From Candidatus Saccharimonadota bacterium (GTDB lineage: Bacteria; Patescibacteriota; Saccharimonadia; Saccharimonadales; Saccharimonadaceae), in contig JAFWIQ010000004.1 of the NCBI GenBank assembly GCA_017511865.1, positions 1 to 38,177 on the forward strand: a stretch of 38,177 nucleotides of DNA, read 5' to 3'. Below, piece by piece: positions 1-38,177 of this stretch. Position 1 is the first letter of the stretch, and every line of letters begins with the position of its first letter. Both the position numbers and the translations under genes were made by a program. The notes below the pieces were generated by a model. It worked only from the letters and a program-made list of their open reading frames with translations. It had not been told where the DNA came from and did not search any database.

Positions 1-49
1 CTAAATTCATATTCCATAGTTACAATTATACACTATAACCTTACCACGG

Positions 50-78
50 TTGACTTTTTGTAGATTTTTCGCTAAAAT
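50..78 (+). promoter_or_regulatory. Promoter of the tRNA-Ala/tRNA-Ile unit
   Basis: A -35 box TTGACT (50-55) and a -10 box TAAAAT (73-78) are separated by 17 bp. The first tRNA base lies 10 nt after the -10 box, so transcription would begin almost at the mature 5' end. Confidence 0.7.
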
Positions 79-88
79 ACAAAAACGA

Positions 89-165
89 GGGGTAATAGCT
101 CAGCTGATTAGAGCGCTGCCTTTGCAAGGCAGAGGTCCTGGGTTTGAGTCCCAGTTACTCCACCA
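89..165 (+). tRNA. tRNA-Ala (anticodon TGC)
   Basis: The cloverleaf is complete. The acceptor stem GGGGTAA pairs with TTACTCC (one G-T wobble). The anticodon stem CTGCC/GGCAG closes the loop TTTGCAA, which gives anticodon TGC. CCA is encoded (163-165). The next tRNA begins on the following base, so the two genes abut with no spacer and must be separated by processing of a joint transcript. Confidence 0.96.
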
Positions 166-242
166 GGGGATATAGCTCAGCTGGTTAGAGCGCGTCACTG
201 ATAATGACGAGGTCTGTGGTTCAAGTCCACATATCCCCACCA
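166..242 (+). tRNA. tRNA-Ile (anticodon GAT)
   Basis: The acceptor stem GGGGATA pairs with TATCCCC. The anticodon stem CGTCA/TGACG closes the loop CTGATAA, which gives anticodon GAT. CCA is encoded (240-242). Ile-GAT and Ala-TGC are the pair usually found in 16S-23S spacers, but here they are in the order Ala-Ile and no rRNA sequence is seen beside them. Confidence 0.96.
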
Positions 243-251
243 GAGAACATT

Positions 252-274
252 ATCGCACGAAGTGCGATTTTTTG
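252..274 (+). terminator. Intrinsic terminator of the tRNA unit
   Basis: ATCGCAC-GAA-GTGCGAT forms a perfect 7-bp hairpin followed by a run of T. It lies 10 nt after the tRNA-Ile CCA. Confidence 0.85.
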
Positions 275-300
275 ATTATCATTTTCTTACAGCAACAAAG

Positions 301-329
301 AAAGACCACCTCTACAGAGATGGTCTTTT
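301..329. terminator. Hairpin, possible terminator, in the 243-595 gap
   Basis: AAAGACCA pairs with TGGTCTTT, with a further CTC/GAG inner pairing and loop TACA. The tails are short (TTTTA on plus, CTTTGTT on minus), so a terminator or RNA-processing role is only plausible. The rest of 330-500 is AT-rich, with a DnaA-box-like TTTTCCACA at 420-428 and no gene visible. Confidence 0.4.
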
Positions 330-502
330 AGGTCATACATAAGTTCAAGTAGCCTCGCAGTTTGGTCTACTCAAAACTAATCTCAGTTTATATCACATAG
401 TGAATATTGTCAATACCTTTTTTCCACATTTTGTGCAAAACCTCACAAAAAAGTGTTCGGGAAAAGTAAAAAAATTAAGACACATTTTTAAGAAAAAGCA
501 TA

Positions 503-531
503 TTGACAAACTTTAAGCACTATGATATAAT
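503..531 (+). promoter_or_regulatory. Consensus sigma-70 promoter for the KGG protein gene
   Basis: TTGACA (503-508), a 17-bp spacer and TATAAT (526-531) make a perfect consensus promoter. It yields a leader of roughly 58 nt carrying AGGAG (585-589) before the ATG at 596. High expression is inferred. Confidence 0.88.
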
Positions 532-595
532 CAACTCATACACTCGTAAAGGGTGGTAATTAGTTTTTAATTCGGTGGGCAGATAGGAGTTCTAG

Positions 596-796
596 ATGGC
601 TGGAACTAAAGCTGGTGGCATGAAAGCTGCCGCCACTAACAAAGCCAAATACGGTAAAGAATTCTATGCTCGTATTGGTAAAAAAGGTGGCCAGAATGGT
701 CACACTGGTGGCTTTGCTGCTAACCCTGCGTTAGCCCGCATCGCCGGGGCCAAAGGTGGACGAATCTCTCGTCGTGGCCCTGCCAAAAAGGCTTAA
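596..796 (+). CDS. KGG-domain small basic protein (stress-protein-like)
   Basis: This 66-residue, Gly/Lys/Arg-rich protein carries KGG repeats: GKKGGQNG near residue 29, and AKGGRISRRGPAKKA at the C-terminus. It resembles the KGG / Con-10 / YciG group of short stress-associated proteins, which are probably disordered and nucleic-acid binding. The start is set by AGGAG 6 nt upstream of the ATG. The gene stands alone between a consensus promoter and a strong terminator, which suggests abundant expression as a monocistronic message. The molecular function is not known for this family, and a histone-like role is only a guess from the basic composition. Confidence 0.75.
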   Translation: MAGTKAGGMKAAATNKAKYGKEFYARIGKKGGQNGHTGGFAANPALARIAGAKGGRISRRGPAKKA

Positions 797-808
797 GAAA
801 CCAGAGAA

Positions 809-848
809 ACATTTAAGCGTGTCTTAAGGGCACGCTTAAGTGTTTTTT
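809..848 (+). terminator. Intrinsic terminator after the KGG gene
   Basis: ACATTTAAGCGTG and CACGCTTAAGTGT form a 13-bp stem (one T-T mismatch) with a 9-nt loop, followed by seven T. It also lies just downstream of the convergent minus-strand peptidase gene that ends at 856. Confidence 0.9.
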
Positions 849-855
849 TGGCTTT

Positions 856-1254
856 TTATATCATTTCGCATCTGGGGCAATGATAATCCCCATTTTTCGT
901 TTGGAATCGTGTTAGTCCACACTCTGGGCAACGCGATTTTTTGTGCAGCCAATCTCTATATGTGTCTAATTCCGTCTGAGCTACTTCTTCGTCATATTTT
1001 ACCCCATATTTATCGCATAATTCGCGCGCTTTCTCCCAGGCCTCCGACTCCATTTTTATCCTCCTCACATCAGTCTTAAACTCTCTGTGCCCCAAGAGTG
1101 CATGGCCAAGCTCATGCATTAGCAAAAGCTCTGCATTTTGTTCTTCTGGATCAACCACGATCGTCCTAGGTGGACGAAAAGCAAACTTTTTCCCAACGAC
1201 AAATCTAAATTCAGGGAAGTCCACCCGTATTTTATTTAAAAAAATCTTATCCAT
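856..1254 (-). CDS. ImmA/IrrE-type zinc metallopeptidase with C-terminal zinc ribbon
   Basis: This is a small, probably cytosolic metallopeptidase. The motif HELGHALLGH (near residue 49) is the HExxH zinc-binding and catalytic signature of the ImmA/IrrE family (COG2856), whose members often cleave DNA-binding repressors. The C-terminus has a two-knuckle zinc ribbon, CPECG...CPRC. The ATG at 1254 is preferred because it sits 11 nt after the upstream ROK gene stop. A GTG at 1302 would extend the protein by 16 residues and overlap that gene. No clear ribosome binding site precedes either start. No cognate XRE-type repressor is adjacent, so the substrate is unknown. Confidence 0.7.
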   Translation of the reverse strand: MDKIFLNKIRVDFPEFRFVVGKKFAFRPPRTIVVDPEEQNAELLLMHELGHALLGHREFKTDVRRIKMESEAWEKARELCDKYGVKYDEEVAQTELDTYRDWLHKKSRCPECGLTRFQTKNGDYHCPRCEMI

Positions 1255-1265
1255 AAAACAGGGAA

Positions 1266-2039
1266 TTACTCGCGTTCTTTTTGTCTTGCGTATAGATAGC
1301 ACCCATAAATCACCGATTCATTCGGTCTTTTTGGTCGCCGATATTCTACTCCTAAATCACCAGGTAGATATTTGGCATAAAGCTTAAATATCTTGCCCAG
1401 TGGCCCCCCTAGCACGATATTATCGGGATGGTATTGCTTCACGATATCTGGCAACCCCAGATAAACTCTTTTTGCGACATCCTCCAATATTTCTTTGCCT
1501 CTGAGGTTTGTAGCATAATCTACGTGATAAAAATTCTCAATTGCGCTTGCAGCCGCAATGTCTTCCCATTCCATGATTTTTCCGTCATACCAGTACATTT
1601 TATGGCCTGGTTCAAACTTTGCGGATTCTGGTAGGATTTTGTTTTTTTCGGCTACCCCACCACCAATGCCAGTCGAAAACGTCAAAAACACTGTTTTACC
1701 AGGCAACTTGTAGGATTCATATAGTGTAGCCAAACTAGCGTCATTTTCAAAGTAGATTGGTCGGTCGAACAATTTCTTTATAGGTGTAAAAATATCTATA
1801 TTATCCCAATTCCGATTTCCAAAATTAACTGAATAATTTTTTTGTACAGTACCCGGAATCGCTACAATAACCGATTTTACCCGATATTTCTTAAATCTTT
1901 TTAGATTTTCTACCAGATCATTCAAGAAAATCTTCTCATTACGCGACGTCTTGAACTTTATCCGTCTCAACACCCGCCCTCGTCTAGAAAACAGTGCGAT
2001 TAAAGTTTTTGTACCTCCAATATCAACCGCTAAATACAT
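1266..2039 (-). CDS. ROK-family sugar kinase
   Basis: The N-terminal ATP-binding loop DIGGTKT (residues 6-12) and the central STGIGGGV (near residue 123) identify the ROK family (glucokinase and N-acetylhexosamine kinases), which phosphorylate sugars with ATP in the cytosol. Length is 257 residues against about 300 for typical members. The usual zinc-binding CxCGxxGC cluster after the conserved GH is missing: GHKMYWYDGK is found there instead. This is therefore a divergent, zinc-less ROK protein and its substrate cannot be assigned. A TATAAT box (minus strand) ends 6 nt from the ATG, so the transcript should be leaderless. The gene is co-oriented with the peptidase downstream. Confidence 0.78.
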   Translation of the reverse strand: MYLAVDIGGTKTLIALFSRRGRVLRRIKFKTSRNEKIFLNDLVENLKRFKKYRVKSVIVAIPGTVQKNYSVNFGNRNWDNIDIFTPIKKLFDRPIYFENDASLATLYESYKLPGKTVFLTFSTGIGGGVAEKNKILPESAKFEPGHKMYWYDGKIMEWEDIAAASAIENFYHVDYATNLRGKEILEDVAKRVYLGLPDIVKQYHPDNIVLGGPLGKIFKLYAKYLPGDLGVEYRRPKRPNESVIYGCYLYARQKERE

Positions 2040-2042
2040 ACC

Positions 2043-2071
2043 TTGATTATATCATATAGATTTGATATAAT
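2043..2071 (+). promoter_or_regulatory. rpsA promoter, overlapping the divergent ROK-gene promoter
   Basis: TTGATT (2043-2048), a 17-bp spacer and TATAAT (2066-2071) read rightwards. The same DNA carries ATTATA at 2046-2051, which is a minus-strand TATAAT ending 6 nt from the ROK start codon. The two promoters therefore overlap face to face and probably compete. Confidence 0.7.
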
Positions 2072-2084
2072 AAAAAGAATTTTG

Positions 2085-2135
2085 GGTTCACTCACGGGGT
2101 ACCAAGGCATTTCGGATGCACTCCATGAGTGAGCC
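2085..2135 (+). promoter_or_regulatory. Structured 5' leader of rpsA
   Basis: GGTTCACTCA (2085-2094) pairs with TGAGTGAGCC (2126-2135) over 10 bp with one wobble. Inside it GGGGT pairs with ACTCC, and GCAT/ATGC form a small hairpin. The Shine-Dalgarno-like AAGGA lies just 3' of this structure (2142-2146). Ribosomal protein S1 controls its own translation through leader structure in other bacteria, and a similar role is inferred here. Confidence 0.5.
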
Positions 2136-2159
2136 TAAAGAAAGGAATCAATATTAATT

Positions 2160-3230
2160 ATGGCAACTGCCAAAAAAATTACAATGGATGAGCTCCTAGC
2201 TTCTAGTGATGCATCATTCAAAAAAGCTATCGCAGGCGACACCGTCAAAGGTACGGTCTTGTCTGTCAAGAAACATGAGATTCTTATCGATCTAGGGTCT
2301 CAGGGCGTAGGGCTTATTCCACGCAGGGAAGCTTCATTTGCCCGCAATCTAAACGTCGGCGACGAAGTTACGGCTTCCGTAGTCGAAGCAGAAATGAACG
2401 ACGGATATGTCTTGTTATCGCTTCGCAAAGCTGTCAAAGACAAGGGCTGGGACGAAATTACCGCCAAGCTCGAAGGGAACGAAACCGTTGAGGTTACCCC
2501 ATTTGACGCCAACCGTGGAGGCTTACTCGTTGAGTACGAAGGAATTCGTGGTTTTATGCCAGTATCACAGCTTTCCGCTGAGCATTATCCTAGGGTAGGC
2601 TCTGCCGATAAGGATGAGATTCTTCAAAGGCTCAACTCGCTCGTGGGCAAACCAATCAAAGCTCGCATTCTCGATGCCAACAAAAAGGAAAACAAGCTTA
2701 TTTTCTCCGAAAAAGAAGCCATCAAGGACGGCCTAGCTGAGCGCTTTGCTGAGCTCAAGGTTGGCGACACCGTCAAGGGCGTTGTAACCGGCGTTGTTGA
2801 CTTTGGTGTTTTTGTAAATGTTGACGGCATAGAAGGTCTGGTACATATTTCTGAGATTTCTTGGGAAAGAGTAAATAATCCATCTGATTATGTTAAGGTG
2901 GGCGACACCATCGAAGCCAAAATTATCGCTATCGATAAGGAACGCCTGTCTCTCTCCATGAAGCAACTCGTTGAAGATCCCTGGATTTCTGAGGTCGAAA
3001 ACCTCAAAAAAGGCTCCAAAGTTGAAGGAACCATCACGCGCATTACTCCATTTGGGGCATTCGTTCAAATTTCTCCAGCCGTTGAAGCTTTAGTCCATGT
3101 TTCAGAACTTGGCGAAGGTTCCGATGTGGATCCGGAAAAGATTTTCACCCTTAACGAACGTAAAGACTTTAAAGTCTTAGATATCGATAAGGAAGGTCGT
3201 AAAATCTCTCTTTCCATTGCCAAGAAATAA
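2160..3230 (+). CDS. rpsA: 30S ribosomal protein S1, four S1 domains
   Basis: This 356-residue protein has four consecutive S1/OB-fold RNA-binding repeats at roughly residues 25-92, 105-185, 200-270 and 285-354. The third is the best conserved (GDTVKGVVTGVVDFGVFVNV, then GLVHISEIS). S1 binds mRNA on the 30S platform and aids initiation on structured messages. Proteobacterial S1 has six repeats, and four is common in Gram-positive and CPR bacteria. It is preceded by its own promoter and structured leader and followed by a hairpin terminator, so it is a single-gene unit. The divergent neighbour is the ROK kinase. Confidence 0.93.
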   Translation: MATAKKITMDELLASSDASFKKAIAGDTVKGTVLSVKKHEILIDLGSQGVGLIPRREASFARNLNVGDEVTASVVEAEMNDGYVLLSLRKAVKDKGWDEITAKLEGNETVEVTPFDANRGGLLVEYEGIRGFMPVSQLSAEHYPRVGSADKDEILQRLNSLVGKPIKARILDANKKENKLIFSEKEAIKDGLAERFAELKVGDTVKGVVTGVVDFGVFVNVDGIEGLVHISEISWERVNNPSDYVKVGDTIEAKIIAIDKERLSLSMKQLVEDPWISEVENLKKGSKVEGTITRITPFGAFVQISPAVEALVHVSELGEGSDVDPEKIFTLNERKDFKVLDIDKEGRKISLSIAKK

Positions 3231-3239
3231 CCCATATAA

Positions 3240-3278
3240 CAACAAAAATAGCCCACCTAAGAGGGGCTATTTTTGTTG
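3240..3278. terminator. Hairpin terminator after rpsA
   Basis: CAACAAAAATAGCCC and GGGCTATTTTTGTTG form a perfect 15-bp inverted repeat with a 9-nt loop. The T run lies within the 3' arm, so it can terminate rightward transcription and, symmetrically, leftward transcription. Confidence 0.8.
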
Positions 3279-3302
3279 CTTAGCTCTGCCCACGAATATT
3301 TC

Positions 3303-3331
3303 TTGCTTAATCTTGCAAAAATTGCTAAAAT
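3303..3331 (+). promoter_or_regulatory. Promoter of the ATP synthase operon (leaderless start)
   Basis: TTGCTT (3303-3308), a 17-bp spacer and TAAAAT (3326-3331). The -10 box ends 7 nt before the atpI ATG at 3339, so the operon message should begin at or next to the start codon. Confidence 0.65.
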
Positions 3332-3338
3332 ACCAGCG

Positions 3339-3596
3339 ATGGGCAATAACAATAAGCAAAATAAAAAAACTCCTGGAACATCAAAAGGGGTAGCCAAGAT
3401 TATGCTTGGTACTATTTTGTCGACGATACTTCGAATTTTTATTCCAATAACCATATTGTTTTGCATCGGCTTAGCAATCGACCTAAATGCAGGAATCAAA
3501 CCGTGGGGGATGATTATCGGCACTGGGTTAGGAATAATCTTATCTATAGTCTTGGTTATTTGGCAGGTTAAGAGAATCCGTCTGGAGGGCAAATAA
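3339..3596 (+). CDS. atpI: AtpI/AtpZ-like F1Fo ATPase accessory membrane protein
   Basis: This 85-residue protein has two hydrophobic segments (about residues 20-43 and 54-75) joined by a short loop, DLNAGIKPWG, typical of the AtpZ/AtpI group. Members sit before atpB and assist assembly of the Fo c-ring or Mg2+ supply. The ATG at 3339 is chosen because the promoter -10 box lies 7 nt upstream. Longer readings would begin inside the rpsA terminator. The stop is immediately followed by the atpB ATG. Identity rests on position and topology more than on strongly conserved residues. Confidence 0.65.
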   Translation: MGNNNKQNKKTPGTSKGVAKIMLGTILSTILRIFIPITILFCIGLAIDLNAGIKPWGMIIGTGLGIILSIVLVIWQVKRIRLEGK

Positions 3597-4388
3597 ATGC
3601 ACATCAGCATCAAGGCGGAGCCAGTTTTTGAGATTTTCGGGTTTGATATCACCAACTCGATGTTGCTCGGTGTTATAGGATACATCATCTTATTAATCTG
3701 GTTAATTCGGGTAGCACATAGCGTCCGCGAAGATAACCAAAAAAAGAAAGGTTTCTTCGTCCGTCTTGCCATCTGGTGTTTTACTGGCCTGTACAATACC
3801 TGTAGAGAAATTATCCCCAATGAACGTATTTGCCGCATTATTGCGCCTTTTGCAATCACTCTATTCTTCTATATCGGAGTGCAATATTATGTGGAACTTC
3901 TGCCGTTTGTGGGCGAAGTTGTTACTATCGACGGTACATCTTTCTTCCGAGGCCCAGTAGCTGATCTCGGGCTCACTTTTGCCTTAGCCATTACAGCCAT
4001 TGTCCTTATTCAGATTGTCGCCACCATAAAACACGGCTTCAAGGGAAATGCTGGAAGATATTTCCGAAACCCATTCAAAAACCCAATTGGATTCTTTGAG
4101 GGGCTACTTGAGTTGGTCTCAGAGTTTTCAAGACTGATTTCTCTCTCAATGCGTTTATTTGGAAACGTTTTGGCTGGAGAAATTTTAATAATTATAGTGT
4201 CTTGGCTAACCGGCTATGCCTCTCCGGCTCTACTGCCATTCGTATATATTTTTGAGATGTTCATAGGCGGGATTCAGGCTTATGTCTTCTTTTCTCTTAC
4301 CGTTGTATTTTCCGGCATCGCCGTCGCAGATTCAGAAGAGAAAGAGGAAAATCCTAAAAATAAACATAAGCAAAAACTTAACGCTTAA
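3597..4388 (+). CDS. atpB: ATP synthase Fo subunit a
   Basis: This 263-residue polytopic membrane protein forms the two proton half-channels next to the c-ring. The diagnostic segment SLSMRLFGNVLAGE contains the essential arginine (about residue 185) that faces the c-ring carboxylate, and a further conserved helix follows (FEMFIGGIQAYVFFSL). The N-terminus carries the expected FDITNSMLLG stretch. The C-terminal tail is short, charged and lysine-rich (EEKEENPKNKHKQKLNA). It starts one base after the atpI stop, so translation is probably coupled. Confidence 0.95.
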   Translation: MHISIKAEPVFEIFGFDITNSMLLGVIGYIILLIWLIRVAHSVREDNQKKKGFFVRLAIWCFTGLYNTCREIIPNERICRIIAPFAITLFFYIGVQYYVELLPFVGEVVTIDGTSFFRGPVADLGLTFALAITAIVLIQIVATIKHGFKGNAGRYFRNPFKNPIGFFEGLLELVSEFSRLISLSMRLFGNVLAGEILIIIVSWLTGYASPALLPFVYIFEMFIGGIQAYVFFSLTVVFSGIAVADSEEKEENPKNKHKQKLNA

Positions 4389-4439
4389 GCAAAAGTATGA
4401 TACACTAGATTTAATAGTTAATTTAAAAGGAGATAAATA

Positions 4440-4655
4440 ATGGAGCTATTTGCGTTTGGCTTAACGTACGCGATTTCTGCGTTTAGTGCTGCAATCAGCG
4501 TGGGTGTAATCGGGGCAGCAGCATTAAATGCGGCCGGCAGAAACCCAGAAAAAATAAATGATTACCGTACTATGATGGTGCTTGCAATTGCTTTCGCTGA
4601 CGCCTTGGCAATTATTGGTCTAGTAGCGGCTATTATCGGCAACGTAATGGCTTAA
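4440..4655 (+). CDS. atpE: ATP synthase Fo subunit c
   Basis: This 71-residue hairpin protein has two transmembrane helices and the polar loop GRNPEK. The ion-carrying carboxylate is Asp54 in helix 2 (AIAFADALAI). The Gln/Glu-Ser/Thr set of sodium-type c subunits is not seen, so proton coupling is the simpler reading. A strong AAAAGGAG lies 6-8 nt upstream of the ATG, and a TACACT box in the gap after atpB could be an internal promoter that boosts this high-stoichiometry subunit. Confidence 0.95.
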   Translation: MELFAFGLTYAISAFSAAISVGVIGAAALNAAGRNPEKINDYRTMMVLAIAFADALAIIGLVAAIIGNVMA

Positions 4656-4666
4656 GGAGCGTTTCT

Positions 4667-5200
4667 GTGTGGGACGTGGTGGTGCAATTCGCAGAAGCAG
4701 AAAATAGCGGCGTTTTTGATGCTTTGGGAATCGACTGGACTGCATTAATTTTGCAGATTATTTCATTCGTAATCTTAGTTGTTATCGTGTCAAAATTCAT
4801 CTATCCACCAATTGTCGCCATGTTGGATCGTCACGACAAAAAAATCGAGAATGCTCTCAAAGCGGCCGAAGAAGCCCAGGCTAATGCCAGTAAGTCGGAA
4901 GCAGAATCGGCAGAACTCCTAGAAAAATCGCGCAACGAAGCGGCGGACATTTTAGAATCTGCCAAACAAGAATCGGCCGAAATTATCCTCCAAGCCGAAA
5001 AAGATGCTTCGGCGCGCGCCGAGACTGTTATGGCGGATGCTCGCGCTGGCTTAGAACGCGAAATCGAACAAGCGCGCCAAGATTTAAGAGACGAAATGGT
5101 TGGACTAGTTAGCCTAGCTACCGAAAAAATCATCGATACTAGAATTGAAGCCAAAGACGAAAAACTCATAAAAACCGCCTTAAAGGAGTACGAACGATGA
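4667..5200 (+). CDS. atpF: ATP synthase Fo subunit b
   Basis: This 177-residue protein has one membrane helix (about residues 28-46, LILQIISFVILVVIVSKFIY) followed by a long charged coiled coil (residues 55-160) rich in Glu, Ala and Lys. That is the peripheral stator stalk architecture. It starts with GTG at 4667, supported by AAGGAG (4654-4659) 7 nt upstream. The TGA stop overlaps the atpH ATG (ATGA). Confidence 0.93.
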   Translation: MWDVVVQFAEAENSGVFDALGIDWTALILQIISFVILVVIVSKFIYPPIVAMLDRHDKKIENALKAAEEAQANASKSEAESAELLEKSRNEAADILESAKQESAEIILQAEKDASARAETVMADARAGLEREIEQARQDLRDEMVGLVSLATEKIIDTRIEAKDEKLIKTALKEYER

Positions 5201-5595
5201 GCGCCAGCACCAAGCTAAGTAGAAGAAAAGTCATCTCGACGCTAATCGATTTACTGAGTACCGGTACGCCAATCAAGCGTGTGGCAAAAATCTTAGCCGC
5301 CTACTTAATTAAAACCAAACAATCCCGCAATGTTAATTTGTATATCAGAGATTTAGAATTGGCCTACGCCGAACGTTTTGGAGTTGCAACGGCACGAGTT
5401 TATTCGGCCAGAAAGTTAAGTCAACAAATTCGAACTCAGGTAAAGCGATTAGTCAAGGCGACGACCAATACCAAGGATGTTGAATTAATTGAAATTGTCG
5501 ATCCATCACTAATTGGTGGCATCATCATCAATACCGCCGATGCTGGATTGGATGAATCAATACGAACCAAACTACAAAAATTAAGGAGTGTTTAA
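5197..5595 (+). CDS. atpH: ATP synthase F1 subunit delta (short)
   Basis: Position between atpF and atpA and the C-terminal signature DPSLIGGIIINTADAGLDES identify subunit delta (OSCP), which links the stator to the top of F1. At 132 residues it is clearly shorter than the usual 175-180, with the N-terminal helical domain reduced. The start overlaps the atpF stop by 4 bases, indicating coupled translation. Confidence 0.9.
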   Translation: MSASTKLSRRKVISTLIDLLSTGTPIKRVAKILAAYLIKTKQSRNVNLYIRDLELAYAERFGVATARVYSARKLSQQIRTQVKRLVKATTNTKDVELIEIVDPSLIGGIIINTADAGLDESIRTKLQKLRSV

Positions 5596-7119
5596 ATGTC
5601 AAGAATTTCTGTAGATGAATTAAGCGAAGAATTGCGCAGAGCGATTTCTGGCCTAAAAGATGAAAAAGGGCTAGACCGAGCAGGAATTGTCACCCGTGTG
5701 GGCGACGGGATTGTTTGGATTTATGGCTTACGTGAGGCGGGCTACAACGAAATTCTAAAAATCGAAACCGTTGATGGTAAAACAATTGAATCTTTCGCAC
5801 TAAACTTAATGGAGGATGAAATCGGCGCAGTATTATTAGGCGATGAGAGTAGGATTTCCGCTGGCGCCAAAGCACAATTAACCGGAAAAACCTTAACCGT
5901 ACCAGTTGGCCCAGAATTATTGGGGCGCGTAGTGGATCCTTTGGGGAGACCACTTGATGGTCTTGGACCAATCAAAACGGCCGAGCGCGGTCTAGTTGAA
6001 CGCAAAGCTCCAGGCGTTATGGAAAGGCAAAGCGTATGCGAACCTTTGATGACTGGTATTTTGGCCATTGATACCATGGTCCCCATCGGTAGAGGGCAAA
6101 GGGAATTGATTATCGGAGACCGTCAAACTGGCAAAACAGCCATTGCCATAGATACCATGATTAACCAAGCCAAGCAAAGGGCTGACATCAAAAATATTTA
6201 TGTCGCAATTGGTCAAAAGAGTAGCAAAGTTGCCAAACTGGTCGAACGTCTTAAAGCTGAGGGGGCGATGGACCAAACCATCATAGTTGCTACCAGTCCC
6301 TCCGACCCAGCATCGCTACTCTATTTAGCTCCTTATGCTGGTGCCGCAATGGGTGAGTATTTCAGAGACAACGGCAAACACGCCTTAGTGGTCTATGATG
6401 ACCTTTCTAAACATGCCAATGCTTATCGCCAAATGTCATTACTGCTCAGACGTCCACCTGGCCGCGAAGCTTATCCTGGAGATGTTTTTTACCTGCATTC
6501 TAGACTATTAGAGCGCGCAGCAAAACTCTCTGACGAATTAGGCGGAGGCTCCATGACTGCTTTGCCTATTATTGAGACCCAGGCAGGCGACATTTCTGCC
6601 TATATCCCCACAAACGTAATCTCTATCACTGATGGGCAGATATTCTTGGAAACGGATTTGTTCCATCAGGGCATTAGACCAGCTATTTCTGTAGGGTTAT
6701 CGGTTTCTCGCGTCGGCGGCGCAGCCCAATACAAGGCCATGAAATCTGCCAGCCAAGGCATGAAGCTTTCTCTGGCTCAGTTCCGAGAGCTAGCGTCATT
6801 TACGCAGTTTGGTTCGGACCTAGACGAAAATACCAAAGCCACCATTGAACGCGGGCGTCGCTTAACGGAATTGTTAAAACAGCCACAATATCACCCCATG
6901 AGTATTTGGCAGCAAATCGTAAGCGTAGTTGCGCTCACTGGCGATGCCTTCGACGAAGTCCCAGTCAACAAGATTAACGACGCCAAAAACGCACTCATTT
7001 TAGAATCAAAGAATAAAGTAGGTATCAGAACCATCAATATTAATGCTGCGCTTGACGATAAAACCAGAAAAATAATCATTGAGACTGCAGCCAAAGTGGC
7101 GAAGGGATATAAAGAATAA
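5596..7119 (+). CDS. atpA: ATP synthase F1 subunit alpha
   Basis: This 507-residue protein is of standard length. It contains the Walker A motif GDRQTGKT (about residues 174-181), the segment [28 protein letters not shown], and the alpha signature [17 protein letters not shown]. It is the non-catalytic nucleotide-binding subunit that alternates with beta in the F1 head. It starts directly after the atpH stop. Confidence 0.97.
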
Positions 7120-7120
7120 C

Positions 7121-9401
<2,281 letters not shown>

Positions 9402-9402
<1 letters not shown>

Positions 9403-9854
9403 TGGCAAAAGATGATGATGTGAGTATGCAGCTAAAATTGGTCACGTTGCTCGGGGAAAAACTCAACAAACCAATATACGAGGCGGTACTGTTTACAAAA
9501 AACGGCACCATTGGGATTTTTCCTGGCCACGAGCCATTAGTGACTTTGTTGGTGCCCGGCACCATGATGATTCGCTATCATAAAGATGACTCAGATTTAA
9601 AAATGGACGTTTTGGCTATCAGTGGCGGTTTGGCCGAAATCACCCGAAAAGAAATAATCATTTTGGCTGACGAAGCCGAATCTGACAGCGAAATATCAGA
9701 AAAAGAAGCCAGGGCTGCATACGAACGCGCCGTCGCCGCAATTAAAAATGTTGAGAGTGGAATTGAGCTCGAAGAAGCCAAACGCCTAGTGCAGCACCAG
9801 GCCGCACGCCTCAAAGTTGCGGAGCTCCGCCGCCGCCATCGAGAGATGAAGTAA
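9402..9854 (+). CDS. atpC: ATP synthase F1 subunit epsilon
   Basis: This 150-residue protein has an N-terminal beta-sandwich (KNGTIGIFPGHEPLVTLLVPG, typical of epsilon) and a C-terminal two-helix hairpin rich in Glu, Ala and Arg (residues 95-150) that regulates rotation. It begins with GTG overlapping the atpD stop by one base. It closes the operon in the canonical order a-c-b-delta-alpha-gamma-beta-epsilon. No terminator was seen between it and the next gene. Confidence 0.93.
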
Positions 9855-9910
9855 TGAATATTCTTTCTAATTTTGCCCCTTTATGATACAATTATCATAA
9901 GGAGATTATT

Positions 9911-11632
9911 GTGAAATATAGCAAAAAAGATCGCGAGGAGCGTCCCTGGTTGAAGTTTTATGAAGAAGAAGGGATTCCGGCGAATATTGAGTATCCAGAT
10001 TGTTCGATGGTTGACATGATCATCCAGAGCGCAGAAAAATGGCCTGATAATACCGCTTACGTTTATTATGGCCATAAGGTAACCTACAAAAATTTTGTCA
10101 AAAAAATCGAGAAAGCCGCCCGCGCTCTCAAAAATTACGGAGTCAAAGAAGGCGATCGCGTCACCATCTGTATGCCAAATACCCCAGAGGGAATTACTAT
10201 GGTATACGCCGTAAATATGGTTGGAGCTGTTTGTAATATGGTCCACCCCCTATCATCGGAAAAAGAGCTAGAATATTATATTAAAATCGCCGAATCTAAA
10301 TATGTTCTCGTAATTGACGCCGTTTTTGATAAGATTTATCGCCTTCGTGACACCGCCGGGCTCGAACGTATTATCGTCGTTCGACCTTCTGATGGCTTAG
10401 GCTTTCTCAAGAAAAAACTCTACAACACCCTACATATTAAAAAAGTCCGACTTCCATCAAACGATAGCCGTGTTGTTCTCTGGGAAGATTTTATTGCCAA
10501 TTCTTATTTTTACCAAGGAAACTATCACGAAGAGCGTGGCGCTGAAGACCTAGCCGTCATTATGTATTCCGGCGGCACCACCGGCGCGCCAAAAGCCGTC
10601 ATGCTTTCAAACCTTAATATCAACGCCGAATCCATCTGTGATGCGACTATGATTCGTCAAGCTATTCCTGGAGCAACGGTGCTTTCAATCCTACCTCTCT
10701 TTCATTGCTTTGGATTAGGAGTATGCATTCATACTCCACTCTGTAGGGGTATGGGCTGCATTTTGATTCCAGCCTTTTCTCATAAGCAATTCGCCGATAT
10801 TATTAGAAAAAATGCTCCAAATTTCATAGTGGGTGTTCCGACCTTATTTGAAGCCCTTATCAATACCAAGCTAAAAAGCAATGATCTTGAATCGGTCACC
10901 GCAGTTATTTGTGGTGGCGACGCCCTCAACCAAACCCTACGCGACAAAGTTAATGATTTTCTCAAAAACCATGGCTCCAACGCCAGAATCCGTGTTGGCT
11001 ATGGTCTCACTGAAGGCTCAGGCGCCGTTTGTCTTTCTCCTGAAGAAGTCTTTAAGGATGGCATCATTGGTACGCCACTCCCAGATATGGATTTCAAAAT
11101 CGTCAAAAACGATACCTTCAAAAAACTCCCCGCGGGAGAAGAGGGCGAAATTTGTATCTCTGGCCCACTTGTCATGATGGGGTACCTTGGCGACGACGCC
11201 GAAACCGCTCAAGCCATCCGTCTCCACGATGATGGTAAAATTTGGCTACATACTGGGGATATTGGTTATTTGGGCGAAGATGGCCTCATCTATTTTGCGC
11301 AACGCCTCAAACGAATTATTATTTCTTCTGGTTACAACATTTACCCTACCCATCTCGAATCTATCATCAATTCCCACGAAGGGGTGCTCACTTCCACGGT
11401 TATCGGTGTTGACCATCACTACAAAGGTCAAGTGCCAAAAGCTTTCATTGTTTTAAAGCCTGGATACAGACCAGGGAAACGCATCGAACGCGAGATCCGC
11501 GAGCTGCTAGAACGCAACGTTCCAATTTATGCTCTTCCAACGGCCTATGAATTCCGTGATAAGTTACCCAAAACCAAAATTGGCAAAGTCGCCTTCCGTG
11601 AATTAGAGAAAGAAGAGAAAAATAAAAAATAA
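9911..11632 (+). CDS. AMP-binding long-chain acyl-CoA synthetase family protein
   Basis: This 573-residue adenylate-forming enzyme has the P-loop-like AMP motif MYSGGTTGAPKAVMLS (about residue 218), the A5 motif GYGLTEGSG, the hinge and TGD motif LHTGDIGYLGEDGLIYF, and the C-terminal catalytic lysine in LPKTKIGKVAFREL. Such enzymes activate fatty acids to acyl-AMP and then acyl-CoA. A GTG start is supported by AAGGAG (9899-9904) with 6-nt spacing and a TACAAT box at 9887-9892. CPR bacteria usually lack fatty acid synthesis, so use of scavenged host lipids is a plausible role. No acyltransferase lies nearby, and the substrate is not predictable from sequence. Confidence 0.85.
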   Translation: MKYSKKDREERPWLKFYEEEGIPANIEYPDCSMVDMIIQSAEKWPDNTAYVYYGHKVTYKNFVKKIEKAARALKNYGVKEGDRVTICMPNTPEGITMVYAVNMVGAVCNMVHPLSSEKELEYYIKIAESKYVLVIDAVFDKIYRLRDTAGLERIIVVRPSDGLGFLKKKLYNTLHIKKVRLPSNDSRVVLWEDFIANSYFYQGNYHEERGAEDLAVIMYSGGTTGAPKAVMLSNLNINAESICDATMIRQAIPGATVLSILPLFHCFGLGVCIHTPLCRGMGCILIPAFSHKQFADIIRKNAPNFIVGVPTLFEALINTKLKSNDLESVTAVICGGDALNQTLRDKVNDFLKNHGSNARIRVGYGLTEGSGAVCLSPEEVFKDGIIGTPLPDMDFKIVKNDTFKKLPAGEEGEICISGPLVMMGYLGDDAETAQAIRLHDDGKIWLHTGDIGYLGEDGLIYFAQRLKRIIISSGYNIYPTHLESIINSHEGVLTSTVIGVDHHYKGQVPKAFIVLKPGYRPGKRIEREIRELLERNVPIYALPTAYEFRDKLPKTKIGKVAFRELEKEEKNKK

Positions 11633-11644
11633 ATAAACATATGC

Positions 11645-11650
11645 TACAAT
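11645..11650 (+). promoter_or_regulatory. -10 box for the COG2426 membrane protein gene
   Basis: TACAAT ends 8 nt before the ATG at 11659 and no Shine-Dalgarno is present, so a leaderless transcript is implied. No good -35 box is seen at 17 bp. Confidence 0.45.
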
Positions 11651-11658
11651 AGATACAA

Positions 11659-12144
11659 ATGTTTTGGAAAATTCTTATCGTTTTGGTCATTTCGATGATT
11701 CCGCTAGTGGAACTTCGTGGCGCCATTCCTGTTGCCATTGGTATGGACCTCGGTCTTCCGGAGTGGCTCGTACTTATCGTCGCCATTATTGGCAATATGA
11801 TCCCCATTCCTTTCATCTATTTTTTTGCTCGCAAATTTCTTGAGTGGGGAAGCAAGAAAAAATGGAAGCCCCTTAAGCAATTTTGCAATTTTTGCCTTAA
11901 AAAAGGTGAAAAAGGCGGCGAAAAGCTTCTCAAAAAAACAGGGAATTACGGTACTTATTTTGCTCTCTTTCTCTTTGTGGCCATCCCTATCCCTGGCACT
12001 GGCGCTTGGACCGGCACGCTAGCCGCCAGTATTCTTAATCTTGGCTTCAAGAAGACTATTATCGCCGTTATGTCGGGGGTTCTCGTTGCTGGGCTTATTA
12101 TGCTGGCCGTTTCTTTGGGGTTTTTCAAAGTTCTCTTTGGGTAG
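11659..12144 (+). CDS. COG2426 family membrane protein (small multidrug export-like)
   Basis: This 161-residue protein has about four hydrophobic segments (residues 1-17, 32-56, 97-120, 130-158). The N-terminal ISMIPLVELRGAIPVAIG and the central FVAIPIPGTGAWTG are hallmark stretches of COG2426/PF06695, annotated as small multidrug export proteins on weak grounds. The two halves resemble re-entrant loops with conserved prolines, as in DedA-like transporters. The function is not established. A positively charged stretch (about residues 58-90, KKKWKPLKQ...KKGEKGGEK) lies between the halves and should be cytoplasmic. Confidence 0.75.
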   Translation: MFWKILIVLVISMIPLVELRGAIPVAIGMDLGLPEWLVLIVAIIGNMIPIPFIYFFARKFLEWGSKKKWKPLKQFCNFCLKKGEKGGEKLLKKTGNYGTYFALFLFVAIPIPGTGAWTGTLAASILNLGFKKTIIAVMSGVLVAGLIMLAVSLGFFKVLFG

Positions 12145-12170
12145 CATGATTAATCAGCGCAAATAAAAAC

Positions 12171-12201
12171 AAAAAGGACACATAAGGGGGGTTATGTGTC
12201 C
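12171..12201 (-). terminator. Terminator of the tRNA-Asn gene
   Basis: GGACACATAA (12176-12185) and TTATGTGTCC (12192-12201) form a perfect 10-bp hairpin. On the minus strand it is followed by TTTTTGTTTTTATTT, starting 5 nt after the tRNA 3' end. On the plus strand the tail is only ATTTT, so it may also weakly terminate the COG2426 gene. Confidence 0.85.
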
Positions 12202-12205
12202 ATTT

Positions 12206-12280
12206 TGGCTCCCGGGACTGGACTCGAACCAGCAACCTCGAAGTTAACAGCTTCTTGCTCCACCATTGAGCTACCCGGGA
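12206..12280 (-). tRNA. tRNA-Asn (anticodon GTT)
   Basis: On the minus strand TCCCGGG pairs with CCCGGGA in the acceptor stem, the D arm is TAGCTCAATGGTGGAGCA, and the anticodon loop contains GTT between the paired GAAG and CTTC flanks. The T arm has GGTTCGAGTCC, and CCA is encoded at the 3' end (12206-12208). A minus-strand TATAAT (ATTATA at 12289-12294) sits 8 bp upstream of the mature 5' end. Confidence 0.95.
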
Positions 12281-12347
12281 ATATCCCCATTATAGCATAA
12301 AATCCGATTTTGTGATAAAATAAAGTAAATATAGGAAAGAAGGAGTC

Positions 12348-14114
12348 ATGGAAGAGAAGACCATTCAGATTGCTGGTTCTATTACGGTTGACGAGCTATC
12401 CAAAGCTCTCGGGCTTTCTGTGACCGAACTTATTGGTACTCTCTTCAAAAATGGCATTGTCGCAACTATTAATCAACGTTTGGATTATGAAACCGCCTCT
12501 ATCATTATTGATGAGCTAGGCCTTGAGAACGTCAAGCTGGTACGCAAAAATACTTCCACTAAGACTTCTGATTTCCATAGGGAACTTTCCGATAAGGCCA
12601 TCGAACGCCCTCCGGTCGTAGCTGTTATGGGGCACGTTGATCATGGTAAGACTACTCTTCTCGATACTCTTCTCCACAAAAAGACCGTTGATGATGAAGC
12701 CGGTGGTATTACCCAGCATATCTCTGCCTACCAGCTCAAACATAACGATAGGCTAATTACTTTTCTTGACACTCCTGGGCATGAAGCCTTCGCCGCCATT
12801 AGGCAACATGGCGCCATGCTGACGGATATAGTGGTAATCGTGGTTGCCGCCGATGACGGCGTCAAGCCTCAAACCATTGAAGCCATCAACTTTGCCAAAT
12901 CTGCCAATGCCAAGATCATCGTCGCTATTAACAAGATTGATCGCGAAGGCGCAGACATCAATCGCACCATGGCCGACCTTAGCCAAAACGGTCTTCAGCC
13001 AGAAGAATGGGGTGGCGATATTGTCATGGTACCAATCTCTGCAAAGCTCAATCAGAATCTCGACAAACTTCTCGATATGATTCTTTTGACCGCTGATCTT
13101 GAAGAGCTAAAGGCAGATATCGATATACCAGCGGAGGGCCTCGTCATTGAATCCCACATGGAAATCGGCAAAGGTTCAGTAGTTAATCTCCTTGTTACTG
13201 GCGGAGAATTAAAAACTAGTGAATTTATCGTTGCTGGCAACACCTATGGCAAGGTTCGTACCATGCTGGATTGGCAGGGAAAGCCTAAAGGAAAGGCTAC
13301 TCCATCTACCCCAGTTACCGTTACCGGATTTAAAGATCTTCCGAATTTTGGCGATCGCTTTATTGAGGTCAAGGATGAAAAAACTGCCCGCAAGATGGCC
13401 CTCCTCAACGCTCAAGCTGCCGCTAATGAGTCTGCCGATGCTAATGTTACGAGCTCAGATCTTCTTCGCATGATGAATGTAGCCGACAACACCAAAACCT
13501 TCAATGTTATCGTTAAGGGCGACGTACTCGGTTCGGTCACCTCTGTTGTTGATAGCCTTCGTCTTATAGACACCAAGGGCGAAATCACCCTAAACATTGT
13601 TTCTACCGGAGTTGGCGATATCAACGAAAACGATGTTTATATGGCTGCCGGTGAAAACACTATTATTTATGGCTTTAACGTCTCTGTGCCAATCAACATT
13701 TCCAAAATGGCCGCTCGCGACAACGTCCCCATCCGTACCTACAAAGTTATTTATGAACTTTTAGATGACGCCAAGCACGAGATGGAAAATCTGTTAGATG
13801 CCGAAATTATTGAAGAGGACAAAGGGGAATTAAAGGTCCTTGGAGTCTTTCGTACCGAAAAAACCAGTATTATTGCTGGCGGCGAAGTATTAAAAGGTGA
13901 TGTCAAACCTGGCTATCTTGTCCGTATTGTGCGTGACAAAAAATATCTTGGCGAAGCAGAAGTCACCTCAGTCCAAAAAGAGAAGATTGATACCAAGGAA
14001 TTGATTGCTGGTGAGACTGGCGGTCTTGCTCTTGCTACTAAATCCAAAACTGATCTTCAGATAAACGATCGTCTCAAATTCTTCACCCGCGAAACCAAAA
14101 AACGCACTTTATAG
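12348..14114 (+). CDS. infB: Translation initiation factor IF-2 (short form)
   Basis: This 588-residue GTPase delivers fMet-tRNA to the 30S P site. It has a brief N-terminal IF2N domain (about residues 5-60, [21 protein letters not shown]), then the G domain with G1 GHVDHGKT (about residue 95), G2 GGITQHI, G3 DTPGHEAF and G4 NKID. Domains II, III and the C-terminal fMet-tRNA-binding domain IV follow. The long basic N-terminal extension of enterobacterial IF2 (890 residues) is absent, as in other compact genomes. AAGGAG lies 5 nt before the ATG. The gene is not in the usual nusA-infB-rbfA cluster. Confidence 0.95.
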
Positions 14115-14130
14115 TATCGTACTTGTATAG

Positions 14131-14136
14131 TATAAT
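14131..14136 (+). promoter_or_regulatory. -10 box for the small membrane protein gene
   Basis: TATAAT ends 7 nt before the ATG at 14144, and a weak TTTATA lies 17 bp upstream at the infB stop. No Shine-Dalgarno is visible, which is consistent with leaderless transcription. Confidence 0.55.
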
Positions 14137-14143
14137 ATCCCAT

Positions 14144-14494
14144 ATGGGCGATATGATATATATTTTAGAATCATCTCCGCAATGGTTTATCTTTTCATTT
14201 TTGCTTATGGCCATCATTGATACAATTGCTATTATCAAGATAAAAACGAGCAAGTTGGAGTGTATAGTAAACATGTCCATCATTTACTTCTTTATAACTA
14301 CAATATGGGCAGCTCTATTCGTTTTGGCTTTATTAAATATTATCCCAGTTTACAACAGGGGCGTGTCATATGTGGATTACTTGCCTATATATTATGTCAT
14401 ATACTTTTTGCCACTTGTTCCCCTTATTTTAGCACTTATCACATGGCTGATTGAGAGCGTGTATATAATCAAGCTATCCAAAATAAAATCTTAA
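14144..14494 (+). CDS. Small integral membrane protein, unknown function
   Basis: This 116-residue protein is not recognised. It has three hydrophobic segments, at about residues 11-30, 43-65 and 80-105, separated by short loops, with the last entering a basic tail (KLSKIKS). The ATG at 14144 is chosen because a TATAAT box ends 7 nt upstream. The third position is AT-rich compared with infB, so the gene may be recently acquired or weakly expressed. Nothing in the neighbours suggests a role. Confidence 0.55.
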   Translation: MGDMIYILESSPQWFIFSFLLMAIIDTIAIIKIKTSKLECIVNMSIIYFFITTIWAALFVLALLNIIPVYNRGVSYVDYLPIYYVIYFLPLVPLILALITWLIESVYIIKLSKIKS

Positions 14495-14556
14495 ATCAAT
14501 ATTATCGTTGAGCTGAAAATTATTCTTGTCATTTTTGCAATTGAATAATTTCTAAA

Positions 14557-14593
14557 GCAATGTTGTTAGACGTGCTCAAGTTAATAACATTGC
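14557..14593. repeat. Hairpin in the gap before the 97-aa gene
   Basis: GCAATGTTGTTA (14557-14568) pairs with TAATAACATTGC (14582-14593) over 12 bp with one G-T wobble and a 13-nt loop. Neither side has a convincing T run, so it is not a clear terminator. It may stabilise the end of the upstream mRNA. Confidence 0.45.
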
Positions 14594-14640
14594 CACCATT
14601 TCATTCTATGTGATATAATTAACATAAGGAGAATCAAAAA

Positions 14641-14934
14641 ATGCAATTTGACGAAAATTTTTTGCAAGAAATGGGCCTTTCGGCAATGCCAGAGGAACAA
14701 AAACAGGCCTTCCTGGATTACGTCCAAGAGGAGCTTGAGGTCCGTATTGGTGAGCGGATCTCTAAAGGGCTTACCGAAGCTCAACTCAGTGAATTTGATG
14801 CGATTACCGACCCAATTGAGGCCGCAAAATGGTTAGAAAAAAATCGCCCTGATTACAGAGAGATTGTCACCCGCACCATCGAGGAAATGAAAGCTGAAAT
14901 TCGCGCTAATCGCAATAAGCTCGTCGGAGCATAA
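14641..14934 (+). CDS. Small acidic helical protein (DUF5663-like)
   Basis: This 97-residue, all-helical, Glu-rich protein begins MQFDENFLQEMGLSAMPEEQ and includes FLDYVQEELEVRIGERISKGLTEAQLSEF. This pattern of 'M-P-E-E-Q...LEVRIG' resembles a small domain recurrent in CPR genomes that I recall as DUF5663, and the assignment is from memory. The protein is probably cytosolic with no known activity. TATAAT followed by AAGGAG gives a short leader, so unlike several neighbours this gene uses a Shine-Dalgarno. It is 5 nt upstream of the DUF3137-like gene and probably cotranscribed with it. Confidence 0.65.
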   Translation: MQFDENFLQEMGLSAMPEEQKQAFLDYVQEELEVRIGERISKGLTEAQLSEFDAITDPIEAAKWLEKNRPDYREIVTRTIEEMKAEIRANRNKLVGA

Positions 14935-14939
14935 AACGC

Positions 14940-15923
14940 ATGACATTCGAGGACGTAGAAGCTGCACGTCAAAAATGTGATGTTCAAGACAAAGAACTTT
15001 TTAAAAAACGTCGAAAAGTTATTTTTGTCGCTAGTGCTATTGTTTTCCCGCTAGAAATTATCATTTTTCTATTCTTTTTCTTTAAGGAGAACCCTGATAT
15101 TGCAATAACGCATTTTCTGCTCTTACTAGTACCTATTGTTCTAGTCTTAGCATTTGAATTATTCTTTATCAGCGTAATTGTATGCCTAGTGACCTGGAAA
15201 GACACGTCGGTCAAAACAGAACATCTTATAGCCTATAAACGCGCCTACAAAGCATATTTTATTCAGCGCCAACTTGCTAAATTCTTTACAGACATTCAAT
15301 ATTACCACGATAAAGGGCTAGATAAATCCATCCTAAAAGAATCCGGCCTTATTGATACGGGTAATATCTATAAATCAAATGATCTGGTTAGAGCGAAATA
15401 TAAGAAAACTAACTTTATTCAAGCCGACGTCGAAATAATTGAAAGAATAGAAGAGCACGACAAAGACGGCAATGAAGAAGTTCATTATGTTACCGCTTTT
15501 GAGGGCCGTTATCTAGTTTTTGAATTTCCGAAAAAATTTGATTATAAAATGACCGTATCTTATTATGGTCACGGTTCTTATTATATTAACCCTAAAACCG
15601 GGCGCGGTCTTTCTCTCATCGAAACCGAGTCCCCTAATTTCAATAAGCATTTTTTAGTGTATGCCGAAGATGGCTTTGAAGCTTTCTATATTTTAACACC
15701 GGATATTTTGGATAAGATTGAAAAGCTTGGTGAAAAATATAAAAATGCTCTTTCACTTATCTTTTCCAACAATAGACTCTATGTGGGCCTGAATGACGGC
15801 AATGATACATTTGAACCACCTCACCCTTCTGAGCCAATCAACGAAAAAGAAGAAGAACAAAAAATCATTAAAGACATAGAATTAATCACCGATCTTGTAG
15901 ACAGCTTAAAGCTAGACAGATAG
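14940..15923 (+). CDS. DUF3137-like membrane protein, paralogue A
   Basis: This 327-residue protein has an N-terminal cytosolic coiled segment, two membrane helices (about residues 27-48 and 58-84) and a C-terminal soluble domain. That domain contains FEGRYLVFEFPKKFDYKMTV and FNKHFLVYAEDGFEAFYILTPDILDKIEKL, which match the DUF3137 (PF11335) pattern of an F.G.F.-F.K core followed by F-V-S-D-aYiLTP. Function is unknown. It is closely similar to the gene at 17434-18399, and the two flank the def-fmt pair. Its stop lies 1 base from the convergent fmt stop. Confidence 0.75.
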   Translation: MTFEDVEAARQKCDVQDKELFKKRRKVIFVASAIVFPLEIIIFLFFFFKENPDIAITHFLLLLVPIVLVLAFELFFISVIVCLVTWKDTSVKTEHLIAYKRAYKAYFIQRQLAKFFTDIQYYHDKGLDKSILKESGLIDTGNIYKSNDLVRAKYKKTNFIQADVEIIERIEEHDKDGNEEVHYVTAFEGRYLVFEFPKKFDYKMTVSYYGHGSYYINPKTGRGLSLIETESPNFNKHFLVYAEDGFEAFYILTPDILDKIEKLGEKYKNALSLIFSNNRLYVGLNDGNDTFEPPHPSEPINEKEEEQKIIKDIELITDLVDSLKLDR

Positions 15924-15924
15924 T

Positions 15925-16710
15925 CTATTTTCCATACCCATTAATAAACGCTTTCGCATCCATCGCTTTACGCCCTTCGGGCTGTAATCTGTCTATGGCC
16001 ACTAGAGCCCCATCGGCACAGGGAATAGAAAGAACCGCTGTCTCACCCTGCTTTAATATATGTGCCTCTAGGATGATACAAGAAATGCCAAAAAACGCAT
16101 ATTTTGGCTTTGGAAAGCCCTGGTAAGCCACAATTTTACGAAAAATCTGCTCTGCCGTATCTGTTTCTGGAGTCAATGTCCCCATAGATTTTACGAGTTT
16201 CCCGCAAAAAGTCGCCTTTGAATCATCTTGCGAAACCGGTTTTGGCAGATTTGGCAGATTATCTGCTATCCATTCCGCCCCTGTTTCTGCCAAGGCCCTA
16301 TAGATATCATTTTTGCAAAGCGGCAAGTCGGTCAAAGTTGTTTGATAGTAAATCGGACCCGCATCCATCTCTTTAACTAGTTTCATTATCGACACCGAAA
16401 AATCCGAGTTTCCATCTAGAATCGCGCTCTCTATTGGTGATGCGCCACGATAGGCTGGCAACAGGGAAGGATGAATATTTAAAATCCCCTCCGGTTCAAA
16501 TAATTCCAGCACCTCGGGCTTTATCAAAACTCCAAACGACGCCAGAACCCCATGTATTTTCGGTTCTTCACGTTTAATTCGGCAAACTTCCTCTAAATCG
16601 TCTCGCGTTTTGGCATGAAAAACAACCTCAAACTTTTGCTTCAATACGTCGAGGGCGTAATCTGCCAGCATTCCATTCCCAAAAAATATGATTTTATCCC
16701 TATTGTCCAT
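15925..16710 (-). CDS. fmt: Methionyl-tRNA formyltransferase
   Basis: This 261-residue enzyme transfers a formyl group from 10-formyl-THF to Met-tRNA(fMet). The catalytic and folate-binding signature NIHPSLLPAYRGASP spans residues 78-92, with a downstream VSIMKLVKEMDAGPIYYQ. It is shorter than the E. coli protein (315). The N-terminal GTPxFA substrate loop is replaced by FFGNGMLADYAL. The ATG at 16710 is favoured by GGAGGTG 6 nt upstream. It overlaps the 3' end of def by nothing but lies 28 nt after it, so the two form a def-fmt operon. Confidence 0.9.
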   Translation of the reverse strand: MDNRDKIIFFGNGMLADYALDVLKQKFEVVFHAKTRDDLEEVCRIKREEPKIHGVLASFGVLIKPEVLELFEPEGILNIHPSLLPAYRGASPIESAILDGNSDFSVSIMKLVKEMDAGPIYYQTTLTDLPLCKNDIYRALAETGAEWIADNLPNLPKPVSQDDSKATFCGKLVKSMGTLTPETDTAEQIFRKIVAYQGFPKPKYAFFGISCIILEAHILKQGETAVLSIPCADGALVAIDRLQPEGRKAMDAKAFINGYGK

Positions 16711-16738
16711 TGCTGCACCTCCAATCTGTATAAATTTT

Positions 16739-17314
16739 TTATTCTTCGCCCCAAAGCTTCTTGTTGTCGCGAATTTCTTTCTCATAATCTTTTACCGGCA
16801 CAAGATCTCCCTTATCGTTCATCGTATAGAATGCATCAGGTATATCCCTAATGTGGTCTATAAACAAAACTCCATCTAGATGGTCTATTTCATGTAAAAG
16901 CGTGCGTGCCAGCTCATCAGTGGCTTTGATTCGTACCTCTGTGCCATCCTCTAGGCGCGCTTTGATTCGCACTTTCGATGCACGGGGAACCATGCCATAA
17001 ATGGCAGGAACGGATAAGCACCCCTCATAATCAGTTTTTATTTTACCCTCAGCTTTAATTACCTCTGGGTTAATTAACGCTGTAAAAGTTGCCTTTTTCT
17101 TATCCTCCATATCATCACGAACAATGATGATTCGTTTATTTACCCCTATCTGAGGTGCGGCCATCGCCGCTGATAGTTCATAAGGATGATCCTTTTCCCA
17201 ATCTAGTGACAGCTTCCTCATATCAGCAATAATCTTCGAAACTTCGTCATCGATCTTGGAGACTTTGGCCGATCTCTCTCTCAATCTTGCATCTGGCGTT
17301 GTAATGATTTTCAT
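16739..17314 (-). CDS. def: Peptide deformylase
   Basis: This 191-residue Fe2+/Zn2+ hydrolase removes the N-formyl group from nascent proteins. All three family motifs are visible: motif 1 as AMAAPQIG (50-57, with AM replacing the usual GL), motif 2 EGCLS (97-101, with the metal-binding Cys) and motif 3 HEIDH (141-145, with two metal His and the catalytic Glu). The ATG at 17314 is chosen because a TTTACA-17-TATAAT promoter ends 6 nt upstream, so the def-fmt message should be leaderless. Longer readings to 17392 would run through that promoter. Confidence 0.93.
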   Translation of the reverse strand: MKIITTPDARLRERSAKVSKIDDEVSKIIADMRKLSLDWEKDHPYELSAAMAAPQIGVNKRIIIVRDDMEDKKKATFTALINPEVIKAEGKIKTDYEGCLSVPAIYGMVPRASKVRIKARLEDGTEVRIKATDELARTLLHEIDHLDGVLFIDHIRDIPDAFYTMNDKGDLVPVKDYEKEIRDNKKLWGEE

Positions 17315-17320
17315 AAGCCC

Positions 17321-17349
17321 ATTATACCACAGCCTACCACCCCTGTAAA
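17321..17349 (-). promoter_or_regulatory. def-fmt promoter (leaderless)
   Basis: On the minus strand TTTACA (plus 17344-17349), a 17-bp spacer and TATAAT (plus 17321-17326) lead directly to the def ATG after 6 nt. Confidence 0.75.
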
Positions 17350-17397
17350 TGCCGATAGAGTCCATTGACCCTGCGCCCACGAAGATACACAAAACCG

Positions 17398-17427
17398 TTG
17401 TATGGTCTAGATTGATTATGCTAAAAT
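17398..17427 (+). promoter_or_regulatory. Promoter of DUF3137 paralogue B (leaderless)
   Basis: TTGTAT (17398-17403), an 18-bp spacer and TAAAAT (17422-17427). The -10 box ends 6 nt before the ATG at 17434 and there is no Shine-Dalgarno. Confidence 0.6.
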
Positions 17428-17433
17428 CAAAAT

Positions 17434-18399
17434 ATGGAATTTAAAGATGTAGAGGCCGCTCGCGAAGAATACAAAAACAAGCTCGAAGGTATCAAAAAAG
17501 CACGCAACAAAACCCTCTCTATTGTTTATGGTATCGTCTTTGGCATAGAGGCCATTATCTTACTTTTTAACCTCAAATCCGTCACTAGATATATGGACCC
17601 ATTTGGGATATTTTTTATCTTTGCTGTTGTTTTAGCCGAATCCATTCTCATTTTTGCTGTTGTCTTTCTGTTTACTAATAAAAACACCAGCAAAGAAGCG
17701 ACTAATTATAAGAAAGCTTTCAAGGCCTATTTTATCGAAAAACAACAGGCTGCAGTTTTTCAAAATCTAGAATACAGCCACGACCAAGGCCTAGATAAAA
17801 CAATTCTCGAATCTACAGGTCTAATCAATACCGGGGACATCTATCGATCAAATGACTTCACCAAGGGTAAATATAAAGACGTTAATTTTGCTCAAGCCGA
17901 TGTGCATATTTTAAATGAATATAAGGAAAAAGACCAAAACGGCAACATTCATAAGCGCACCGTTACGATTTTTAAGGGAAGATATATAATCTTCGAGTTT
18001 CCCAAGAAATTCGAATTCAAGATGGTCATATCTTTTAACGGGTATGAACGTCCCTACATTAATCCAAAGACCAAGCGTAGTCTCTCTAGGGTTGAAACCG
18101 AATCGCCAGAGTTTAACAAGCGCTTCCTAGTCTACGCCGAAGATGGGTTTGAGGTTTTTTATATCTTAAATCCAGTTTTTATAGAGAGCCTAGAAAAATT
18201 AGGCCAAAAATACAATAACGCCATATCATTCTTTTTCTCCGACAACAAACTTTATATTGGGATAAACAACGGAAACGATTCCTTTGAACCCCCCGATCCG
18301 TACTTTCCGATTAACGAACAAAAAGAGAAAAATAAGGTAATAGAAGAGATAAAATCGATTACAGAAATCGTAGACAATCTCAAGCTTAATCAAAAATAG
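17434..18399 (+). CDS. DUF3137-like membrane protein, paralogue B
   Basis: This 321-residue protein has the same plan as the product of 14940-15923. A charged N-terminus (MEFKDVEAAREEY) is followed by two membrane helices (about residues 25-44 and 54-80) and a C-terminal DUF3137-like domain with FKGRYIIFEFPKKFEFKMVIS and FNKRFLVYAEDGFEVFYILNPVFIESLEKLGQKY. The paralogues align over their full length, including the shared SxDLxKxKYKxxNFxQADV region. It has its own promoter. Its end is 7 bp from the convergent priA stop. Function is unknown. A shared membrane role, possibly as a hetero-oligomer, is a guess. Confidence 0.75.
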   Translation: MEFKDVEAAREEYKNKLEGIKKARNKTLSIVYGIVFGIEAIILLFNLKSVTRYMDPFGIFFIFAVVLAESILIFAVVFLFTNKNTSKEATNYKKAFKAYFIEKQQAAVFQNLEYSHDQGLDKTILESTGLINTGDIYRSNDFTKGKYKDVNFAQADVHILNEYKEKDQNGNIHKRTVTIFKGRYIIFEFPKKFEFKMVISFNGYERPYINPKTKRSLSRVETESPEFNKRFLVYAEDGFEVFYILNPVFIESLEKLGQKYNNAISFFFSDNKLYIGINNGNDSFEPPDPYFPINEQKEKNKVIEEIKSITEIVDNLKLNQK

Positions 18400-18406
18400 T
18401 CAATTA

Positions 18407-20467
18407 TCACAGTAAACTTGGCGGATCGAGTGTAATTTTAAAATTCTGGTCGAGCCCTTGGCAAGCTTCAAGAATGGCTTTGCGAGATTTTGACCTCACG
18501 ATAATCTGCCAAGTATAACCCTTAGAGGTTCGCTCATGAAACGCCGGCATAGGTGGGGAGACCAGCAATCTTCCATCTGCCGACAATCTAGAGGTTAGCT
18601 CCCTAATTTTCCTTAGAACTATCGCCTCAGTTTTTAGAGTGATCTCCAGCTTGGCAATAAATCCAAACGGCGGGAACTTCGCTTTCATTCGTTTTTTGAT
18701 CATGTATTCATAAAATCCCAGATAATTTTCATCCATCGCAAAACCTAACACTGGATGCTCGGGGCGAAAAGTTTGTACGAACACCTCGGCTTTATCGATA
18801 TGTCCCCGACCAACCCTCCCTATTACTTGTGTTAAAAGCTGAAAAGCGCGTTCCTCGGCTGCATAATCTGGCAAAGATAATCCTGCATCCGCTTGCACTA
18901 CTCCTACCGTGGCCAATTTTGGCAAATCTAGACCCTTTGCTAAAGTCTGTGTTCCCACTAAGATATCTACCTCGCCATTCTTGATTGCATCATAAATTGC
19001 CTCTAATCCCTCACCCTTTTTATTGTCCGCATCAAATCTTCGCACCTTGGCTTGAGGGAACAATTTACAAAGCTCACTTTCCAGTAACTTTGTGCCGAAC
19101 CCCTTATGGATTATCTCTGGACTTCCGCATCTTGGACAACCTATTGGTACTTTTTCAGAGAATCCACAGGTATGACAAATGAGCTCATACTTATCAGCAT
19201 GCAGGTTGAGCGGTAAAAAACAATTTGGGCAAACCATCTCCTCACCACAATTTTCACAAATCGTAAGTGGAGCCGACCCCCTACGATTATGAAAAATAAG
19301 AGTTTGCCGACCTTGCTCAAGGTTAGATTCAATCGATTTCAACAGGGGATTACAAAAATACCTATTTTTACGAAAATTATCTCTATTTTTAAAATCCACT
19401 AGGTGAATTTTTGGCTTTATTGCTATTTTTTTGGCTTTTTCTGTTAACTCTACCAACGCTTCTCGTCGTTTGGCCAAATAAAAATCTTCTACTATGGGGG
19501 TAGCCGAGCCGAGCACCAGGGGAATCCCCATCTCTTTAGTCATAAAACTCGCCACGCGAATAGCTGAATATTTCGGCGCATTTTCTTGATAGTAGGTACC
19601 TTCGTGCTCCTCATCAATTACGATTAGCCCAACATTATTCAGCGGCGCAAATAATGCCGAACGCGGTCCAATTACGACTCTTGGTTGGTCTGTTTCGAGC
19701 AGGGAATTAAAAATCAAATGACGTTCCGCCTCCGTCTGTCTGGAATGTATCAATACAACATCCCCACAAAAAACCTCCTCAAACACTCTTACGAGCTGGC
19801 TCGTTAGAGCAATTTCTGGCACTAGGATAATACTGGACTTTTGCCGTTTAAACGCGTCCAGAGCCATTTTAAGGTATATATTAGTTTTACCACTACCAGT
19901 AACGCCAAACAGTAGTTTCGTGGCTCCTGGAGCCTCCTGGAGGCCTTCTAGGGCCTTTTTTTGGGCAGGGTTGAGGGGGATAATATGACTGGACGATAAT
20001 TCGGCTTTTGAGGTAATCGCTCGTGAACTCTTCTTGAGGGAATGTCCGGAGGTTACGACCGAGGATGAAGGCGCGCTCCGCCCGTAACGACGGGCCGGAG
20101 CGACGCCGGTTCCCGAAAGAATAAGTTCCGAGCGATTACTATTATTACCGAACATTTGTTCGGTTTTCCTCCGTTTCTTTTCAACCCCTCTCGGCAAAAT
20201 AAGTGACACTGCCTGCCCTGATGGCACCAGATAATATTCATGGATAAAATCCACAGTCTTTAGCAAATGCCTCGGCAACGGCTTTGAACACAAAACTTTC
20301 AAAATTGATTTTGTTTTAAAATTCGGTCGCGCAACTTTTTTAACAACTACGCCCGGCAGCACCCGCCTCCCAACCGGCACCGTCACAATTTGCCCCGGCA
20401 AAAGGGAATTATCAAAATCATAGGTCAGTGGCTCCACCTTCCCCTCTGGTATCACCTCGTAAAACAT
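18407..20467 (-). CDS. priA: Primosomal replication restart helicase PriA, with in-frame palindromic insertion
   Basis: This 686-residue 3'-5' DNA helicase reloads the replisome at stalled forks. Residues 1-95 are the 3'-DNA-binding domain. Walker A GVTGSGKT lies at 188-195, the DEEH box near 283, and the paired zinc knuckles (CENCGEEMVCPNC...CHTCGF...CPRCG) at about 400-445. They are followed by helicase lobe 2 with LVGTQTLAKGLD and the QVIGRVGRG motif VI. Residues 96-160, where a winged-helix domain is expected, form a low-complexity Ser/Arg linker encoded largely by a GC-rich palindromic element (20014-20138). A minus-strand TATAAT ends 7 nt from the ATG, so the message is probably leaderless. 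Confidence 0.94.
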   Translation of the reverse strand: MFYEVIPEGKVEPLTYDFDNSLLPGQIVTVPVGRRVLPGVVVKKVARPNFKTKSILKVLCSKPLPRHLLKTVDFIHEYYLVPSGQAVSLILPRGVEKKRRKTEQMFGNNSNRSELILSGTGVAPARRYGRSAPSSSVVTSGHSLKKSSRAITSKAELSSSHIIPLNPAQKKALEGLQEAPGATKLLFGVTGSGKTNIYLKMALDAFKRQKSSIILVPEIALTSQLVRVFEEVFCGDVVLIHSRQTEAERHLIFNSLLETDQPRVVIGPRSALFAPLNNVGLIVIDEEHEGTYYQENAPKYSAIRVASFMTKEMGIPLVLGSATPIVEDFYLAKRREALVELTEKAKKIAIKPKIHLVDFKNRDNFRKNRYFCNPLLKSIESNLEQGRQTLIFHNRRGSAPLTICENCGEEMVCPNCFLPLNLHADKYELICHTCGFSEKVPIGCPRCGSPEIIHKGFGTKLLESELCKLFPQAKVRRFDADNKKGEGLEAIYDAIKNGEVDILVGTQTLAKGLDLPKLATVGVVQADAGLSLPDYAAEERAFQLLTQVIGRVGRGHIDKAEVFVQTFRPEHPVLGFAMDENYLGFYEYMIKKRMKAKFPPFGFIAKLEITLKTEAIVLRKIRELTSRLSADGRLLVSPPMPAFHERTSKGYTWQIIVRSKSRKAILEACQGLDQNFKITLDPPSLL
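20014..20138. repeat. RPE-like palindromic element inserted in frame in priA
   Basis: The outer arms TAATCGCTCG (20014-20023) and CGAGCGATTA (20129-20138) are perfect inverted repeats and continue inward as an imperfect stem (GAACT/AGTTC, then GGGAA and CCGG matches). The centre is a second strong hairpin: GGCG-CGCTCCG-CCCGT (20070-20085) pairs with ACGGG-CGGAGCG-CGCC (20090-20107) around the loop AACG, with two single-base bulges. It encodes about residues 111-152 of PriA without breaking the frame and is more GC-rich than its surroundings. Confidence 0.65.
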
Positions 20468-20563
20468 ATAATCTATTATATCATAATGAAGACAATGAAG
20501 TATTCTGGGTGTTGTATTTTTTACAATCTATGTATATAATAGAAAAAGTTAAAGCGAGGTAAT

Positions 20564-20854
20564 ATGCTAGATATATTTGTAACTTCTCGGGTGCGCCGCA
20601 AAATTATTGTAGTTTTTGCCAAATATCCAGATTTCAAAACCCACGTTAGGGGGTTGGCTAAATTAATCAAGGAAGATCCTGGCAACATCCAGAGAGAATT
20701 GAATCATATGGCTGATGGCAAATTCCTAATTGTTACAAAAAAGGGTAAAACCAAAATTTACCAAACCAACAAACAGTTTCCGATTTTAAAAGAGCTTCAG
20801 AGCATTGTAATCAAGAGCCAAAGGGGAAATAAGCCGAGTAAAACTATCGGTTAA
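20564..20854 (+). CDS. Winged-helix DNA-binding protein
   Basis: This 96-residue protein has the layout of a winged helix-turn-helix: LDIFVTSRVRRKIIVVFAKYP (helix 1), HVRGLAKLIKEDPGNIQRELNHMADGKFL (helices 2-3, recognition helix around NIQRELNHM) and IVTKKGKTKIYQTN (beta wing). This resembles ArsR/MarR-type minimal regulators, and similar domains occur fused to nucleotidyltransferases. TATAAT near 20534, a 26-nt leader and GCGAGG precede the ATG. It lies one base upstream of recJ and is cotranscribed with it, so it may regulate this operon or the divergent priA. Confidence 0.7.
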   Translation: MLDIFVTSRVRRKIIVVFAKYPDFKTHVRGLAKLIKEDPGNIQRELNHMADGKFLIVTKKGKTKIYQTNKQFPILKELQSIVIKSQRGNKPSKTIG

Positions 20855-20855
20855 A

Positions 20856-22469
20856 ATGAACAAACTGTTTATCCAGCTTTTGAATACTCGTGGTCTTACT
20901 CCTTCTTTTTTGGACCCTAAATACGAAGGCCTCACGGATCCATTCGTGCTCCCAGACATGAAGAAGGCCACTAATCGCATTAAGGAGGCCATCAAAAACC
21001 GAGAAAAGATTCTTATTTATGGAGACTACGATGTTGACGGTATCACTGCCAGTGTTCTTATGGAAGACGCCCTAAAACTAGCCGGGGTAGACCCTAAAAA
21101 CATCCACATTATGTTGCCAAATCGTTTTATTGATGGCTATGGCATGAGTCCAAAACTCATCCAATATGCCAAAAAACAGGGAATTACTCTGGTGATCACT
21201 GTAGACTGCGGTTCTCGTAACCACGAAATTATAGACGAGCTCAACTCCCTTAAGATTGATTCAATCATTACAGACCATCACGAAACCTCTGACCACCCCC
21301 CAGAGGCCCTAGCCACCATCAACCCAAAAAGAAAAGATTTTACTCCTCATCCTTCTCTTTTTAATCTTGCTGGTGTAGGAGTGGCTTTCAAATTAGCAGA
21401 GGCTTTGGTTAGGGAAAAGCTAATCAAAAACGGTCAAGAAAAGTGGCTCCTTGATCTCGTGCTAATCGGTACCATCTGCGACAACATGATTTTGACAGAC
21501 GAAAACCGTATCCTTTGTCGTTATGGCTTTAAGGTGATTGAAAAAACTCGTCGTCCCGGGCTAAGGGAGCTGATTCAAAAAGCCAGAATTAAAAAATTCA
21601 CTTCTGATAGTATAGGGTTTCAAATTGGCCCAAGACTCAATGCTGCCGGCCGTCTCGAAACTGCCGACATCGCCCTTAGTCTACTCCGAACCACTTCTCC
21701 CTCCGAAGCTGCCGTTATCGGAAGTAAACTTGAAGAGCTCAATCAAAAGCGCAAGTCCGAACAGCTGGTCGCGGCCAAGGAGATTGATAGCCGTGGTGTC
21801 TCCGATGATTCAGTAATCATCGAAACTGGTACCTGGCATGAAGGCATTCTTGGTATCATCGCCGGACGTTTAGTTGAAAAATATCAGCGTCCAACTTTTG
21901 TGCTCACTGAGACAAAAGACGATATTCTTAAGGGTTCTGGACGTAGTTTTGGTGATTTTAGCTTGGCGGAGGCTTTGGCCTATGCTCAGAATTCAATCAT
22001 CAGTGGCGGTGGACACGCCGGGGCTGCCGGCGTTAAGCTTGAAAAAAGCCACCTCTGTGAATTTCGTGAAAAAATCAACGAATACTATCGTAGCCTCCAT
22101 CTCGTAGATCAAGCAAAATATCTAAAAAATCACGCAGACCTTGAGGTCGAAAATCTTTCTGATTTTTCTCTAGACCTTCTAGACGATTTGAAATCTCTTG
22201 AGCCATTCGGTGCAGGGAACGAAGAGCCAATTTTTTGCCTCAAAAATATCGAAATCCTCGAATCTCGCAAGATGGGCTCCGAACAGAATCACCTTCGCCT
22301 AGATGTCAGAGGTAAAGATCGCAAAATTCTCAAACTGGTTGCTTTTTTTGCCCCAGAAAACTGGCTCAGAATTGAGCCAGGCGAAATTTGTGATATCCTG
22401 GTTAAAGTCACCGAAAACGAATGGAATGGCACCCGTTCGGTCGAAGCCCGGATTGTCGATATCTTATAA
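20856..22469 (+). CDS. recJ: Single-stranded-DNA-specific exonuclease RecJ
   Basis: This 537-residue 5'-3' ssDNA exonuclease is used in recombination and mismatch repair. DHH-phosphoesterase motifs are present: DYDVDG (57-62), VDCGSRNHE (about 117-124), TDHHETSD (139-146) and, in the DHHA1 domain, SGGGHAGAAG (near 384-392). A C-terminal OB-like segment follows (EPFGAGNEEPIF near residue 450, NHLRLDVRGKDRKILKLVAF). Length matches typical RecJ (about 575). Placement next to priA links two replication-repair enzymes. Confidence 0.94.
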   Translation: MNKLFIQLLNTRGLTPSFLDPKYEGLTDPFVLPDMKKATNRIKEAIKNREKILIYGDYDVDGITASVLMEDALKLAGVDPKNIHIMLPNRFIDGYGMSPKLIQYAKKQGITLVITVDCGSRNHEIIDELNSLKIDSIITDHHETSDHPPEALATINPKRKDFTPHPSLFNLAGVGVAFKLAEALVREKLIKNGQEKWLLDLVLIGTICDNMILTDENRILCRYGFKVIEKTRRPGLRELIQKARIKKFTSDSIGFQIGPRLNAAGRLETADIALSLLRTTSPSEAAVIGSKLEELNQKRKSEQLVAAKEIDSRGVSDDSVIIETGTWHEGILGIIAGRLVEKYQRPTFVLTETKDDILKGSGRSFGDFSLAEALAYAQNSIISGGGHAGAAGVKLEKSHLCEFREKINEYYRSLHLVDQAKYLKNHADLEVENLSDFSLDLLDDLKSLEPFGAGNEEPIFCLKNIEILESRKMGSEQNHLRLDVRGKDRKILKLVAFFAPENWLRIEPGEICDILVKVTENEWNGTRSVEARIVDIL

Positions 22470-22487
22470 TTTATATATCCTATATGC

Positions 22488-22493
22488 TATAAT
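22488..22493 (+). promoter_or_regulatory. -10 box for the CYTH gene (leaderless)
   Basis: TATAAT ends 7 nt before the ATG at 22501. No Shine-Dalgarno and no clear -35 box are seen. Confidence 0.5.
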
Positions 22494-22500
22494 ATGAAAT

Positions 22501-23031
22501 ATGAAAAAGGTTATTCTGAAGTGTAAACTAAAAAACCGCGATGATTTTGAGGATAAGCTCAGCGCTATTGACTTAGATTTTTCTGCAATCTATTGGCAAC
22601 ACGACCGCATTTATGTTCCGCGCGACTACCGAAAAAATTCCAATTTTCCACGCTTGATTATGCGCACAGAAATGAAGGCCGTAGATAAACCAGCTAAGTA
22701 TTCATTGATTTTGCGTCGTCATATCGAAGATTCTGGCGTTGATATTGTTGAAGAAACCACCATTAAAGATTACGAAAATACCGTTAATATAATTTTGCAA
22801 CTTGGCTTCAAACCGTTAGCTGAAGTCTCACGCCGCCGCCAAGACCTCAATATGGGCGACGGAGTTTTTATTTATCTCGACAAAGTCGACAATCTACCTG
22901 GTTATTATGCCAAGATTGAATCCGTTCTGGACCCTAAAGATTCAATCGCTGAAGCTAAGTCTGATCTCGAAAAAACCTTCCAAACTCTCGGCGAAAATAA
23001 TTTCATTAATCAGCCGTACGCCGAAATCTAA
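22501..23031 (+). CDS. CYTH-like domain protein (class IV adenylate cyclase / triphosphatase fold)
   Basis: This 176-residue protein has the CYTH layout: an N-terminal strand VILKCKLKN, then YVPRDYRKN, RLIMRTEM, KYSLILRRHIEDSGVDIVEETTIKDYENT, and a late RRRQDL and YLDKVDNLPGYYAKIE, all in the expected order. CYTH enzymes act on triphosphate-containing substrates. The canonical ExExK of strand 1 is not present (KCKLK instead), so catalysis is uncertain and it may bind rather than cleave. It is probably expressed from its own leaderless promoter after recJ and ends in a short gap before the convergent DUF4868 gene. Confidence 0.65.
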   Translation: MKKVILKCKLKNRDDFEDKLSAIDLDFSAIYWQHDRIYVPRDYRKNSNFPRLIMRTEMKAVDKPAKYSLILRRHIEDSGVDIVEETTIKDYENTVNIILQLGFKPLAEVSRRRQDLNMGDGVFIYLDKVDNLPGYYAKIESVLDPKDSIAEAKSDLEKTFQTLGENNFINQPYAEI

Positions 23032-23125
23032 AGTTGTCAGCGTTCATGAAAAAAGGGCACCAGAAAAAACACAAAAGACTCACCTGTAAAAACATTCCAT
23101 CAAGTGGCACCGAAAACTCAAATAA

Positions 23126-24109
23126 TTAGCCTCTTGGCGGTTCGCCGTCTGGCTCACCTAACAACTTTTTGCTCTTAATCTCATATCGTTTGCCGTTGAC
23201 TGGCGATATATAATAATCCTCATTGAGCAAATTTACAAACATAGTTAAATCTTTGTCGTCCATAATAATGATAGAGCCGTCGTCATCGGTCATAAGTTCT
23301 AATTGCATCTCGTCTGCATAGTCTAGTAGTTTGTCTTGCGGCATTTCCTCTGCAATTTCCATTGCCTGGACTTTTTTCAAGATTGGTTTTTTATCCACAA
23401 GCAGGGAATCAAGCGTCAAACCTTCCGCAAATGATAGTTTGTATTTTTCGGTTAGCTCCTTTGCCTTTGCTTCTGCAATCACCTGTGATTTATAATCATA
23501 TTGGAATAAATTTTCAAATTTTGCCTGATTAAATACAATAATCGCCCCATCCACTATGGCCACCTGATTATCGTCTGGCATCTTGAGCGCAATCTCTGCC
23601 GAAAATGGCTCAAATGACTCGCCATTAATTTCCCAAGAAGTCGCACCCTTTAAGGCCGCTGAAGCCGGCAAAATCTTTGCAATATAAAAAGTCTTCATCC
23701 CACCCTCGCCCGGATAAGTAAACTTCGCAATGATACCTTTGACTTTTTTAAAGTCATATTCATTTTCAGAAAAATAGTCAATATCCTTGTATTCGTTTTC
23801 AATTAGATGAATCAAAGTCTCAGCTCGCCCAACCTTAGAAAGGGAAGTACGATAAATTACTTTTTCCTCGCCGTCAGCCCTTTCGTAGTCTCTCACCTCA
23901 AGGCCTTTGTCGGCCTCTTCGATAATATAATGCACCGCTTCCTGCATGAACATCGACTTCACCGCCCCAGTCAACTTATCTGAATATTTAATCTTGTACG
24001 GTGTGTAATTTTTATTAAACAAAAACAGCTCTGCCGAAACGTTATTTTTTACTTCATCAATTTCGTTCGCCCACAAAAACACATCAAACGGTTCAGTATT
24101 ATTTTCCAT
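23126..24109 (-). CDS. DUF4868 (KwaB-like) protein
   Basis: This 327-residue soluble protein shows the DUF4868 pattern. A central AIVDGAIIVFNQAKFENLFQYDYKSQ (about residues 185-210) corresponds to the 'D-x-I-l-F-n...FE-lF-y' core, preceded by FKKVKGIIAKFTYPG...KTFYIAKI and followed by a helical and beta C-terminal part. DUF4868 is the family of KwaB, the DNA-binding partner of the membrane protein KwaA in the Kiwa anti-phage system. The assignment is from memory of the family. No KwaA-like membrane gene is adjacent. The ATG at 24109 is preferred because GGAG lies 7 nt upstream. A GTG at 24121 sits on that site. A minus-strand TATAAT lies at 24134-24139. Confidence 0.6.
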   Translation of the reverse strand: MENNTEPFDVFLWANEIDEVKNNVSAELFLFNKNYTPYKIKYSDKLTGAVKSMFMQEAVHYIIEEADKGLEVRDYERADGEEKVIYRTSLSKVGRAETLIHLIENEYKDIDYFSENEYDFKKVKGIIAKFTYPGEGGMKTFYIAKILPASAALKGATSWEINGESFEPFSAEIALKMPDDNQVAIVDGAIIVFNQAKFENLFQYDYKSQVIAEAKAKELTEKYKLSFAEGLTLDSLLVDKKPILKKVQAMEIAEEMPQDKLLDYADEMQLELMTDDDGSIIIMDDKDLTMFVNLLNEDYYISPVNGKRYEIKSKKLLGEPDGEPPRG

Positions 24110-24159
24110 AATTTTCTCCACTTATCTCCCACCATTATAGCATAAGTTTTAGGCGTGGA

Positions 24160-24199
24160 TTTAAAAAACAAAAGACCCCCTGGCTGACTGCCAGGGGGT
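24160..24199 (-). terminator. Terminator of the 180-aa gene
   Basis: ACCCCCTGGC and GCCAGGGGGT (24175-24199) form a perfect 10-bp hairpin with loop TGACT. On the minus strand it is followed by CTTTTGTTTTTT. It separates the 180-aa gene from the DUF4868 gene promoter. Confidence 0.92.
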
Positions 24200-24204
24200 T
24201 TGAT

Positions 24205-24747
24205 TTAGTAGTATGGCTCCCACTCTACCACATACATAATGTGAGGGATATCAGTCCCTATCGTTAACTTCCGACGAAAACCCCACCGCTGAGGCCTAAT
24301 CTTCGGATAGCTAGGCAAAGGAATACATTCCCGTACCACGGTTTCTTGTTGTGCACAGGTAATAACGTACAATTCAATACGCTCACCAGACGGACCGTCA
24401 TGGACTTCAACATCAAAGGTAGGATCATTCTTGCGCTCAACCGAAATGGAACGCTTAGTTCCATATTCGTTATCGATGAGCCAGATAAATACTTCTCCCG
24501 TCGAATCCATACGGATTTCTTTGATCCGCCATTGTTTATGTCTTCCGGCAAAGATTTTGGCTAAATCGTTATCCGGTAAAGCACCATCCACCGCAAAGTC
24601 CTCCGATGTCCATAGCGTTAGGGCTTCTACGTCTCCCGGCTTTGAGCCAAAGCGTAGATTTTTAATCACTATAGGCTTCGCTGTTGAGGAAATCTTTAAT
24701 ATTTCCTCATCGTCGCGAGGAATCACCTTATAGTTTAATTCTCTCAT
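24205..24747 (-). CDS. Unknown 180-aa protein
   Basis: The protein is not recognised. It appears soluble and mostly beta, without membrane or signal segments: an N-terminal MRELNYKVIPRDDEE, a middle with WRIKEIRMDSTGEVFIWLIDNEYG that looks like paired strands, and an aromatic C-terminus (PQRWGFRRKLTIG...MYVVEWEPYY). GGGAGGTG lies 6 nt upstream of the ATG. It is the second gene of a small transcription unit that begins with a 24-codon micro-ORF and ends at a strong terminator. Neighbouring DUF4868 suggests an accessory locus, but no function can be inferred. Confidence 0.6.
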   Translation of the reverse strand: MRELNYKVIPRDDEEILKISSTAKPIVIKNLRFGSKPGDVEALTLWTSEDFAVDGALPDNDLAKIFAGRHKQWRIKEIRMDSTGEVFIWLIDNEYGTKRSISVERKNDPTFDVEVHDGPSGERIELYVITCAQQETVVRECIPLPSYPKIRPQRWGFRRKLTIGTDIPHIMYVVEWEPYY

Positions 24748-24759
24748 GTTTGCACCTCC

Positions 24760-24834
24760 CTACAAAGTACCACGCGCCATAATATCCCCGAGTTTGTCCA
24801 TCTCTTTCTCTAATCTCTCATAAAGTTCACTCAT
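24760..24834 (-). CDS. 24-residue micro-ORF leading the 180-aa gene
   Basis: A 24-codon frame (ATG at 24834, stop TAG at 24760-24762) is preceded by GGAGGGTG, and its stop is followed by GGGAGGTG for the next gene 12 nt later. The predicted peptide begins MSELYERLEKEMDKLG and is helical and acidic. Its good ribosome binding site and promoter (TTGACT-17-TATAAT) argue that it is translated. It could be a leader peptide, a small partner protein or a coupling ORF. It is too short for homology to be judged by eye. Confidence 0.5.
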   Translation of the reverse strand: MSELYERLEKEMDKLGDIMARGTL

Positions 24835-24884
24835 CGTTACGCACCCTCCTATAAAAAAAACTGAGTAAACAACTCGCATCCCTA

Positions 24885-24913
24885 ATTATATCACAACAGA
24901 GGTAAAAAGTCAA
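24885..24913 (-). promoter_or_regulatory. Promoter of the micro-ORF/180-aa unit
   Basis: On the minus strand TTGACT (plus 24908-24913), a 17-bp spacer and TATAAT (plus 24885-24890) are followed by a leader of about 45 nt containing a T8 tract and GGAGGGTG. Confidence 0.75.
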
Positions 24914-25413
24914 GAGTAGCCTCCATGTCGCTATCTCAGCATACTCAAAGTTTAGCTGTTCGGTTATTACATCACCAAACACTATTTATTTCAACTGGCT
25001 TTGTTCGGGAAAATCAACAGGGAAGTTTTCCACAATGGTGCAAAACCAAGACCTAAAAAATCTTCAAAAAAGCACTTGCATTTTTTAAAAAAACATAATA
25101 AACTAAAACCAGCGATTAAATAAATAAAAACGCTAAACAAAAAGTCGCACATTAAAAAAGTTTGAGATCGGCCATCTAGGAGCTTCGCGCGCATTAAATA
25201 TTAGCGAGATGCGTCAAAAAAATCGTGCGTTCTTTCCTTAAAACACACCTCCCAATAAAACTCTATATGGTCTAACACAATAAGTCTCTCAACGGCTGCG
25301 ATATATGATTAGCTTCGCGCTGATAAATCGTGGTAGATATATTGTGATAATTAAACAAAAATCAAACAGAAACAAACCCGCTGAAGTTTCTAGTTGAGCG
25401 GTCTCAAACGATG
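24914..25413. other. Gene-free AT-rich gap between divergent units
   Basis: No coding frame with a credible start was found in this roughly 500-bp stretch. It holds TGTTCGGGAAAA (25002-25013), a DnaA-box-like TTTTCCACA (25026-25034) and GTGCAAAACC (25038-25047). All three are shared with the gap at 420-465. It also holds an AGCTTCGCGC word repeated near 25182 and 25311, and long A-rich runs. A non-coding RNA or regulatory region for rsmH is possible, but no recognised RNA family is seen. Confidence 0.4.
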
Positions 25414-25419
25414 TATAAT
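25414..25419 (+). promoter_or_regulatory. -10 box of the rsmH/division cluster (leaderless)
   Basis: TATAAT ends 7 nt before the rsmH ATG at 25427. There is no Shine-Dalgarno and no strong -35 box. Confidence 0.6.
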
Positions 25420-25426
25420 ATACAAT

Positions 25427-26299
25427 ATGGAGAAACTACATAACCCAGTATTGTTATCAGAAGTCCTAGCAACTTTGGATCCGCATCCCGGGGAAAGTTA
25501 TTTAGACTTAACCGCCGGCTACGGAGGACATGCTAGAAAAATTTTGGATGTGACGCGGAATTATAAAGACTCATGCTTAGTCGATCGCGACGAATTTGCT
25601 ATTAATTATTTGAAGGACAAATTCGACTCAAAAATCGAAATTAAGCATACTGACTTTTATAGCGCGGCGCTACAGCTTATAGAGTGTGGAAAGACTTTCG
25701 ATATCATACTGGCAGATTTTGGAGTTTCTTCTCCGCAATTAGATATGGAAGAACGCGGTTTTTCATTTAAATATGATAGTCCGCTCGATATGCGAATGGA
25801 TAGACGGCAAAGTCTAACAGCTGACAAAATTATTAATCACGCTAGCGAAAGGGAATTGGCAGAGATATTTGTAAAGTACGGTGAAGAAAAGTTAGGGCAC
25901 GCCAAACTGTTAGCAAGAGAAATCGTTCATCATCGCCCGGTCAAAAGCACAAGGGAATTAGCAGAGATAATTAAGCACAGATCTAAGTACTCAAAAATTC
26001 ATCCCGCCACCAAAATCTTTCAAGCGATTCGTATCGTAGTTAATGACGAATTAGGAGAAATCACAAGAACTCTCCCACTTTTGCCGAAACTACTTAACAA
26101 AAACGGTCGTCTTGGGATTATCTCCTTCCATAGTCTAGAAGACCGTTTGGTAAAAGATTATTTTAAGGAGGCGACAAGTCACGGCGAGGAATCAGAGCTA
26201 AGACTTATCAACAAAAAACCAATCATTGCGGAGAATGTGGAGTTAGCTATCAATCCGCGAGCTAGAAGTGCCAAACTGCGAGCTGTTCAGCGGAATTGA
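25427..26299 (+). CDS. rsmH: 16S rRNA (cytosine-N4)-methyltransferase RsmH
   Basis: This 290-residue SAM-dependent enzyme methylates N4 of C1402 in 16S rRNA. The SAM motif is DLTAGYGGHARKILD, followed by LVDRDEFAINYL, the catalytic-region motif ADFGVSSPQLDMEERGFSF, SPLDMRMD and the C-terminal ISFHSLEDRLVKDYF, all diagnostic of the MraW/RsmH family. The ATG at 25427 is preferred over an upstream frame opening because a -10 box ends 7 nt before it. It heads the division and wall cluster, without the usual mraZ in front. The stop is TGA. Confidence 0.95.
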   Translation: MEKLHNPVLLSEVLATLDPHPGESYLDLTAGYGGHARKILDVTRNYKDSCLVDRDEFAINYLKDKFDSKIEIKHTDFYSAALQLIECGKTFDIILADFGVSSPQLDMEERGFSFKYDSPLDMRMDRRQSLTADKIINHASERELAEIFVKYGEEKLGHAKLLAREIVHHRPVKSTRELAEIIKHRSKYSKIHPATKIFQAIRIVVNDELGEITRTLPLLPKLLNKNGRLGIISFHSLEDRLVKDYFKEATSHGEESELRLINKKPIIAENVELAINPRARSAKLRAVQRN

Positions 26300-26335
26300 T
26301 AAAAATAAAAAACTAAAAATTAAAAAGGAGGCAAC

Positions 26336-26401
26336 ATGCCAAAACAAATTTTAGTTGCGAACAAATCCCGCAAACAAACCATTAAGGTAAATTTCCGTTA
26401 G
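26336..26401 (+). CDS. 21-residue basic micro-ORF between rsmH and ftsL
   Basis: This frame of 21 codons plus TAG has the strongest Shine-Dalgarno in the window (AAAAAGGAGG, 5 nt before the ATG), so efficient translation is very likely. The peptide starts MPKQILVANKSRKQ and is basic. Its last sense codons are in a heptamer A-AAT-TTC (26389-26395) that fits the X-XXY-YYZ slippery pattern, two codons before the stop. A multi-hairpin RNA begins at the stop. It may be a leader peptide, the 5' part of a frameshifted protein, or a translated entry to a structured RNA. Confidence 0.55.
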   Translation: MPKQILVANKSRKQTIKVNFR

Positions 26402-26577
26402 TCTCCCTTAACCTGGGTGGGGGGATCCTCGCCCAGGCTTTCGGGACTAACCGACATGGACCAGAGTGTGGTCCGCCAAAAAATAGAGTTTTCACAGAGA
26501 GTGTGAAGTGTATGACCTTCCCGGGCAAGCTTTTACGGTTTACTTATGGCTCTGATCGTAAAAGCCCCCGGACTAAG
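26397..26577 (+). ncRNA. Structured RNA element in the rsmH-ftsL gap
   Basis: Five stems are visible. Stem 1 GTTAGTC (26397-26403) pairs with GACTAAC (26445-26451). Stem 2 CCTGGGTG (26412-26419) pairs with CGCCCAGG (26430-26437). Stem 3 GGACCA pairs with TGGTCC (26458-26474). Stem 4 TTCACA pairs with TGTGAA (26491-26507). Stem 5 GCTTTTACG pairs with CGTAAAAGC (26529-26565) and is extended by CCGGG/CCCGG. TTAGTC can also pair with GACTAA at 26571-26576, which would close the whole domain and exclude stem 1. It is GC-rich compared with its flanks. I do not recognise it as tmRNA, RNase P, SRP or 6S RNA. A cis-regulatory leader for ftsL-ftsI is inferred. Confidence 0.6.
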
Positions 26578-26646
26578 ACAGAATATTATCATTTACAATT
26601 TTTTTAAAAACAAAAATAAAAACAACAAGCGAGGAAAACAAAAAAC

Positions 26647-27000
26647 ATGATCAACCAAACTACCTATGTCACCAGACGAGAAGCTTTCGGAGGGAACAGC
26701 TTTGCCCGCAACCGCAATACCATTCGTCACACCAAAAAGAGTCTTGGCTCAATTTCCCAAATTGTCATCGTGAGCATGTTGACTCTAGTCTTTGGGCTAA
26801 TTTATGTAGCTGAAGGCACCAAGGCTACTAGTTTTGATTATGAACTTTCCTCAGTTGAAACCGAAATCACCGAAATGAATGCCAAAAAAGACGATCTTGC
26901 AGTCGAAAAAGCGCGTCTAAATTCTGTTGCTACGGCCAAAAATAGCACTGTTGCCGCTGCCATGGAAGACGCCACGGTAACCGGCTATGCCACGGAATAA
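26647..27000 (+). CDS. ftsL: Cell division protein FtsL-like
   Basis: This 117-residue single-pass protein has a basic cytoplasmic N-terminus, one membrane helix (about residues 37-58, ISQIVIVSMLTLVFGLIYVA) and an extracytoplasmic coiled coil (residues 64-105, with ELSSVETEITEMNAKKDDLAVEKARL). This topology and its place between rsmH and ftsI identify FtsL, which with FtsQ/DivIB and FtsB recruits FtsW-FtsI to the septum. FtsL proteins share little sequence, so the call rests on context. GCGAGG precedes the ATG. The 3' end overlaps ftsI by 14 bases. Confidence 0.75.
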   Translation: MINQTTYVTRREAFGGNSFARNRNTIRHTKKSLGSISQIVIVSMLTLVFGLIYVAEGTKATSFDYELSSVETEITEMNAKKDDLAVEKARLNSVATAKNSTVAAAMEDATVTGYATE

Positions 27001-28777
27001 TTATTCAAATACCAAATCAAGTAATAGCGAGGGTAAACTTTCGCATCGCCGCATCAATATCTTAAAAAATATCGTACTTGTTGCACTAGCGATTATCTTA
27101 GTGCGACTTTTTTTCATTCAAATCATTGAACATAGCGCATGGGTGGCAAAAGCCGACAAGCAACATACTTTGCTCGAAACCATCACTGCCAAACGTGGCC
27201 AAATTTATATGATGGACAAAAACGAACCAGTTGCCGTCGTCTTGAATCAAACTACTTATCAGGTTGTTATAGATCCCGCTGTCACCGACAAAGAGTCTGT
27301 CAAAAATGTTCTTACGACTCACGCCAAAGATTATATTACTGCCGATTTTGATGCTGTCTACAGTCAGGAAGGTCTGCGCTACTATGTCGTGGCTAGAAAT
27401 ATTCCTCGCAGTATAGCTGAAAAAATCGCCGCAGAAGAAGTTCCAGCTGTTTGGCTTCAAAAAACCAACCAGCGAGTTTATCCTGAAGGCGAAATGGCCT
27501 CAGGGTTACTTGGTTTTGTTAATGCCGATGGTCTTGGGCAATACGGCGTCGAGGGGTCGCTTGACCATCTTTTATCTGGTGAAGATGGCTTGCTTAAAAC
27601 TACTGCCGACATCAATAAAGTAGCTCTTTCCATCGGCAACGATAACGTCAAGATTCCCGCCGAAGATGGCAAAGACATAGTTCTTTCCGTCGATCGTGGC
27701 CTAGAGCGAGGCGTTGAAGAAATCGCCGTCAACCATTTGGAAAACAGTGGAGCCACCAACGCGGCTGTCCTTATCATGGATCCAAATAACGGTGAAGTTT
27801 TAACGATGGCCAATCTCCCCAACTATAATCCAGGGGATTATGGCAACGTAAAAGATGCCTCAGCCTACTCTAATTACGTTACCGAAATACCATATGAGCC
27901 GGCTTCAATTTGTAAAAACTTTGCTTTTTCCGCAGCGATTAATGAGGGTGTCATGAGTCCAGACACTACTTATTACAATCAGGGTTACGAAATTGTTGAT
28001 GGCTGGAAGATTGAAAACGCCGAAAAAAGAAGCTCTCTCAACGGCATTATTAGCATGCGTACCGCTCTCTACTGGTCGTTGAATAGTGGCTCTATTTACG
28101 CATTAAAACTTCTCGGTGGCGACAGTACTTCCATCAACCAACAGGGGCGTGAAAAACTTTACGATTATTACTACAATAAATTCCGTCTTGGTCAGGCTAC
28201 CGGCATCGAACTACTTGAGGCGGAAGGCTATATCCCAGATCCTAACGAAGGTTGGGGACGTGATTCGACTTACGCCAACATGACTTTTGGCCAGAACCTT
28301 AGCATCACCATGCTCCAAACTGCGACTGCTTTTTCGGCGGTCGTCAATGGTGGGACCTACCGCACCCCTAGCATTATTAAGGGTACTATGGAGAATGGTG
28401 AGCTTGTGCCGCAAATACGTACAGATACTATCGAGGATAAAATCCTTTCAGACGAAACTTCCGCCATGATGCGTGATATGCTTGTAAACAACCGTAATTA
28501 CAAGGTAGCCAATGGCATTGACCGCTTAGGATATGCCATTGGTGGCAAGTCTGGTACCGCTCAGGTTATCAAGGACGGCTCCTACGACAACACCATGAGC
28601 GAGTTGGTTGGCTCTTATATCGGTTTTATTGGCCCAGAAGGGGAGTTGCCAAAATACGTGATAATGGTTAAAATGTGGGGAGAGGGTCAAGATATCGATA
28701 GCGGGGAAGCTATGAAATTATTTGACTCGCTTTCAAATTATTTAATTGATTATCTAAAGATTAAGCCAAAGGGATAA
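26987..28777 (+). CDS. ftsI: Peptidoglycan transpeptidase FtsI/PBP2-like
   Basis: This 596-residue class B penicillin-binding protein has a membrane anchor (about residues 24-45), a PBP dimer domain (KRGQIYMMDKNEPVAVV onwards) and a C-terminal transpeptidase domain. The three active-site motifs are visible: SxxK as SICK (Ser about 307), SxN as SLN (about 364), and KTG as KSG (about 520). It cross-links septal peptidoglycan outside the membrane. It starts inside ftsL, which suggests coupled translation, and precedes mraY by one base. Confidence 0.94.
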   Translation: MPRNNYSNTKSSNSEGKLSHRRINILKNIVLVALAIILVRLFFIQIIEHSAWVAKADKQHTLLETITAKRGQIYMMDKNEPVAVVLNQTTYQVVIDPAVTDKESVKNVLTTHAKDYITADFDAVYSQEGLRYYVVARNIPRSIAEKIAAEEVPAVWLQKTNQRVYPEGEMASGLLGFVNADGLGQYGVEGSLDHLLSGEDGLLKTTADINKVALSIGNDNVKIPAEDGKDIVLSVDRGLERGVEEIAVNHLENSGATNAAVLIMDPNNGEVLTMANLPNYNPGDYGNVKDASAYSNYVTEIPYEPASICKNFAFSAAINEGVMSPDTTYYNQGYEIVDGWKIENAEKRSSLNGIISMRTALYWSLNSGSIYALKLLGGDSTSINQQGREKLYDYYYNKFRLGQATGIELLEAEGYIPDPNEGWGRDSTYANMTFGQNLSITMLQTATAFSAVVNGGTYRTPSIIKGTMENGELVPQIRTDTIEDKILSDETSAMMRDMLVNNRNYKVANGIDRLGYAIGGKSGTAQVIKDGSYDNTMSELVGSYIGFIGPEGELPKYVIMVKMWGEGQDIDSGEAMKLFDSLSNYLIDYLKIKPKG

Positions 28778-28778
28778 A

Positions 28779-29801
28779 ATGAGTATTAATGATGAAATGT
28801 TTTACGGTTTACTCCTAGCTCTTGCAGGATTTTTGTTCTCAATGATGCTAACTCCAATTTATACACACTTTGCCTATAAGTATAAATTTTGGAAAAAACA
28901 GAAAAAAACCACCGTCGACGGCAAAGCTCTTCCAATCATGTCTAAGCTCCATGCTCATAAATTCAAGCATGTTTTCCCAACTATGGCAGGATTAATCGGT
29001 ATAGTTTCTGTCACTATCGTGACCTGGGCTTTCAATCTTGACCGCGGCCAAACTTGGTTGCCACTAGCAGGTTTTTTGGGGGGAGCATTGGTCGGGGTGA
29101 TTGACGACGTTATCAATATTTTTGGCTCCGGGCGTGGCGCCGCAGGTTTGCGTGGCCCTGTCAAATTCTTTCTTATCTCTGTAGTTGGCTTAATTTTGGG
29201 TTGGTTCTTTGCAGTAAAACTAGGGTGGACATCGATTTTAATTCCATTTTTTGGCGACTTCGAGGTTGGTATCATCGGGATGATCTTGATTTTTGCCTTT
29301 GCCGTCGTCGCTACTTCAAACGCGGTCAACATTACCGATGGTCTCGATGGTCTCTCTGGTGGCTTGGCTATGATGGCCTACGGCTCGTATGGCGTAATTG
29401 CTCTTTTTCAGGGAAAAATGCTCCTATTTGGTTTCTGTCATACTGTTGTGGGATGGCTACTTAGCTATATCTGGTTCAATGTTCCGCCCGCTCGTTTTAT
29501 GATGGGGGACACCGGATCATTCGCGCTGGGTGCGGGATTGGGTGTAGTTGCCATGATGACGAAATCATTCCTGCTTTTGCCAATCATTGGCCTACCTTTC
29601 GTAATCGAAGCCGCTTCAAGTCTTATCCAACTATTTTCTAAGAAATTTTTCCACAAAAAAGTCTTTATCTCCGCACCGCTTCATCATCATCTCGAAGCCA
29701 AAGGTTGGGGCGAAGCCAAAATTGTGATGCGTTTTTGGATTATAGCTGGCGTCTGCGCTATTATGGGCGTTTTCATCGCCGCCACTGGAGGGGCGATATG
29801 A
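28779..29801 (+). CDS. mraY: Phospho-N-acetylmuramoyl-pentapeptide transferase MraY
   Basis: This 340-residue polytopic membrane enzyme makes lipid I from UDP-MurNAc-pentapeptide and undecaprenyl phosphate. Conserved catalytic segments are present: VGVIDDVINI (the Asp pair), NAVNITDGLDGLSGG, FMMGDTGSFALG, and the late PLHHHLEAKGW histidine motif. Around ten membrane helices are evident. Its TGA stop overlaps an ATG (ATGA at 29798-29801) that opens a 14-codon frame leading into ftsW. Confidence 0.96.
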   Translation: MSINDEMFYGLLLALAGFLFSMMLTPIYTHFAYKYKFWKKQKKTTVDGKALPIMSKLHAHKFKHVFPTMAGLIGIVSVTIVTWAFNLDRGQTWLPLAGFLGGALVGVIDDVINIFGSGRGAAGLRGPVKFFLISVVGLILGWFFAVKLGWTSILIPFFGDFEVGIIGMILIFAFAVVATSNAVNITDGLDGLSGGLAMMAYGSYGVIALFQGKMLLFGFCHTVVGWLLSYIWFNVPPARFMMGDTGSFALGAGLGVVAMMTKSFLLLPIIGLPFVIEAASSLIQLFSKKFFHKKVFISAPLHHHLEAKGWGEAKIVMRFWIIAGVCAIMGVFIAATGGAI

Positions 29802-29842
29802 TTTATTTAAAACCCGGGTGGACAACGTATGAAAACGCGTAA
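29798..29842 (+). other. 14-codon coupling frame between mraY and ftsW
   Basis: The ATG of ATGA at the mraY stop opens a 14-codon frame (beginning MIYLKPGW) that ends with TAA at 29840-29842, 11 bases inside ftsW (ATG 29829). Ribosomes finishing mraY could re-initiate here and then back up to the ftsW start. It may equally be an accidental frame. Confidence 0.3.
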
Positions 29843-31061
29843 ACACAAGTCGGATTTAATCATTTTATTTTCCACTATGGGACTAATGGCATTAGGTCTG
29901 ATTGTTATTTATGCAATCGGTCCTATGCGTGCCAATGTTCTAAACTCTACCTATGGCACTGATTATGACGCTAATTATTTTTTTCTCGGACAGCTCCGTT
30001 CGGTGGGGCTATCCCTTATAGCTTTCTTTGCTGCTTTTAAATGGATTCCGTATAAATACATCAGAAAAATTTCCAAACCCCTCATGATTATTGCCATTGC
30101 GCTATCGGTATTACTTTGGATATTATCGCTAGCGGGTTCTAGTTTGGCAAAATGTGAGCTCGGTGAGTGTCGCTGGTTCAACTTTGGTGCCGTCAGCTTT
30201 CAGCCTGCAGAATTATTAAAACTTGCCCTCGTAATTTATCTTGCAGATTTTCTAGCCCGTAAAAAAGAAGAGGGAACCATTGGCGATTGGCGAGAATTTT
30301 GGCTACCACTCTTAATCGTTTGTGGGGTTTCTCTCTTCTTGGTAGTTATTGCTCAGGGCGATCTTGGTACAGGTGTCGCTCTTATTTCAATCATTTTTGG
30401 TACTCTATTGATTTCTGGCGTTCCGACCAAACAATACCTTATTATGTTGGCACTGGTAGTCGCCGTTGCAGTCGGGGCGGTCGCCACCTCTAGCCATAGA
30501 ATGGAGCGTGTAGACGCTTGGTTGGCTACTTTGTCCGGCAGCGAAAGCAGTGACTCAACCTATCACGTAGAAAACGCCATGTTGGCAATTGGTGTCGGCG
30601 GCCTATTTGGTGTAGGCGTGGGTAATTCCGTCCAAGCTACAGGTTATTTGCCAGAATCTATTAATGATTCCGTTTTTGCTATCATGGGCGAAACATTTGG
30701 CTTCGTTGGGCTCTTTTTAGTTATTGCCGTCTTTGGGTTTATACTGGTTCGCATGCTTAAAGTTGCTGAGGGAACCCCAGACCTTCACGATCGTCTTTTG
30801 GTGATTGGGGTTTTTTCTTGGATGCTTGCTCAGGTCGTTGTCAATATTATGGCTATGACTAGCCTGGTTCCAGTCACCGGTATTACGCTACCATTATTGT
30901 CTTATGGTGGCACAAGTATGATATTTATAGCTTTTGGTGTAGGACTTGTTTTGCAGCTTTCGTGTTATACTAGTAGGGAGGTAATAGTAAACAATGAAGA
31001 TATTAGTAGTCGGCGGGGGGTCGGGGGGACACATCACTCCGGTCGTCACCGTCATTCGTGA
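29829..31061 (+). CDS. ftsW: Septal peptidoglycan glycosyltransferase FtsW
   Basis: This 410-residue SEDS protein has about ten membrane helices. Family landmarks include CRWFNFGAVSFQPAELLKLALVIYLA, where the fourth-helix F-QPsE-K motif is typical, AQGDLGTGVALISI, and the C-terminal VTGITLPLLSYGGTSMIF. It polymerises lipid II at the septum with FtsI. The last 22 codons, soluble and His/Arg-rich (GVGGTHHSGRHRHS), overlap the start of murG by 68 bases. That is an unusually long overlap and probably reflects genome compaction. Confidence 0.95.
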   Translation: MKTRKHKSDLIILFSTMGLMALGLIVIYAIGPMRANVLNSTYGTDYDANYFFLGQLRSVGLSLIAFFAAFKWIPYKYIRKISKPLMIIAIALSVLLWILSLAGSSLAKCELGECRWFNFGAVSFQPAELLKLALVIYLADFLARKKEEGTIGDWREFWLPLLIVCGVSLFLVVIAQGDLGTGVALISIIFGTLLISGVPTKQYLIMLALVVAVAVGAVATSSHRMERVDAWLATLSGSESSDSTYHVENAMLAIGVGGLFGVGVGNSVQATGYLPESINDSVFAIMGETFGFVGLFLVIAVFGFILVRMLKVAEGTPDLHDRLLVIGVFSWMLAQVVVNIMAMTSLVPVTGITLPLLSYGGTSMIFIAFGVGLVLQLSCYTSREVIVNNEDISSRRGVGGTHHSGRHRHS

Positions 31062-32235
31062 AATTATATCAAAAAAACCACGTACAGAAATTGAGTTCTG
31101 GACTGATTTTAAATATTACAAAAATGTTACTAAGCTTACTACCGAAATAGGCGTAGCCTGGGGAGAGGACAAGAAAGCCCCCTACAAAAAAACTCCCTAC
31201 ATTCGCGTTCGTCGTCTTCCGGCTGGCAAATTCCATCGTTACTCCAATTGGAAATTCCGTGACTATTTTGAACGTCTAGACGTCACCATAAAAGACCTAA
31301 TTCTTGGCAATTTGCTAGGCTTTTTTGGTTTCATCGGTGGCATAATTGTCAGTTTTTGTCGCCTTGTTCCCAAAAAATCTCGCCCCGACGCCATCTTTTT
31401 GAAGGGTGGCTATGTTTGTTTACCGGTAGGGCTGATTGCTAAAATATTTAAAATCCCCTACGTTATCCACGAATCGGATGTGGTAGCTGGTCTTGCGAAT
31501 CGTATCTTGATGAAAAAAGCCCAAAAAGTCGCCTTTGGCACTCCATTATCCGATGAAATGCAGGCTAAGCACCCAAATTACGTCTGGACCGGCATACCGG
31601 TAGGGCCAGAGTTTAAGCCCGTTAGTCCCACCAAGCAACTTTCTCTAAAAAAAGCCTTTTCGTTTAACCCGGACAAACCCCTGGTTGTCATTACTGGCGG
31701 TAGCCAAGGTTCCGAAAATCTCAACAATACGACCCGGCTAATTCTTCCTGAACTCCTAAAATTCACATCGGTCGGCTTAGTTGCTGGGCGCAAACACTAC
31801 GAAGACATGGTAGACCTCAAGAAATACGAGAACTGGGATAATGCTAGCCTCGAATCAAATTTCCGCATGTGGGAGTTCAATACCACCATGAACGAATTAC
31901 TAGGCGCTGCTGACGTTGTTGTGTCGCGCGCTGGCGCCACTACCATCGCTGAGCTCGCTGCTCTTAAAAAAGCCGCACTACTTGTTCCGTTCGAACCTTT
32001 ACCTGGCGGGCATCAAGTCAAAAATGCTGAGCGCCTCGAAAAAACAGACGCAGCTGCGGTATTTAGTGATTCAGAGATGCTTAAAGACCCACAAGGATTA
32101 CTTGATAAAATTCATCAGCTCATCAAAAGCCCTCGCCAGCGCGCCGACATGGCCGACCGCCTACATCAAGAAACTCGTGCCGATGCAGCTAGTCGCCTTG
32201 CCGAAATAATATTAGAAGTAGCCAGGGAACAATAA
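30994..32235 (+). CDS. murG: UDP-GlcNAc:lipid I N-acetylglucosaminyltransferase MurG
   Basis: This 413-residue GT28 enzyme makes lipid II at the inner membrane face. The N-terminal G-loop GGGSGGHITP (residues 7-16), HESDVVAGLANRIL, the second G-loop GGSQGSENLNN, and the donor-binding SRAGATTIAELAAL and PGGHQVKNAERL are all present. It is about 50 residues longer than E. coli MurG. The extra sequence lies around residues 55-110 (KAPYKKTPYIRVRRLPAGKF onward, with an aromatic amphipathic stretch) and may strengthen membrane association. AGGGAGGT lies upstream within ftsW, and murG ends on the first base of the next ATG. Confidence 0.95.
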   Translation: MKILVVGGGSGGHITPVVTVIREIISKKPRTEIEFWTDFKYYKNVTKLTTEIGVAWGEDKKAPYKKTPYIRVRRLPAGKFHRYSNWKFRDYFERLDVTIKDLILGNLLGFFGFIGGIIVSFCRLVPKKSRPDAIFLKGGYVCLPVGLIAKIFKIPYVIHESDVVAGLANRILMKKAQKVAFGTPLSDEMQAKHPNYVWTGIPVGPEFKPVSPTKQLSLKKAFSFNPDKPLVVITGGSQGSENLNNTTRLILPELLKFTSVGLVAGRKHYEDMVDLKKYENWDNASLESNFRMWEFNTTMNELLGAADVVVSRAGATTIAELAALKKAALLVPFEPLPGGHQVKNAERLEKTDAAAVFSDSEMLKDPQGLLDKIHQLIKSPRQRADMADRLHQETRADAASRLAEIILEVAREQ

Positions 32236-32843
32236 TGGAAACGTCTGTAGACACATCAAAACCACCCAAGTTGGCTCGTCGTCGCGAAAATCGCCATTCC
32301 ACCATCAAATCCGGTCGCACTATTGGTGAAAAAAGGGAACGGCTAGAAACCAAAAACGAACGTAACGCTGCTCGCAAAAAAGACAAGCAAAAAAAAGTTC
32401 TGCGCGTATTTTTTACAGTTTTTGGTTTTGTTGTTTTGGTTGTCATTCTCGTAGGGCTATCGTCCTTATTCTTTAATCACGAAGCCGATGTCGCGCCGGA
32501 AGAGAGCACGGAGAATAGTAATCCCACTATCGAAATCGTCGACGAGGACTCCACTTCTGGTAGTCAAATTACTACGCGTATGAATACCTATATTGCACGA
32601 GCCGAAAAAGATTTTCGCGATTTAGGTTACACCCCCACAAAGGCCATTATCCCTTCTGGATCTATACGTGAGGTAGATTTACGCCTCGACGGGTATACCG
32701 GCTTCATTAAGATGACTATCGACCGCGGTTCGGCCGTTTCGGCTGAAGATGCTGATCGTATGATTCGGTACCTGTCTGGTATGGGTGTTAGCGACTTCTC
32801 TTATATTGATGTGCGCATCGACGGTAAAGCCTACTGGAAATAG
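32235..32843 (+). CDS. ftsQ: FtsQ/DivIB-like division protein, shortened
   Basis: This 202-residue single-pass protein has a long basic cytoplasmic N-terminus (residues 1-54), one membrane helix (about 55-78, VLRVFFTVFGFVVLVVILVG), an acidic linker, and a C-terminal domain that ends DFSYIDVRIDGKAYWK, the typical last strand of the FtsQ beta domain. The N-terminal POTRA part expected just after the membrane helix appears missing or much reduced. Position at the end of the division cluster supports FtsQ. It overlaps murG by one base. No clear terminator follows. Confidence 0.65.
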   Translation: METSVDTSKPPKLARRRENRHSTIKSGRTIGEKRERLETKNERNAARKKDKQKKVLRVFFTVFGFVVLVVILVGLSSLFFNHEADVAPEESTENSNPTIEIVDEDSTSGSQITTRMNTYIARAEKDFRDLGYTPTKAIIPSGSIREVDLRLDGYTGFIKMTIDRGSAVSAEDADRMIRYLSGMGVSDFSYIDVRIDGKAYWK

Positions 32844-32849
32844 GGAATT

Positions 32850-32901
32850 GTTCGGTTTTTGTTCTAGATAATTCTCTGCTCTTTTTGTTCGGTTTTTGTT
32901 C
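32850..32901 (+). repeat. Direct repeats GTTCGGTTTTTGTTC
   Basis: Identical 15-mers lie at 32850-32864 and 32887-32901. A third copy is inside the TraG-like gene at 33876-33890, where its complement codes for the EQKPN part of the C-terminal tail. The two gap copies also read as EQKPN on the minus strand, so this could be degraded duplicate sequence of that tail. Confidence 0.5.
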
Positions 32902-33053
32902 AAGAAAAAACCAAAGAAAGCAAAAACAAAATAGCAGCCCCGGCAAAAACAACAGGGAAATATAAGAAAAAGGGAAACAAAAACGGGGAAATATCAAATT
33001 TAAAAAAATCCAGGCAAAAACTCGAAATTTGGATGAAAAACCTGGTCGGAGGG

Positions 33054-33228
33054 TTCTAATTATTTAAATTACGAATCTAATGAGATTTAGACCAGATTTG
33101 CGAATGCTATTTTTACAACTCGACAATGCAAAAATAACAAAGCCGTAGGCTTATAAAGATATTTTTATTTGACTCGCGTTATAAAAATAGCAATGAGCAA
33201 GTCCGATTCGTAATTTAAATAATTAGAA
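33054..33228. repeat. 175-bp near-palindromic element with 24-bp perfect arms
   Basis: The left arm 33054-33077 (TTCTAATTATTTAAATTACG then AATC) is the exact reverse complement of the right arm 33205-33228. Inside it GCTATTTTTA (near 33106) matches TAAAAATAGC (near 33183) as part of a longer imperfect stem. At the centre AAGCC-GTA-GGCTT forms a small hairpin (33139-33151). The whole can fold into one long hairpin or cruciform. No target-site duplication is evident at the ends and no open frame lies within. It may be a MITE-like element or a chromosome-terminus structure. Confidence 0.7.
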
Positions 33229-33396
33229 TCGTAAACGCAAGTTGGTTTTATTATTTATGCTTAATTCCCGCCCACCCAGGATTATTTACCCTAATAAGAC
33301 GATAGCTTAACCGTCTTAAATTCAAAACCCTAATGTCTTAAAATCTATATTGTGCGACATTAAAACTACGCAAAACCAGAATCAACGAATCGTCAC

Positions 33397-33435
33397 AAAA
33401 AACGGCTTTTTTGCCATATATCAAAAGCCGTTTTT
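33397..33435 (-). terminator. Terminator of the TraG-like gene
   Basis: AAAAACGGCTTTT (33398-33410) and AAAAGCCGTTTTT (33423-33435) form a 13-bp inverted repeat. On the minus strand it ends in a T run 9 nt after the stop codon, and the plus strand also has a T run, so it works in both directions. Confidence 0.85.
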
Positions 33436-33443
33436 ATATTTCC

Positions 33444-36401
33444 CTAATGCTTGATCGCTAGGAAGCCGTCGTTCGAATTATCTTTCTCTGCAAATCCGTC
33501 AGTTCTTTTAATCGGTTGCGTTAAAGAAATTGGAGTATGAGAAGCCTGAATCTCAACAGGAGTCTTTTCCTGATATTCTACCTCTGGTTTAACAGGGGTG
33601 GAGGCTGGCTTTGGTTTTGCGTTCTTAACAGGGGGAACTACAGGGGTAGATTTGGCATTTCTTGCTTTTTTTGCGTTTCTTCTCTTCCCTCTTTTCGCCT
33701 TATTGTCTGGTGCTTCTTGCTTTTCCCTTGTTTCAGTCTTCTCTTTTTTATTCTCGTCCATTCCGCCTAGTACCTTTGCTAAATCTTTGAGCCCAAGCCT
33801 CTCTTTTCCTTCGGCTGCATTCGGACTTAGGTTTTGTTTTTTAAATTCTATCTTTGGCGTATTAGGGGTTTTGTAGTTCGGTTTTTGTTCGGAACGAACC
33901 GGCTTAAAGACTGGTTTTTCAGAAGTACTAATGACCAATTTTGGTTCTTGGCGTCCAGAGTCGGAAAGATCTTTTTTGTATTTTTCGGACTGCTCAATTG
34001 TCTCTCGGATTTCTTTTTCCACCTCTAAGCGAGGACGAGCAAAATATTCGCGCGAATAGGCAATAATTGCATCCAGGTTATCTTTTGGTGTGCTAGGAAT
34101 CGATAAGGTAGTAGCAGAAAATGCTGGCACTTTTTCTCCATTAATAATCATCGAAATCACGAAATGGCGATTATTCAGCTGGATAATGTCAGATTCTTCA
34201 AATGTCGGCTCAAATTGCTTCACCAAGATAGGGGCATCGTCTGCCGAAACTCGGAACGAAATCGTAGTACCCACGTTGCCAAATACCGCATCGCGTACTG
34301 AATCCGTCATCTGGGCCACATATTGGTTTGCTACGGTTAAATTCAGGCCATATTTACGGGCCTCAGAGAGAATCACTGAGAAAGAATCCGTAGCAAAGTT
34401 TTGGAACTCGTCCACATAGAGATAGAACGGTCGCCTATCTTTAACGTCAGGGATGTCCGAACGGGACATAGCCGCAAGTTGCACCTTGGTCACTAAGAAA
34501 GCCCCCAAAATCGCAGCATTATCTTCCCCGATTAGACCTTTAGAGAGATTAACTACTAGGATTTTCCCCTCATCCATAATTTTGCGAATATTAAATGAGG
34601 ATTTGGGCTGTCCGATAATGTTACGGATAATCGGGTTGGCAGTAAAGGCCCCTACCTTGTTTAGCACTGGTGCAATCGATTCGTTAACCTGTTTTTCGTT
34701 CCATTGGCCAAATTCATGCTTCCAGAACTGCAAAACCGTCACGTCTTTACAATAATCTAGGGTTTCTTTGCGGAACTCCTTATCGGTTAACAGCCTAGAG
34801 ATATCGAGCAGGGTAGTCTCTGGACGGTCCAGGAGGGCTAGTAGGGTATAGCGCAAAATATGTTCAAGCCTTGGACCCCAAGAATCGCCAAACATTCGTT
34901 TTAGTACCCCAATCACTTCAGAACAAACATTCGGCTTGCGTGTTGGGTCTGTGATTTCTAGCGGGTTAAACGCCACTGGGAAAGCCGTATCTGCAGGGTT
35001 AAAGTACACTACATCGCGTACGCGGGATTCAGGGATAAATCGCAGATTATCAATTGCAAAATCCCCATGCGGATCAATAATACAGTACCCCTGATTGTAG
35101 AAAATATCCGACAAAGCCAAAAGTTCCAATAATCCACTTTTCCCTGCCCCAGTTTGACCGATAATATACACATGACGTGAACGATCTCGGCGTAACAACC
35201 CAAACTGATGATTGATACCACGGAAATTCGTTAGCCCAAAAGCCGAAATATTCTCGTCGTTCGAATTTACTCCGGTCAAAACTGGCAGTTTTGCTGGCGG
35301 CTCAGCGGTCTTAGAGGAAGCCCAAACAATATTCGGCGTTTCAACCGATGTATGTGGCAAATGGTAAACTGAGGCTAGCTCAGAAATATTCAAAATAAAG
35401 CCACGCCCCTGGAATTGTCGCAACTTATAAGCGTTGAGCTCTTCTGGGTTAAAGCTACCACCAACCTGCTTAAAGCCATTTAAATTGGTCGAATTATACT
35501 GTTTAAATGTACCTACTAGCGCCTGCATATTTAGTTTGGCATCGGTTTGGTTTTGTCCAAGATAGGCCAAACGAATTTTTACTTCGTACCCAAGCTTAGT
35601 GGCCTTCTCTTCAGCTTTAGCGATGCGAGTTTTGTCTCGTTCGGATAATTCTACTTTTACCTCGGAATTTGTTCCACCAGCTGGTGGCCTAAATAATGCC
35701 CCCAATACTTCTACTAGCCAAGTCCAATCGATGCCGGTTCCATTAAAGAGAGATTTGCGTCCGGATTTAATTCGTCGAACCCACTTATCCGTAGTATTTT
35801 TATGCCAATCATCAGGGATTGGGCGCGCTAAAATCTGAATCCAAAGCTCCTCGGAATTATCAGGGCTCAATTTTGCCAAGGTACCAGTAATTCCAGCCAA
35901 AGGATCCACCTCAAAATTGTCAAAAGTCTTAATCGGTAAGGCCTCGTTATCTATCAACGACAGCTCCGCAGAATAATTTACAGGGTATTTAGACCTATCA
36001 TCTACGTAGTCTTCGTTCATCTTGTATATTTGTACCGTAGGGTATTGGGAGTATATTTGCCCCTCAACAAAGCTCTGCAAAACTTTTGGTACCCAAACAT
36101 AAAATCTAATTTGCCCAGCCGTAGAAACAATTTCAAAGGACAGATGTTCTTGTACTCCGCCGGAATTTTTGAGCTCTTGTTTATCCCTTAAAATTCCGTG
36201 TAACGAAGCAAACAGCTGCTCTGCCGCTAATTCTTTCTTATCATTCTCCCTTGGAATTTCCAGCATCAAAAGCACCGAGTCTACGTTCAAGACCTTTAGT
36301 TTATTTAACTTTTTGTAATTTCGATAAGTCAAAAAAGCCAAAACCGTTACCACTGGTATCCAAAATATAGGCATTAAAACAAAATGTATGACGTTTTCCA
36401 T
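33444..36401 (-). CDS. VirD4/TraG/HerA-like membrane-anchored ATPase
   Basis: This 985-residue protein has one N-terminal membrane helix (about residues 5-26) and a large N-terminal domain (30-360) of unknown fold. A P-loop ATPase follows with Walker A GQTGAGKSGLLELL (about 414-421) and Walker B YLYVDEFQNFATDSF (near 660), then VTVANQYVAQM and an arginine-finger region. The last 190 residues are disordered, rich in Lys, Pro and Glu. This matches the type IV secretion coupling protein / HerA-FtsK superfamily recurrent in CPR genomes. No other secretion genes lie in the window. A TAAAAT box ends 6 nt from the ATG, implying a leaderless message. A role in DNA transfer or pili is inferred only. 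Confidence 0.8.
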   Translation of the reverse strand: MENVIHFVLMPIFWIPVVTVLAFLTYRNYKKLNKLKVLNVDSVLLMLEIPRENDKKELAAEQLFASLHGILRDKQELKNSGGVQEHLSFEIVSTAGQIRFYVWVPKVLQSFVEGQIYSQYPTVQIYKMNEDYVDDRSKYPVNYSAELSLIDNEALPIKTFDNFEVDPLAGITGTLAKLSPDNSEELWIQILARPIPDDWHKNTTDKWVRRIKSGRKSLFNGTGIDWTWLVEVLGALFRPPAGGTNSEVKVELSERDKTRIAKAEEKATKLGYEVKIRLAYLGQNQTDAKLNMQALVGTFKQYNSTNLNGFKQVGGSFNPEELNAYKLRQFQGRGFILNISELASVYHLPHTSVETPNIVWASSKTAEPPAKLPVLTGVNSNDENISAFGLTNFRGINHQFGLLRRDRSRHVYIIGQTGAGKSGLLELLALSDIFYNQGYCIIDPHGDFAIDNLRFIPESRVRDVVYFNPADTAFPVAFNPLEITDPTRKPNVCSEVIGVLKRMFGDSWGPRLEHILRYTLLALLDRPETTLLDISRLLTDKEFRKETLDYCKDVTVLQFWKHEFGQWNEKQVNESIAPVLNKVGAFTANPIIRNIIGQPKSSFNIRKIMDEGKILVVNLSKGLIGEDNAAILGAFLVTKVQLAAMSRSDIPDVKDRRPFYLYVDEFQNFATDSFSVILSEARKYGLNLTVANQYVAQMTDSVRDAVFGNVGTTISFRVSADDAPILVKQFEPTFEESDIIQLNNRHFVISMIINGEKVPAFSATTLSIPSTPKDNLDAIIAYSREYFARPRLEVEKEIRETIEQSEKYKKDLSDSGRQEPKLVISTSEKPVFKPVRSEQKPNYKTPNTPKIEFKKQNLSPNAAEGKERLGLKDLAKVLGGMDENKKEKTETREKQEAPDNKAKRGKRRNAKKARNAKSTPVVPPVKNAKPKPASTPVKPEVEYQEKTPVEIQASHTPISLTQPIKRTDGFAEKDNSNDGFLAIKH

Positions 36402-36407
36402 AACCCT

Positions 36408-36413
36408 ATTTTA
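36408..36413 (-). promoter_or_regulatory. -10 box of the TraG-like gene (leaderless)
   Basis: On the minus strand TAAAAT ends 6 nt before the ATG at 36401. It lies in the short gap after the upstream gene. No good -35 box is seen. Confidence 0.5.
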
Positions 36414-36419
36414 ACATAA

Positions 36420-37448
36420 TTACGCTAGCGTATACGAGTTTTTGTCCACTTTCTTAAACAAAGTCTTATTTTGTAGATTCAACAAAATCGTAGTCTCTTT
36501 TACTTTTCTAACCCTCAAAACCTGCTTAACAATTTCCTCTCTCGTCATAGGGCTGTCGGATTTTTCAAGAATTGATTTAATAATCTCTGATATGGTGCCC
36601 TTCTTGTATCCCCAACTACTCAACGCATAGATGCCACGACCAATTAGTACAAACCTAGAATCTTTAATCAGCTCATTGTGGATAGCTTGAATTGTGACGT
36701 TTTTTCGTTTGAAATTAGACTCCTTAATGGATTTTGCTATATCAGAAAAATGCATCGGCTCCTTCTTGGTCTCGAGAATCACAAAAATCTTGTCACGAAT
36801 ATTCTTTGGATTTACCGCTGGCCACTTAGCGAGCCCCCAAACTCCATTAAGAGTGGCTAATGACTTAGAAATTGACGCCAAAGCTCTTATATGATCAGGG
36901 TGTTCATAATTTAGTTTGCCGTCAAGTTCATCAAGGGTCATCGGCGATTTGTTTTCTTTGATTATTTTGACTATCTCATCAACCTTTGCACGAATGGCTT
37001 TGCTTTCGCCATATTCTGCAATTCCAATAGCTGCATAGTATTTTTCGTTCTCTTCAATTACCGTTAATCCTTTAGCAAAAGTGGATATAAAGTAGATGCC
37101 GGTTTTCTCGGATGCGGTAGCGGTTTTTCCATAAATCTTATCTGCGAGGTCAGACAACTTGGCGATTCTTCCCATTTCTGTCAAATTGCGAATCAATATT
37201 TTCTCTGCTGCGGCGAGTTCTGGTATTTGATTCTCTTCTGCGGAAATTTGAAGACGAATCAAAATAGCCTTTTCGAGCTGCCTCACTCGTTCCCTCGTAA
37301 TTGATAGCATTTCTCCAATCTGCTCGAGGGTTTCTTTATTGCCGTTCAAGCCAAAACGTCGCGAAATAATTTCCTTTTCACGGTCTTGTTCAATGATTTT
37401 TAGACTACCAGATATTGCATTTTTTAGGATTTCCGCATTTTGATCCAT
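36420..37448 (-). CDS. Sigma-70 region 4 fused to HARE-HTH / RNA polymerase delta-like domains
   Basis: Residues 12-66 carry a sigma-70 region 4.2-type helix-turn-helix (EKEIISRRFGL, then TLEQIGEMLSITRERVRQLEKAI), which in sigma factors contacts the -35 box and the polymerase beta flap. No sigma regions 1-3 are present. The C-terminal half holds winged-helix HARE-HTH modules as in RpoE/delta and ASXL proteins: one around EPMHFSDIAKSIKE...DSRFVLIGRGIYALSSWG and a second around SPMTREEIVKQVL. A transcription regulator bound to RNA polymerase is the likely role. The ATG at 37448 is preferred (GAGG 8 nt upstream) over a GTG at 37469. Upstream are TATAAT (37493-37498) and GTCAA repeats. Confidence 0.75.
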   Translation of the reverse strand: MDQNAEILKNAISGSLKIIEQDREKEIISRRFGLNGNKETLEQIGEMLSITRERVRQLEKAILIRLQISAEENQIPELAAAEKILIRNLTEMGRIAKLSDLADKIYGKTATASEKTGIYFISTFAKGLTVIEENEKYYAAIGIAEYGESKAIRAKVDEIVKIIKENKSPMTLDELDGKLNYEHPDHIRALASISKSLATLNGVWGLAKWPAVNPKNIRDKIFVILETKKEPMHFSDIAKSIKESNFKRKNVTIQAIHNELIKDSRFVLIGRGIYALSSWGYKKGTISEIIKSILEKSDSPMTREEIVKQVLRVRKVKETTILLNLQNKTLFKKVDKNSYTLA

Positions 37449-37492
37449 CAATTTTTCCTCATTCCGCACCCCTATTAAATTGGTAAATTCTT

Positions 37493-37530
37493 ATTATAAT
37501 ATCATAAGTCAATGACAATGTCAACTGTCA
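37493..37530 (-). promoter_or_regulatory. Promoter region with GTCAA repeats
   Basis: A minus-strand TATAAT lies at plus 37493-37498. Three GTCAA words occur between 37508 and 37530, including the dyad TGACA-A-TGTCA (37513-37523). TTGACA/TTGACT words overlap these but are not at 17-bp spacing, so the region may be an operator rather than a simple -35 box. Confidence 0.4.
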
Positions 37531-37595
37531 ATTTATTACTTTTGCACTTTTATTGTAGCACAATTTTTAGAAAAGTCGAAAAAATGTTATAGAAG

Positions 37596-38177
37596 TTATT
37601 TTTTCTTCTTATTTGCGGCCTTGCTCTTCCCCCGAGCTCCACGTCGTGTCTTGGTGGCTTTGCGCGCCGTTTTGGGTTTATTGGCGAGCATTTTTTCTGC
37701 CTCTACAAGGGTGATTTTTTTGGGATCTAATTCTTTTGGTATTTTGACGTTATTTCTTCGTCCTGGCCCTTTAATATATGGCCCATAGGCCCCATTAATA
37801 ATCATAATTTCACCAAAATCTGCCAGAATAGAATCCACTTTGGCTTTATATAGTGGCAAAACCTCTTCTAGGGATACAGTATAGGGGTCATAATCCTTCA
37901 TTGGTATATTGTATTTTCCACCCCTCAAATACGGGCCAAATGGTCCATTTGCCGCAATTAGTTCTGTCCCATCAGGGGCCTTTCCTAGTAGGCGCGGTAA
38001 GGCTGGCAAGGCTAGTTGCTTCAGGGCTTGTTCCAAGGTGACGGTCTTTACTGATTTTCGCTTCGGCAGTGGTGCAAATTTTGGTTTTTCTCCTGATTCC
38101 TTCTCGTTGCCGCCTAATTGGATAAAACCACCATTTTTCCCCACTTTTGCATAAATCGGTTTCCCGGTCTCAGGATC
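37596..38177 (-). CDS. topA: DNA topoisomerase I, C-terminal part (cut by the window edge)
   Basis: The frame is open to the right edge, and only the last 193 codons are inside the window. The visible part begins DPETGKPIYAKVGKNGGFIQLG and contains the repeated topoisomerase C-terminal module, with FGPYLRGGKYNIP and a second YGPYIKGPGRRNNVKIP, each followed by 'D-P-tV-sLEe...' spacer helices. It ends in a lysine/arginine-rich tail (KTARKATKTRRGARGKSKAANKKKK) that should bind DNA. The catalytic toprim and tyrosine domains lie outside. TopA relaxes negative supercoils. A GTG inside the frame is not a true start, because homology continues upstream of it. Confidence 0.9.
   Translation of the reverse strand, partial: DPETGKPIYAKVGKNGGFIQLGGNEKESGEKPKFAPLPKRKSVKTVTLEQALKQLALPALPRLLGKAPDGTELIAANGPFGPYLRGGKYNIPMKDYDPYTVSLEEVLPLYKAKVDSILADFGEIMIINGAYGPYIKGPGRRNNVKIPKELDPKKITLVEAEKMLANKPKTARKATKTRRGARGKSKAANKKKK

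Follow-up and report, generated by a model that had tools for sequence, protein, structure and literature searches.

The mraW RNA motif of Actinobacteria is a structured RNA located upstream of mraW. The RNA described here resembles it in being a structured RNA at the rsmH (mraW) part of the division cluster, but it lies downstream of that gene, before ftsL, occurs in Saccharibacteria and has no Rfam match. Intercistronic hairpins and mRNA processing or stability elements are comparable in that they too sit between cistrons without a U-tract; whereas such elements are bare stem-loops, the present RNA measures about 125 nt and combines sequence-conserved unpaired strands with covarying helices. 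Orphan riboswitch candidates likewise lie upstream of an operon and are similar in size, in covariation and in having conserved unpaired nucleotides, but the present RNA differs from them in that no expression platform was found and in that it always occurs in one gene context. Finally, viral xrRNAs are exonuclease-resistant RNAs with a compact fold, and by analogy the compact fold and a putative loop-loop contact of the present RNA could shield the RNA downstream of it. No earlier description of this RNA was found in the open-access literature searched.

The window, a stretch of 38,177 nt, comes from a 600-kb genome of Saccharibacteria belonging to the Ca. Nanosyncoccus group (genus g1). Sequence together with Pfam and NCBIfam matches gave the order rsmH, small ORF, RNA, ftsL-like gene and ftsI along the locus (Table 1), and mraY, ftsW and murG appear, by position and sequence, to come after ftsI. 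The reading frame of rsmH is alternatively open from a TTG at 25394, and the TIGR02209 match of the ftsL-like gene is weak and under the cut-off.

Table 1. Features of the rsmH-ftsI interval (positions in the window)
Feature	Positions	Strand	Basis or remark
rsmH (mraW), gene 5' of the element	25427-26299	+	Pfam PF01795, E 4.4e-90
GGAGG Shine-Dalgarno (SD) of the small ORF	26327-26331	+	Sequence; precedes nearly all homologous small ORFs
Unannotated conserved microprotein ORF, 21 codons, MPKQILVANKSRKQTIKVNFR and stop	26336-26401	+	Profile matches, dN/dS-like ratio, relatives in other families
Variable 5' hairpin (GTTAGTC/GACTAAC stem and inner stem 26412-26437), outside the conserved core	26397-26451	+	Fold
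Conserved structured RNA core	26454-26579	+	Covariance model R1 match, 137.5 bits; covariation
Helix P1, TGGACC 26457-26462 with GGTCCG 26470-26475	26457-26475	+	99.4% of cells paired
Conserved TAGAGTT	26484-26490	+	P2 loop in compact relatives
Hairpin P2, TTCACA 26491-26496 with TGTGAA 26502-26507	26491-26507	+	About 80-86% of cells paired (alignment A6), many gaps
Conserved TATGACCTTCC strand	26511-26521	+	Nearly invariant in alignments A3 and A6
Helix P3, base 26521-26525 with 26567-26571, apex 26529-26538 with 26556-26565	26521-26571	+	Base 98.9%, apex 81-95% paired
Conserved P3 apical loop, ACTTATGGCTCTG	26542-26554	+	Other loop types in some species
Conserved 3' flank, GGACTAAG, first two bases closing P3	26570-26577	+	Alignments A3 and A6
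ftsL-like gene, 117 aa, 3' of the element	26647-27000	+	Position ahead of ftsI; NCBIfam TIGR02209, E 0.02
ftsI (PBP transpeptidase)	26987-28777	+	Pfam PF00905, E 8.4e-48

Covariation and fold of the RNA core

An earlier note, made from the sequence of the window, had described 181 nt between rsmH and ftsL as one uncatalogued structured RNA. Such an RNA is indeed conserved and covarying in relatives and has no relevant match in Rfam, but its extent had to be revised: the 3' part (26454-26579) is conserved with very strong covariation, while the 5' part (26397-26451) is not conserved. In a 91-row alignment fitted to a congener-derived model, the loci being partly picked by model score, the related sequences non-independent and the genomes partly incomplete, the model paired 92.2% of the cells, compared to 63.1% in shuffles. 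The covariation score of this alignment was 0.644, compared to 0.196 ± 0.008 after shuffling (none of 500 shuffles reached the observed value), and it was 0.129 or less when the partners were slid by one to three columns.

Since the 91-row alignment was fitted to the model, we also performed a tree-based, R-scape-like test, namely a G-test with APC whose null redistributes the inferred substitutions over a FastTree tree. With 84 sequences, again in a model-fitted alignment, and 20 null alignments, a design that does not resolve E-values under 0.05, 16 column pairs were found at an E-value of 0.05 or less; 15 of them lie in the model and the 16th extends P3, so that the covariation in relatives which the earlier note had proposed to look for was found. 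In P1, all six pairs showed changes on both sides and three were significant against the tree-based null, and in P3, compensatory changes were seen in every pair, with 12 model pairs and the extension reaching significance. G-U pairs outnumbered A-C pairs (138 versus 42), thus indicating that the + strand is the RNA. Overall, these comparisons lend good support to an RNA family in which P1 and P3 are kept by compensatory changes.

The core consists of helices P1 and P3, a species-variable hairpin P2 and unpaired strands whose conserved parts read, in the comparison, GAGU, GUGU, AUAUGACCUUCC and GGNCUAWG. The TATGACCTTCC strand is unpaired apart from C26521, which closes P3. P2 forms a hairpin in most species, although its form varies, and divergent species have alternative P2 hairpins; a second covariance model left out the P2 pairs. 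The predicted fold of positions 26397 to 26577 has a free energy of -73.2 kcal/mol (z -4.13), and that of positions 26380 to 26600 has a z of -4.07, with none of 200 shuffles being as good. An ORF within the core was considered and rejected, as the length differences of the core are not divisible by three.

In compact species, the P2 loop UAGAGY is complementary to the common P3 loop GCUCUG, and TAGAGTT, which occupies the P2 loop in these relatives, could kiss the P3 loop in a putative contact. Pairing of UAGAGU with GCUCUG is possible in many of the 75 loci with the common loop type, at run lengths near the shuffled level and without two-sided changes, and P3 loops quite different from GCUCUG occur in other species. 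The P3 loop ACUUAUAGCUCUG is swapped for loops of the GAUGCGGUGGUGCG or GCGCCGGUGGCGAC types in L144, L146, L147, L148, L152, L156, L157 and L158, and intermediates between types are found in L128, L138 and L149.

Distribution of the RNA and conservation of the small ORF

A covariance model built from ten congeners was searched in 394 genomes of the family. Matches were obtained in 157 of the 394 genomes but in only 2 of the 61 genera, namely 151 in g1 and six in g11, and within the Ca. Nanosyncoccus genus nearly every species harbors the RNA. The carriers are ultrasmall parasitic bacteria of essentially one genus plus a few genomes of a further one. One of the six g11 matches, genome G254, bears a g1-like copy, possibly on a stray contig. 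The E-values of the model were weaker in divergent species, and several genomes that had initially been missed were regained by the second model or by local search. This second model gave no match in 33 other genera tested outside g1 and g11, and no sequence similar to the RNA was found in viral contigs and phage records.

The RNA is nearly always present as a single copy and at one site. All 91 aligned loci have a small ORF of 20 to 24 codons upstream of the core, and an ftsL-like ORF was automatically recognised downstream in 82 of them, the script having missed the other nine. The gap between the small ORF and the core ranges from 14 to 381 nt, and that between the core and the recognised downstream ORF ranges from 2 to 209 nt. 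In most loci read from other genera or families, a plain GC-rich hairpin lies between the small ORF and ftsL. The RNA is thus best taken as an elaboration, specific to its lineage, at a site that commonly carries a hairpin. In locus L014 (genome G056), from another genus, a strong terminator-like hairpin (GAGCGCCCACTTGGGTGGGCGCCTATTTTC) comes after the small ORF, and the RNA core is lacking.

The small ORF itself starts with the ATG at 26336 and ends with the TAG stop at 26399 to 26401. Profile matches to its peptide were found in 236 of the 394 family genomes and 31 of the 61 genera at E-values up to 0.1, many of the weaker ones being doubtful. In a set of 116 distinct DNA forms, synonymous changes made up 84% of the single-base codon differences, compared to an expected 22%, and the dN/dS-like ratio was 0.05; by these measures, the small ORF is under strong purifying selection in the genus of the window. 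Related small ORFs occur between rsmH and ftsL in other Saccharibacteria families as MPIQVKNLSRAYKVKVRVV forms and, as judged by eye from the gap sequences, as MPIHIPVQY... forms. An ORF of about 19 to 24 codons is kept at this place across Saccharibacteria (e.g., L184, L186, L261 and L277), and a recognisable copy is missing from a few rsmH-ftsL gaps. No Pfam or NCBIfam model matched the peptide, and the comparison thus brings to light a gene of about 21 codons that is conserved across Saccharibacteria. Sequestration of its SD by a conserved CCUUCC strand was rejected, since the free energy of the duplex of the two is a mere -7.1 kcal/mol and the prediction leaves the SD open; in the fold, the stretch at 26323 to 26329 has a mean predicted unpaired probability of 0.95.

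The 5' hairpin and known RNA families

The earlier note had further proposed a switch between two exclusive folds, in which GTTAGTC at 26397 pairs either with GACTAAC at 26445 or with GACTAA at 26571. The three motifs are located where the note had placed them, and both complementarities are present in the window, but such a switch is highly improbable. The 5' hairpin is not conserved among congeners: the 5' part varies in sequence, length and presence and is absent or unrelated in many of them. The 5' segment and the 3' tail can form a run of at least six pairs in 60% of the 91 loci, which is near the 46% found after shuffling. The alternative partner begins at G26571, which closes P3, and its pairing with the 5' segment would open the 98.9%-paired base of the best-conserved helix. 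In addition, GTTAGTC spans the final codon and the stop of the small ORF (CGT TAG TC) and is thus partly constrained by it. Scanning and folding the ftsL side of the core revealed no anti-terminator, no + strand terminator near the core and no conserved SD-sequestering stem, and no + strand stem with a U-tract was found as an intrinsic terminator in positions 26300 to 26646.

The note's statement that no common RNA family is recognised was borne out by the Rfam search that it had suggested. Rfam 15 gave no relevant match, housekeeping RNAs included, for the window and the region at the gathering score or at E-values up to 5, and nothing relevant for nine divergent relatives. A housekeeping RNA (tmRNA, RNase P RNA or SRP RNA) too diverged for Rfam is hardly credible as an identity of the core, even less so than the switch. 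Both tmRNA (RF00023) and RNase P RNA (RF00010) were rejected, as canonical copies lie elsewhere in 9 of 10 genomes, including that of the window. Genome G163, listed as 99% complete in 4 contigs, lacks an RNase P match as well as a full-score tmRNA match. What could speak for a diverged housekeeping RNA is that SRP RNA was found by neither bacterial model in the core-bearing genomes tested: RF00169 did not detect it in any of 29 genomes (10 of g1 and g11 and 19 other Patescibacteria), nor did RF01854 in nine g1 and g11 genomes, and SRP RNA may be strongly diverged or absent in these genomes. However, neither SRP model matches the core, which is moreover restricted to two genera, and the absence of SRP RNA does not track the core, since the small SRP model also misses the 19 Patescibacteria outside g1 and g11, so that non-detection is shared by genomes without the core.

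Possible roles in the division transcript

We tentatively favor, as the foremost of several readings and at somewhat less than even confidence, a new structured RNA family that would act in cis in the division-gene transcript of Ca. Nanosyncoccus and its sister genus, as a boundary for the ftsL-ftsI part. Transcription would continue from rsmH across the microprotein ORF and the RNA to ftsL-ftsI, and the folded domain would mark a boundary within this division mRNA, giving the ftsL-ftsI part a stability or a translation level unlike that of the rsmH part; to this end, the domain might block ribonucleases or be bound by a protein, for instance. A post-transcriptional boundary of this kind, whether it works by processing, stability or protein binding, seems most likely because a plain hairpin takes the place of the element elsewhere and no switch platform is visible. 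The fixed place of the RNA ahead of ftsL and ftsI makes plausible the control of these genes that the earlier note had suggested from location, although fixed synteny is insufficient to prove action in cis, since conservation is usual for division clusters in any case. That unpaired bases are strongly conserved also suggests specific recognition, by a ligand, a protein or another RNA, which goes further than a mere roadblock.

The same conserved unpaired strands, together with the exchangeable loop types, would suit a compact RNA with partners, and the core could instead be cut from the division transcript as a noncoding RNA acting in trans, possibly as an RNP, its location being only historical. 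The wide range of spacing to both neighbors and the lack of a visible expression platform are consistent with this. We nevertheless regard it as unlikely, as every one of the 91 aligned loci has the same gene neighbors, no conserved sequence resembling a promoter or a terminator was noted next to the core, and the RNA is missing from most genera although the locus persists. Slightly less probable still is a riboswitch whose core binds a small molecule, such as a cell wall precursor, and controls ftsL-ftsI-mraY. The size of the core, its internal conservation and its place before an operon with ftsI and apparently mraY, ftsW and murG fit those of orphan riboswitches, but no Rfam riboswitch matched, only one gene context is known, and the core is followed by neither a terminator or antiterminator nor a stem involving the ftsL SD, the gap to ftsL being A-rich and variable.

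A self-cleaving ribozyme or other catalytic RNA separating the upstream and downstream messages appears very unlikely. The compact helices, the conserved unpaired strands, the possible contact between the P2 and P3 loops and the intercistronic place would be in line with it, but that contact shows no two-sided covariation, no Rfam ribozyme family matched and no catalytic signature was recognised. Less far-fetched than a ribozyme, though still quite doubtful, is the idea that the RNA and the class-wide microprotein form a linked regulatory unit, in which the RNA would be a new kind of element that senses a ligand or a protein and to which the microprotein perhaps binds. If true, such a unit would link the maturation of ribosomes (rsmH) with the synthesis of the septum (ftsL-ftsI) in episymbionts that depend on a host.

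Whichever role it has, the element sits at the operon that builds the septum, and the RNA and the microprotein bear on division control in reduced, host-dependent bacteria. With it, a bacterial radiation in which RNA biology has been little explored gains an RNA family that is supported by covariation and missing from Rfam 15.

Repeated UUUUGACC motifs were observed between the small ORF and the core in the g11 loci L182, L145, L150 and L180. They were rejected as a genome-wide regulon, since few instances of the pattern ATTTTGACCGAT occur elsewhere in the genomes tested. Several of the repeats sit in the loops of small hairpins, such as TTTATTTTGACCGATAAA and CCCCTTTTGACCGGGG.
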